The position numbers and the translations under genes are program-made. A stretch of 64,000 nucleotides of DNA, from positions 1-64,000 of the forward strand of contig JAMKCH010078783.1 in the NCBI GenBank assembly GCA_023653785.1. The letters run 5' to 3'. Numbering within the stretch: position 1 is the stretch's first letter; every line of letters starts with the position of its first letter. The notes below the pieces were generated by a model. The model was given only the letters and a program-made list of their open reading frames with translations, made no database searches and was not told where the DNA came from. The stretch is from Ophioderma brevispina (lineage: Eukaryota; Echinodermata; Ophiuroidea; Amphilepidida; Ophiodermatidae). Below are positions 1 to 64,000 of the stretch, in pieces.

Positions 1-3000
1 TTGCCACTGGGCATTGCATGTTTTTAAAACACAGACATATGTGATTGATAAGAAACAGGGTGGTTCAAATATAGGGTGGATGTATTTCAAAAAAATCAAC
101 AAGACATTTTTTGTGTATTTAATTCCATTTTCAGCATTGCATATCAGTCACAATAAATGCTTTATTTGTACCTGCTAGACAATTTTTTAGCAGTGTGAAT
201 AGTGTTTAATGCTTGTAGGACAAATTATGCTTTATACATCAGTGTATACTCAGATTTGTCTGGTTAGGTGCAGGACCCTAGTTTAAATGTGAGAAATTAC
301 CGAAGGCTTGCCTTCCATTTTTATACCCTATATATTTTATCAGGGCAATGCTGTTTAGAAGAGGACTTACACTATGACACTTTCTGGCTATACTGTATAG
401 TAATTTTATTGGGAAACTTCAATAGCAGTAAGACACTTGAGCACAGAAGTTTGCTCAATTAAAGGGTAATTTTATTTTGATCACCGGTAACAATGCAAAA
501 GTAAACAAGAGTAGGGGTATATATGTTTAGAAAGTAACTTGCTTCCAATGAAAGAAAGATCTACTCTGAAAGTAGTATGAAAATCTTTTATACATGTATT
601 ACACTTAAAAATTGAGCATAATTTTGAACACCTGTTATTTAAACCAAGGTTATTGTGAATCTCATTCTTCCTTGCTGTTGAAAGGACCTAAGTAATCCTT
701 TCTGAATCCAATTTAATTTTGATCACATATCATTCCAGAAAAGGAAAACACAAAGTTCACTGAACAAGAAAAATGCTAACTTTTTGTTTGAGCCACCCTG
801 TATATTCATGAACCACCCGTAATAAACAAGGTTGTACTTCGCTGTTTTTGGCAACATTGTAATTAAGCTTTCCAAAATGTATACTTTAATGGTCTAATGT
901 ATTGATAATGTAATACCCTGTTGAATGAAAAAAGGCACAATATTTGTTATTTTCTACAAGGGTAATAGTTTTTAGGACAACTATGAAATTGCGACCCGGA
1001 ACAGTTTTCTCAATTTTCTTTTTCGATTTCTAATGGGGGAAGATTCTCCAATATATACTCAAATTTGGAAAGAAAAAGTAAAAAATCACACTTTTTTGAC
1101 ATTTTCTTATATTTCGAAAAATTGAGCTCTATTTAAAAAAAAATGAAAAACCGTCCCTAGGCAAATGTCTTGTTCTAAAAAATAACATAAGAAATCATTG
1201 TGTAAAATTTCAAATTGTTTTTGTTATGCTGTCTGAAAATTTTGGGGAAAAAATCATGTTTTTATAGTATTTTTCTCAAAATAGGGAAAGTTTACATTAA
1301 TCTGATGCCATCCCTCGGGTTCATAGTCCATTTTCTTTCAGAATGTATACTGGTAAATACAATAATCAAATATTTGCAAAGTTACAAAACCAAAATAGTA
1401 TTGGAAACTCAGGGATGACACTGTCCTTAAGTGAAGTGTTCCAGTTTTGCTGAAAAATCGAATAGAATGTGGTGTATTTTAGAAACTAGAATACCCTTAT
1501 CATTATCTTCCTTGTTTCTAATAAACTCCACAGAAACTCATCAAAGGTGTCTTCAAGGACATAGAAAGGCAGGAGAGGAAAAACGAAACGTCGAGAATGA
1601 AGCAAACAGATAGAGCTGACCAGGTTCTCACCGAAGAACGAGACGAAGGAGAGAGAGGCTATCGCATTATCAGCAAGAAAGGCAAAAGTGATTATAGTCC
1701 AGTAAAGTAACCTTATAAACTAAGTGGCTCTCTGACATGGTTATTCTTGCCATCTGCCAGAGGAACGTAATACATGCGTAAACATCATTCCATGTGAATT
1801 GAAATGATCTGATACTGACGAAGGAGGTCAAAAGTGGACTTTACAGTTTGTGCAAACTGTGACAGCAACAGGTCTCCAAAGTGAATGGGGTGATTGATCT
1901 TTAACATTTGACATGAAAATCTAAAATTGGCAATTGTGTGGATAAAGTATTTTTTTAATTGAATCCGAAAAACAGCCATACGGATACCAAAAGAGCCGGA
2001 CATGTCAGGAAAAAGACTGCTGGTGTTGCGACTGTGAGCTTCCTCGTTGGGGTAAGTGTGGGTTACAAAGTCAATAGATGGTACAGAATTTCCAGAAGGC
2101 GCGGAGAGATCGCATGAACAGAAAAGCGTATGAAATACAGAGAAATCTAGAAAAATCATGAGAATAGAGCTGGTAGTAATATTTGGTCTTTAGCAATTAT
2201 ATTGATAATGATGAATTTCGTGTGTATTGTCCACCCCTTATTAGCATCAATAGCAGATAGCAGTTGGTCCCTGACTCAATATTATTGAAAGGCCCATGAT
2301 GTGGAAGTGCACTTTGAAGTTTTTGTTGGAATTTTGCTCTCGGGAATTTTGCTCTCGGGAATTTTGCTCTCAAGAATTTTGCTTTGAAATTAGTGTCAAT
2401 GTGAGCAAGTCCAGTCTGATGGTTAAGCGCTAGTAGACGTTTATTTCAGGCTTTTGAAATGACAAATATGTTTTGAAGACTTGTGTGGTCACTCACAGCT
2501 GTTCAGACGTAATTCCAGTTTTCTTTAATATAAGCAATGTTATGCAGAGGTGACACAATTAATCCATGGGCATCAATCCAGGGGAGGGGGGTGGAGAGAT
2601 GAGGGGACAGTCCCCCAACAGTTTGTGGGTGGGGACCCCTGATTTGTACAATAAGGCCTCCCACCCCGCTAGGATTCTGTTGAAAAGATAAGACATGCAA
2701 ACCAATAACACACATGGTGTTCCCAGACCATTTTCAATGGGGGTGTTGCCGCCAAAACTGTCCCAAGACGACATGATTTTTAAAAAGTTTGGGTTCACTG
2801 CTTAGACGGGTACACCAAATTTTTTGCTGATGGTCAAAATCTGAAGGGGAAGATTTTTACACATAAAAACACAATTCATCAAGAAAATTTTGGTCCTCAT
2901 ATATTACCCCCCACACCATTTAGTAGCAAACTGATGCCCATGCTGCCATCTGACATAAAGAGGGGCATGCATAAGTTATCAAATACGCGCAACACGGCGG

Positions 3001-3129
3001 TTCCTCGCAAACCCCAACCAAGTCTAGCCTTCTTTCGCGCTTAACTGTAAGACAAAAAGCGCACACCAGAGTGGAACTGTGCAAGTACAGGGGTCCCCAA
3101 AAGTTGTTCCAGCAGATAAACTCCACTTA

Positions 3130-3960
3130 ACTAGTTTCCTTACCACGATTTCATTGGACACCCCATAGGGTCACGACACAACATTTTCCATTGTGCGATA
3201 GTAATCTTGCAAGTTGAAACCCCCCCCCCCCCCCGAGCATAAGTCAGATATGTGTAGGAGTAGCCACCCCTGGTTTTGCAGTTATTCTTACTTCCTGCTG
3301 TTCATTTGACACCACCCCAGGGTCACAACATTTTCCATGGTGGAGATATAATCATGAGAAGTCCTCAACAAGAGCTATACACTAAGAGTTTAGGAAGTAG
3401 CACCCCCTGGGTTTGCATTGGATGATAGTATTCTACTACCTCTCACCTCTTTCATTTGACAACCACACTAGGGTCACCACATTTGCGTTGGGGAGATATT
3501 AATCTTGAAATGTCCCCCACATGAGCAAAAGTAAGGACGTTTAGGAGTAGCACCCCGGGTTTGCATTTATAGTATTCTATTACCTTCTCAACTCTTTAAT
3601 TTTGATACCACCATAGAGGTATAACATCTCCGTTTGGGAGATTTCAATCTGAAATGTCCCGCATGAGCACAAGTAAGAGACGTTAGGAGTAGCACCCCGG
3701 GTGTGCATTTATAGTATTCTATACTTTCCACTCTTTCATTGAACCACCATAGAGGCACAAATCTCGTTTGGAGAATTAATCGGAAATGTCCCCAACATAA
3801 TCATAACCAAGAGATGGTTAGAGTAGCAACACAGGAGGTTGCTTTATGTATGCTTTAGTTCCTTGCCTTTCATTTGCACCACCCCAGGGGTCACAACATT
3901 TTCCATTGTCGAGATATTAATCATGAGAAGTCATGCAAAAATCACGTAAAATTCACTAAA
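3130..3960. repeat. ~165 bp tandem repeat inside left palindrome arm
   Basis: About five degenerate copies of a unit that contains a TTTCATTTGACACCACC-like segment, then GGGTCACAACATTT, GGAGATATTAATC, and GGAGTAGCACCCCGGGT followed by GCATTTATAGTATTCTA. Copies are diverged by indels. No coding potential is seen. Confidence 0.75.
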
Positions 3961-4789
3961 ATAGTAAATATGAAACAAATTTATTCAATTGGCAACACTA
4001 TTTTTGAAAAAAACATGTGACCACATTTTAAATTGAGTCCACACGGGGTCCCGGAAAGAAAGATGAAATGCACCAATTTGGTATTTCACATTTGCCAAGA
4101 ATGTAAACAGCCTGGCAACCCAAAAGACTGACCAGAAACTAGAAAAACTATTTTCAATTAAAACATGGGACTGATTAGCATATGAGTTAATACCTTTGTT
4201 GTGGTGGACTACACACCCCCTTTTGATAGTCTTGGTTTGAACACCTGTTTTGTACACCACCAAATCAAACAACAGCCATATAATGCCCATAAGCACATGC
4301 TAACCTAATTTATTGTAAGTAACCAACTCTGTACATCAAATTCTTTTTGAAGGTGTAGTATTTCACAATGACCATTGACAACCTGAGAAAATTTGGTTGA
4401 AATGGACCTAGCATTTATGGCTGTGTTGATTTGGTGTGTGGTACCCAAAACAGGTGTACAAAACAAGACTTATCAAAAGGGGGGGGGTGGGGGAGTACAC
4501 CACAACAAACGGTATTAACATCAATATGGTTAGATCAGTGCCCATGTTTTAATTGAAATAGTTTTTTTTCTCGTTCTGGTCATTCTTTTGGGTTGCCAGG
4601 CTGTTTAACATTCTTGGAAATGTGAAAATACGCAAATTGTGCATTCTAGCTTTTTTTTCTGACCCCGTAGGGACTCAAATTGAATATTTAAAAGTGGTCA
4701 CATGTTTTTTTTCACAAATAGTGTGGCCAAATTGAATAAAGTTTCATATTTCTAAATTTAGTGAATTTTAAGGGTTTTTTGCAGACTTC

Positions 4790-5640
4790 TCATGATTAAT
4801 ATCTCTACAATGGAAAATTGTTGTGACCCCTGGGGTGCGGTGTTTCAAATTGAAAAGAGCAGGAAATAAAGAATTACTATAAAATGCAAACCGGGGGTCT
4901 ACTCCTAACCATATCTTGGTTATGATTATGTTGGGGGACATTTCAAGATTAAATATCTCCCAACGGAAGAGGAAGATGTTGGGACCTCTATGGTGGGTAT
5001 CAAATGAAAGAGTGAGAGAGTATAGAATACTATAAATGAAACCCGGGGGTGCTACTCCTAAACGTTCTTATTGTGCTCATTGTGGGGGACATTTCAAGAT
5101 GGATTCTCCCAAACGGAAGATGTTATGACCTCTAGGGTGGTATCACATGAAAGAGTGAGAAGTATAGAATACTTATAAATGCAAACCCGGGGGTGATTGC
5201 TCACTCCGAAACGTCTCTTACTTGTGCGAATGTGGGGGACATTTCAAGAGTAATATATCACCAACGCAAATGTGTGACCCCTAGGGTGGTGGTCAAAGGA
5301 AAGAGTGAGAGGTATAGATAGAATACTATCAAAAATGCCAACACGGGGGTCGTACTCTAAAAATATCTTAGTTATGCTCGTGTTGAGGACTTCTCATGAT
5401 TAATATCTCCACCCTGGAAAAATGTTGGACCCCTGGGTGGTGTCAATGAAAAAAGAGCAGGAAGTAAAGAATAAATGCAAAAACAGGGGTGCTACTCCTA
5501 AAACATATTGACTTATGCTCGGGGGGGGGGGGGGTTCAACTTGCAAGATTAATATCTGCACAATGGAAAATGTTTGTGACCCCTAGGGTGGTGTCAAATG
5601 ATAATAGTGGAAGTAAGTAAAACTGTTAAGTGGCGTTTAT
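4790..5640. repeat. Mirror copy of the ~165 bp tandem repeat in the right palindrome arm
   Basis: This is the inverted counterpart of the array at 3,130-3,960. It shows GATTAATATCTCC, GTTGTGACCCCT, a TGGTGTCAAATGAAAGAGTG-like segment and ACCCGGGGGTGCTACTCCTA in repeating order. The order of units mirrors the left arm, which supports one palindrome rather than two independent arrays. Confidence 0.75.
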
Positions 5641-8600
5641 CTGCTTGAACACTTTTTGGGGGACACCGGACTTGCACGGTGCAACTCTGGTGTGCTGCTT
5701 TTTGTCTTACAGTTAAGGCGAAAGAGAAACAAGAAAGAAAGCGAGACTTGTGGTTCGAGAACCGCTTGTTGCAGTAAGTGATAAAACTTCATGATGACCC
5801 TATATGTCAGATGGCAGAGAATGGGCAATCAGTTGCTACTAATGGTGTGGGGGGATATATGAGGACCAAAATTATTCATGCAATGGGTTTTAGTGTAAGT
5901 AAAATAAAATCTTCCCCTTCAGATTTTCGAACACCATCGCAAAAAAAATTGGTGTCCCGGCGGGGCAGCGCAGGAACACAACTTTTTAAAAATCTGTCGG
6001 CAGGGACAGTTTTGCCGGGCACACCCCCATGAAAAGGTGTCTGAACGCCAGTTTATGGTGGAAGGATTATCTTTTCAACAGCACATAGCGGGGTGCGTAG
6101 GACTTAGTAAAATCATGGTCCCCACCCACAAACGTTGGGGACATTGTCCCCTCATCTATCACCCCCCCTCCCCTGGATTGATGCACATGGATTGAATTGG
6201 TCACCTCTGCAGAAAATGTTAATAAGTAAAAGAAAAAAGAGAATCGGCTGAAACCGCTTGTGAGTGACAACACACTGTCTTCAAAACATTTATTTGTCTT
6301 TCCAAAAGCTGAAAATAAAACGTCTAAATAGCGCTAACATCGAATGAATTGCTTACATTGATACTAATTTTCAAAGCAACCTTCTGAGGAGCAAACATTC
6401 ACCGAGAGCAAAATTCCCGAGGAGCAAAATTACCAATAGAAAAATTCAAAGTGCACTGCCAATCATGGCTGCGAATATCTGATCAGGGAACCCACTGCTT
6501 ATCATGCTATTGATGATGCTTATAAGGTTGAAAAGGACACAAGAAAATTCATCATTTCAATATAATTGCTTAAGAAAAAATATTACTAGCAACTCTATTC
6601 TTATGATTTTTCTTCGATTTCTCTGTATTTCATACGCTTTCTTTAAGTACGATCTTCGCGGCCTTCTGGAATTGCATTTGTACCCAAGGGGGCATTTATT
6701 GACTTTGTAACCACCACAACTACCCCAAGAGGAAGCTAACGAGTCGCAAACCCAGCAAGTGCTTACTGAACATGTCGGCATTTTGTATCAGTATGGCTTT
6801 GTTTTACAATTAAAAATTACTTATCAATCACAAATGTCAGTGTAGATGTTTCTGTCAAATGTAAAGATCAATCACCACATTCACTTTGGAAGACCTGTTG
6901 CTGGTTCAAAGTTGCACAATTGTAAGAGTCACTTGAACTGTCCTTCGTCAGTATCAGACATATTTCAATCAATGGAATGACTGTTTAAGATGTTTCCGTT
7001 CTCTGGCAGATGAGAAGAATTAAAATGTCAGAGAGCACTTAGTTAAAGGTATACTTTAATGGGACATAATCACTTGTCTTGCTGGCTGATAATGCGATAG
7101 CCTCTCTCTCCCTTCGGTCTCTTTCATTCGGTGAGAACCTTGGTCAGCTCTATATGTGGCTTCAGTCCTCGACGGTTTCGGTTTTTTTAATCTCCTGCTT
7201 TCTAGCCTTTGACGACACCTTTTTCTGAGTTCTGTGGAGTATTGAAACAAAGTAAAAGATAATGATAAGGGATTCTAGTTTATAAATACACAGAACAAAT
7301 GTATATATTTTCAGAGCAAAACTGGAAACACTTCACTTAAGGACAGTGTCAGCCCTGACGTTTCCAAAGTATCTATTTTGGTTTGTAACCTTTGACCAAC
7401 ATTGATATTGTATGTAAAAGTATACATTTCTAGAAAGAAAATTGGACGATGTGATGGAACCCGATTTGATGCGCATCAGGATTAATGTTAAACTTCGTAT
7501 TTTGAGAAAAAATTACTATAAAAAAACAGATTTTGCCCCAAAATTTTAAGATTTTTATTTTTTTTATTTTTTTTAATTGTATTGTTTCTTATGCTTATTT
7601 TTAGAACAAGAAAATTGTCTAGGGACGGTTTTTCATTTTTTGTAAATAGCGCTCATTTTTCGAAATATCAGGAAAAAATGTCAAAAAAGTGTGATTTTTA
7701 ATTTTCTTTTCCAAAAATTTGAGGAGATATTGGAGAATCTTTCATAGAAATCGAAAAATGAAAATTGAGAAAATGTGCCTGGCTGCATTTCATAAGTTGG
7801 TCCTAAAAACTATGACATGGTAGAAATAACAAATATGTGCCTTGTTTCATTCAACCGACGTATTACATGTAATCAATACCATTCTAGACCATTAAGTATA
7901 CATTTTTGGAAAGATTATATTACAATGTGCCAAAAAACAGCCTAAGTACAACCTTGTTATCAGGGTGGGTCAGAAAGAAAGACAGGGGTGAAACAACCAA
8001 AAAGTTAGCATTTTTGTCATGGTGAACTGTTGTGGTTTCCTTCTGACATGGAATATGTAGTTCGACCAATAAATATGGATTCAGAAAAGTATTGCTTAGG
8101 CCCTTCAACCAAGCAAGGAAGATGAGTCCAATACCTTGTGTTAAATATACGGGGTGGTCAAAATTATGCTCATTTTTAAGTGTAAAATACTGTATAAAGA
8201 TTTCATACTAATTTTCAGAGTAGATATTTTCCTGGTCATTGGAACGCAGTTACTTGTTCTAAACATTATTTAACCCATATCTTGTGTACTTTTGAGGGTA
8301 CAGGTGATCAGTAATAAAATTACCCTGTAATTGAGCAAAACGTCTGGGGCTCAGGTTTCTTAATGCGATGGAAGGTGACAATGGAAATATTACTAATTAC
8401 AGGTATAGCCAGAAAAGTATATAGTGTAAGCCTTTCTAAAACCAGCATTCTGATAAATCAATTCGTGGTGATAAATGGAAGGCACTCCTTCTGTATCTAA
8501 ATTAAATACGTTACGGCACATACCAAGAAAAAATTCGAGGATACACTGATGTATAAGCAGAATTTGTCCTACAACATTATTATTAAAAACATATTCACAC

Positions 8601-8786
8601 TTCTAAAAAATTGTCTACAGGTACAAACTAAAGCATTGATTGTGACTGATAAGCATGCTGAAAATGAATTAAATACACAAAAACATGTCTGAAATACATA
8701 CCACACCTTATACATTTGAACCACCCTGTATATAAACATATTCAAATATTTTTGGTTTTAAAACATTGCATGACCAGTGCAAAATA

Positions 8787-9780
8787 ACAGTCTCAAGTGT
8801 TGTATAACAAGATTAAGACATGTTTACCGATTGTGACTAGGGACACAACTAGAGTTTAGAAAGGTCACAATTTTTTCCGCCTGTCTAATTTTACTCATCC
8901 TGATAAAGCATGTGTTTGCGGAATTTGCATCTTTAGGTATTCAAAAAGCTTATAAAGAGAATTATTCCGTACGTAAATTACTTTTTCAGGACAAAGGTTC
9001 CGAAATTTGGTGTATTTTCAGGTTTTTATGGTAAGTCTAGGCTGGCTCCTCCACGAACTGCTCCTCCACCGACTCCACCAGGGACATCTTGGACAATTTT
9101 AAAATGTGTTAACTTTGCGAGTAATCCATTCAATGAAATGGGATTGTTGCTTAAAGAAAGAACAAAAATTTAACACAAAATCGGAGCACCATTTTGGTCA
9201 TACATATCAGTACTTCCTGAAAATGTTACTTTGAACCTAAATTTGTGGGACAAATGTACTATCTCCACATATTTGACAGACCACCTTATGAAATGCGACC
9301 TCCTAGCGAAGGGGGGGGACGATTGCTATCGTAGGAAGTTAAACCTTACCTTTAACGTATTTTTGGAGTATCTGTCTGAATGTGACCAAATTTGCGAAAA
9401 TTGAAATTGAGAAAAATCTGTGTTTTAGTAAAAGTGACTTTCATGCCATTCAAGCTGTCTCTTTCTCAAAAAATTATCTTTATAATTCAAAAGTGATTGA
9501 AAAAACATCTTATGAAATTGAATCAAAAATCTTTGTGTCTAACTCAAGAAATCAGAAGAAATGAAATTTCATCGGTCCAAGTAGCACTTTTTTCAATTTT
9601 CAAATTTATTTGTTTTTCCAAGATGCGCGTGTTCGCGCAAACGTCACATTAAAACACACACGCGCTTCATTACGCAGCAAAAATTCACCATGCGAGACGC
9701 AATGCTGCCCTTGCGCCTGACAGGCCGTTTAAAATATGCTTAAATTCCCGGCAAAACAGCATGGGCAATTTGGTAAGCAG
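8787..9780. other. Unique AT-rich sequence, no gene seen
   Basis: No exon with convincing splice sites, RNA gene or repeat was recognised here. The 60-codon opening at 9,382-9,564 has no splice or homology support. Confidence 0.5.
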
Positions 9781-9781
9781 G

Positions 9782-10394
9782 CATGTAGCCAGTGCGGGGG
9801 GGTCGAATCGGGGAAAGTTCCTGGTAGTGCAAAACAAATGTCCCATTGCAGGCAAAAATATCCCATGTGCAGGGCAAGAGTCGAAAAGGGTTGATTCAAC
9901 ATGAATATGCACATTTTACTTACCGATTTCTTGCACCACTGGCTATGCCGGGGGGGGGGGGGGGGTTGTATCAACACAATGACCATTACAGGACGTGCCA
10001 CGACATCGGTCCCATGTTCAGCCCTTCCTGGTATATCAAATGAACCTTTTTTCATCCAATTTTGGTATAGCAATGGGTCTTTTTTTCAAATTTTCTGAAA
10101 AATTTGTTGGAAAATTCCATTTTCTCAATCGGAAAACAAATTTTCTAAAAATTGTTGGAAAGTAGTCAAATGTCCTCATCTGAAGCAAAATGTCCAAAAA
10201 TTTGCTTAAAATGTCAAATTCTTTGGTGAAAATGCAAATTTGGGTTAAATTTTGCCCAAATTGCACCCCTCTGGTATAGCTATGGGTCATCTTTTTTGGA
10301 AAAAATGGTATAGCTATGGGGTCTACTTCCAGAGTCGCGGAAGCACGTCCCTACACCACCCAAAGTTTAGACTCCCCCGGGGCTATGCCACTGT
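9782..10394. mobile_element. Possible non-autonomous DNA transposon with CAGTGGCATAGCC-like ends
   Basis: The left edge reads GCATGTAGCCAGTGCGGGGG and the right edge, reverse-complemented, reads CAGTGGCATAGCCCCGGGGG. Both are GTAGCCA/GCATAGCC plus G-run ends of a kind common in hAT-like non-autonomous elements. A third similar motif (CACTGGCTATGCCGGGG) lies internally near 9,935, followed by a poly-G tract. The interior holds repeats around 'ggtatagcaatgggtc' and 'ggtatagctatgggtc'. No transposase frame is present. Target-site duplications were not clear. Confidence 0.35.
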
Positions 10395-11127
10395 AGGTTA
10401 GAAATAATCAAAATACAAGTTACTCTCTCTGGTTTGCATTGATTTAGAAGGGTATTATTCATTCGGTCCAAAATCTTAATTGGGGGGGGGGGGGATAGTC
10501 TATGAGTATTTCATGTTCAAAATGGTGCCAAATTCTACGTATCCGGAAATCCATGTAAGCCAGAACAGCATGTCTCAGATTGGGGCTTGCTGAAATTGTT
10601 AATTTATCAAGGGCAGTCAGTATGCAGCGCTACAGTGATTGGGTATTGGGTGTGCTGCACTGATGGCACAGTCTACAGAGAAATAGGGAAGAATCTGACT
10701 TGAAAAAAGCAAAGACTCCGAAAGTGTTGAGAACTAATTTTCGTACCTAGCCGTGTGCGTAGATGGGCTATGTCTTGTATTTGGGCGATTTCTCTTCTTT
10801 ACACAGCAGATTGCAAAATCGGCTGTGTTGTTTTACTAGCATTTCGGTTTATTTCTTCTTCTTGGTCAACTGCTTATAGCTCAGAAATGGCCTCTTACTT
10901 GAAAATTAGTGACCAGATTTGCCCAAATGACCCCGATCAGCGAACCATCACCTGCCACTGAATTTGACCCCAAATTGAAACCTTTGACCTCACCACAGGG
11001 GTCAAATTGTATTTAATGGCAAAAATCTTCTACAAGGATTATGCGTTATCAACTAAATCTTTCAGAGGAAACCACTGACCCAGGCTTCATACCTAGGGTG
11101 TTCAAGGATAAAGCGTCAAAAGGGTCA
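10395..11127. other. Intergenic sequence, start of GGTCA-rich zone
   Basis: No gene is recognised. From about 10,920 onward the sequence becomes rich in TGACC/GGTCA words that continue to 13.3 kb. A short poly-G run lies near 10,482. Confidence 0.45.
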
Positions 11128-11497
11128 TTAAAGGCCGACTCAGAGATTTCCCGATGAGGGCGCACTAATTTTTCCAAACCAACTCGGGTTTTTTTGGCCA
11201 AATATTACAAATGCGTGTCCATATACTATCACTGTGTGTGTGAAATAACCTTAAAGCTCAAATCAAAGTTCTTCTACGAAAACAACCTTTGTTATAAAAT
11301 TCCGGATCCGAAAATGTTGTTATACACAGTATCTATGGCAACGTAGGTATACATAAAGGTTACTGCACCAAAATGAAAAATCGATTAATCGTAAACTTGG
11401 AATTGGGTATTCTAGGCTACTATTTTAGTTCTAGAGGACTATTTTAATTAATACACGAAAAAGGTTTTATTTCCAAAATCTCTGCATCCGCCTTTAA
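11128..11497. mobile_element. TTAA-flanked MITE, family A, copy 1
   Basis: The left end is TTAA followed by AGGCCGACTCAGAGATTTCC. The right end is GAGATTTT-like sequence ending GCCTTTAA, so both ends carry inverted AGGC...GCCT termini and TTAA. Length is 370 bp, with no coding capacity. Two further copies with the same ends and similar length lie at 40,797-41,137 and 49,557-49,907. TTAA target duplication is typical of piggyBac and some Kolobok elements; which superfamily is an inference. This is the only copy with a clean TTAA on both sides. Confidence 0.8.
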
Positions 11498-11739
11498 GGG
11501 GTCATTTCCGGTCCTGAAAGCCAAAGTATGCCATTTAATTGGCAAAAACATATCTTCTTCTACAGGAATAAGGAGTCAAAAGGTATTATTCAGGGGTCAC
11601 TTCGAGTCAAAAACCAAAAATATTTAAATATTCAAAAATTTTAAATAACTCAAAACGTTAACCTACGCAGAGTTGGACATGACCTTCAGATATGCAATGT
11701 ATGCTTAGCCAATGTATGCAAGGTATTTTTATTTTGGGG

Positions 11740-12300
11740 GGTCAAAGGTCATTTACAGGTTCATTTCCGGTTACTTTCCTTTCTGGATAACAACTTTAAG
11801 GAATTTTATCTCCAGAACTAAAGCATAGCAGAAGTTTTATTTGAACTGGAACAATGCATTTGTTGTGTACATTAGGTTTTTTTTATACCACGGATCAAAG
11901 GTCATTAAGGGGGTCAAAAGTTCAATTTTGCTCAAAAAATGTAAACTAAGACCAAATTGGCATATCTCAGCCTATAGAGACAGATAAAGGCCTGTATTGC
12001 TACCAGTTGAGGTAACATTAATGGTAGGGAGGTCATGATAGTCTAGACCCCAAAGGTCAAAGGTCAAATCTAACCACAAGCTCCGATTGAGATGAAAATT
12101 TAAGAATTTTTATCTCCAGAACTAAGAATAGCAATTTTTTTCCTTTGTAATGGAACAATGCATTTCCCAGTGTACATGGATGATTTTAATATCGGGTCAA
12201 ATGTTCATTAAGGGGTCAAAAAGTCAATTTTGCCAAAAAAGCTAAACAATAAGACACTAAAATTGACTATGTTCAGCCTATAGAAGACAAATAAAGCCTG
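11740..12300. repeat. Two tandem ~310 bp copies with GGTCAAAGGTCA motifs
   Basis: The unit contains TTATCTCCAGAACTAA, then GGAACAATGCATTT, GTCATTAAGGGGTCAAA and TCAGCCTATAGA, and occurs twice (about 11,798-12,000 and 12,107-12,300). Between the copies is a perfect AGGTCA-A-AGGTCA at 12,054-12,066. No protein coding seen. Confidence 0.7.
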
Positions 12301-12329
12301 GTTTAAAGAAGCTCTTCAGATTCCTTCAC

Positions 12330-13260
12330 CACCCCAATTGTGTTGCCATGGGGTCAACGGTCAGGGTCATAGTGACCCCATCGGCTGGTACCAGTGCCTA
12401 GGGGCCACAGAGCTCTGTTGTTTCTTCTTGTTCCCACTTTGTTCAAAAATGCTACCGTGCCAGATGCTGGTCGGATTTTTATTGAAACCAAGAATGGCAC
12501 AAGAAACTTGACCACGTTTCTATAGGGTGGTGTAAACAGTTAACCATAGGGGGCACGTAGGGTCAACAGCGGTCATGTCGCGTAACCCCCTTTTCCTTCT
12601 TATCCCACGGTTTGCATGTGCTATTGATGCCATTCGGTCACAAGGTTTGCAGGGGAATGGCCATATGGGGTTTGTACAAAGATTTTTAACCACGTCATTT
12701 CAGGGGTCAAAAAGGGGAAGTCTCGCTAACCACTATTAAATATTCCAAAATGCTACTAGTGTTACCAAGTTAACGTGAACTTGACCAAGGACATCGTCTC
12801 CGATAACCCCTGGACCCAAGTGCCATAGAGGGCGTGTACAATGTGGGATTCAAAGTCACCTCGCAGTGGGGTCAGTACAGTTCAGTGCGCTAACCTACTT
12901 TTGGCTGTTTCTGCCCAATATCAATTGCTATAATCACTGAGACTTGGTCAGAAGACCACTGACCAAGGACCATATGGGGTGTTTACGATTAGGGTTAAAG
13001 GTCATGCAGGGGGTCAACTGAGGTCAAATCGCTTCTTACCCTCTTTTTGTTGTTTATGCCACCAAATCATTTGCACAAAATCACTAGACTTGGGTCAGAA
13101 GAACCGCTGAACCCAAGGCCCCATATGGGGTGTACACAGGATTTGGGTCAAAGGTCACGCAGGGGTAATTACAGGTCAGTCGCTATATCCTCCTATTTGC
13201 GTCTGCCACAAATCATTGCTATAATGTCATTTTGTGGTAATTTTGACATTTTGGATAATA
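12330..13260. repeat. ~140 bp degenerate tandem array
   Basis: Several diverged units share a CTTGGTCAGAAGACC-like segment, ACCAAGG, CATATGGGGTGTTTAC, GGTCAAAGGTCATGCAGGGG and a pyrimidine-rich stretch ending CAAATCATTGC. The last two copies (from about 12,940 and 13,085) are clearest; earlier ones near 12,540 and 12,800 are weaker. The array directly precedes the 8.3 kb minisatellite block. Confidence 0.65.
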
Positions 13261-16200
13261 ACCTGGGAAAAGGTACCTTTGAAAAATAAGGTTGCTCTGA
13301 ATATGACAGTTGTGCACATTCATGTCTATGGTCAGTGCACCATAGGGTTTACACAAAATTTTGATAGTGATTAGACAAGTGATCATACAGCAAATTTAGT
13401 GTCCCTTACAATTATGGCACGATTAGGACCAAGATTTCGGCGAGATTTTTTTCTCGCCAAAATTCTCGCCCAAACGCCATCTGTGGGTTTAAACTGTACA
13501 TTCTAATTCTTATGGATTTTATTGTTTGACGAGAATTTCTTTTTCTCGTTGTTTTTCAAATTCTTATGTTTATTGTTTGGGAGGAAAGGACGAGACTGGC
13601 TTTTGGATTTTTTTCTAATTCTTAGTATTTTATTGTTTGGCGAGAAAAGTGAGGAGAATTATTTTTTCGTTGGTTTTTTAAATTCTTATGATTTATTGTT
13701 GGCGAGAAAAAGTGACGAGGAAATTTTTTCGTGTTTTTAAAATTCTTATGTATTTTAGTGTTTGGCGAGGAAAGGACGAGATCTGCTTTATCGTGGTGGA
13801 TCTTTTCTAATTCTGATGATTTTATGGTTTGGCGAGAAAAGGGACGAGAATTTCTTTTCTCGTGTTTTTTTAATTCTTATGTATTTTATATTTTGCGAAG
13901 ATTTTTTTTTTCTCGCCAAACTCTCACACCCAAACGTCCTCTAGCGGGTTTAACTGTAAATTCTAATTCTTATGTATTTATTGTTTGGCGGAAAAAGTGA
14001 CGAGAATTCTTTCTCGGTGTGTTTTTTAAGTCTTATGTATTTTGTTGTTGGCGAGAAAAGTGAAGAATTTTACTTTTGAGTTGTGGATATTTTTCTAATT
14101 CCTTATGTATTTTATTGTTTGGCGAGGAAAAGTGACGTGAATTTTTTTACCGTGTGTTATTTCTATCTTATGTATTTTATTGTTTGGCGAGAAAGTGAAA
14201 AGAATTTCTTTTTTTGTTGTGTGTTTTTTTAATTGTCGTATTGTATTGATGTTTGTGCGAGGAAGAAAAGGCGCGATAAGGAAAGGAAAAGAAATTCTCG
14301 TCAACTTTTCTCGCCAAACAATAAAATACTTAAGAATTAGAAAAATATCCCCAAAGGAGAATGTAGATCTCGTCACTTTTTCTCGCAAACAATAAAAATA
14401 CATAAGAATTAAAAAAACAAGAGGAAAAGAAATTCTCGTCATTTTAAAAAAACACAAAGAGTAGAGATTCGTTATTGTGGATTTTTTTTTTTCAATTTCT
14501 ATGTGTTTTATTGTCTGCGAGAAAAGTGACGAGAATTCTTGCTCGTGTTGTGTTTTTTTTATTTCTTGTGAATATTTATTGTTTGGCGAGGAAAACGTGA
14601 CGAGTTATTTTCTCCTGTGTTTTTATTCTCGTTTATGTATTTTATTGTTTGGCGCGAAAAAGTGACAAGAATTTCTTTTTTTCGTTGTGTTTTTTTAAAT
14701 TCTTATGTATTGTAATGTTTTGGCGAGGGAAAGGACGAGATCTACTTTCTCGTTGTGGATTTTTTTTAGAATTACGTTTATTTTATTGTTGGCGGAGAAA
14801 AAGTGCACGAGAATTTTTCTCGTTTGTGTGGTTGTTTTTTCTTAATTATGTTTTATGTTGGGCGAGAAAAAGTGACGGAGAATTTCTTTTTCGTGTGTTT
14901 TTTTTCTAATTCTTTGTATTTTATTGTTGGCGAGAAAAAGTGACAAGATTCTGTATCGTTGTGGTTGTTTTTTAGAATTTTATGTATTGTATGTTTGCGA
15001 GGGAGGAAAAGGACGATGATCTACTTTCTCGTTGTGGATTTTTTTTCATAAATTTTTATGTATTTATTGTTTGCGCGAGAAAAAAGTGGACTAAGAAGTT
15101 CTATTGTCGTGGTGTTGTTTTTAAAACTTTTATGCTTTATTGTTGGCGAGAAAAAGTGACAAGAATTTTTTTTATTTATTTAGTTGTGTTTTTTTATAAA
15201 TCTTATGTATGTTGTTGGCGAGGAAAGGAAAAGGACGAAGATCTACTTCTCGTGGGTATTTTTTCATAATTTTTATGTTATTTTATTGTTTGTGGCGAGA
15301 CAAGTGACGAGAATTTCTTTTCTCATTGTGTTTTTTTTTTTCTTACGTATTTTATTGTTGGCGAGAAAAAAGTGACCAGAAAATTTTCTTTTTTGTGTTT
15401 GTGTGATTTTTTTATTTAGGTATTGTCTTGTTTGGCGAGGAAAAGGGCGAGAAAAAGAATTCTCGTCACTTTTTCTCGGCCCAAACAATAAAATACCATA
15501 AGATTAGAAAAATACCACAAGAGAATGAGATCTCGTCAATTTTTCTCGCAAAAATGACAATACATAAGAATTAAAAAAACAAGAGAAAAGAAATCTCGGT
15601 TCATTTAAAAAAACACAACGAGAAGAGATATCGTTGTGGATTTTTTTTCCTATTCTTTGGTTTTATTGTTGGCGAGGAAAAAGTGACGAGAATTTCTTTT
15701 CGTGGTGGGTTTTTTTTATTCTTATGCATTTTATCGTTTGGCGAGAAAAGTACGAGAATTATTTTCTTCCTTGTGTTTTTATTAATTCTTATGTTTTATT
15801 GTTTGGCGAGAAAAAGTGACAAGGAATTTTTTTTTCGTTGTGTTTTTTTTATAAATTTCTTATGTATTGTACGTTGGCGAGGAAAAGGACGAGATCTACC
15901 TTTAGGTGTGGATTTTTTCTATTACGTATTTTTTTGTTTTTGGCGAGAAAAGTGACAAGAAGAATTCTATTTTCGTGGTGTTTTTTTTAAATTTCTATGT
16001 TTGTATTGTTTGGCGAGGAAAAGGACGAGATAGACTTTATCGTTGTGTATTTTTTTCATAATTTTTTATGTATTTTATTGTTTGGCGAGACAAAGTGACG
16101 CGAATTTCTTTTCTGTTGTGTTTTGTTTTAATTCTATGTATTTTATTGTTTGGCGAGAAAAAGTGACAGAATTTCTTTTTTTGTTGTGTTTTTTTTAATT

Positions 16201-16319
16201 TCTTATGTATCCTTTTTATTGTTGGCGAGGAAAAGTTACGGAATTTCTTTTTTTTTTTTTTTAATTCTTATATATTTTATTTTGGCGAGAGAAAAAGCAC
16301 ACGAGAATCAGTTTTCTCA

Positions 16320-17115
16320 GTGGGGGAAACGGGGGGGGGCATAGTATTCTGCTTAGCTGTTTAGTCTCTCCTTCTCTCCTTCTTCGAACATAGCTTTTTT
16401 TTTGTAGCATTCTTATGCCTAACGGCTGGGCGATATTGGACCAAAAATCGACCGACCCCAGATACATCAGGGGGTACCATAGTTTGACCTTTACTTCATA
16501 GGGGGCAATAGAGGTCAAACAAACTCTAAAAATCTTGGAAGCCTACTTAAACGATAAGGTGCAACTTTTAAAAACTTTGCTTGAACTTCTGCATGAGCAT
16601 CGTCATTGGTCAGTGTATACAGCTTGTACACGGAATTAATATCGGAAATCATTAACGTTCAAAATGGCGGCATTATCTAATTATATGCCAAAAAAATGCG
16701 ATTTATCTCAAAATCGATAACACTGGATAGGTGTGCGGTGCCAAAAGTTGCGGGTAATGTCGAGACGAATCAAATGACAGAATATGGCCCAGGGGTCAAG
16801 TTGTTGGAAGATATGCAAAATGAGACTAATAATAGCAAAAACGCTTAAACTCATCAACCAAAGTAGTATTTATGTCAAATGGGTTCACAGGAACCACTGG
16901 GAAAAGCTCTATTTCTTATGTGCACAATATGGGGTCAAAGGTCAAAATGGGGTCATCTAGGGTCAAATATAAAAGAAGCTTTTAGTTGACCTACATAGCT
17001 ATGCAATCGGGTAGGCCATCATGAAAAGTGAAAACGTGTCCACAGTAACCCCGCACTAAGAGCCACCGTTAAGGGTCAAAGGTCAATAGACTTCATCATA
17101 CTGAACGGAATAGTC
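16320..17115. repeat. Non-minisatellite insertion rich in GGTCAAAGGTCA
   Basis: The ~70 bp array is interrupted by ~800 bp unlike it. The insert contains GGGGTCAAAGGTCAAAATGG (near 16,931) and AAGGGTCAAAGGTCAATAG (near 17,070), and resembles the AGGTCA-rich family at 10.9-13.3 kb. Minisatellite resumes with CTTTTCGTTGTG at its right edge. Its ends were not resolved and no coding was seen. Confidence 0.6.
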
Positions 17116-17640
17116 TCCTGGAGTTGTCTAGTTTCTTTTCGTTGTGTTTTTTCGAATTCTTAGTATTTTATGTTTGGCGAGAAAAAAAAAGTGACACGAA
17201 TTTATTTTTGTGTTGTGTTTTTTTAAATTCGTATTGGTATTGTCTGGTTGGCGAGGGAAAGGGCGAGAAAAAGAAATTATCGTCACTTTTTTCACGCCAA
17301 CAATACAGAATACATCGAATAGAAAAATATCCACAACCTGGAGAATGTAGATCTCGTCACTTTTTCTCGCCAAACAATAAAAATAATAAGATTAAAAAAC
17401 ACAACGAGAAAGCAATTCTCGCTCATTTTAAAAAAACACAAACGGAAGATGATCTCGTGGTGGATTTTTTTTCTTAATTCTTATTGTATTTTATTGTTTG
17501 GCGAGAAAAAAGTGACGAGAATTTCTTTTAGCGTTGTGTGTTTTTTTATTCTAGGCATTTTCATTGTTTGGCGAGGAAAAAGTGACGAGAATTCTTTTTC
17601 GTTTGTTTTTTTTAAATTCTTCTGTATTAATGTTTGGTAT

Positions 17641-19602
17641 GGAGCCCGTAAAGGTCAATGAAAATTATTTTTTATCTCGTTTTAACGAATACTCCCAATC
17701 TCATTGGAAGGAGTTTCTATCTGTTTGACGAGTTACTATCTCGTTTGTACGAGTTACTATCTCGTTTTGAACGGAACTACTATCTCGTTTTGAACGAGTT
17801 AGTAACTAGTTTGTACGAGAAACTATCTAGTTTGAAGGAATTTCTTGTTCTCGTTTGTACGAGTTATTTTCTCGTTTGTGTATATGAGGATACCGATCTG
17901 TTTGTACGACAACTATCTCGTTTGGATGACTATTATCGCGTTTGACGAGTGTAAGTCGTTTGTATGAGAGATACATCTCGTTTATACGAACATACTATCT
18001 AGTTGCACGAACATACTATATCGTTTGTCGAGTATGAACGCGATTGACTATCTCGTTTGGACGAGTTATGATCTCGTTTGAACAGATTATTATCTCGTTT
18101 GAACGAGATACTATCTGTTTGAACGAGTCCCCGATTATACGAATTATTAATACGTTTGTATGAGTACTTATCTCGTTGGTACGAGATACTATTTCGTTTG
18201 TACATAACAAATGAAAATACATTCTCGTTGTGGGACGAGTTACTATCTCGTTGTACGAGTTACTATCTTGTAAGAGATATATCTCGTTTTGAAACGAGTT
18301 ACTATCTCGATTGTACGAGTTATTATCTCGTTTGTACGAGTTATCTCGTTTGAATGAGATTCTATCTCGTTTGCAAGATTACTATCTCGTTGTACGGTTA
18401 TTATATGTCTTGAACGAGCTATTATATCGTTGGAAACGAGCTATTATTCGGTTGGAACGAGATTACTATCTTGTTTGTACGACTTATTAACTCGTTGGAT
18501 GACATACTCTCTCGTTGAACGACCTATATCTCTTTTGTACGAGTTAGTATCTCTTTTGAACGACATACTATACCGTTTGGATTGAGATAATAATCTCGTT
18601 TGTACGAGATCAGATTCGTGTACGACATAATGTAATATGTAGTTCTTCAAACGAGTAAAATAGTACAAACAAGATAGTAACTCGTTCAAACGAGATAGTA
18701 TGTCGGGCATTCAAAGAGATAGTATGTCCTACAAACGAGTTAATAACTCGTACAAACGAGATAATAACTCGTCCACACGAGATAGTATGTCGTAAAAACG
18801 AGTCGTATCTCGTACTACAAACGAGCTAGTATTCAATACAAACGATTACTTCGTAAAAAACGAGATAGAACTCGTACAAATGAGCACAGTAACTCGTTCA
18901 AACGTGATAGTATCTCGTACAAACGAGTTAATAACTCTTACCCACGAGATAATAACGCGTACACACGAGATTTGGATGTCGTACAAACGGATAGTATCTA
19001 TTCCTTTGGTACAAACGAGATGGTATATCCTACAAACGAGTTAATCATTCGTCCAAAGGATGTAACTCGTACAACAAACGAGACAGAACACTCGTTTCAA
19101 ACGGCGATAGTATTCGCTTACAAACAAAAACTCGTACAAACAAGATAGTATATCGTCCAAAACGAGATAGATATCGTCAAACTGTACAAACGAGATAGTT
19201 ATGTAGACAAAACTAGATAGTTGTCGTACAAACCAACGATTAGTATCTCATACAAAACGACTTAATAACTCGAACAAACGCGATAATAAGTCGTCAAAAC
19301 GAGAAGTAGTCGTACACACGAGATAGTATTCTCATAAAAAAGAGTTAATAAAACTCGCTACAAACGAGACAGAAAACTCGTTCAAACGAGATAGAATCTC
19401 GTACAAACGAGTTACTAACTCGTACCACCGAAGATAGTAACTCGTTCAAACGATGGATAGTATGTCTACAAACGAGATAGTAACTCGTAACAAACGAGAT
19501 AGTTAACTAGTTCAACACGAGATAGTAACTCGTTCAAATGAGACAGTATCTCGGTTCAAAACGAGATAAAAAAATAATTTTCCATGACCCCTTACGGGCT
19601 CC
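17641..19602. repeat. 1.96 kb foldback array of 21-bp mini-hairpin units
   Basis: The block is bounded by GGAGCCCGTAAAGGTCAATG on the left and its complement CATGACCCCTTACGGGCTCC on the right, each followed inward by an ATTATTTTTTATCTCG-type segment. The left half repeats a 21-bp unit (TCGTTTGTACGAGTTACTATC, written without its last base: TCGTTTGTACGAGTTACTAT). The right half repeats the complement. The switch lies near 18,640. Each unit contains CTCGT-TTGT-ACGAG, a 5-bp stem with a 4-base loop, so hairpins exist at two scales. It is nested in the minisatellite block. Confidence 0.85.
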
Positions 19603-20554
19603 GGAGTTAGGGGAGGAAAAGGCGAGCTCATTTCCGTGTGGATTTTTATAATTTATGGATTTTATGTTTGGCGAGAAAAGTGACGAGAATTCTTTTCTCC
19701 GTGGTGTGTGGTTTTTTTTAATTATGTATTTTATTGTTGGCGGAGCAAAAGTACAGAATTTTTTTCTCGTTGTGGTGGTGGTTTTTTTTAATGAGTTTTC
19801 ATGGTTTTGGCGAGAAAAAGAAAAAGTGACGGAGAATTTTTTTCTCGTTCTGTGTTTTTTTAATATTTTTTATGATTTTATTGCTTGGCAAGGAAAAGGA
19901 CGAGATCTAATTCTCGTTGTGAATTTTTTTCTAATTCTTCTTATGTATTTTAGTGTTTGGCGAAAAAGTGCGATAATACTTTTTCGTTTTTTTTTCAAAT
20001 TCTTATGTATTGTATGTTTGGCAAGAAAAAACTGACAAGAATTTCGTTCTCGTTGTGTTTTTTTTTCTACTTCTTATGTATTTTATTGTTTTGGGCTAGA
20101 AAAGTGACAAGAATTTCCTTTTCGTTGGGATTTTTCTAATTTTTTATGTATTTTATTGTTTGGCGAGAAAAGTGACGAGATTTCTTTTCTTTTTGTGTTT
20201 TTTTCGAATTCGTATGTATTTTGTTTGGCGAGAAAAAGTGACAAGAATTTCTTTTTTTGTTGTGTGTTTTTTTAATTGCTTCTTATTTGTAATTGTTTTG
20301 GCGAGGAAAAGGGCGAGAAAAACATTCTCGCACTTTTCTCTTTTTCTCGCCCAACCTAAAATACCTAAGTGATTAAAAATAATCCACAACGAGAAGGTGA
20401 TCTCGTCACCTTTTTCTCGCCAAACAATAAAATACACAAGGAATTTAAAAAAAAAAACACAACGAAGAAAAGAAATTTCGTCATTTTAAAAAAACACAAC
20501 GAGAAAAGAATTCCTCTCATTTTAAAAAAACCAACGAGCAAGAGATCTCGTTGT

Positions 20555-20750
20555 CAGGCCTTGTCTTTTGATCGTGCTAGTGCGATCGCACACCATCACA
20601 CACTAAATGTTCTTAAGGTGTGCGGTTTTCAGCACACCTAATCTGGTAAAATAATACCCAATTTGATACAAAATGCACACCTACAGCACACCTGACTCAT
20701 CTTCATAAGTTGCTATTTTAGCACGGTAGCATTTTTAAAGACAAGGCCTG
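20555..20750. mobile_element. ~196 bp MITE with CAGGCCTTGTCTTT ends (hAT-like)
   Basis: The element starts CAGGCCTTGTCTTT and ends AAAGACAAGGCCTG, a perfect 14-bp terminal inverted repeat. It sits in the minisatellite and is flanked by CGTTGT on both sides (20,549-20,554 and 20,751-20,756), a 6-bp or slightly longer target duplication. The interior has repeated GTGTGCGG/AGCACACCT words. CAGG termini and a 6-8 bp duplication suggest a hAT-type non-autonomous element; superfamily is an inference. Confidence 0.8.
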
Positions 20751-21723
20751 CGTTGTGGATTTTTTTTCTAATTCTTATGTAATTTTTATGTGTGGGCGAG
20801 AAAAGTGACGAGAATTTCTTTTTTCGTTGTGTTTTTTTTTTATCTTATGTAGTGACTGTTTGGCGACCGGAACAATGGACGAGATCTACTTGCTCGTCGT
20901 GGATTTTTTTTCTAATTCATATGTATTTTTAATTGTTTGGCGAAAAAGTGACGAGAATTTCTTTCTCGTGTTTTGTTTGTTTATTATGTATTTGTTTGGC
21001 GAGAAAGGGACGAGAATTTCCTTTTCTCGTTGTGTTTTTTCTAATCTTATGTATTTTGTTGTGGCGAGAAAAGTGAAAAATTTCTTTTTTCGTTGTTTTT
21101 TTTTAATTCTTATGTTTTCTTTTTGGCGAGGAAAAGGATGAGATCTACTTTCTGCGTTGTGTATTTTTTTCATATTTTTAGTTTTTTTTTTTTTTTTTTA
21201 ATTTTTTAGTTTTTTTGTGTGTGGTTGTGTGTTTTTTTTAAATTCTTATGTATTTTATTGTTTGGTGAGAAAAAGTGACAAGAATTTCTTTTTTCGTTGT
21301 GTTTTTTTTAATTCTTATGTATTTTATTGTTGGCGAGGAAAAGTGACGAGAATTTCTTTTCTCGTTGTGTTTTTTTTTCTAATTCTTATGTATTTTATTG
21401 TTTGGCGAGACAAAGTGACGAGAATTTCTTTTCTCGTTGTGTTTTTTTTTCTAATTCATATGTATTTTATTGTTTGGCGAGAAAAAGTGACGAGAATTTC
21501 TTTTCTCGTTTTTTTTTTTTTTTTTTTTAATTCTTATATATTTTATTGTTGGCGAGGAAAAGGACGAGATTCTACTTTCTCGTTGTGGATTTTTCTAATT
21601 ACTATATACTTTATTGTTTGGCGAGAGAATAGTGTTCCTTCTCATTGTTGCATTAATCAAGACGGGAAAAATATTTTTTACAAAAAAAGTGTCCCGAAAA
21701 AAACCCGGTCCTAAATCGTGCCG

Positions 21724-22813
21724 TAATCAATTAACATGACATTCAAACAGATGTCTGGCCTAGTCATCAAATGTTATTGATCCCCATGCTAGGTTCGTGA
21801 TATTTGAGCACAATATTGGCCTCTCGTTGTATTGTTTTTTGGATTAAATGTTTTATATTTTACACAATCATTTTTATTAAAGATGTCTTGTAATTCTAAG
21901 ACTTTTCTATGACTTTTAGATAATTTAAACACTTTTCCATGATTGTCAAGTGCTGGAAAAATGCATCAAAAAAAAAGATTCCTTCAGTTTAGAGGTTATA
22001 AATCAAATCCCACTCTAGAAGTTCAGGGAGGTTTTTTGAAAAAAGTTTTTTCTAATTTGAAGGGTGCTGAATCAGGAATTTTTGTGTTCAACCTCGGGAA
22101 ATGTGGTGAACTTTGTAAATAGGGGGTAAAAGTAATGTAGGTAAATTAGGACAGGGGTAAATTTGAAATCAAGTCAAATTGTGTTTAAATGTACACCAGT
22201 GTATTTGTCTCATTTTAAGGATTTAAAAAAGGTATAGTTTGAAGATAGTGAATTGCAAATACATCCCCGTATTTTAGTATGATTTATGTTACCCAGGACA
22301 GCATGGTCAGCTGTTGTTAATATGTGCTATCCAAGGCTGACTGAACAGAGGCCCTTGGTAGGTTAGCATGCCTTACCACATAGTGTGTGGTATGGTGGTA
22401 TGTAAAAAGTTTGTTGTTGTTTTTGGCAATTCCATTTAGTGTTCCGGCGCCCCAGAAAAAGGAAAACAAAAATGCAAAAATGAGGCCTTTCCACCCCAAG
22501 AACCAGAACGCCACTCACATATATGTTGCTAAAATAATATTGCAGCACATCCTGCAACGCCGGCAGGGCAATTGGGTCTTGGGGGGGGGAAAGGGTTGAA
22601 ATTATGGGAACATTTTAATTACCATTGAAGCCTGTATTATAACTTTACATAAACCCGACTTTTGGGAATTTATGTGGGATTTTTTGAAAACCAGCAAAAG
22701 GGTAAAAATTTGGGAGCATGTCGCTATGATTATGCAAAACGTGTCAAGTTCATCCGTTCTCATGAAAACTATAGAGGGCAATCCTTCATTCCTTATCGCG
22801 GCGATGCTCCTTT
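21724..22813. other. Unique sequence, no gene seen
   Basis: AT-rich sequence with no splice-supported exon. The overlapping 60-70 codon openings on both strands at 22,317-22,850 show no family resemblance. Confidence 0.5.
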
Positions 22814-23246
22814 GGTTCCAATTGAACTTCAACCTTTCAGATGAGGTCAATTTACATTTTCAGCCTATTTTACAACTTGACCTCACATGACCTTTGACCT
22901 TGGTATGTGACCTTTGACTCATTCAACAAATGAGGGATCACATGTTGACTACGGAACCAATTGGTTCCAATTGAACTTCAACCTTTCAGATGAGGTCAAT
23001 TTACATTTTCAGCCTATTTTACAACTTGACCTCACATGACCTTGACCTTGGTATGTGACCTTTGACCTAATCAACAAATGGGGGATACCAAGTTGCACCT
23101 GTGACAGAAGTTTGGTTAAATCCATCAAAGTATGTGGATATTACAGCAAATGTTAACCCTTTTCACCAACAACAGACAACAAACAACAGACATCAACGTG
23201 GACAAAGCGGATCCCTATGTATCTGCTGTCGTAAGGCAGGCGACAC
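22814..23246 (-). repeat. Dispersed repeat family C, copy 1, with internal duplication
   Basis: A ~150 bp segment starting GGTTCCAATTGAACTTCAAC occurs twice (22,814 and 22,963), each with TGACCTCACATGACC and TATGTGACCTTTGACC. It is followed by TCCATCAAAGTATGTGGATA and ends near GTAAGGCAGGCGACAC. The same sequence in opposite orientation lies at 60,370-60,640 inside the DZANK1 gene. TGACCTTTGACC is the complement of an AGGTCA direct repeat. Strand is set by calling the 60 kb copy forward. Confidence 0.75.
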
Positions 23247-24310
23247 AAAAATGAGTGCTACAAGCGAAATACACCTTTAATCACTTCCATACACAATTAA
23301 AGAAGAAATATACTTTGTTTAGCGAATATGAAATTATGTTATACTGTACAAGGAAAATATTACATTGTATTTAGTTTCCACCTTGTTGTTGATTATCTCA
23401 AAACACTAAAAAGCAAATTCCAAAACTTGTGAAAACATTTTCGATTCATAATTCTCAATTTACAATTCATATGAAGAGGTTGCCTTTCATCAAGGCATTG
23501 CGCTTTTTTTTTTTTTATTTGCTACAGTACTGTGTTGATGTGTAGTTAAGCGCCCTTCATTGGGATATCTGTGCATTGCTTTCCTCATTTATTTTATGTA
23601 TTTGACATTTTTGTTAAATTCTTATTTTCCGGGTAAATTTTCCATAACTTTCCTGCATGGGAACTGATTGGGCAATACACACTTCTGACCATTGTGGTCA
23701 AAGAAATGTGATTTACTTCTCGTCTGGCGGCAATTGGTTTTATGCAACTGTCAGGCATTCGTATTGTGCCTGTGGTTGAAGAAAGTGTTTGGTTGACAGA
23801 AGTTTGGCAGAGTGCAATAAATAGATCCTTACTGGGGATAGATAATCCCCATTATGATGACCACAAAATACTTTGACACATTATTCTTGCACAGAAAGTA
23901 TGCCTATTTGCGCAAAGATGGCTTGCTCCGCTCGGCCACGGTCTTTGCCCTTGACACATGGCTCCAGCGATCCTAGCTGTCCCCGCTTGGAAAAATTTTT
24001 GAAGTGGTCTTTGACAAGACTAATATAAAGGGGTGACAGTGATCATCATAGATGGGAATGATCAGACAATTTGTAATATGTACTGAAAAATTCGCTAATT
24101 TAGAAGTATTTTGCTATTATGAAAGAAAAACCTGTAATTTGTAACAAAATGAGGGTTTGATCAGGCACTCTAGTTGGGCCAGAAACAAGAAAGCATATAT
24201 AAAATGTGCCCCAAACTCACCTACTTCAAAGCACAGGAGTGATTCCAACTTGTGACCGCTGACAACTCTTGCCGTCATATTTGCAGGTTCCTGGAGATAT
24301 TGGCAGTGTT
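23247..24310. other. Unique sequence, no gene seen
   Basis: No convincing exon or repeat was recognised. A short T-tract lies near 23,507. Confidence 0.45.
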
Positions 24311-24501
24311 ACACCCAACAAGAGGGGGATTTAGAGGGGGGCGCGCCCGCGCGCGCCCCTCTATTTTTGCTGAGCACAGACGCCGGTGCCGCATAGAGCG
24401 TCCGAGCACACTGTAGATATATAACAATGACTTTTTTTATCACCGGGCGCCCTTTAGATCTCTGAGAATGACGGTAAAGACGCGCGGGCCGCCGTGTCGC
24501 A

Positions 24502-25557
24502 CAGGGGTGTCCGCAGAATGATTCGTCCCCATCTATACCCCAAAATGTTAATTCATTTTTTGTGCTTTTTTCCATATACATCTAACATTAGTAATCTGGT
24601 TTTAAATATCCAACTCAATTATACTGTACCCTTTCATAAGAATTTTGAATCGTGAAATCGGACTAACCAAATTAAATACACTCCATTGTGTTAGAGGTTC
24701 TGCTTTTCACATCCTTTGGCTAAGTGAAAAAAATGTATGTGTACTTTTACCCTCTGCCTGGCAAGCTTTTTTTCACAACATCTTTAGTCCCTTGTCTGGA
24801 ATTCGTTTTATTAAACATTCAAAACGTGTGATTGTGGTCAATGGAGAGCTGTGATCCTCCTTTTTCCTTCGATACCAAAATGAGTACTATATGCCCATCG
24901 ATGTCAAAATGTGTACATAAACCCGCTAAGACAGTAACAGCTCGGTGGTTGCACACAGCCTTAAGGCCTATTCTCTTTTGGTACTTTTCTGAGAGTAAGC
25001 ACTAAAACCCCTGATGTATATAAAAGCTGTCTTTGCCATGATTTAGAGCCACAACCAGCTTAAAATCTTATAGTCTTAATATTTTGGTGCAAAATGGAAT
25101 TTCGGTCATTTGTGAACTTTTGTTTTCTGAATTGACAATTATTTGCTGCCTAATGGGTCTTTATGACGTCACTGGTGATGTCATAAAGGGCATGCTGGTA
25201 CTTTTCTTGGTATCAGGGACAGAGAATGACCATAGCTATCTCTTGGTACCAAAATCAAAAGGTATCAGTGCTTAATAAGAGATTTACGAAAGAATGATAT
25301 TGTGATGCAAAAAAGGCTTGAGTCGAGGATACACACACATGCATTTTTTTTTTTCATTTGCCCAAAGGATGATCATCACCTCTAACACAATTGAGTGTAT
25401 TTTCACTTTGGTGTAGTCCGATTTTCACGATTCAATTCTGTAAAAGGTTCAGTATAATGAAGTTGGCTTAAACAGCTTACCTAATGTTATTGATTTTCTA
25501 TGGAAAAAAAATAAACATTTTGGGTATCGATGGGGACTAATCTTCTGGGACACCCTG
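24502..25557. mobile_element. 1.06 kb foldback element, ~240 bp inverted arms
   Basis: The left end reads CAGGGGTGTCCGCAGAATGA. The right end, reverse-complemented, reads CAGGGTGTCCCAGAAGATTA. The arms then share CCCCATC-ATACCC-AAAATGTT and, further in, TAACATTAG, AATCGTGAAATCGGAC and TCCATTGTGTTAGAGG, matching complements at 25,310-25,550. The ~550 bp interior has no transposase frame but holds the CRE palindrome listed separately. Outside it, GC-rich segments at 24,315-24,500 and 25,558-25,700 also look inverted relative to each other, so this may sit inside, or be the core of, a longer foldback. Confidence 0.75.
25159..25188. promoter_or_regulatory. 30-bp palindrome containing a perfect CRE octamer
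   Basis: CTTTATGACGTCAC, a 2-base spacer, then GTGATGTCATAAAG: arms match at 13 of 14 positions. TGACGTCA (25,164-25,171) is the consensus cyclic-AMP response element bound by CREB/ATF proteins; the second arm gives the near-site TGATGTCA. It lies at the middle of the foldback interior. Regulatory function is an inference. Confidence 0.5.
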
Positions 25558-25699
25558 TAGATCAGCTAGATCTACTTTGTGTGCCGCCCTTGGACGCAGT
25601 CTGCCCCCCTCCCCCCATGCGTTCAAATTTTCGCACCGACTGGGGCGCTCGCCGAAACTTTGGCGTCCCCCTCTATTCGAAATCCTGGATCCGCCCCTG
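25558..25699. mobile_element. Fragment ending in a CAGGGGCGGATCCAGGATTT terminus
   Basis: Read on the - strand from 25,699, the sequence begins CAGGGGCGGATCCAGGATTT and continues with a G-rich segment. This terminus is widespread at the ends of hAT-type elements in animals. A diverged counterpart (GGGGGATTTAGAGGGGGG) lies at about 24,319 on the other side of the foldback, so an older element may have been split by it. Confidence 0.45.
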
Positions 25700-26037
25700 C
25701 ACCCAAGGCCACTTTACATTGATGATGAGCAGCAGAACACAATAACTGAGCCCCCCCTTCACACTACCAAGGGTTGCCAATTCCTTGAAATGAAGCCGAT
25801 GGAGGTATTTCTAGGAGTTTTAGGTGCAGCCTGTGTTTTTACATAACAAGTGAAATTACAGGGCTCTTTTTTTATATTTTCTTCATCTATATTAATAGTA
25901 TTTTATCTGCTTTCCCCTAAACATGTATATTTCAAAATTTTATTTTAACATATGCATACATTTTTCTTTTGTTAAAGCATACCTGTGAAAGTTATTTGTT
26001 GTACAATATTCTCTGCGTTATATCTATTACCTACTTT

Positions 26038-26058
26038 CGGGGGGGGGGGGGGGGGGGG
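26038..26058 (+). repeat. Poly-G tract
   Basis: An uninterrupted run of about 20 G. Similar G or C runs occur near 3,220, 5,520, 9,950, 10,482, 40,531 and 42,050. Exact lengths are unreliable in noisy sequence. Confidence 0.7.
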
Positions 26059-26059
26059 C

Positions 26060-26440
26060 AGAGTCCCCATAAGCTCTTTTGTTTTAGCATATGTTAGTGC
26101 CTGCAGAGAGCCTCTCATTATCTTGAAGCAGATGAACTATCCGGGCCCTCCACGTGAAGGGGTCCCAGGGTGGTGAATGGGGTCCAGGGTGGCGGAGCCC
26201 CGAAGCCCCTCAATGTTTTAGCTTGTGTGAGGTGCCTTTGGAGAGCTCTTCAGTTATCTCATTCTCGGTAAGCAAGGTTCAGGGGCGTAGCCCACGAAGC
26301 TCTTGGGTGTTTAGTAATGTTTTGAGTGCCTTGGGAGAGCTCTCAGTTTTCATATGCATTTTTATCTTGAAGCAATGAAATATACTTTCCCCACTGCAGG
26401 GGGGCCAGGGGGCGGGGCCACGCAGCTCTCAGTTAATACC
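26060..26440. repeat. GC-rich ~100-130 bp tandem repeat, three degenerate copies
   Basis: Copies share GGAGCCCCGAAGC, a TGTTTTAG-like word, GTGCCTTTGGAGAGCTCT, and TCTTGAAGCA followed by a CAGGGGGGCCAGGG-like word. Clearest starts are near 26,195, 26,288 and 26,415. No coding seen. Confidence 0.55.
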
Positions 26441-26499
26441 TGACCCGTTATAGCAACTGGCGAAATCCGAGGTTACAAAAAGAAGTTACCAGAAATATG

Positions 26500-27050
26500 T
26501 TCCCACTTACCGATATCACAAGTATTATAATGGCTCTTATACCAAAGTTTCATCACTCACCTCGTTTATGAACAATTTAATTAACTGCCAAAGAAGAAAT
26601 CACAAAATTTTTAAATTCCTGTGTCAGCTAATCATCGTCTTGTTACAAAAAATGGTGCCATACCATGTTCGTTGACCAGCTGGAGCGACTTCGGTAAAGT
26701 TCGGGACTAACATCGGAGATGTCACAAACATTCAGTCACATGATTGTAATTCTCATTCAACCGCAATACAGTGTGTGGGCGTCCATGTAATACACTAAGC
26801 GTACACCGCCCAGACGGAAGATGAGGCTAGTTTTGATCTTCGACGTCTATCCAAACAATCATAATAGCCGTTTGATAGTTCAAACAAATCTACGCGGAGT
26901 ATGCATGTTTCAGAAGTTTTACGCGATTTTCGACATGCAATGATTAAAAAGGAATGGTCAAATGATGGCTGAAAGTCTATTACTACCTTGTGGATGCAGG
27001 ATTGAAAATGGTAAGTGCTCCTACATGGCATGACATGGGACTTTTCTAGT
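26500..27050 (+). repeat. Dispersed repeat family D, copy 1
   Basis: Diverged similarity, in the same orientation, to 36,120-36,640. Both contain ACTGCCA(A/G)AGAAGAAATC followed by an AATTTTTAA word. Both then have an ATGGTGCC or ATGGCGGCC segment, CAACATGCAA-like and TAGAAGTCTAT-like words, and a TGGATGCAG or TGGCATGCAG segment before GAAATTG or GAAAATGG. Nature of the repeat is unknown. Confidence 0.5.
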
Positions 27051-27945
27051 ACACAAAATTTGAAGTCATGGTTTCACAAGCGTGTAGAGCTTTGACGTAG
27101 ATAATTTCGCCTTACTTAGAGGTCTAGAGGACGATTAAGCAATACATGCATAATCATGTAATTTAAAGCCACTATCACATTTTTTCCCAAATCAATATGC
27201 CCATTTTGTCTCTAATTGTAGTGTTAGGTAATCAAAACCTTATATTTACCGTTCTTGTGAAAAACCAGACACTGAGATTTTAAAGGGGTATTGTAGCTGT
27301 CATTACGACGGTTTTGTTGGTAATTAAAGGCGGAATCCCGACTTTTATAGTAAACAAGCAGAATAACATCATTCTTGGCAAATACGGCGCGTTAAGATTA
27401 GCCATTACACGGGTTGTTATACAATACAACAGTGCAAAAAAAGGGATTTTATGAAAAATGTTTAATTTTGAAGACATCGTGATAAGTGGCTTTAATTTGC
27501 GCTAATTAGAAAATGTTACATTTTTATTAAAAAAAAGCGTCACTTGTTAGCAACTATAAGAAATCCTCAAGCTTGATATTATGAAAAGCAGACAGGCATC
27601 AAAAGAAATCATTAAAATGGTTAGAATGTCTTGAATGAAGTCAAAATATTAATGCACTCCCAAAACAACATGTCATTTTAATGATGAAGTTCACAATGTC
27701 ACACCATACCTTACATGTTTAAATCGTGCGCGTGAAAGGTGTATGAATTTATTGTGATGAAGTGGCATAATTTCTGCCCACGTCGGGCACGTTCCAAGTC
27801 GGCATATAAAACGTACACTAAACGCAAATTAATCCGCTCATTTTTCAAATGTCTTATTTAAAAAAAAAAAAAATCTTCTTCTTCTTATCGTGTCCAAAAA
27901 CACGTGGTTCTCAAATATTGATCCAGCCAGGGGGTACACGGTTGG
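27051..27945. other. Unique AT-rich sequence, no gene seen
   Basis: No exon or repeat recognised. The 65-codon opening at 27,280-27,477 (-) has no supporting splice sites. A short A-run lies at about 27,861. Confidence 0.45.
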
Positions 27946-27949
27946 CTGC

Positions 27950-28610
27950 TTCACATGAATTCCGCAAGGTCCTTGTTGTGCATTGTTGCTCAGCAGTGGG
28001 CAGACCAAGAGGTGTTCAACTGTATTGTGTGGCTGTTCCACAACCACAGGTAGTATCCTGATCTTCTTCCAGATAGCCCCACTTTCTGCAAGGGAAACCT
28101 TAGATCGGCCAGTTGGTTATCAATCTATTGAGCATCGCCATTCAGCCCATGAGGAGTGAAGCTCCAGGTGGGAGATGCTCACAGGTTGTCAATTACGTGA
28201 GGTTACTGGTGTGGCAAGTCTTTCTTTCCACAAGGCGCTCTCTCTTTACCTCTTAGAGGACTGTTTCAAGAGGTTGGCCTTTGCCTAAGAAGAAACTCTC
28301 TCTAGATTAAGGCGGTTGGCAGCAGGTATCTGTCCAGACCTCGGGTTGCTTAAAATGGATATGGCAGCACGCTCTTGCATGCTCGCTCGGCTACGCGGGA
28401 TGTATGGGGAGCCCAATTCATGCTTGATGTACAAGTTTTCAGTGTGTTGGACGGAGGCATCCTGTGGAATAAGTCGGCAGGAGGCATTAACGCTGGATCA
28501 AGCTCCGTGGCATGGTGATCTTTCCCATACAGGGGCAGGCATTACTCTGCACATGAGTAGCACAGGGCAATTGCCGTTGATCTTAGGGTAAGTGGGCGGG
28601 CACCCCATCT
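27950..28610 (-). pseudogene. LINE (non-LTR retrotransposon) reverse transcriptase 3' fragment
   Basis: Read on the - strand with several frameshifts, the segment gives the C-terminal landmarks of a LINE ORF2 in order. These are APVWERS-CH, ALNASCR-like, TENLYI-, LG-PYIPR-RA-MQERA, a W-x-x-W-RCLNRLRTG-like stretch, WGYLEE, then CGCG and TVEHLLVCPLL. The last part is a CxC...H....C zinc-knuckle-like motif found at the end of many LINE polymerases. Upstream polymerase domains are absent, so this is a 5'-truncated dead copy. Its family differs from the LINE fragment at 30.6-31.1 kb. Frameshifts may be decay, sequencing error or both. Confidence 0.75.
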
Positions 28611-28670
28611 GGTGCAGTGAGTTTGTTCAAGAATGTTATGCGTGCACATACTTTACTCGTCATCTTCTCA

Positions 28671-29131
28671 AATTAAAAAAACAGTGTTCTAGACTAAATC
28701 GCGTTCTCAAAGGGAATTTTGAACAATATTGTCATTGTGGTGTCAAGGTTCTCAAAAACGGTTATCTTAGAGAGATGGGGTGTAAAAGTAAATTAAAGCA
28801 TACCAATTGAACTATGCAATGAACCAGAATATTTCCACTAGAACCTTGGGAACTTGATTTGGGGGGCTCTTGGTACACAGTTGCAAAAATAATTATTTTT
28901 TTCCTTTCTTGACCATGACCCCCCTTAAATCAAGTTCCAATGGGGCTAATAGGGGAAATATTCTGGTTCAATGCATCTAGTCAACATTGGTTTATGCTTT
29001 ACATTTACTTTTTATCCCATCTCTCTAAATAAATCGTTTTTGAAAAATCCTTGACACCGCAAGGACATTTTGTTAAAATTAACTTTGGAGATATCGGCGA
29101 TTTAGTCTAGAACACTGTTTTTTAAGTTTTA
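28671..29131. mobile_element. ~460 bp foldback element
   Basis: AACAGTGTTCTAGACTAAATCG on the left (trimmed: CAGTGTTCTAGACTAAATCG) matches GATTTAGTCTAGAACACTG on the right. The arms continue through TTGTCATTGTGG-, GAGATGGG-GTAAAAGTAA, CAATGAACCAGAATATTTCC and its complement. The centre is near 28,905. No coding. The right arm overlaps the start of repeat family E. Confidence 0.75.
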
Positions 29132-29400
29132 GTTTTGGAGATATCGGCGATTTAGTCTAAAACACTGTTTAAAGTTTAAATATAGTTAGAAATGTCATTT
29201 ACTTTGATTTTCAATAGAAAATACGTGCTTGAATTTTCACAGATAAATGTGGAAAATTAGTGATTAAAAGTCATTTACTTTTTGAGATATGAATATTTGT
29301 TAAAGTAAAAAATTAATCTAGCAGCTTGAGAAAACATAAAATACGTAAGAAATAATCATAGGAAAAATTTCCATTTGCGAAGTAACATTTTCGACCATTA
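29080..29400 (+). repeat. Dispersed repeat family E, copy 1
   Basis: Shares with 63,735-64,000, in the same orientation, GATATC-G-GATTTAGTCTA, AACACTGTTT, TTTGACTTT- or TTTACTTTGATTTTCAAT, GTGGAAA--TTAG, TCATTACTTTTTGA-GATAT and GCAGCTTGA. It includes a short tandem duplication at 29,085/29,135. Confidence 0.65.
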
Positions 29401-30639
29401 ACTTTTGAACGGAAGCTCCGATTGATGTCAAACAAAAGCATAGAAAGGTATTTTTTTCCCTAAATTTAATTTGTAATATTAATTTTTAGCCCTCCCAAGG
29501 GGTATTACACCTTAAATGCTTAACGTGTTTAAAAACAAAATAGATTTATTCTAAAATAGTTACACCATCAACTAGAGTATTAAGTATTTTAACGGCGCGG
29601 CCATCAGATGATATTTGACGATGTGTGACGCCTCAAATTTAAAAACTCAAGGGAACTTACCGCACATGCTGCCGCCGGGGGTCCGGGGGGGGCACGTGCG
29701 GTGATCTTTCTGATGTAGTATCAGTAAATCCGGAGTAAAATTCGCATCAGGATTGTAATAGGACACGACACTCCTTTCTTATATGAAGCTGACGTGCTAT
29801 AAAAATTGTGACAGCCATTTTATAGATTCATTGTATAAGAGAAAATAATATGTGACTTAAAATACGTGTGAAATATGTGCAATTAAATGATACTTCTTTG
29901 CTATCTTATGGAAGATTAGTTTTGGGTTTATGTGATTGATCATATTCTCTCTATGCTATATATTCAGGAATAATTTGATAACTTGTATTTCAATATGGGA
30001 CTTCCAATCTCATCTTCTCTTCTTATGACTATCTCTCTTCTCTTCTTTCTATATCCTCAACCTTACCCCTCCACAATTACGCTATCCGTCAACCAAAGAC
30101 CCTTACAAATTACATTTCCCAAGCTGTCGCTCGTTCGAGCGTTGCTCCTGCTTTTTATTTCCTTCTCTGCTTTTTGGCCCCGGTTTGTTTAGTTTACGAC
30201 ATCCCTTTTTCTTCTCTTTTTCCCCTCGTCTGGCTTTCCATCATGATCCTCTCTCTTCAATTTCCCCCTCACTCTATGTCTGTTTTCTCGCCCCCCTCTC
30301 TCTCTCTCTCCTTTTCTAGGACGGCGGCCATTAAGGCAAAAAAGTGCTCAGAAAAAAGTTTGACGGCGTATTGGTTACAACACAACCCTGTGGATTTCCT
30401 CTCATGGACTTACAATAGCGTATGGGGTGTTGGCCCATTCTATTTTTTTAAATTTTGGTGGTAAAAAAATGGATAAAAAATGTCAAAAATATCCAACAAT
30501 AGGCAAAATCGATCATATTGCCTTATTTTTTCTCAAACTTTTCATCAGAACATGTGGGGTACATTCCCAGGAAAACACATATGACCGGATTGAGTGCTCA
30601 GCCATTCCAATTCCAAAGGAAAATTTTCCCAACATTCCA
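29401..30639. other. No gene recognised; pyrimidine-rich stretch at 29,990-30,315
   Basis: The CT-rich stretch ends in a (CT)n run near 30,296-30,312. The 69-104 codon openings here reflect this composition or lie upstream of the LINE fragment without recognised domains. Confidence 0.45.
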
Positions 30640-31131
30640 AAGGACCGCTTGGAAGCCTGCAATAAACTACACCACTCTGGCAATCTGGTATCTCCAATTC
30701 ACCAAGCTGTGAAATTCTTTAGAGCCTGTGTAGGAGTATAATGTTATATGGATCTGAGACCTGGACATGAAGAAAGAGGCTACAGGATTAGGACTGGATG
30801 GCACCTACACCAAGCTTCTTATGCGAGTACAAAAACATATCCTGGCGTGAGCACAAGACCCAAAGCAAGATATTTGGAGATATCCATCCAATTTGCTCTT
30901 CTGTTGCCCAACGGCGTGCACGATTTGCCGGTCACTGTCATCGTGCATGCCAAGTAGTCTCAGACGTCACATGTTGGAAGGTACCATGCCAAAAACAGGG
31001 GTCGTCGCCCCTTTAACTACAATGATGTTATTGATCGAGACATCGCAGGATCCATCTGACAATCCCCAACCTAATGACAACAGGGACATTTGGCACTACA
31101 TGGTGAACAGCATCTCGGCGTCGGCCCGTTA
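30640..31131 (+). pseudogene. LINE reverse transcriptase C-terminal fragment
   Basis: Across shifting frames the segment reads a RLEACNKLHH--, KFFRACV-, LLYGSETWT-KK, LDGTYTKLLMRVQNISWREH series. It continues with FGDIPPICSSVAQRRARFAGHCHRA, GRRPFNYNDVIDRDIAGS and DIWHYMVNSISASAR followed by a stop. The LYGSETWT, ISWREH, QRRARFAGHC and GRRP order is diagnostic of the C-terminal region of RTE/Jockey-like LINE polymerases. The copy is 5'-truncated and carries indels. A (TAGA)n tail follows immediately. Confidence 0.85.
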
Positions 31132-31146
31132 GATAGATAGATAGAT
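31130..31146 (+). repeat. (TAGA)n tail of the LINE fragment
   Basis: About four TAGA units directly follow the stop region of the LINE fragment. Short microsatellite tails in place of poly-A are typical of RTE-like LINEs. Confidence 0.7.
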
Positions 31147-31159
31147 TCCTCAATTACAT

Positions 31160-31600
31160 TATTCTGGGGTCAAATTGGCCAAACAAACAGCAAAATTGTC
31201 CAAAATCCATAAATGAGTCATAGTGCCTTCCTTTCTCAACAATCTAATAGAAACATGTAAAGTGTACTTTCCAAAGAACTAAAATTAATTGAATAGAGTA
31301 TAGCCATATCAATTGACACTTGTAGGGTCAAAATGGCCAAACAAGTTCAAATTGTTCCAAAACCAATAAATTCGCCAAACACTCTTTTCAAAAAATACCT
31401 TAGGGGACATAATTATTTACTTTCCAAGTGACAATTGATTAAAGTAAATAAAGTGCTAGCCCATTTCCAATTAATCATGTTGGAGTCAAAATGTCCAAAA
31501 AGGTAATAAAAAAATGTCCAAATATGGTAATAAAAGCAGGATAACGGACCTTTTCTAAAATACTTAATTAAGGAAACAATTATGTGTTTCAAGGGAATAT
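31160..31600 (-). repeat. ~160 bp tandem array, orientation 1
   Basis: About three copies contain GGGTCAAAATGGCCAAACAA-like words with TTGTCCAAAA and AACAAT/ACAATTATTT. The complement of this motif (TTTGGCCATTTTGACCC) is the core of the array at 33,740-34,400, so the two arrays face each other across ~2.1 kb. Confidence 0.6.
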
Positions 31601-31639
31601 AATTAGGTGGATACACTGCTAGGTATTCCATTTACCATT

Positions 31640-33739
31640 TTGTAGTCGCATTAGGCTAAGGCATCTCAAGTTCAGTTTTATGGTTAATATGGCAGGAAAA
31701 CATCAAAAACAAATTATTAAACTTTATGATTGTAAATGAATGTGATTGCAGCTATTGTCCTTAAGGTGTATTGTTATCCATTCATTACATCCCTTAGGAA
31801 AATGCATCAGTAAATTAGAGTATTGACTATTCGATATTCAATCCTCAGCTTTTTGAGTGTTACCACACAACCCCAGGTAAATTAGCTCTATACCCTATTT
31901 GTCAAAATAATTCGCGTCACCCGAGTACATTACAAGTTCACAATGAGTTGGCCATTAATGCACTTTCATTGGAGGGGACAAGTAAAAAATCATAAATCAA
32001 AGTTGTTATAAGTTATTAGTAATGCCCTCTTTTACTGGTACTCGATGAGCGCTATGAATACATGGAATTTTAAATCCACTAAAGAACCATTCCAATTTTG
32101 CTTAAATGGCATAATTACAATGAGAAAATATCTCCAATTTGTTTCTTTAAACTGCATCACTAAGTATGCTGATAACGGTGGGTGTTATTTTAATTTTGTT
32201 AGGTTTAATCACAGGTCAGAATTTTGTATTAACCCGAAAACCCCCCCCCCACGAGAATTCGTTATATAAGCACCCGATGTTATAATTTATGTAACGATAG
32301 CTATGGTCATCTCTCTTTAATGATTACCAAACAAGTTCTAACATAATTAGTATATGGAGTCACAATGACGTCATTAAAGTCAGCGAGTCCCGCCAAATTG
32401 GGAAGCGAAAATCTGATTTTGCGCTTAAAAGTTTTTATAGGAAGAATCTCGATTTACATGCACTTTTCAGCTCCTAATGATGGCAATTGATTAGTTTTAC
32501 TAAATAAGTTTTAGAGCGATAATGGCACACAATATATCACAAAGGTACCACAAAATTTCTTGGTTGGCAACCACCCTACCCTCGGACTTGACGGATACCC
32601 TCACCCGGTGAAGGTACTATCTTCACATTTTCTCGCTAATACTAAAACGACCGGAAAGGATGAGGGAAAATGATTTTACCCAGAACTTGTTACTGAAAAG
32701 CTTTGGGCATTTTGCACTGGTTATAAGACGAGGGTTAAATGGGTTTAAATGTCCAAAAAGTCATTTCTCCGACATGGTTGCGCAAAATAATTAAGGGTTC
32801 TCGTGTGTTGGGCCTATTGCACTGACACTATAGGACCTGTGAATCTACTCAGAAGGACAGCTTGATGGACCATTTTAGATGTTATATTGATCAAACTCAG
32901 GTCCAAAATTAAAACACGATAAAGGAGCAGTCTACGCTTAGACCCTGATAGATTCACTGTGTATAACGCATAATACTAAAATTACAAAAAGCTTATGAGG
33001 AGCCTAGAGTAAATTTCCTTTCTCGTGAAATGAATAACTTAAAAATTTCCAATTTAGAACGATATGAGAATATCAATTGGCATATCAAACATTCATGGTA
33101 AAAAACACTTAGAACATGTATTTAGTCATTTGTGGGTGTTCATCAGAATTGCACTAATAAAATTCCAAAGAACATTATTAGTTTTATTGTTTTTTTAAAT
33201 TCAATATCTAAGTTGGATATTCTATATAATTTATAGCCCTAACTATACTTACAACTTAAAGAATGTGAGTTTAGAATCATTAAAAAAAAGTAATTTAGCT
33301 GATTATAATGCAGGTATTTTGCCCTTTAACTTAACATCACTAGATCTAGAAAGATCAACAACCCTGGCCCTAACGACTATTTAATATTCAATAGAAATCT
33401 ATATAATTTCACAGGTTAATAAGTAAAAATATGGACAAAGTCACGTGTTTTATCAATTGGTTTCCCATTTTAACCTTTCTTGTCCCATTTCGACTGTGAG
33501 TAAACTCATAATCTTTTACCGCTCTGCGCAAAAAGAAGACCTAATGTGTAGAGTAGGCCAAAGTGAGACGTTTCTTATTTCCCCTTTTAATTGATTTTGA
33601 TCGTTTTGGTATGAAATAAATAGGAATTTATTCCACTTTGACTCAGAAAGCTGTGAAGTGAAAAGGCTCACCTGATGAAAAGGGCAAACACTTCTATGAC
33701 CTACTTGAAAAGCGGCCACTAGCTTCTATTCACTATTAT
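31640..33739. other. Unique AT-rich sequence between inverted arrays
   Basis: No exon or known repeat recognised. A perfect TGACGTCA octamer lies at 32,366-32,373 and a short C-run near 32,241. Neither is near a supported gene. Confidence 0.45.
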
Positions 33740-34400
33740 GAGGCACTTTTGAAATGTACGTGATTTGACCATTTTGGACAAATTGACATTTTGATCCAAA
33801 ATATGAAAACTAGAATGACTAAAAAGCCCCCTACCTTGAAGTTTCCTTGAGATGTAACGTCAAATGTTTCCTTGAAAAATTTTGTGAAACGAAGTTTTGG
33901 GACTGAGGTTTCCACTTGTTTTGACAATTTTGATTTTATAAACTTTTTGGCCAATTTTACCCCAAATTTATAATCGGCATAGCGTCCATTTTATCCACTT
34001 AAATCTGACTCCTTTGAAGGTCAATGGATATGTCCTAATCGATTATTTTAAGGAATGTATTTCGACTGATTTATACCTATTTTTGGACAATTTTGACTTT
34101 TTTGCCATTTTGACCCAAATTGAAATGGCTTCCTTTTACCCACTTAAATATTACTCCTTTTAAGTTAAATTATCATGTTCTGATTATTTTAAGAAGGAGT
34201 GTATTTTGACTGATTTACCTATTTGTGGACAAATTTTCGACCCTTTTTGGCCATTTTGACCCAACATTTGTAATTTAATGTTTACCCCCTATATTCAACT
34301 TAAATTTGACTCTTTACAGGTAAATAGACATGTCAATAGATTCTTTGAAGAAAGGAATGCATGTCGACTGATTTACCCATTTTTGACCATTTGACTTTTT
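33740..34400 (+). repeat. ~150 bp tandem array, orientation 2
   Basis: Three to four copies share CCCACTTAAAT-TGACTCCTTT, AGGTCAAT-GA-ATGTC, TTTTAAGGAATGTATTT, CGACTGATTTACC and TTTTGGACAATTTTGACTTT followed by TTGCCATTTTGACCC. Starts recur near 34,000, 34,150 and 34,305. Confidence 0.65.
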
Positions 34401-36119
34401 GTCATTTTACGCCTAAAATAAAAATGTAGAAAGGCCAACACCCCATACTTGATGTACACCCCATGGTGGTATGATTCCACTAGGTTGGACCTTGTAACAA
34501 ACAACGCCGACAAAATCATTTTTTTGATCATTGGCCGCCGTCTATCTCTCTCATTGACCATCTCTCCCCGTACTTCCTCCCCCTCTAATTCTTTCTATTG
34601 CCCCGGCACCATTTCCCCCTCTACAATTACTTTTCTTTCCCCCTCTCTTCTCGCCACCCTTCAGTTCATCCTTTTTTCATCAATATTTGCTTTTACGTTT
34701 GAACCGAAATGGCGATGTCTACATTATGATTTGACTGCCGCCACTGGCACCGCCTGAACTCGCCATGTACATAGAAATTATATATAAACTATAATATAAA
34801 AATAAATAAGTATATATATAGGCCTACATCAATATCACTTGGATCACACACATTAATTGCCCATGCTACTTCATTCAGTTTCCACACGCACTCTGTTTAA
34901 TCGGCTGCGCTCGTTTTAATTTTACAGCGTTTAGCCTGTGTGCATGAGTTTCACTTGTGCCTACCAATCAACCAAACAAACCTCGTCATATTGCGTATGT
35001 TTTACCGGTTACACACGATTTAATTGATCTTCCGAACTACTCTTACATTAGCATTGTGTAAATGAGGGTTTTAAGAACAGTAAGGAAAAACTATGTTGTT
35101 TAACAAAGTATCGCCCTCTACAAAGTTCAGCTGTTCCTCCATATCTGGCTGCTTTGTTTGAAATTGCTGTGGTTACGAATGTTTATTACTAAGTTTTTTA
35201 AAAATGAAAGAAAAACAGTTTAAAACAATCGGGTAACGGTCGCACAACACATTGTGCTTTAAGAAATATGGCTTAGGCTAATTAATGAAGTGCGCCACTA
35301 ATTATGACGTCACTGACGCCGGTGACCGTTCGTGAACCAGGTTTGGCTTGATGACTCATCATGCTCATAGAAGGTTTTTTCTGAATAATCCACAATGGTC
35401 AATGTATTTACCCCTGCGGCAGTTCGATGAATAAATTTTCCAGCATGATACCTTACTGATCCTCGCAAAATCAACGAAAACGGCCGACTCCTTGCATTTT
35501 TTGTGAAAAAGCTATGCTTTCCCCATAGATTTATGAATTTTGACATCTTAAAAACCTGATACGGGGAGCTCTTGTAATTAAATTTTCGAATTAGGTACGA
35601 AATGAACACTAATTAGATCGGTAAACTACAGCACATTAGCTGCGTGATAGCAGTCCTTGCATTTTAGTCGGGTTTTTGTTTTAGAGGTCGGATGCAATAT
35701 TCACTGTGTTTTCCCTCCGAGGAAAATTTCAGAATTGTATTTTCCCTGTCGTAACCGCCCACGTGACCATCGTGGCGCAGTAGCAATGTTTGAATGATGT
35801 ATAAAATACTGTTTGAAATAATTATAATATTTTTCATATATTGGTTTTACAAGAAATAAAAATCTACATACTAGTTTCCCACTAATTATTTATTATTGAT
35901 TGTTTCATGGTAGACCTTGTATGGAATTACTTTGAAATGCGTATATATTTGGCATGTGCATGCACTAAATAATCCCCATCTCGAGTCCTGATAACCTACA
36001 TTCGGAATCATGACCGCAAACCCTGGGTGCCCCTGGGATTGTATGCCAGCTTGCGGCGTCACCACTGAAAAACATTTGGAAAAAGGCCAAGTGGCTGAAT
36101 TGACTTGGGACAACACTCT
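34401..36119. other. No supported gene; pyrimidine-rich segment at 34,560-34,690
   Basis: A CT-rich stretch similar in composition to 29,990-30,315, then AT-rich sequence. A TGACGTCA octamer lies at 35,305-35,312. The 99-codon - strand opening at 35,310-35,609 has no recognised domain. Confidence 0.4.
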
Positions 36120-36640
36120 ACAATACGACCTATTATTCCTAACTTACCTCATCGTTACGGTTGATTACCGCTCCATAACCGCAGTTCCACCTCCTTTATG
36201 AATGCATCCCTTACTGCCAGAGAAGAAATCGGCGAATTTTTAATTCGAACTTGTCATTTTCTCCAATGTTAAACACACAATGGCGGCCAAACCAGGTGTC
36301 TTACTGTCACGTGTCATACATGTGACTTTCAATGACGTTTTGTATTCGCATTTCAACCGGCAATAGACCGGATTATGTGTAAATAATGAACATCGCCTTC
36401 TGGCAGAGGGTTTCGTTTCTGATCCGTGACCTCCTCTCCACCCAAAATAACAGCGCGCCCTGGATCAAATAACTCTTAAGGACATATGGTTTCCAGACGT
36501 TAAAGCCATTTTTCAACATGCAACCTAATTTAAAACGAAAGATACGGGACAAATGAATAGTTTAGAAGTCTATCTCACCCTTGGCATGCAGTTTTGAAAT
36601 TGTCGATTGGTCTTTATATAGAATTTTCAGTGACATAATT
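36120..36640 (+). repeat. Dispersed repeat family D, copy 2
   Basis: Diverged partner of 26,500-27,050, with the shared landmarks given there (ACTGCCAGAGAAGAAATCGG near 36,214). Identity is low and patchy. Confidence 0.5.
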
Positions 36641-37740
36641 TGACCCTTGTTTACAATATGCTTATCGCCGTCACACATTTTGTGCGTATTCGGATCAACC
36701 TCATCTAATTACGAAACAAAATTCTCATCACTTTTTCTCTAGTATAATTATCGTAAGCCATGTACGTCTGTTGGAAACCGACTAGCTTGGCCAGCTTGGT
36801 TTGACGAAATAGGATAAGTTTTGCATATTATTATACGTACGCCTACTACCAAAATACGTAGGCACATGATTTCTAATTTGAGGGCAATACCTTAGTCTAA
36901 CTTGATTTTTTAAATTTTATTATTGTGTTTTTGTATTTTTTAAGTATTTTATTTTTTCAAAGCTGTCTATTTTAAGATGGCGGTGAATCGCCTTGCAGCG
37001 GCAAATAGTGCAATTTAAGATCAAAAATTCGCACCCTTTACCGTTAATTTCGTCATGCAGCCCGCAAGGTTTTTTGTTCCTTTGACATTCGTCTACATTC
37101 TTGTAAGATATATTTCATTAAAAGGTATTTTGTACTTCAGATTTCGGCGCTGTTTGCCGGTGATTCGCCGACGCTACCGGCTCTAAAATAGAATTCACTC
37201 AATCTCAGTACGCATTCGCATAAATTAACCAGGAACATACGGAGCGTTTTGGTTTGTGGGTCTATGATATATGACCCTGGCAACGAGGTCATTTCGGACT
37301 CGTAAATCAAGTAATGCGGGCGGGGCGAACCATTTGCTGGTGTGTGTTGTCTTTCCCCTTGGACTCTTCAAGTGGGCTACAGGATCTAAAAACGATAAGA
37401 ACCTAGTGCCAGTGACTACCTCTTGGACGCTGTATCGATTCGTCAACCCGAACTCTTCACTTCACGAAGGAAACATGGGTCATTTATCTTAAAAATACGG
37501 CCGGTTGGCACCATCACCAAGCATTTCGGGGAATCAGAAACTTCAAAGATAATTCGCATGGGATGATAGTATTTGTGTTCGTTAACTATAATATGAAAAA
37601 GTCACACTCAATGAATACAATGGTCACATCCAAAATGGCCTATTTGCGCATACCGGAAGTGTTGGTCTCAAGGGAGCTACGGCTAAATTTTTCCAGGACC
37701 ACTAACATTGCGATAGTGTAAAATCATAAGGGGACATGGG
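36641..37740. other. Unique sequence, no gene seen
   Basis: Openings of 73 codons on both strands at 37,225-37,492 overlap each other and show no domain or splice support. Confidence 0.4.
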
Positions 37741-37930
37741 GATTAATTTTAGTATTCTGCCACAACTGTGATTGCGCTTTATTCCGTAATTAGAGTGGTG
37801 GCATAATACTAAAATTAGTCTGGAAAGAATTTAAACGTATTCTGCCACAGGCTACGATTTCGGCAACGTTAAGGAATAAACCGCATGTTAAAGGTGCCGA
37901 AATTTTGTAGAATACTAAAATTCATCCACC
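37741..37930. mobile_element. ~190 bp foldback (MITE candidate)
   Basis: Begins GGGGATTAATTTTAGTATTCTG and ends AGAATACTAAAATTCATCCACC (inner cores ATTTTAGTATTCT and AGAATACTAAAAT are exact complements). A second internal pair (TTTATTCCGTAA / AAGGAATAAACC) and an extra ATAATACTAAAATT copy near 37,805 make the structure compound. Confidence 0.55.
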
Positions 37931-38142
37931 CCAAATCTTTCCTTACTTTGCTATTTTTAGTCTTAGACCCTTTTCATTTACGTGACCTCCGTTGTTCTCG
38001 TATTTACTATGTAAATACGTTTTTACGTATTTAACATGCCTGATCCTGAAAACAAACCGCCCTTTTTATGTGAATTCTTGGACACATTCCATGTCTCTAG
38101 ACTAGCCCCCCCCCCCCCGGGAAATGACTAGTCCGTTTACAA

Positions 38143-38173
38143 CCAGACCTCGAGCGCGCAGCGCGAGGTCTGG
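38143..38173. repeat. GC-rich 31-bp hairpin
   Basis: CCAGACCTCG and CGAGGTCTGG are exact complementary 10-bp arms around an AGCGCGCAGCG loop that can itself pair in part. A C-run with CTAGTC on both sides lies just upstream. Function unknown. Confidence 0.6.
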
Positions 38174-38819
38174 AAAAGTGTATTCAATTGTTTTAGTATT
38201 TAATTACCGTACAAATGAATAGCTGTCGAAAATTTTTTTATCGCAGCCTATTCCCCCTATATTTGAAGATTGGCCCTCGAACGGCTTCTATAAATACCTG
38301 AGAATATCCTGAGTCCGCATATTCACCCTAATCACAGTTTTTTTACCTCATGTCCGTGTCAAATTCCACGATAAATCGGCCTCTCGGGCACTAAAAGCTC
38401 CTAAAATGTCTTGCTGTGCGAAACAATGATATTTAATTCTTTCCACAGATGCTACATAACGCACGTACATAGAGTACATGCAATTCTACGCTGAAACGTC
38501 CTGCCAATTTACGAACAGAGATTCAGGTCAAACCCGAAATAGATGACTTATCCGCTACAGTCGGTTAACACTGCTATTTACTTATTAGTTTATGTTAAAT
38601 GCTGATTGCGTAGTACTTGCTGGTATATGTAGGAGTAGTCTCAAGGGAATTTCTCAGTGAGTGACATGCGGTATGTGAACACCTCGGCATCCTAATGAAA
38701 GGGCTATAACATAGGATTTCTGTACCAAAAAGTGCATTCATTGTGAGATGTTTACTTACAATAGACCTAGCAGGAACTATATTGAATCATGTTAAATTCT
38801 AGTATTATTCGTATATTTA

Positions 38820-38905
38820 GGGGGGGGGGGGGAGGGGGGAAGGGGGGTGTGGGGGGGGGGCGGGGGGGGAGACGGGGAGGGGGGGGGGGGAGGGGGGGGG
38901 AACCC
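38820..38905 (+). repeat. ~85 bp near-pure G tract, G-quadruplex prone
   Basis: Nearly uninterrupted guanine with single A, T or C breaks, giving more than four G-runs of at least six on one strand. It easily satisfies G3+N1-7 rules. Exact run lengths are unreliable. Confidence 0.8.
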
Positions 38906-40072
38906 CGGGATGGTTTAGGCCTATTTTGAATTAGGCGATATCGTATACCTATGTGGCCTATATAGTGACGTTGAGTTCGAAAGATTTTGAAATTAACGTA
39001 GGCCTACTTGTTTGCCCCGAGGCTCCCTATTAGGGGCCAATGGGATTGTGTCTGTATGCATGTGGTGTAACCATTCTTTTTTCGGGGGGGGGGTTGGGGT
39101 AAAGTGGGTAACGTATATTTTCCGGGCACGCAATAATTAGTATGGGCTTAGGCCAGTAATTTTGATTCTTGTTTCCTGTTGGAGCACCGCATCATATTTG
39201 GCTGCTGTGGCAAATATTTCATTATTGTTGGTGAAAAAAATTGTTTTCTTAAACACTTTAAAATAAAAACAATTTTTCAGTTGGCTCAAATATTCAAGCA
39301 GCCTCCCTGTTTATTTTAAGCAATTACTTGAGAGGGGTGTCACATTATACTATAAATAATGAATTTTCCCCAGACTTTTTGTCGCGCTTGTCATAATACC
39401 TGGTCAAAAATGCTTGACCTGATTTTTAACTTGTGAAGCAATAACCTGCAAAATACCCGTGTTTTTTTTTTTAAATTAGCAATGGACATCCAGGTGAGGG
39501 CGGCCAAGAATCCCAATTTAAGACTCGCATTGTTAACACGTAAAAGCGAATCTTGACGAAAAATTCCTGAATTTGTTTATGTTGTCAAGGAATATTTTCT
39601 TATTCCAAAAAGCCGTGAGTTGAGAATCAACTCCACTGAATGGTTATTTCTTTTTTTTTTTTTTGATAATAACGAACGAGGACGAATGTATGTATGTCAT
39701 GGGCACACCCACGACCGCCACAATCAAAGCACCCAAATTAGTTTGTGGTTTGCACTCCATTTGCTGTAACTTTCTTTGACATTTTTGGTGAATTTTTCTG
39801 TAATGACTGAAGTTGGCCGCCACCGCCTGTTGTAAACTTTGTTTTTGTAATAATATAAGGTTACTATACCCTGTTCAGGTGTAAGGTGGAACATGACCCC
39901 ATTCTTTTTGTCCTTATATTCTTCAAATTAACATAGAGTCTCCATGTTGTGCCAAAATATGGTATAGCTACTATAGTATATGTACCTACTTATTCCAAAT
40001 GGATGCAAAAGAGGTTTCCCATTTATTCTTCCGCCTACCTGCACGACATAAACCTCTAAATTAAAAAGAGTG
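38906..40072. other. No gene seen
   Basis: AT-rich sequence with a short G-run near 39,086 and T-runs near 39,463 and 39,650; no exon recognised. Confidence 0.4.
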
Positions 40073-40527
40073 AAAAAACGAGTAAATCTTAATTCCTCGA
40101 AAGAGATGTAACCACTCAAAAATAGTTGCATGTGTTATTTAATTCACCTCCCAAACGAGAGCAAGCACTGCAACTTTCCTCCAAAAAGATTGAAAAAAGA
40201 TGAGAGTGAACACCAACTCTAAATGTTTTGTCGCTCCATTTAACTCTTTAAAGAGTAGATATTCACTCGCTTAAGGGACGTCCCTCCTTTTTGAGTGCAC
40301 CTTTCACTATGTTACTCGTTCTACTACTTCACTCAAAAAGGAGCGGACTACTCTTAAGAGCTACATAAGACAACCATTTAAGAGTTGTGTTTACTCTTCC
40401 TCTTTTCCCTCCTTTTGGAGTGAAAGTTCCGTGATTTCTCTGTTTTTGGAGTGAATCAACGCAACACCTGCAACTATTTTTGAGTGTTTAAACTCTTTTT
40501 CGAGTGAATTAAGATTCATCGAGTTTT
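40073..40527. mobile_element. ~455 bp foldback element
   Basis: Left AAATCTTAATTCCTCGAAAG, CCACTCAAAAATAGTTGCA and ATTTAATTCACCTCC match right-hand complements TCGAGTGAATTAAGATT, TGCAACTATTTTTGAGTG and GGAGTGAATCAACG. The arms continue through CTCCAAAA, GAGTGAACACCAACTCT and its partner. The centre is near 40,300. No coding. A long C-run follows immediately. Confidence 0.8.
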
Positions 40528-40530
40528 GTC

Positions 40531-40558
40531 CCCCCCCCCCCCCCCCCCCCCCCCCCCA
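40531..40558 (+). repeat. Poly-C tract
   Basis: About 27 consecutive C at the outer edge of the foldback. Length is uncertain. Confidence 0.75.
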
Positions 40559-40796
40559 CTCTTTTTACATTTAAGAGTAGAGCAATGGCGGTCAATTGTG
40601 ATACCTCATTGGCCATATGTGGAACTTCTATAGAAACATGAAACTCACCATATTTGGTGATTGCTATATTGATCAAGTTAGCCGCCAACCGTCTGGCAGG
40701 GTGTATGAATATGTTGTCATTTTTCGTGGTGTGTGGTCCCGGGTTTTGGTCTCGACCGCAACCGTACACATGGACTAGATGGCATGCGAGGCTTGG

Positions 40797-41137
40797 TAAA
40801 GGCCGACCCAGAGATTTTGAATATAATTATTTTGTGTAGTAATAAAAGTGTCAACTAGAACTAAGATAGTCACCTAAAATGATTAATTCCAAAGTTAGAT
40901 ATGAATCAATTTTTCGTTTTCATGCAGAAAAGCATGTATGACATAATAACATTGCCGTACGTGTATCCGGAATTTTATCACAGAGTTGTGATTTTCTACA
41001 TGTATATAAAGGACTTTCGATTTGATCTTACTATTCACACAGTGTTATATATGACAAAACCTTAATGTATAATGCACAAAACGCACATTTTTTTGGAAAT
41101 TGAGGCCCCTCATCGGAAACTCTCTGAGTCAGCCTTA
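40797..41137 (-). mobile_element. TTAA-type MITE, family A, copy 2
   Basis: Starts TAAAGGCCGACCCAGAGATT and ends GAAACTCTCTGAGTCAGCCTTA. It is inverted relative to copy 1: its right end contains CCCCTCATCGGAAA, the complement of the left end of copy 1 (TTTCCCGATGAGGG). The interior shares CATGTATATAAAGGACTT- and GATTTTCTACA-like words with the other copies. Length is 341 bp. Confidence 0.75.
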
Positions 41138-44100
41138 CGATTTCGACATGTTGGAGAGGGGTAAAAACAAAATCTCTCCCTTCGCAATTTCCGTACTTCT
41201 AAATGAATACATAATGAGACAGCTTACGTAATATTTGCTCTCCCTAGAACTTGTTCGGCATTGGTTTGTATTATACGGCTCGAGGTCGACCGCCTCTGGT
41301 TAAAACACAAGTATTTGAAAAAAAACTGCCGGTCGCGGTATGATTTTAAAGAGCTGACTTTACAACATTAAGAGACATTGGTTTCTAGTTGAGAGTTGCA
41401 CTTTTCTGTGGTAAAACATTTATAAGGAAATAGAAATAATAGATATAGATTATATGTTTTGATATGTTTATGTGATGTAAAAGGTAAAATTTTTTTTTTA
41501 AAATGAATAAAACCATGTGGGAAGAAACTTTTTTATTTACAGAGTTTTACTTAATTTAACAAACAATTTTTGGTATGAAAATACATTTTGATACAAGAAT
41601 ATAAAATCGTGAATTTGGTATGTTATGGTTAGTAAAGGGATAATTTAGATAATTTTGGTGGCGAATATGACAAGAATAATGACCAAAAAGTTTTATTTTG
41701 GCGAAAACATGAAATGGCTGAAAAAAATAGGGAGTTTCAAATCGCCAAATGAGGTTTGTTTTTATCAATTTTGATACGCTAGGTTTGTAAAACCTGGCTA
41801 TCGATAAAAAGGGTGTTAAATAAAACATGATTTTTCGACCGTAATAATTTTGCAACTTTTTGATGAAATCCAATTTTAGAAAATAATTTCAAATCGATAA
41901 ACCTTTTTTTTTTCAAAAAATAAAAGGATTCTGAAATTTGATTTTAACAGTTGGCCCATACACTGCATTTATCAAAAACGCTACCTTTTTGAATCATAAA
42001 CTTCAGGTTTTTGTTTTTTTTTTTTTGTTTTTTTTTGTTTCGATTGGCAGTGGGGGGGGGGGGGGGGGGGGAGGGGGAGTTTCTTCTCTTGTTTTTTCTT
42101 TTCTTTTTGTTTTTGTGTGTTTGTTTGGGTTTGGTGTGTGGTCGGGTTTTTGCCACTTCTTTTCCCATCTTAATCCTGGCTTTGCACGTTTAACCACCCA
42201 ACCTTTTCCTACAACTATTATTTTTAGGTTCTCGTAGAGCCCCGCAGTTTTTTTTAAAGACATTTCCACCTTGAAATACATAAAGCATAACCGATCCCCC
42301 GGTATTGAAACTTTAGCTCATATAATTCCTTTCTCCTGGCCAACGACAGCTAATTTTCAATAAGATTTTTTGGGCCAGTGGATTTCAATTTTTTTATTTA
42401 CACAACTGCTGAAAATATAATCGACTCTAATAGGTTTCAGCAAATGCTCACGTCATTCAATTTTTGGCAATGTCCACACGTTGAAGAGGTATGTACTTAT
42501 TCCCGAATATAAACCCGAAAGAAAAAAAAAAATATGTTACACCGTGGAACGTAACCAAGGTTTCCTCCGCATTTAAATAACGTTAAATTAATCGCTAGGT
42601 ATTAAATTTGTTATCGATATCATCAATTTTCACTAATTACTAAATACTTGAATCCGGAATCTGCGTCGTGGTTGATCTTCGCATAATTTGATGGTAATAA
42701 ATCTAAATGATTACCACATGCCAAGGGAGATAAACATAAACTTGAGTGTCTCTTTCCATAAGTAACAGACCAAATCATATTTGGCCATTACCCCTAGTAT
42801 ACCCAGAAATCGTTTGTTTTATACACACCCAGAATAATTTACAATGGTTTATTTCTTCAAATATTAGATCCAAACAAATATAAATACTAGCCAAATCACC
42901 GCAATCAGTAAAATTATATTCAGAGATACTCGAATCAAGATAAATTATTTGGCTCATTTAGACTTCAAATACTATAGGTATGCTCCATATATAATGCCGC
43001 ATATCATGCTGCTATCTGTTAGATTTGCTTTTCAATGCTGAGCCTGATATGTGACTATAGCGATCTTGAACCGTGGCATTGCTTTCCAGACTGCGCCACC
43101 CTCTGTAATGTGTAAATTTACTAACCCCCTAAGATGTAAGGCAGAGATGATAATAATAGTAGTGGACTTGGGATCTTGGACTAAGTCTACACATGTTTTT
43201 TCCAATATGGCAAAATGTGTTGAATACATCTACAGACCTCCCTGAAACCCCTGACCTTCACCCATTGTCCTGCATATTTTGAATTGACCAGGTAGCAATG
43301 GTTGTTATGCATGTATCGCCATTCATTGTAAAAGTGTGTTGACCACGTCTCCAGTTGGTCTAGAAGCCATATTTTCCCTTTTCCTGAACCATTACCGTTA
43401 TTTTGTAATTTTTGTCTGCAAATTCATTTACATACATCTTCATATGAAGACACTATCAGTGATTTGCTAATCAGAAAATCAGAAAATCATCAACAATCAG
43501 ATTTTTGCATGTAATGTACCAGTACCGGTATCCTACATCCCTGGCAAATGATAACACTAGTAAGCACCTATAAGGACAGAATCGGAAATTTTAGTCATTC
43601 TGATCCGTTCGGACACTTACTACAACACGTAATTGAGGGGAATCGTTCTGGACACTGCCGTTTTCTTCCTTGTCTGTCCAATTCTTCAGTTGGAAAAGTA
43701 ACTTAGAAATTCTACAGACTTATCCTTCACTTTTGAAGCTATTCCTGAATTTCAGATATTTTTGCAATCACTGATGTGTCTTTAATAATCGCCCCAACCC
43801 CCCAAAACCGCAAATTTTCAGGACCGTACCCAATCATTATAACACACAAAATAAAAACTTTTCAGTTACAATATACATCCAATTTTGAGAACAGTAGTTT
43901 CTATAGCCAGGTCGTTATGCGACCCGCAAAAAATACGACCGACACAATGAGAAAGCGTATAAAGAAACGACTGGCGCTAACGTCCTAACTTCTGACCTTT
44001 GCTAACCTTTGACACATACCAGGTCAGTCGACGAAAATTTCTAGGTGCCATTCGGTTTGTACCTGGGTAGACTTTCTTTAGCCAGAAAAGGCAGATAGCG

Positions 44101-44205
44101 ACATAATTTGCTATGTGCTGTGGAATAAAATTTACGTAAGGTCAATGCAGCTGTAGGGATCCAAATAGTGAGTAAATTTAAACTAAACTTCTAAACATCG
44201 CTCAC
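41138..44205. other. No gene recognised; poly-T/poly-G cluster at 42,008-42,130
   Basis: A T-rich stretch runs into about 20 G near 42,050 and back into T-rich sequence, which creates long openings on both strands that are not genes. The remainder is AT-rich and unique as far as I can see. Confidence 0.45.
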
Positions 44206-44365
44206 CCCGTGCTTTCGCCGTCGTTGGCGTAGATTTCCGAGGTGAGCAGTTGAGCACTAGAAATTGACTACCTTGCGATCCGGTATTCTTGGACGTGCAC
44301 TCCAGCATTACGCTTATTGTAGCGATAACTGACAGACTGAGTGCAATCTTGGATCCTGTTGACAT
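44206..44365 (-). CDS. Candidate first coding exon with signal peptide or signal anchor
   Basis: On the - strand an ATG with a good context (GGAAATGTC, A at -3) opens a frame reading MSTGSK followed by a 14-15 residue hydrophobic stretch (IALSLSVIATISVML). A polar Ser/Thr/Lys-rich tail follows. The exon ends at a consensus donor, GGG|GTGAGC, after about 53 codons. A short charged n-region plus hydrophobic core fits a secreted or type II membrane protein. The protein is not recognised, and no partner exon was found downstream (below 44,206), so this rests on architecture only. It could be a chance opening. Confidence 0.4.
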
Positions 44366-46019
44366 TTCCTTTTTTCAACAAGTCTACTCTTTTTGTCTTT
44401 CAACGCCCTGTTTTCAGGCGCTGAAGAAACTTTCGTTAGAAAACAATGGAAAATCGCACATGCGCGTAAGTGTTGGAAAGACAGCTCGTGGTTATATTAC
44501 TTGGGACGTTCCATTTTATACTTTTTGAAATAATAAAATTCATATTGCTGGCAATCTAATAATATTATCTTACATTCGTTCTAAGCAAATCAATTCTAAC
44601 AACTGCCTATTCATTAATCCATAGTCTGTATTTTGGAAAACTGATTTCATTTTTTTTCGCTTTCATCTGTGTGGGGATTTTACCTATTTTGAAAATAGAA
44701 TAGACCATTATGGATTCTATTACTTACTCCAAAATATTTATGTAAGTTTTAACATTCATATACTCAATTTTAAAAGTATTTTTATGGTTAGACTTAAGCA
44801 GGTATCATTAAATATTTTACAATTAATATTTTTTTCACAAGTAATTGACTAATAGTAATCATCACAATTTACATATATTCATAACCAGCTCTAAGAAGTC
44901 AGTTTATGAAGTTTCTAGAAGTACAGTCAAATTTAAGAAAGCGTTAACACCTGTCCACCCAAACATTTTTTTTGCAGCTGATTGTACCAGGGAATACACC
45001 ACGATGCAAGTGAATGAATGATTTATTCCTCAACTTCAGGCTGCTAGTGCGACCTTAGAAGATTTGAGCCGTGTGTTTTCCCTTACCGTTAATTCTGGGA
45101 GAGTATTTTATTGATTCAGTGCACGTACGCGTAAGCACAACACAACGGCTAGAGGGGGCCGCCGGGTAGGCACAGTCAGTCAGAGATTTCCTCAATGAGT
45201 GCTTCACTTCATCAGTAGGAAATAGTCATTTTTTAAAATCTTTCAAATAGATGATTTTAAATCAACTTAAGGAAAGATGTAATGTTTTCAACATGAAAAG
45301 AAATTATGAAGAATTAAGATAATATGTCACTGAATTTTAAACCCCAAAAAAGATCTTTTAGAGGTGGCTTACACATGGTTATTTCCACACAGTGAGGAGC
45401 GAGTCCCAATGCCTACCACATTGCTTTGTTGCCGGTTCAAATTCAGCAAGGCAATGAAGAGGTTCAATACCATTTTGCCACACCATAGAGCTAAATAGTT
45501 TATTTAGTACTCTATGGGTGCCCCAGCCTAATCCTGCCTGTACCGTCTGACAGTGCTGGACAATAATGAGGTTTGCCAGTTTGAAATTGCCCAGATGCAC
45601 ATTAACTTTTTGATGGCTATATTTTTGTAATAAAGATAGGGAAAAATCTGTTTGTAACAGGGAAATAAATTGCTACTAATCATGACACCGCAGCAGCAGG
45701 GGTGGTGGGGGAATATCGTGTGTGCCACTGTTACAAAAGTGTTTTCCAATAAATAAATAATAGGGGGGGCAGAGTTAGATGAGGATTTCCCCCTAAATGT
45801 ATCCTTGCTTCCCCAGTTACCTTCAGTTATAGATTTCACAATTCCTATTCATTACTTTTCATAATTAGGCTATCCAAAGATAAAAGTCAAGACCTGAATG
45901 AAAGGTTCCTCTATCATAATGTACACCAACAATAAAAAAAATGTATTTTAATTTATTCATTCAATCCGCCCTGGCTGCCGGAAAAAAATCACATCGTATA
46001 AGTGCCGTCAGTCTATTTT
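44366..46019. other. No supported gene
   Basis: AT-rich flank of the candidate exon, then ordinary sequence. A strong 40-nt hairpin inside it is listed separately. Confidence 0.4.
45481..45520. repeat. 40-nt hairpin
   Basis: CACCATAGAGCTAAATA pairs with TATTTAGTACTCTATGGGTG around a short GTT loop, giving a stem of about 17 bp with one small bulge. No T-run follows, and function is unknown. Confidence 0.6.
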
Positions 46020-46190
46020 AAGTATGACGTCAAGTTAAAGTCGCGTGTGATTGGCTAATAGAGACACAACCCTACACAATGGCAGCTGGCGGCACGTTTG
46101 CGGTTTGTGTAAACTCGCTTTTTGATTGGATAATCGGTACACGCCCGAACACACGCCCCCGTGATATTACGCTCCGATTGGATAATATGG
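46020..46190 (+). promoter_or_regulatory. Promoter-like cluster: one CRE and three ATTGG boxes
   Basis: TGACGTCA lies at 46,025-46,032. ATTGG (inverted CCAAT, the NF-Y site) lies at 46,050, 46,125 and 46,177, each within a longer shared word of the form GATTGG-TAAT---(G)ACAC. The segment is GC- and CpG-richer than its surroundings. A GTAAGT donor follows at 46,361. No TATA box was evident. It could serve a gene to the right (for example the exon at 48,484) or, less likely, to the left. Function is inferred from motifs only. Confidence 0.4.
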
Positions 46191-48483
46191 ACACACCAAC
46201 GGTCACAGCGCTGCATTTCTCGGAACCCTAAGCCATGTGCGGCAGCTCTAACAGCCTTGTACGGTGTGATGTCATTGACATTTTAGCAATGCAGTTGCTA
46301 AGTCCGCCGTGATTTCCAGTTCAACGTTTGAAACACAAACCCTCTAACGTCTTAACCTGTGTAAGTTTAGTCTACAATGTAAAAGATTACTTTCACGTAT
46401 TGATGGCGAATATTAAATATTGACTATAAATCCGAGGATAATATGACGTTTGTGTAAAGGTAAATTGCTTAGACTCCGGTTTATTTACATTGCGTCGGTT
46501 CAACTCGGCGTCAAGCACTTCCATCAAAGAACCAAAACAGACTAACTTACTCGCTTGAGTACTCGGGCAGATTTCAATGGTTGTTAAAAATCAGTTCAAC
46601 ATTAATTGAAGTATTATATTATAGTTTAGCTTAACTCACCAGCTTCTTGTGTTTAGCAAGTTGGTAGTTCATTATCTGCCAAGGGGTGGGGGGGAGGAAA
46701 TGAAATATGACACTCAGTCTGTGAACAAGGTCTCCACTGCATGCCTGGCTTGTGTTTCACAACCTCTATGATCTATCTCCACTTGCCGCTTGCCGAACAC
46801 AGCGGGCTTAAAATTTAAGCTTGCTTTGTTTATTTACCCACTGCATTTATTATTTTAACAAGATGACATCAACAGACTTGTCACTTTGCCGAACTTTTGA
46901 AATCGTGGGTCGGCGCGTATTTTTCTCTGCGCGCAGAACCCCCTTAGATTTACTCACGCTAATTTTCTGGGCTCAAAAACAAATTCGCATATCGCGCATA
47001 AACGCAACCAGCGCGAACCCTGACTCGCCAATCAATCATCAATCATCATCATGACCTCCGCCATCATCACATCAGAACCAGAAATGCAGAAAAAAACAGA
47101 AAAGTAATTTAAACTGTTTAAGTACTCTGAAAATGAAACTGTAAACTGAAAAAAACTTTAAAACAGAAAAAATTTAAGGAAAAATAATTTTGAAATAATA
47201 TTTAACACCCTCTTTGCTATTGGGAGCCCCTTCTATTTAAACTCCAGACCCCCCAGCTAACAGGCCAACAAAAGCAAGACAGGTATTTCCTTAATTCCAC
47301 TTTTAGCGTATGCTACAATTAGCCACCCAGGGATTTCCCCCCCGCTTCATTTCGCGCAATTTGCCGACTGTCGACTGAAAAGTGCAATTGGAGCTGCTAA
47401 AGTGCCACCAGATTTCACCTGTTTCCTACCATCGAAACTGCACAAATCGCATATAACGGATCAATAAATTCTAAACTTTTCAACCGGTTGGGTTCAGAGT
47501 TTGTCGAATGACCGGGAAAGTTTTATTAAAAGGGGATAGAATTGATACATGATATAAGATACGGATGATAAATTTGTAATGGCCGCCACAGCATCCGAGT
47601 AGCCTATGTGAACGTCTATAGCGAAATAGCCGCCTGCCAACAGATCATAAATTCCAAGGTTGCTATCATCAGGATTCACATAGCCTGTTTCTATGCAGTT
47701 TGATAACATGTGTGACCGGGGGGTCTTACATTCAACTTGACAGCAATGGTAAATTCAAATCGGTCATCACCATCAAGCCGCGTAACACCAGACTAGAGGG
47801 TAGTTTCGGTCCGCAACCCGGGTTGTATCCCCATAGGGCTATACAACTTGGGTTGCGACAATAATGGTAGGCCAGCGACAAATCTTATGTACATTTCCAG
47901 AGCATAATGCATTAGACGTGGGGGTCCACATATGCCCAATTGAGCAATATCATGACGGATTAATTTACTAAGCCTAAGGCACTTTGGGGTTTTCTATCAA
48001 TTTCTTCACTTACTTGTACGGAAAATCGGCAGTTTTCGTTGGGGCTTCTAATCCAGGATTCTATCGAAGCAGCGGCCATGTGTTTACATCTCTCGAGGTT
48101 ATAATCTGGAACAACGTCTATGGCCCCGACCTGTATTAGAGGTCAGGTCATATGCTATCGGCTGCGACAGGCGCCGATCCCCATGTGCAATTTTCACGTT
48201 CGTTCAACCCTCTCTTTTTGGAGCTTTAGGTGATTGCGAATATTGCAACTAAAAGAAGGGACAGCAATGAATCGTTCACCAACAACCACTGTTCTCAACA
48301 ATGGAATCACAGCTTAGCAGTCAGCTCAGAAGTGGTAATCTTTTGTACACGAGACGGCAGTGAATTTTTATCAGTAAAGTTTTTCAGTAATATTGATGTG
48401 TTACGTTAAGATTTAAAAGAATTTAGAATAATGGGTACTCTAATTGTTCAAATTTCTGTTTTTGAAAAAAAATTGTTTTTTTC
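46191..48483. other. GC-richer region, no firm exon
   Basis: Composition suggests a gene 5' region. A potential donor (CTGT|GTAAGT) at 46,361 could close an untranslated exon. The 77-codon opening at 46,821-47,054 has no domain. A hairpin at 47,810 is listed separately. Confidence 0.35.
47810..47860. repeat. ~50-nt hairpin
   Basis: CCGCAACCCGGGTTGTATCC and the downstream GCTATACAACTTGGGTTGCG are near-complementary around CCATAGG. The left arm also contains the self-complementary CAACCCGGGTTG. Confidence 0.55.
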
Positions 48484-48682
48484 ATGTCGGCGCCTGCATC
48501 GCAACTTCGTGGTGCCAGCATTGCCTGGATGCAATTTTAACTCAACTCGCACAGCAACAACAATACTATTTGCATCAGCTCACCATCAAAGCAAATTTTG
48601 ACCGCGCGCTTTCCCGGATGGTAAACGAAAGCAGCAGCAACCACATTGATCACCGTGAGACTGCAGCGTGTGCCGACCTTGA
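48484..48682 (+). CDS. Candidate first coding exon, Gln-rich, unknown protein
   Basis: An ATG at 48,484 reads MSAPASQLRGASIA. One base later in phase the frame continues DAILTQLAQQQQYYLHQL, TIKANFDRALSRMVNES and SSNHIDHRETAACADL, closing at a strong donor (TTGA|GTAAGT). A one-base deletion near codon 15 would explain the switch, matching the indel pattern of the DZANK1 exons. The amphipathic Leu/Gln stretch suggests a helix. I do not recognise the protein, and no acceptor or later exon was identified. Alternatively the frame enters from upstream without an intron. Confidence 0.4.
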
Positions 48683-49556
48683 GTAAGTATTTCCATGCAT
48701 TTTTGGCGTGGTTTACCCTAACAATCTACATAGTTTACTATTCATAGAATTGCTACTTTGGCTTACTACTGTCGCTGGAGGCGTTTAGGAAACTGTAAGT
48801 ACTTTTCTAAAAAGGAATTTTGAAGAGCACATAAGTTGGTCCCATTGTCCCGTTCAGAATATCGGCTTCGTACAGGGGACTTGTTCGACCCCTACGAGAG
48901 TGCGTAGTCTTTATCAAAGACAAAGGGTCAGCAGCGATCATGAAAGGGATAAATAATAATGTGGAAATGCATTTTTTAAATTATAAATCACAGATAAGTA
49001 TGTACAAATCCATATAATGTAGGAACAAAACACCAAACCAATAGTGAATAAATGAAACTCACCGGTGTTATTTGAAGAAATTTTCATACCGTCTTCCGCA
49101 AATAGACATACATTGATGAATTCTCAAAATATAACTAAACAGCTGATTGTGGTTCATACCAGTACATAAATTAAACAAAGATCAATTTGTGTTTGAGGGT
49201 CAAAACTGTTCAGGACATGGTGCCCACAATATTACGCTATAAATCGGGGATATTCACCACACAGAACTTTTTATCTCAAGTCGGATTTTGATAATGCACG
49301 TATAGAAATTATAGAAATCATAGAAAAAGGTATTGCCTTGTCCTTAATACACAGATTTCAAGGCCAACCACTTGCAGGTTATGTTAACACATCTATGCCA
49401 GTCGTAACAAAAATAAAAATACGAATTTTGATTATTTTTTCGATGTTCGAATCAGGTAAATCACCTGGCTTGTCCCTTTAACGGTACATGGTAGAGGGCC
49501 GCAACTTACGCATATCGGACAAAGGCTATGCTGGTCACAAATATTAAATAATTAAA
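48683..49556. other. No gene seen
   Basis: Would be intronic if the preceding exon is real. No acceptor-exon-donor unit was recognised. Confidence 0.4.
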
Positions 49557-49907
49557 TAAAGGCTGACTCTGAGATTTTCCGAGGAGGGGGGCCCCATTCA
49601 ATTTTCAAAGGAAATCAATTGATTTTTGTTGCATTCATAATGCCTGTCCATACAATAATCACTATGTGAAAGCTAAGCTCAAAACGTGACGTCTTTCATA
49701 TAGAAAATCACACATTGATTATTAAAATTCTGAATCTGGAATTTTTGTTTTACCAGTAATTAATTAAATGTCTGCATGGAAACTGATTCGTCTCAGAACT
49801 TGGAATTGAGCATTTTAGGTGAATATCTTTTAGGAAACCTTCCAGTGGGTGACTAATTTCAATTATCACATAAAAAAATTATATTAAAATCTATGAGTAG
49901 CCTTTAA
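49557..49907 (+). mobile_element. TTAA-type MITE, family A, copy 3
   Basis: Starts TAAAGGCTGACTCTGAGATT and ends ATGAGTAGCCTTTAA. It is in the same orientation as copy 1, with shared internal words TGTCCATACAATAATCACTA-like and GAACTTGGAATTGAGCATTTT. Length is 351 bp. Confidence 0.75.
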
Positions 49908-52767
49908 GGTTAAGGACCGTTTTTGGAAATTACACTGTTTTGCAGCTGCAGTGCTAATCCAAGCTAACCTTGACCAAATTTTGAAATAAATTATTTTTTC
50001 CTAAATTATCATGATTACTAAAATCTTTTGAACGAAGTTTAATTAAAGGTGCGAGGTTTTAAAAAGGTTAAAATAGAGAATAAAATTCATTAAAAAAGCC
50101 AGTACCTGTATAGGCCCCTAACTAGCGATTTTGTGAGAATATCAGTGTACTGACAAACCAGTATGCGCGGCGTGTTTGGAGTCCGTATTGAGAATAGTTG
50201 ATTTCCTTTGCCCTAAGAGCAAATTATGAGAGAACTACCCCACTAATTTTGTTCTGATAAACATTATAGTGTGTTAGAATATAGAAAAATAGATAAAAAT
50301 ACAATAAAGCTGTTGAGATGGCGTACAAACCCAAAATGGCTGTATAACGAGACTAGCCCCATGTTTGCGCGCTTTTTTAAGGGTGCCAAACCACTATTAC
50401 GCCTCCATAGACTTGTATAGAAAATTATGTTCTATCTTGGGCTGTATTTTGCCGAGGTACCTTGCGTTCAGAAAAATGAGAGTTGCACAGCTTGTTCGCA
50501 AGACTTTCTTTTTTTATAACATATCCCCCAAAATTGATCACAACTTTTCCGTATAAATTTTGCATATTAGCGCGTTCTTGGGTGCATTTAATTTCATACT
50601 CAAATTTTCGCCCGAAAACGGGAAATGCACGTGTGTTAATCCGCCAGTAAACAGCAAAATAAGCCTTAAATCAACACATTTTCTTCAGGAATATATGCAC
50701 ACTGGCCAAAAAAATTGGTTAGGACAATTTTATGGCAAAAAATATGCTCAAATAGTATCGATAACGCAAATTTTTCTTGTGAAAGACGGATCTTGCTTAT
50801 GTGATAACATTTTGCCGGAAGTGGCCGCCAAAAAGGGTAATTAGTGGTGTGTACCCTTTAAGCGAGCATTTTTTTAGACCCTCATTAATAAGGTCAAAAG
50901 ATAGCTAAAAAAAAGTTAAAATGCAATTGTCGAAATTTAACTTCATTAGCATTTTAGTTTTCGAGATAGGCTTCTCAAAGTTTGCCGACCAATACGCAAA
51001 CAACTCACTTGAACGATTTGGAGGTTAGCGCTGTTTTTCCTATATTTGTCGACCGACTGAAAGCCTATCAAAGTTCACGGAACCTTTAAAGTGACTTATA
51101 GAACCATATTTTGTAATTTACCTTTGCGATGTTGGGTAAAATCTTTTTAATTTGAATGTAAAACCGTAGTATATTTTAATAGGTTACAGATTAATGGAAA
51201 ATGTGATTTTCGCCAGGTTATGCAAGATGCAACAAAACAACATACAAAAGACCGTTTTAAATTTTTACTCGATTTTAGCCACTTATCAGGTGCATGCGAC
51301 CCTTTAACGTGCTAAAATTCTCTAAAAGTCTCTCAGAATGACCAAAATCAACATACAATAAAGTAAAAAACGATTCATAAACGTGCCAAATATGATTCAT
51401 CTAGTACATCCCATTATTGAGATTTGCCTGTAAACATAAAGTCGGGGCGTTTCCGGCTATATTCTGCATTTAGAAACTTGAAGCCCGCGGTAACACACTG
51501 CGTTCTCCTCCCCCCCCCCCCCCGACCGCACTTAAGTGTATACAATTGGGGGGATTTTAAAATGAAAATGAAAGTGTTATTATATATTTCTTGAATATCG
51601 TAGGACCGGCTTATATTTAAGATTTGATTTTGTAATGTTCCTGAGACAGACTGCCATAGTAAATGCACTTAGCAGTTCCCCAAATTAAACCGTTTGGAAA
51701 TGCAATGCCCAAATCAATTGGGTATTTGTGGTCAGTTCATACTCAATACCAAGGAGTCAAAATACTTTATGGCCACAGTGCTTTTGAATCAAATGCTGCC
51801 AAAAGTAGCCCTCTTCGTACATTTTACCATAGGCCAAATTTCTCCTGCTGCGATTTGTGAAACTGGGGCTAATCGCCTTAGCCCTCCTGTATTTTTGGAG
51901 CCCTGCTCAATACGGAAAAGTATTAGTTGTTATTTATACAACCACCACCACCACCATGTATGAAAATGACGCAAAATACCAACATTCGGGAAGTACTTTT
52001 CCCGAGTAAAAATACGGAAAATATCATGTTAATTGAAATTAAAAAAAAAAATAATTTAAAGGTACATTTTGTGATTCCTATCACTTTGTTTTATTCATTT
52101 TGCACTAGAATTCCTTAAGAAAGCTTATTCACAAACATAATTTTAGTTGATCCCGACTTTTGCGGTTCGTGTTATGAGCAAATGGCTATCTCCACGTCCC
52201 GTAGGCCACTATGCTATATTTTCTGTCCATAAATACAAAATTGCGAATTTCTTACAAATCCGTCTGATTTGCACGTAAAATTAGGTCCATGTGGATTACT
52301 AATGTTAGCAGCTCAGATGATATAAAAATTCTCAACTTTTTAGGTAAGTCTGGGGGGGGGGGAGGGCTATGATCCACGAAATGTTCCTTTAAAAAGAAAA
52401 CAAGTTAACACAATGTTAGGCAAAGAAGACAATCTTCTTTACAAATTAAACTAAAGACACTGGATTTTAAGATTTCCGGTCTACAAGTCTTGTTCAAATG
52501 AATTCCGACATTGTTTTCTCCAACTTTTGGATGGTGCAGCACATTAATATTTTCATGTTTAACCATTTAACTGCTTTATGCTGTGTCTTAACAAATTAAC
52601 TCCAGTGGTGCAAAGGGATAGGCCTACAAGATGATGAACCTGTTATGATTTGCTGTTGTTTGTCTTTTTAGTATTGTTCCATCATGGCTATCAACACAAA
52701 AGAAGTGCTAGGTTATAATTATGAATTTCAGTGTCTGGTTGTGGACTTTATTCCCACTGACAGTTCC
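49908..52767. other. No gene recognised
   Basis: AT-rich sequence with short C- or G-runs near 51,510 and 52,352 and a (CCA)n run near 51,940. Openings up to 94 codons (50,560-50,844) lack splice or domain support. Confidence 0.4.
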
Positions 52768-53126
52768 TTAAAGGTGCAACGAGGGATTTCACATAACAGG
52801 TGTCCCTAAAAATATGAAAATATGAAAATTCTGATTTTTTGCACCAATGTAAAGCTTTTTATCAAAAGTGTCCCCATGTAAAAGGATTCAGCTGAAAAAT
52901 ATTTCTTTGGTATAAAAATTGTGAAATTTCTAATTTTGTATAGGAGCAAATACTAAATTCAGCCTATGTTTTATATTGAAATTAAGCAAGTGAAAATCGC
53001 CTTTTAGTTTCACTTTGAAGGCATTTCTGTAACCAAAGACAAAGTAAGAATCTATTGGGGATATTATGAGATCACTACATATGACACAATATATGGGTGC
53101 TCCAAAATCTCTCGTTGCACCTTTAA
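52768..53126 (+). mobile_element. TTAA-flanked MITE, family B, copy 1
   Basis: TTAA then AGGTGCAACGAGGGATTTCA on the left. AAATCTCTCGTTGCACCT then TTAA on the right. Length 359 bp, no coding. A second copy in inverse orientation lies at 55,007-55,360. The ends differ from family A but share the AGG(T/C)... start, GAGATTT word and TTAA. Confidence 0.8.
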
Positions 53127-54152
53127 ATGGGGCTGTCAGATGGCGGAGCTTTGGCAATTTCTTTCAGAACAAAATGGAGATGGAATCAGGGTTCTTATTC
53201 TCAAAAGGCGAAGGAAGAGAATCACAGGTCTAGTGCCCTGCCACTGGTGGTTGACACACTGCAAAGTCATAGAATGATATCATCAAAATTTATCCTAAAA
53301 GCTAAAAGTTTTTATAGGAATTGATAGAAAAATATTTTAAAAAGCTATATTATAAATCATCTCCAATATTTTATTTATTGCCTGCTATGTATATATTTAC
53401 TATGACAATGTCTGGACTGATTATAGGTTGATCTAACTTTATACCTGTAGTAGCAAAATCTTATTAGCGCACTGTATATGGTGGTTATTACAGGGATGAA
53501 CTTTTATCATGGGTATTTTGTTTGCAATATCATGTGTGAATAGCAAGTACAACAAGAGGGACTTCCTTACAATTGTAGTGTGTGTTTTGATATGGAAAAA
53601 TGAACATGTGGTCATTAAAAAATAATTGGTATTGGATCAGTATTGGTATGGCCGATACCAATAAAACAGAAAACAGAAATCGGACATCACTATCATTTAG
53701 CAATGGTCTATGATGTGTAAGGGATTCCCATATTTGTCTTCTTTATTTGTTGCCTATGCGTAATGTGTTAAGCTTTACTTCTGACTACAATGAATGAATA
53801 AAAAGTAAAGTGTTTTTGTAAATTTATAATTTTTTACTTTAGACCCTTGAATACTGCAAAGTGCCACTTTTTTCTGAAAACGTGATTCTTGGAAAAAGGG
53901 AGCGTGTGTTGATACCAAAAGTGTTTTTTTGAAACATCAACGTTTGGGACAGAACTAAATATTTCCTCTCTTCAATTTTTTTTAAAAAAACATCCAGTTC
54001 TAAGTGAAGTCCTGCAACAAAATGTCCTTGAATTTTAGGGGGAACATATATTTTTGGGAACCCCTTCGAATAGATTTTGACAACAGTCCATTTATTAACT
54101 ATAGAAATCATTGATTTACATGTACCTCATAGATTAGAATTTAGATGTTGCC
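53127..54152. other. Upstream flank of DZANK1
   Basis: This would contain the promoter or 5' untranslated exons; no clear core promoter was seen. An ATGGCGGAG start at 53,140 opens a ~44-codon basic frame that ends in stops without a good donor, so it is not called. Confidence 0.4.
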
Positions 54153-54253
54153 ATGGCAGCTGGAGCAGTTTCAGTCCCGTCCATCATACCACTGCGGGTG
54201 CCGATTCCTGGAAAGATAAGTCAGAGGAGATAGACACTAATACACCAATTGAG
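54153..54253 (+). CDS. DZANK1: DZANK1 coding exon 1
   Basis: The start codon sits in an excellent context (TTGCCATGGCA). Translation begins MAAGAVSVPSIIPLRVPIPG, matching the conserved N-terminus of DZANK1 (the human protein starts MTAGS- and has the same PQIIPLRVPQPGK core). After PGK the frame shifts by one base and continues DKSEEIDTNTPIE, then a consensus donor GAG|GTACGT. DZANK1 is a double zinc ribbon and ankyrin repeat protein. In vertebrates it has been linked with NINL to dynein-based vesicle transport in photoreceptors and to ciliary biology. The shift is more likely an assembly indel than a disabling mutation. Confidence 0.9.
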
Positions 54254-54538
54254 GTACGTACAGGTGAGATTACTATTTGGTCAAATTCTATGCAATTATT
54301 CTCAGTAAGAGACTTCTACACTGAAGCATTTTTCATGTGTTGTAGAGATTTTTAATGAATAAGGAAATGCATCATGTATTCAGTTATGTCATTCTTGATT
54401 GAAACTGTACAAAATTAGCCTATTCAGTTCTTTGTAATGGAAAACAAAAGGTTATCTATTAAGTTGTGAACATCTTTAGAACGTGGCCAATGTGTTGTAC
54501 CTGTAAACTTCAAAGAGAACTGGACTTTTATATTCTAG

Positions 54539-54688
54539 AATTTCCTGACACCCGTATCTACTACACCAGTGAATGGTTGCAAGCCAGATCCATTTCCACA
54601 AATTGGTGAAAAAGGACAATAGTTGCTACAAGAAACCTTTCCTATTGCCTGAAGGGAGATGGACAGTGAAAACTCTAGCAATCACAAA
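54539..54688 (+). CDS. DZANK1: DZANK1 coding exon 2
   Basis: After an acceptor TATTCTAG, the exon reads FPDTRIYYT, NGCKPDPF--IGEKG and, in a further frame, NSCYKKPFLLPEGRWTVKTLAITK. This aligns with the human DVNIYYTLDGSKPEF...KPITLPDGKIQVKAIAVSK region, a chitobiase-like or bacterial-type beta-sandwich segment. At least two frame changes are needed. The donor is AAA|GTAAGT, leaving phase 2, which fits exon 3. Confidence 0.88.
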
Positions 54689-54840
54689 GTAAGTGTTACT
54701 TTTTTAAAAAATGTTCTAATTAACTAATCATGTATGCTCAATCACCAATAGGGTAACAAACTTTCGAAAGGAAAAGATTTAACAAGCCTCGTTTTTTAGA
54801 ATTCTTTTCAAACATGCCTCGTAATTGCAAGCGGACCAGA

Positions 54841-54989
54841 TTAGGGGGGATTTCACAAAGATTTCCACACCAATCGTAGATGCATCGTGTTTACTGTTAT
54901 TAATCCCGATTAGTACTTACAAAGATTAGACTTAGGATGGGCCCCCGATGGCATTGTAAGTTTCGTGAATGCGGGAAATCCACCCTATT
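54841..54989. mobile_element. ~150 bp foldback MITE in DZANK1 intron 2
   Basis: Left TTAGGGGGGATTTCACAAAG is mirrored on the right by GTTTCGTGAATGCGGGAAATCCACCCTA-type sequence (complement TAGGGTGGATTTCCCG). A second pair, CACCAATCGTAGATGCATCG against complementary sequence in the right half, is weaker. No coding. Confidence 0.55.
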
Positions 54990-55006
54990 TGATAAGCTGG
55001 AGGTAG

Positions 55007-55360
55007 TAAAGTGCAAACGAGAGATTTTGAGGCACCCAAATATTGTGTCCATCATAGTTAATTTCAAATAGATTAGACAATCAATTAGATTTCTTACCTT
55101 GTATTGTGTTACAGAAATGTCTTAAAGAGAGAAAAAGGGTGATTTTGAACTTGCTTATATTTCAATGTAAAACATAGGCTGAATTCGTATTTGCTCCTAT
55201 ACGAAATTAAAATTCAAAAAAATTTACCAAAATACATTTTCTTAGCTTAATCCTTTCAGATGGGGATATTTGTGATGGAAAGCTTTACATAAGGGCAAAA
55301 ACAGGACTTTCAATTTTTTAGGGACACCTGATATGTGTGAAATCTCTCATTGCACCTTAA
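55007..55360 (-). mobile_element. TTAA-type MITE, family B, copy 2, in DZANK1 intron 2
   Basis: Starts TAAAGTGCAAACGAGAGATT and ends GAAATCTCTCATTGCACCTTAA. It is inverted relative to copy 1; internal words such as AAAACATAGGCTGAATTCGT and TTTGCTCCTAT are complements of TTCAGCCTATGTTTTA and ATAGGAGCAAATA there. Length is 354 bp. Confidence 0.8.
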
Positions 55361-55558
55361 ATAACAGAGCTTATTAGGTGTATTCATCCAGAAAAAATTA
55401 TCTTGAAACAAAACAAAAACATGGAATAATGAGTGACTGACCAACTTTTTTTGCTACCTGTGAGGTCAGGTCTTTAACTATTTTGTTTAGCCTATCCTTC
55501 CATGGGGAGGTTGTTGTTGTAAATCTCTGAATAATCCAACCAATCAATTTTGTGCCAG

Positions 55559-55800
55559 TGACAAGAGGAGAGAAAGTGCAGTAGGCAGAAGACTTTCTTA
55601 GTAGACTTCGTCCCAGGCCCTGCAACAGGCCAAACAGTGATGACCGGAGGAGTATGCCTTCACGCAGATCAACTCAAAGAATCCTCAAACCAAGACCAGC
55701 TTCTGCCAAGGATTCTAGCTACAGGCACCACCCACCACAGGAAACAAGGTTTATGGAATCCAGGATGGGGACAAGGTCTTCCAAGCACCAGAAAATGGCC
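55559..55800 (+). CDS. DZANK1: DZANK1 coding exon 3, basic linker
   Basis: Acceptor TTGTGCCAG. The first codon is completed from exon 2 in phase 2, giving N-DKRRESAV, which aligns with human DCRQSGIV. After a one-base shift the exon runs through RPNSDDRRSMPSRRSTQRIL, KPRPASAKDSSYRHHPPQ and TRSSKHQKMA, a basic, low-complexity linker. I chose the donor GCC|GTAAGA because it leaves phase 0 and opens exon 4 in frame. The alternative AG|GTATGA at 55,818 would run into a stop. Confidence 0.75.
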
Positions 55801-56465
55801 GTAAGAGTAGACAGGAGGTATGAAAATGAGATATGCGACAGTTTTTTGTGTTGTATGATAGGCCATAGCGCATATAAGGAATTATTTGGCAGTCCATGTA
55901 TGTATGCAAGTGTGGTGAGTGTATGTGTTTGTATTTGTTTGTGGTAAAAAAATGTTAACCCCCTTGCACTTACTGGACTCAGATTCAGACATTGACCTAT
56001 TAAGTTCAGTCTTGGTACAATAATGGATCATGTTGAACTCTTACCATTTCTCCTTAAATGCATATTCATCATGATAGTAAGCTGGTTGTCCAAAAAAGTC
56101 CAGAATTTTCACCTGTTTTTATTGCATAGACAAATAAAGTCTATAGTGCGAGGATGCGAAATGACAATATAAATCTAACATCTCAAATAATATAGGGTTT
56201 ATTTGCAATGAGGTTGAAGGTCATCCAGAGGTATTTTTTTTTAGTTTGTCCAAAATCAGCTGAAACTGGGAATATTGTTATATCATGCAAACATGTAAAC
56301 AATCAAAATAATAGTTAACTGGGTCAAAGATTCTAGAGTTCAAATATTTATGTTTATGTCCCCATTTCAAAAATCCAGTGTATTGTTTTTTGATTGAGTA
56401 ACTAATACATACTGCTGATTTAATTGGCCATTAGTTGATACAGCTGCCCTTCTAATCAATCTCAC

Positions 56466-56770
56466 CAGGTATTGCTCATGGTAGAGGGCACATGTGTCCA
56501 ACGGATTAAAGCGGCAAAGGTTGTGGGTTCGAGCCCCGCTGAGGCTAATGTGTTTTGCCCTTGAGAAAGGTGCATTTACTTAATACTCTCTCTACCCGGT
56601 GTATTAAATGGGTACCAGCATTATTCAATGTTGGGAAGGTAACAGACTCGCTGTAGAGAATGTGTTGTAGCGATCCCCCTAAAGAAACATTATATGGTGG
56701 AGTCATGGTTCAATCGCTTCAAAAGAGAGATGGGCACTCGGTCTGCGTACACGGTTCCATCTCCTTTACG
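56466..56770 (+). mobile_element. tRNA-derived SINE in DZANK1 intron 3
   Basis: A tRNA-like 5' region carries a canonical polymerase III B box (GGTTCGAGCCC at 56,526-56,536) with a weaker A-box-like TGGTAGAGGGC about 40 bases upstream. It is followed by TTTTGCCCTTGAGAAAGG and GTGTATTAAATGGGTACC, words typical of SINEs from marine invertebrates. The 3' part extends to about 56,770 without a clear tail. It does not fold as an intact tRNA. Confidence 0.75.
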
Positions 56771-56953
56771 TTACTTACTTGTGGTAGAAATCCTGGTGAT
56801 GTTTGAAATCATGATTGTAGAGAAATGCAGAGGTTTCAAGGTGTGACCTCTCCAAAAGACCTATTTATTAGATACAAAATACAATGATGTCAATTATTTT
56901 AGTAAATAAACCTTGTTATGTACAGTCGTTTTGTGTTAATGTTTTTGCATTAG

Positions 56954-57043
56954 ACGATATCTTCTCAGGCAGAGGAAGAGAACAAGAAACCACCAGAAAC
57001 CTTAACCCATACAAACAGACTCAGCGGCAAACGATTTTCTGAA
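56954..57043 (+). CDS. DZANK1: DZANK1 coding exon 4, acidic/basic linker
   Basis: A 90-base, phase 0-0 exon between a GCATTAG acceptor and TCTGAA|GTAAGT. It reads TISSQAEEENKKPPETLTHT then NRLSGKRFSE with no stop. It has no direct alignment to human DZANK1, whose linker is poorly conserved here; support is splice sites and phase consistency with exon 3. Confidence 0.6.
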
Positions 57044-57255
57044 GTAAGTTATTGATGAAGTTAAATAGTTGGTTGAAGTGTAATTGTAATAAAATGCAGA
57101 CTCACAATTAAAAATAATCATGGTAGTGTGTGCCAGGTTTTAAAAAAAAAACCTCACAAACAAAACTCACCCCACTCAACAGAAATGTTTAAAAGCAGTT
57201 AACTTCCGTTGATTGAAATTGCTTTTATAAGCACATTGTTTCCAATCAATAGCAG

Positions 57256-57531
57256 TGGTATGCAATTACAATGGCCCAAACCCCACTGGAGTGTGCACTT
57301 TTCAAAATTTGTGCCCAAAACATGCCAGATTGAAGGTAGCCATAAGACCATGAATATCACAAAATCCCCAGCACTAAGTGGGAAAAATGCACTAAAGTCC
57401 CAATGTAGCAATGATGTCATTAAAACAAAGACAAATGACAGGGCACGAAATCCTGGCCGGGCCAGCAACAACGTTGTGGCGAGGTATCCACCAGCCCTGA
57501 TGATCAACAGAGATGGTCTACTTTATGATGT
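57256..57531 (+). CDS. DZANK1: DZANK1 coding exon 5, leads into zinc ribbon
   Basis: A frame open for about 90 codons ends ARNPGRASNNVVARYPPALM, INRDGLLYDV, at donor GATGT|GTAAAT. Leaving phase 2, it joins exon 6 as LYDV-FVFC, resembling human IMRIQRETDFLKC just before the first zinc ribbon. The acceptor is uncertain (candidates near 57,252 and 57,255 do not give the ideal phase). The opposite strand is also open here, so the 5' part is less secure. Confidence 0.55.
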
Positions 57532-57608
57532 GTAAATACTGTTTATAAAACACAATTTTAACACCTTGTCATAGTCTTGATTGAAGATTGGTGCTCCTTG
57601 ACCTCTAG

Positions 57609-57731
57609 GTTTGTATTCTGCAATGCCGATAGACCAGACCGAATCCCATTTGTCTAGGTTTGCATTAGCCATGCGGCATGCCCAGTACCACCATTACCGA
57701 AACAAGACTACCACCACCTGAACCAGCAAAG
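57609..57731 (+). CDS. DZANK1: DZANK1 coding exon 6, first zinc ribbon end
   Basis: Acceptor GACCTCTAG. Across frameshifts it reads FVFCNA-RPDRIPF--RFC--H then CPVPPLPK-TRLPPPEPAK before donor AAAG|GTTGGT. This matches human [27 protein letters not shown]...CRLPPPEGA in order, including the Pro-rich turn after the ribbon. Cysteine positions are blurred by at least two indels, so the full CxxC pair cannot be verified. Confidence 0.85.
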
Positions 57732-58699
57732 GTTGGTATAATGTCATAGATAAAGGGCTTATTTATTCCTGTATTCTTGGTATAAAGGAATGGTCTTATC
57801 ACAGATGTCAGTGCTTTGATCTAAACCAAGTTTCTGAGAAATCAAGGTTTCATGTTACTGATTTGTGCAAACCATCATATTACAGTACTCAATTTACAGA
57901 GTTAGAATCATGTGGTCAGTACTGCTATTACAAGGCGTAAACCCCAGAGGGTGTTTTGAATCAATCCATGATGCATTGCAAGGTTCTTATACTGTACTGC
58001 TTACTAACACAGTCATTACGTAGGAATAAAGGTTTTTAAAAAGGTTTAGGAACCACCAAGATATTTCCTAAATCATGCTAAAATTCCCTAAGTTCTAACG
58101 CTTTGTGGGATAAAATTAAGGTAAAAAGTCAGCAGATTTTTAGTGTTAAGAATAGGAGTTTTATGGGATCGATGACCTATGAGGTGAACTTTCCCAAACA
58201 CTGATGACAGGGTGTGATGAATCAAAACCACCTCTGCGCATAACCGAGGCATTTTCGAGGGGCAAATCTGGGTCCTCTCCTAGGACACTGTACAAACAGT
58301 CAGTTCATTGGGGGAGCAGGACAAGGGGAGGAGAGGGTTCTGAGGCAGGGGCAAGGGTTCTGAGCAGGAGGCACCTTTCCCTTGGTTAGGCCACTGCTGC
58401 TATTGCATTCTGGGTAAGCTTCTAAAGGGGCAGTTTACATGCATATTCATTTCTCTACCTCAGTGAAGTGATGGCAGAAAGAACTAGGTAGTGCTTTCGT
58501 GCATGTTGTTCGTGACCTGAGTCTTTGTGTGCGCATGTAAAAATGAAGGCACTTTAACTCGTTGGCACAACTTCTTGTGCGACCACCAAATTTAGCACTG
58601 ACATCACTGCACAGAGTATAGCAATGGCGTATAGGTGGGTTTATTACAGTGTGTGATGTGATTTCCTGTAGCAGTGTTCTTAAGATTTGTTTTTTCCAG
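57732..58699 (+). other. DZANK1 intron 6
   Basis: About 970 bases with no recognised repeat. A G-rich 61-codon opening at 58,204-58,389 has no domain. Confidence 0.5.
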
Positions 58700-58812
58700 C
58701 TTGGGATGGGTGTGGGTGTGTGAATCTATGGTCCTCTCAATGTGGAAACATGTTGTGTGTGTGAAATGCCAATACCACCTCAGCTAGTCCCACAGGCCTC
58801 CATTCAACTAAG
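58700..58812 (+). CDS. DZANK1: DZANK1 coding exon 7, second zinc ribbon
   Basis: Acceptor TTTTTTCCAG. Phase 0 from exon 6 gives LGMG-, then after a shift SMVPLNVETCCVCEMPIPPQ and LVPQASIQL. Human has [37 protein letters not shown]. The second CxxC (CCVC) is intact; the first is hidden by a one-base error. Donor AAG|GTTATG. Confidence 0.9.
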
Positions 58813-59079
58813 GTTATGGTCAATCCAGTGAACTTGGATTTTACTTACCTGTTTAAATAGTGGGTATTCATCAAAATAATCTGTCCTCGTCACTGTGAAG
58901 CACAGAGGAAGATTGAGTTAAAAATCTTTCTACCGGGGGAGTACGGAATTTCAAACAAAAATAAGCTGATGGGGTAAGACCGAGTCATCAGAGCTATACC
59001 CAAACAAGGATTAACCACTGTTCTAAGGGTATCGCTCAAACTGATCATGACCTGCTCATGATATAGCATGGTCAATTCA

Positions 59080-59380
59080 AGTGACTGTCTGCGGCCATGC
59101 TTATCATTAAGATGAGGCCAATGGGGTCTTTCCAGAGTCTGCTTGTGAGAACACTGTTATATAATCCAAAGTCGTAGGCCTCATTGCGCCACAGTTACCT
59201 GCTCATTGATATATAACCCGCTCAAATCAGTGGAATTGTCGGGCCATGCTAGTCATTAAGATGGAGGCCATTGTGTTGTCTCCAGAGTTGCTTGGTTGAA
59301 AAAGACTGTTATTATAATCTAAATATAAGTCTTAGAACTCATTGCCATAAGCTGATATAGGTAATGTGGGTACTTTGCAT
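59080..59380. repeat. Tandem duplication (~150 bp) in DZANK1 intron 7
   Basis: GGCCATGCTTATCATTAAGA, GGCCAATG, TCCAGAGTCTGCTTG and TGTTATATAATC recur about 145 bases later as GGCCATGCTAGTCATTAAGA, GGCCATTG, TCCAGAGTTGCTTGG and TGTTATTATAATC. Confidence 0.65.
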
Positions 59381-59730
59381 GCCCCTGAAGTTCTCAGACT
59401 TGTATTTTGGGATTAAAAAAACACCTTACGACATGATGGAAGTAGTTGTAAAACACCAATCCAAATTTTGATGGTAATATAGGATAAACTATGAAATTTA
59501 TAGAGGGTCTCCTTCTTCTCCTTATCCGGCAATGTACTTCAGTCCCGTTACCTGAAAATTTTTTTGAGGTGTAATATGTAATAATTTAATCTTCAATATT
59601 GATAATGAAACCATCCTTGTGATCTAATCAGTGAGAATAATTATTTGTACTAATAGTAAGTACAGTCTTTTTTGTAATTATTTTTTATCTCTATGGGTGT
59701 TTTCAAATCTGCTTTTGCTCCCATTTTTAG

Positions 59731-59842
59731 GACAAACTAGTTTGGTCGTGAATGTGAGACAATGGCAACCCAGCCACATGGATTACTGTGTAAAAACATG
59801 TGAACAAAGAGATTGGACTGCCGTACCAACAAAAACCTCAGG
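59731..59842 (+). CDS. DZANK1: DZANK1 coding exon 8, third zinc ribbon
   Basis: Acceptor CCATTTTTAG. Pieces in shifting frames read DKLV-, NGNP-, QPSHMDYCV and TCEQRDWTAVPTKTSG, aligning with human [27 protein letters not shown]. The nearest DNA suggests an original DKLVCRECG reading, but I report only what is present. Donor AGG|GTAAGA. Confidence 0.85.
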
Positions 59843-60369
59843 GTAAGAATCTACACACAGAATTTCAAAAGAGTTCAAATGTACAGGTAAGAAGAAAAAA
59901 AGAGCCCCATTTTAAGAAGGATATTTTTTAAAGGGCCTCATTTAGTTTACTAAAGTGCAAAGATAATTGTGCACAAACCATTAGGTAGTTGCTTATATGT
60001 ATCATTTAAGATACATCAACATTGGTGAGAATTGAGTTGATTGGTTTTATTTGTAAAGCTACAATCATGGAAAACAGGTTATACACTTTTTGTCCATGTT
60101 GATTTTGAGCCATCATCTTTTATCCTCTTCAGGTCCCTGATATGTTGATGAAGTGATGGAGGAGACAAATATGGTAAAGGCCAAGACCTTACTTCTGATG
60201 ACATTACTTGCCCCAGGTCATAATCAGTTGCAAGAAGGGACCGATTCTCATATAATTATACCAAATTGTTCCAACTATTTTTTCCTATTATCGTACCAGG
60301 TTGTCCCCACGGTTACATGAAAAGTTTGATTTCAAATGCAATTAAAAGGATTGAAAATAGTATTTTTGT

Positions 60370-60640
60370 GTTGCTTGCCTTAAACAGAACACATAGGGAT
60401 CACTTTGTCCCGTTGATGTCTGTTGTGCTGTTTGTTGTGAAAAGGGTTAACATTGCCTGTAAGTCCACATACTTTGATTGATTTATACCAAACTTGGGTC
60501 ACAGGTACAAAATGGCATCCCCCATTTGTGTTTGAGGCCAAAAGTCACCATACCAAGGTCAAGGTCATGTGAGGTCAGTTGTAAAATATGCTAAAATTAA
60601 AATTGCACCTCATTTTGAAAGTTAGAAGTTCAAATGGAAT
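60370..60640 (+). repeat. Dispersed repeat family C, copy 2, in DZANK1 intron 8
   Basis: Inverted partner of 22,814-23,246. ACATAGGGATCACTTTGTCC, TTGATGTCTGTTGT, TCCACATACTTTGATTGATT, ACCAAGGTCAAGGTCATGTG and AGAAGTTCAAATGGAAT match its complement in order. Confidence 0.75.
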
Positions 60641-60810
60641 AAAACTTGGTTTATGGCGTTTACATGCAAACCTCATTTTGTTAATGAGGTCAAGGTCACA
60701 ATAGCAAGTGTAAAGTGGCGGGTGGGTCACATATCACGGTCACAAGGTCACGATATCAATGTCAAAGGTCCACATTCAAGGTCAAGGTCATGGAGGCCTA
60801 TCATTCACAA
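60641..60810 (+). repeat. AGGTCA-rich segment
   Basis: Contains at least seven GGTCA words, including GAGGTCAAGGTCA and TCAAGGTCAAGGTCATGG, in about 160 bases directly after the family C copy. It may be part of the same repeat. Confidence 0.55.
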
Positions 60811-63515
60811 ACTGCGACTGCAGACAGCACATGCGGTCCGAGGCGCGATGTAATTTTTTACTTTATTATGTATCACTATAGTCTCTATCAAGTATCCAGG
60901 GTGGTACAGCTGCTAAGGCCCACTTCTTGGACAGCGGCCACGATTCTTAACAGATGTGTTTATTTTCAATTCACTGTTATGCATCATGATTTAAAATTAC
61001 ATCAGTGTTGAAGATGGCTAGGATTTTTAGTCTTGGACAACACATTAAACGGGCACAGTATACGTTCGAGGGCATGAATGGTACCAGAGATATATAATTT
61101 CAGACAAATACTGAAATTTCAGAACACTTTTCATAGTATCATATTATTATTCTCCAACATGAGAGAACAACTCCAAATAAAACCTCAGAAAACGCTTCTG
61201 TTACTTCATGCATACTTTTGCCCATTTATCATAAGTCACCGCTTGACTTTTATACTCTTGCAAAGGAAAAACCTAATGTGAGATAGGGAACGGAAAATTG
61301 ACAGAGACCAAGAGGAAAGATATGTCCTGAGAAAACTGTTAATATGTCTGTCAGGGGGGTGGCAAAATGTCAAAAGGTCAACTTGACCTTATCCTTATTT
61401 TCTAGATAAGCTAGTTATTATTCTCATAGACCACTGCGTCTTAAGTATAGGTCTGTATGGTCATGTGTATTATGTCTTTGTATGTAGATGTGCTTTATTT
61501 CAGATGCATATAAGGATCAGGTCCATGCAACAGTCCCTTAGTCGGCTTGTATTGGAGGTACTATGAAGCTCACTTATAACTATCCACAGACCACCCTATT
61601 AATTCCAACACCTCCCGATCTTGCCATACCCTGGGGAATTACAATTCGTCCATACCTCCATTGGCAGTTTCAGATTTTTAGGATTATATTTTTTCTTCTA
61701 CATGTAACTTAATATTTGACTGCCATTGTTTGAACCTTGCTGATAGTTTGGCACTAGCCTAAGTTGCCATACTAGCCTAAGTGTGCCTTGACTCAATTTA
61801 GGCTGCATCACACGTCTACATGTTTTATTAGAACTATGCATAGCCTAAGACATTAACAGACTTAGCTATTGTCAAAGTTAACCACTGGTAGAGTCAGAGT
61901 AGATTTATTCAATGTATGACTTTTGTTTTTCCAAGGTTTTCTTCAGCCCTGTAAGTATGCATACTTTTGTCTCTGCAGTGATTTGCTACTTGTATTCAAT
62001 CTTGCATGAGGACTTTAGGTGAATAATACATTAAGTCTACCTTGTTTTTATCCTGACTTTAGGTCTTGACTGAATATGTCCTACATGTTGTTAAATTGAA
62101 TGTTATGTCCGCCATTTTAATGCATGCATTTGTCCAACATCATGCATAAAAATTTGCAGCCCCCCTAAAAATCTATGGTTTTTTGAGAATTGTGGATTGA
62201 GGATCCTTCATATCGCTCAGCAGGGCCACATTTTCCTGGTATAAATCCTCTTTTTCTTGTTTTTTCATTCATGTCAGCTTTACAGAAGGTCCCAACATTT
62301 TCCTGTATAATTGTTGGCCCCTACCTGGCCTTAGTGCCCATCTCTTTATTCTTGCATGGCCGGATTCTTACTTGCTGATAGCCTATACAGCAGCTACATT
62401 GTGTCTACCATTGCAGCTACTGCACATACCACTGAGCTATTTGCGATGCCGTAGCTGCAATATAGGGCTTTCCAGTTATTAGGTATAGTATGTGGCTCCT
62501 CTACCGTACCTACCCTAATAGCTACTCTGTAGTTGCCCACTAGGTGGAGAGAAGGTGGATATGGTGTGGACAGTACTGGAGTAGACACCTAGCTAATTCG
62601 TATCTACACTGCAGACTCTGCCATCTTAATAGTAGACAAATTTGAGGGCGCTATAACACTCATTTTCTATTTAGCAATTTTTTATACTTTTTTGATGAAA
62701 ACTGAAATTTGAACTGGGCATCATAAAAAAACCCGCATATTCATATACTTTATTAATTATATTTATGAATGGCTGTCCCTGGATAAGAGCCAAGTGTCAA
62801 AATGTCACAAGACCGCTGTGTCCCGCGGGTGTCACAAAGATAAATGGCTGTGTCCAAGATTGTAATATTTATCCCCTGCAGACTCCGATTTGGGAAAAGA
62901 TTTGAAAGCGCACCACTGTGATTAAGCACTGTGTATTGGCACTATTTGGGGTCGATATTGCTTGCATCTGCCGCTTAATGTTCATATGTTCTTTGTGTTA
63001 AATTTTTGTGTTCGATTTTTCTCACTGGGTGATGGCATTCCTATCTTTCTTGTTGTATTTAAGGCATAAACATTTGAAAATAAAGGTTGAAATTACTTTG
63101 TATTATAAATCTGTTTAAGATTGACAATAAAGGTATGATATTTTCCAGGCATCTTTCTCTGAGAAAACAGGTGATGCTATTAAATTATCAGCCTTTGCTG
63201 CATTTTTCCACTTAAAACTAATGGTATCACATTTTAAGTGGTGTCATTTCCTGTAGAGAGAATATATGGTTCAAAAATGATTTACCTTATTCTCAAAATT
63301 GAATAGGAAGTATAGGGTAATTAAATATATTTATCATTTGGAGTGGAGATTTATTTACCAGGGGTAGATACTGGAAATTGGTTGACTTGCAAAACCCAAA
63401 AACATAAGGAAATGCAACATCTGCTGAGGAAAATGGGGGTCAAATGTTAAAAATATGCTTTGTAGATAACACTTGCACACTTGTGTACTCTATTTAATTC
63501 GACTCTGTCTTCCAG
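60811..63515 (+). other. Remainder of DZANK1 intron 8
   Basis: About 2.7 kb with no exon or named repeat recognised. Confidence 0.45.
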
Positions 63516-63638
63516 GGTACATACAGTGGAGTGCTTGAGCCGACAAACCAGCAAGGAGGGCGGTTACGCTTGCGCAGTAAATGTGGTCGTGTATGTTACA
63601 ACAGTGATGAAAGATACTGTGACTGGTGTGGTGCTAAG
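63516..63638 (+). CDS. DZANK1: DZANK1 coding exon 9, CDWCG zinc ribbon
   Basis: Acceptor TCTGTCTTCCAG after a 3.7 kb intron. The exon reads GTYSGVLEPTNQQGGRLRLR, SKCGRVCYNSDERYCDWCGAK without a stop and ends AAG|GTAGAG (a second possible donor, GTATGG, lies 6 bases on). CGR----DERYCDWCGA corresponds to human [20 protein letters not shown]. The first CxxC is shifted by a probable indel (SKCGRVC); the YCDWCG pair is perfect. Later ribbons and the ankyrin repeats must lie beyond the window. Confidence 0.9.
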
Positions 63639-63734
63639 GTAGAGGTATGGTACAGTGTACTGTTCTGTCATTTGAAATTCTTACACCCCGGGGAAGTCTT
63701 TACATGTCGATGATATATTGTTATAAACTTCAAT

Positions 63735-64000
63735 GTAGGATATCAGATAGTTTAGTCTAGAAAACACTGTTTTTACGTTTTAGTAAATTTTAAAAATGCT
63801 ATTTGACTTTTATTATCAATTAGAAATAAGCGTTGGATTTTGTCACAATTGTGGAAATGTTAGAGATCAAAAGCTCATTACTTTTTGAAGATATAAAGGA
63901 TAAGTTTGTAAGAAGAAAAAAAAATACATATTGCAGCTTGAAAAAAACAACAACAACAATAAAACAAAAAGAAATTCATAAGAACTCATTTTAATTGGCA
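63735..64000 (+). repeat. Dispersed repeat family E, copy 2, cut by window edge
   Basis: Same order of words as 29,080-29,400: GATATCAGATAGTTTAGTCT, AACACTGTTT, TCATTACTTTTTGAAGATAT, GCAGCTTG and AGAAATTCATAAGAACTCAT. It lies in the intron after DZANK1 exon 9. Confidence 0.65.

Follow-up and report, generated by a model that had tools for sequence, protein, structure and literature searches.

The 64,000-nucleotide stretch of Ophioderma brevispina DNA analysed here (hereafter the window; contig JAMKCH010078783.1 of assembly GCA_023653785.1) contains a block of about 8.3 kb in which tandem units of ~70 bp lie between inverted ends, and the question it raises is whether this block is an ordinary minisatellite or a piece of DNA that moves. 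We consider it, with a probability of about 90%, to be one copy of a family of non-autonomous cut-and-paste DNA transposons filled with a minisatellite. A mobile element with inverted ends and a repeat interior had been suspected by a sequence-only reading of the window, and the genome bears this out: the terminus recurs at 95 sites, arrays with both ends were found in 10 of 20 further places fetched, and 8 of the 15 sequences parsed contain flipped blocks.

The matching inverted termini are present at 13415-13430 (TGGCACGATTAGGACC) and 21707-21722 (GGTCCTAAATCGTGCC). The ends proposed initially are real as inverted repeats but were placed too far inward: comparison of the window copy with its empty site gives 13409-21730 as the inserted DNA, with the true ends 6-7 bp further out. 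The copy is organized as follows:

13406-13408, no strand: TTA, with which the target ends on the left side of the insertion, present again at 21731-21733 (15 empty host-repeat copies)
13409-13430, plus strand: 5′ terminal inverted repeat (family consensus CATCTATGGCACGATTTAGGACC; window copy CAATTATGGCACGATTAGGACC)
13431-13500, plus strand: 5′ subterminal region, E5 (genome matches for 13415-13520)
13501-14282, plus strand: forward unit array, broken at about 13890-13963, where the E5 interior occurs a second time
14283-14466, minus strand: flipped block 1 (unit parse)
14467-15452, plus strand: forward unit array (unit parse)
15453-15628, minus strand: flipped block 2 (unit parse)
15629-16290, plus strand: forward unit array, whose last unit variant adjoins the 3′ end in copy L036
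16291-17131, no strand: non-array stretch of 841 bp (unit parse)
17132-17268, plus strand: forward unit array (unit parse)
17269-17452, minus strand: flipped block 3 (unit parse)
17453-17628, plus strand: forward unit array (unit parse)
17641-19602, no strand: nested foldback with inverted arms of ~1 kb, 21-bp units (ACGAGTTACTATCTCGTTTGT) and ends GGAGCCCGTAA
19613-20313, plus strand: forward unit array (unit parse)
20314-20551, minus strand: flipped block 4 (unit parse)
20555-20750, no strand: nested insert of 196 bp, bounded by inverted ends CAGGCCTTGTCTTT, with CGTTGT flanking both sides
20751-21625, plus strand: forward unit array (unit parse)
21626-21706, plus strand: 3′ subterminal region, E3 (genome matches)
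21707-21730, minus strand: 3′ terminal inverted repeat (family consensus GGTCCTAAATCGTGCCGTATCTA; window copy GGTCCTAAATCGTGCCGTAATCAA)

Arrays were parsed by a two-variant Viterbi parse, which replaced an anchor-motif decomposition of poor recall. It assigns 4959 of the 8309 bp of the block to ~70 bp units, 770 bp of them on the minus strand, in agreement with the thousands of bases of such units described beforehand; the controls (a shuffled array piece, the spacer at 16.3-17.1 kb, and a 3 kb control stretch of the window) return zero units. The non-array parts of the block are 16291-17131, 17641-19602 and 20555-20750. The second of these is the nested foldback noted beforehand, which is indeed there, with two arms of ~1 kb that each hold ~33 units of 21 bp, and it fits the foldback structure of long inverted repeats built of tandem repeats; no match to it was found in the 20 other element loci fetched.

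The assembly searched comprises 2.51 Gb in 65,844 contigs. Allowing one mismatch, the terminus occurs at 95 sites, against 2 for a reversed control pattern, and its recurrence is not due to chance. The termini are therefore not confined to this locus, which would have spoken against the sequence-only reading, and elsewhere too they are found at the borders of unit arrays. For the subterminal regions, the best 40 of 71 candidate places were scored with the window's E3, the best 40 of 84 with the L036 version of E3 (own copy counted in both), and the best 40 of 76 with the 5′ end (13415-13520; the window's own counted). Among 20 further places fetched around 3′ ends, 10 have unit arrays enclosed by a correctly ordered pair of ends, with element lengths of 549, 703, 776, 1342, 1411, 1418, 2471, 2644, 3213, and 8208 bp; in the other 10, the stretch read contains a single end or, besides it, part of a second. 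By coordinates alone, both ends lie in order on ten more contigs among the matches listed. There are 40 exact matches to 36-mers of the unit, spread over 19 contigs, and 32 of them (on 15 contigs) are at most 3.1 kb from a listed end; of the four contigs with such 36-mers and no listed end, the only one read (C56660) holds both end regions. The earlier idea of a fixed 8.3 kb amplifying unit does not hold, as the length of a copy varies between 549 bp and 8.2 kb and its number of recognised units between about five and about ninety. The array can also be the smaller part of a copy: in L044 it takes up just 861 of the 2471 bp of interior, most of which is non-array. L135 is a 41-bp remnant in which both termini are joined, between AGGTGGTA and AGGTGGTT.

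The terminal inverted repeat of the family is 23 bp long and imperfect, reading CATCTATGGCACGATTTAGGACC at the 5′ end and, on the other strand, TAGATACGGCACGATTTAGGACC at the 3′ end, and 70-100 bp of subterminal sequence lie at each end of the family copies. Where a terminus is recognisable, 16 of 42 copies have CATCTA before TGGCACG at the 5′ end, and 26 of 46 have TATCTA after GTGCCG at the 3′ end; a second 5′-end group has CACT or CACC, then TATGG (40 stretches, C622 entered twice), and 2 of 44 five-prime stretches have no terminus. Both hexamers belong to the element, since the empty sites of a copy on contig C47536 lack either, and at the filled site CTTCCAAT lies outside both.

This C47536 copy sits in a high-copy host repeat of which at least 38 other places cross the insertion point; 14 of the 15 host-repeat copies fetched have CTTCCAAT once and no insert, and one has CTTCCAGT. 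The filled site carries CTTCCAAT on both flanks, outside CATCTA and TATCTA, and this is an 8-bp target duplication. The window copy likewise lies in a host repeat, and 37 of 38 other places among the matches listed cross the junction uninterrupted. Thirteen of the 15 empty sites fetched read CTTAACATGAC (also given as CCCTTAACATG and CCTTAACATGAC), and the other two differ by one change each (CTTCACATGAC and CTTGACATGAC). The window copy and its empty target share TTA only, on both sides, and so this copy shows no 8-bp duplication, the lack of which could stem from decay, faulty insertion, or recombination between copies.

Across the family, 22 end pairs were assembled and 20 tested, two being dropped as their terminus could not be placed. 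With ±2 bp of play, an exact 8/8 duplication is found in 4 of the 20 pairs versus none of 380 mismatched pairs (permutation p 0.0001); with the ends held fixed, in 2 of 20 versus none of 380 cross pairs (p 0.0012). The remaining 16 of 20 pairs, the window's included, have no exact 8-bp duplication. One of the four exact pairs (C58181) combines oppositely oriented 5′ and 3′ ends, which would fit an inversion of part of the element after insertion. Pooling 35 duplications gives A+T richness as the only target preference. The family shows three features by which class II transposons with terminal inverted repeats are recognised, namely 23-bp imperfect inverted ends, a target duplication of fixed length (not in the window copy), and dispersal over unrelated sites. 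From the 8-bp duplications and the empty sites together we conclude that it is a non-autonomous cut-and-paste DNA transposon and not a TA-target element.

Three other modes of transposition were dropped after the empty-site comparison. The sequence-only reading had noted TA next to the termini, and the check it suggested, a look for empty sites with a single TA, implies a TA-target element of the Tc1/mariner type. TA does adjoin both 16-mers in the window, but it is not a target duplication: the empty sites of the window copy (CCCTTAACATG) lack the sequence that a TA duplication predicts, what they share with the filled site is TTA, and at C47536 the duplicated part is 8 bp long, so that we hold a TA-target element to be extremely improbable. 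A rolling-circle element of the Helentron kind with its minisatellite in the centre, such as bivalves and flies have, is very unlikely here: Helentrons are not known to duplicate their target, whereas a duplication is seen at the C47536 empty site and, in exact form, in 4 of 20 end pairs, and the element has genuine inverted repeats at its outermost ends. In favour of such an element, the central tandem arrays of Crassostrea gigas Helitrons/Helentrons are reported to vary in length and orientation too (PMC12628747). A tyrosine-recombinase (Crypton-like) element could be read from the joined ends, which form a 16-bp inverted repeat around GTATCTAT, and from the ATCTA that adjoins both ends (as CATCTA in 16 of 42 copies and TATCTA in 26 of 46). 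Yet the empty sites of C47536, the one clean site, have neither hexamer, the part duplicated there is CTTCCAAT, and at locus L039 two 3′ ends stand inverted to each other, each with TATCTA; such an element is scarcely to be expected.

The most prosaic reading is that of an ordinary local minisatellite with look-alike flanks, or of an assembly artefact. The assembly is noisy in indels and the mean unit identity in the window copy shows no period, but the shared ends and arrays occur on many contigs with unrelated flanks and empty sites exist, which leaves this reading next to no probability. Noise itself is evident from contig C28285, where the alignment of two tandem copies (2262 columns) has 88 mismatches but 159 gap letters, so that part of the unit-to-unit difference is probably sequencing error or assembly noise. 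The flips and the ends recur across contigs and are thus not explained by it.

Within the non-autonomous transposon that we favour, the array has a behaviour of its own. All four flips reported for the window were recovered, at about 14283-14466, 15453-15628, 17269-17452, and 20314-20551. The 1.17 kb spacing reported for the first two is correct, with starts 1167-1170 bp apart, but the higher-order period drawn from it is weak: mean unit identity in the window copy is flat (0.75-0.78) across lags 1 to 24. The later starts are 975 and 1061 bp apart after subtraction of the 841-bp and 1984-bp non-array stretches. The four flipped blocks align across both junctions with a mean column identity of 71%, block 1 having an insertion at its left junction and block 4 extra sequence at its right one, and they appear to derive from a single inversion that was copied inside the array. 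Junctions are indeed shared within copies: one left and one right junction are found twice each in the window copy, one right junction six times in L045, and L040 has three occurrences of one right junction and two of one left junction. In unit notation L040 is AABABaa AABABaa, two successive copies of a seven-unit block that each include the flip; its unit identity at lag 7 (0.899) is not above that at lags 14 and 20.

As a mechanism, we propose that a transposase supplied from elsewhere would recognise the ends, excise the element and paste it at a new place, usually with duplication of 8 bp of the target as seen at the filled sites. The array would change in length as blocks of units are duplicated or lost, judging from the spread in copy size (549 bp to 8.2 kb). 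The fold of the unit is a hairpin of -6 kcal/mol versus -2.8 for shuffles (2 of 200 shuffles are as good), and hence fold-back template switching, or inversion at the unit palindrome, is the most likely origin of the flips, which would then have been copied within larger blocks, as the shared junctions indicate. Reading 4 kb inward from three early-diverging terminus sites, with four frames scanned against Pfam, gave no transposase and no autonomous copy. Two loci rich in open reading frames were considered as the autonomous partner and rejected: the frames of L052 read as reverse-transcriptase-like, not as transposase, and L039 is the locus of two 3′ ends in inverted order mentioned above. 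The array might even be more than passive cargo. Each unit contains a 15-bp word that also occurs in the 5′ subterminal region (with exact matches in L174), and from this and the strong hairpin comes a speculative reading, to which we attach a low probability: the element may have multiplied its putative transposase-binding subterminal motif into the minisatellite, the length of the array and its flipped modules may tune mobilisation, and hairpin-driven inversions may be spread by transposition.

The family shows how a transposon can disperse a minisatellite by carrying it in its interior, and two empty sites prove that insertion took place. Given its range of about five to about ninety units and its recurring flip junctions, it could be used to date or order the growth and inversion of arrays. 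The conversion of transposons to tandem repeats is the subject of a review (PMC6947457); PMC5844308 was consulted as well. A literature search of partial coverage found no description of this family, and we do not claim that it is unpublished.

As for its superfamily, hAT elements also duplicate 8 bp and share A as the second base at both ends; their end consensus is YARNG, whereas the family has T, not G, as the fifth base (CATCT at the 5′ end, TAGAT at the other). The duplication length thus fits hAT and the end consensus does not; the 8-bp length would fit the P element superfamily as well. Among elements carrying arrays, miDNA4 of Xenopus tropicalis, a MITE with a satellite (Scalvenzi and Pollet), is according to excerpts of PMC12628747 and PMC9659126 likewise short and non-autonomous, a DNA transposon whose inverted ends enclose a tandem array that differs in copy number. 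It is called Tc1/mariner there (PMC12628747) and would accordingly be expected to have a TA target, whereas the present family duplicates 8 bp, and the excerpts of both sources mention no flipped blocks, which the present family has. Tetris, a foldback transposon of Drosophila virilis, is also non-autonomous, with target duplications of 8-10 bp, tandem repeats of variable number in its interior and an autonomous partner that was not found (PMC4079207). Its repeats lie inside long terminal inverted repeats, whereas our family has 23-bp inverted ends and a central array, so that the outer element, with its short ends, is itself not a foldback. The Crassostrea gigas Helitrons/Helentrons (PMC12628747) likewise have arrays in the centre, between their ends, and these arrays differ in length and orientation; the elements are rolling-circle elements, unlike the present family with its 8-bp target duplication and terminal inverted repeats. 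By its resemblance to miDNA4, Tetris, and the Helentron-borne arrays, the family described here appears to be a new one of a kind that is already known.

The 5' end of the element, a terminal inverted repeat with its subterminal sequence, also occurs internally, next to the ~70 bp units of the array. Such copies, on contig C16750 (20444-25466), have lost the first bases of the end and are fused to array units, so duplication of an array can take an element end along with it.

Unusual arrangements of the ends occur on other contigs. A pair of 5' ends lies face to face in a 74-bp piece on contig C622 (positions 22-95 of the fetched stretch L131). This piece is the element in minimal form, and its flanks carry no duplication. 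On contig C14200 (stretch L039, 4854-5240) the 3' end is present twice, in inverted order and with the hexamer TATCTA outside both, and an open frame passes through one of the two. On contig C58181 (34411-36030) a 5' end and a 3' end are oppositely oriented yet have the identical 8-mer TCTGCTAC outside both, and this combination suggests that part of an inserted copy was inverted.

Close to one terminus site (stretch L173) lies a frame of 289 residues that matches the beta-helix domain PF13229 (E 1e-6) and is probably a host gene.

The window itself holds two inserts nested in its copy of the element, and other features outside that copy:

17641-19602, nested foldback, its arms built from 21-bp units
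20555-20750, nested insert of 196 bp, bounded by the inverted ends CAGGCCTTGTCTTT and flanked on either side by CGTTGT
3149-5625, arrays of ~142-150 bp units, 3279-3904 being inverted relative to 5625-4971
22812-23252 and 60362-60708, related stretches, inverted, ~80% identity
38820-38900 and 40530-40557, long G and C runs

By its look, the 196-bp insert would be a small nested transposon. The arrays at 3149-5625 appear to form a second foldback-like structure in the window, and the inverted pair with ~80% identity probably represents another repeat family.
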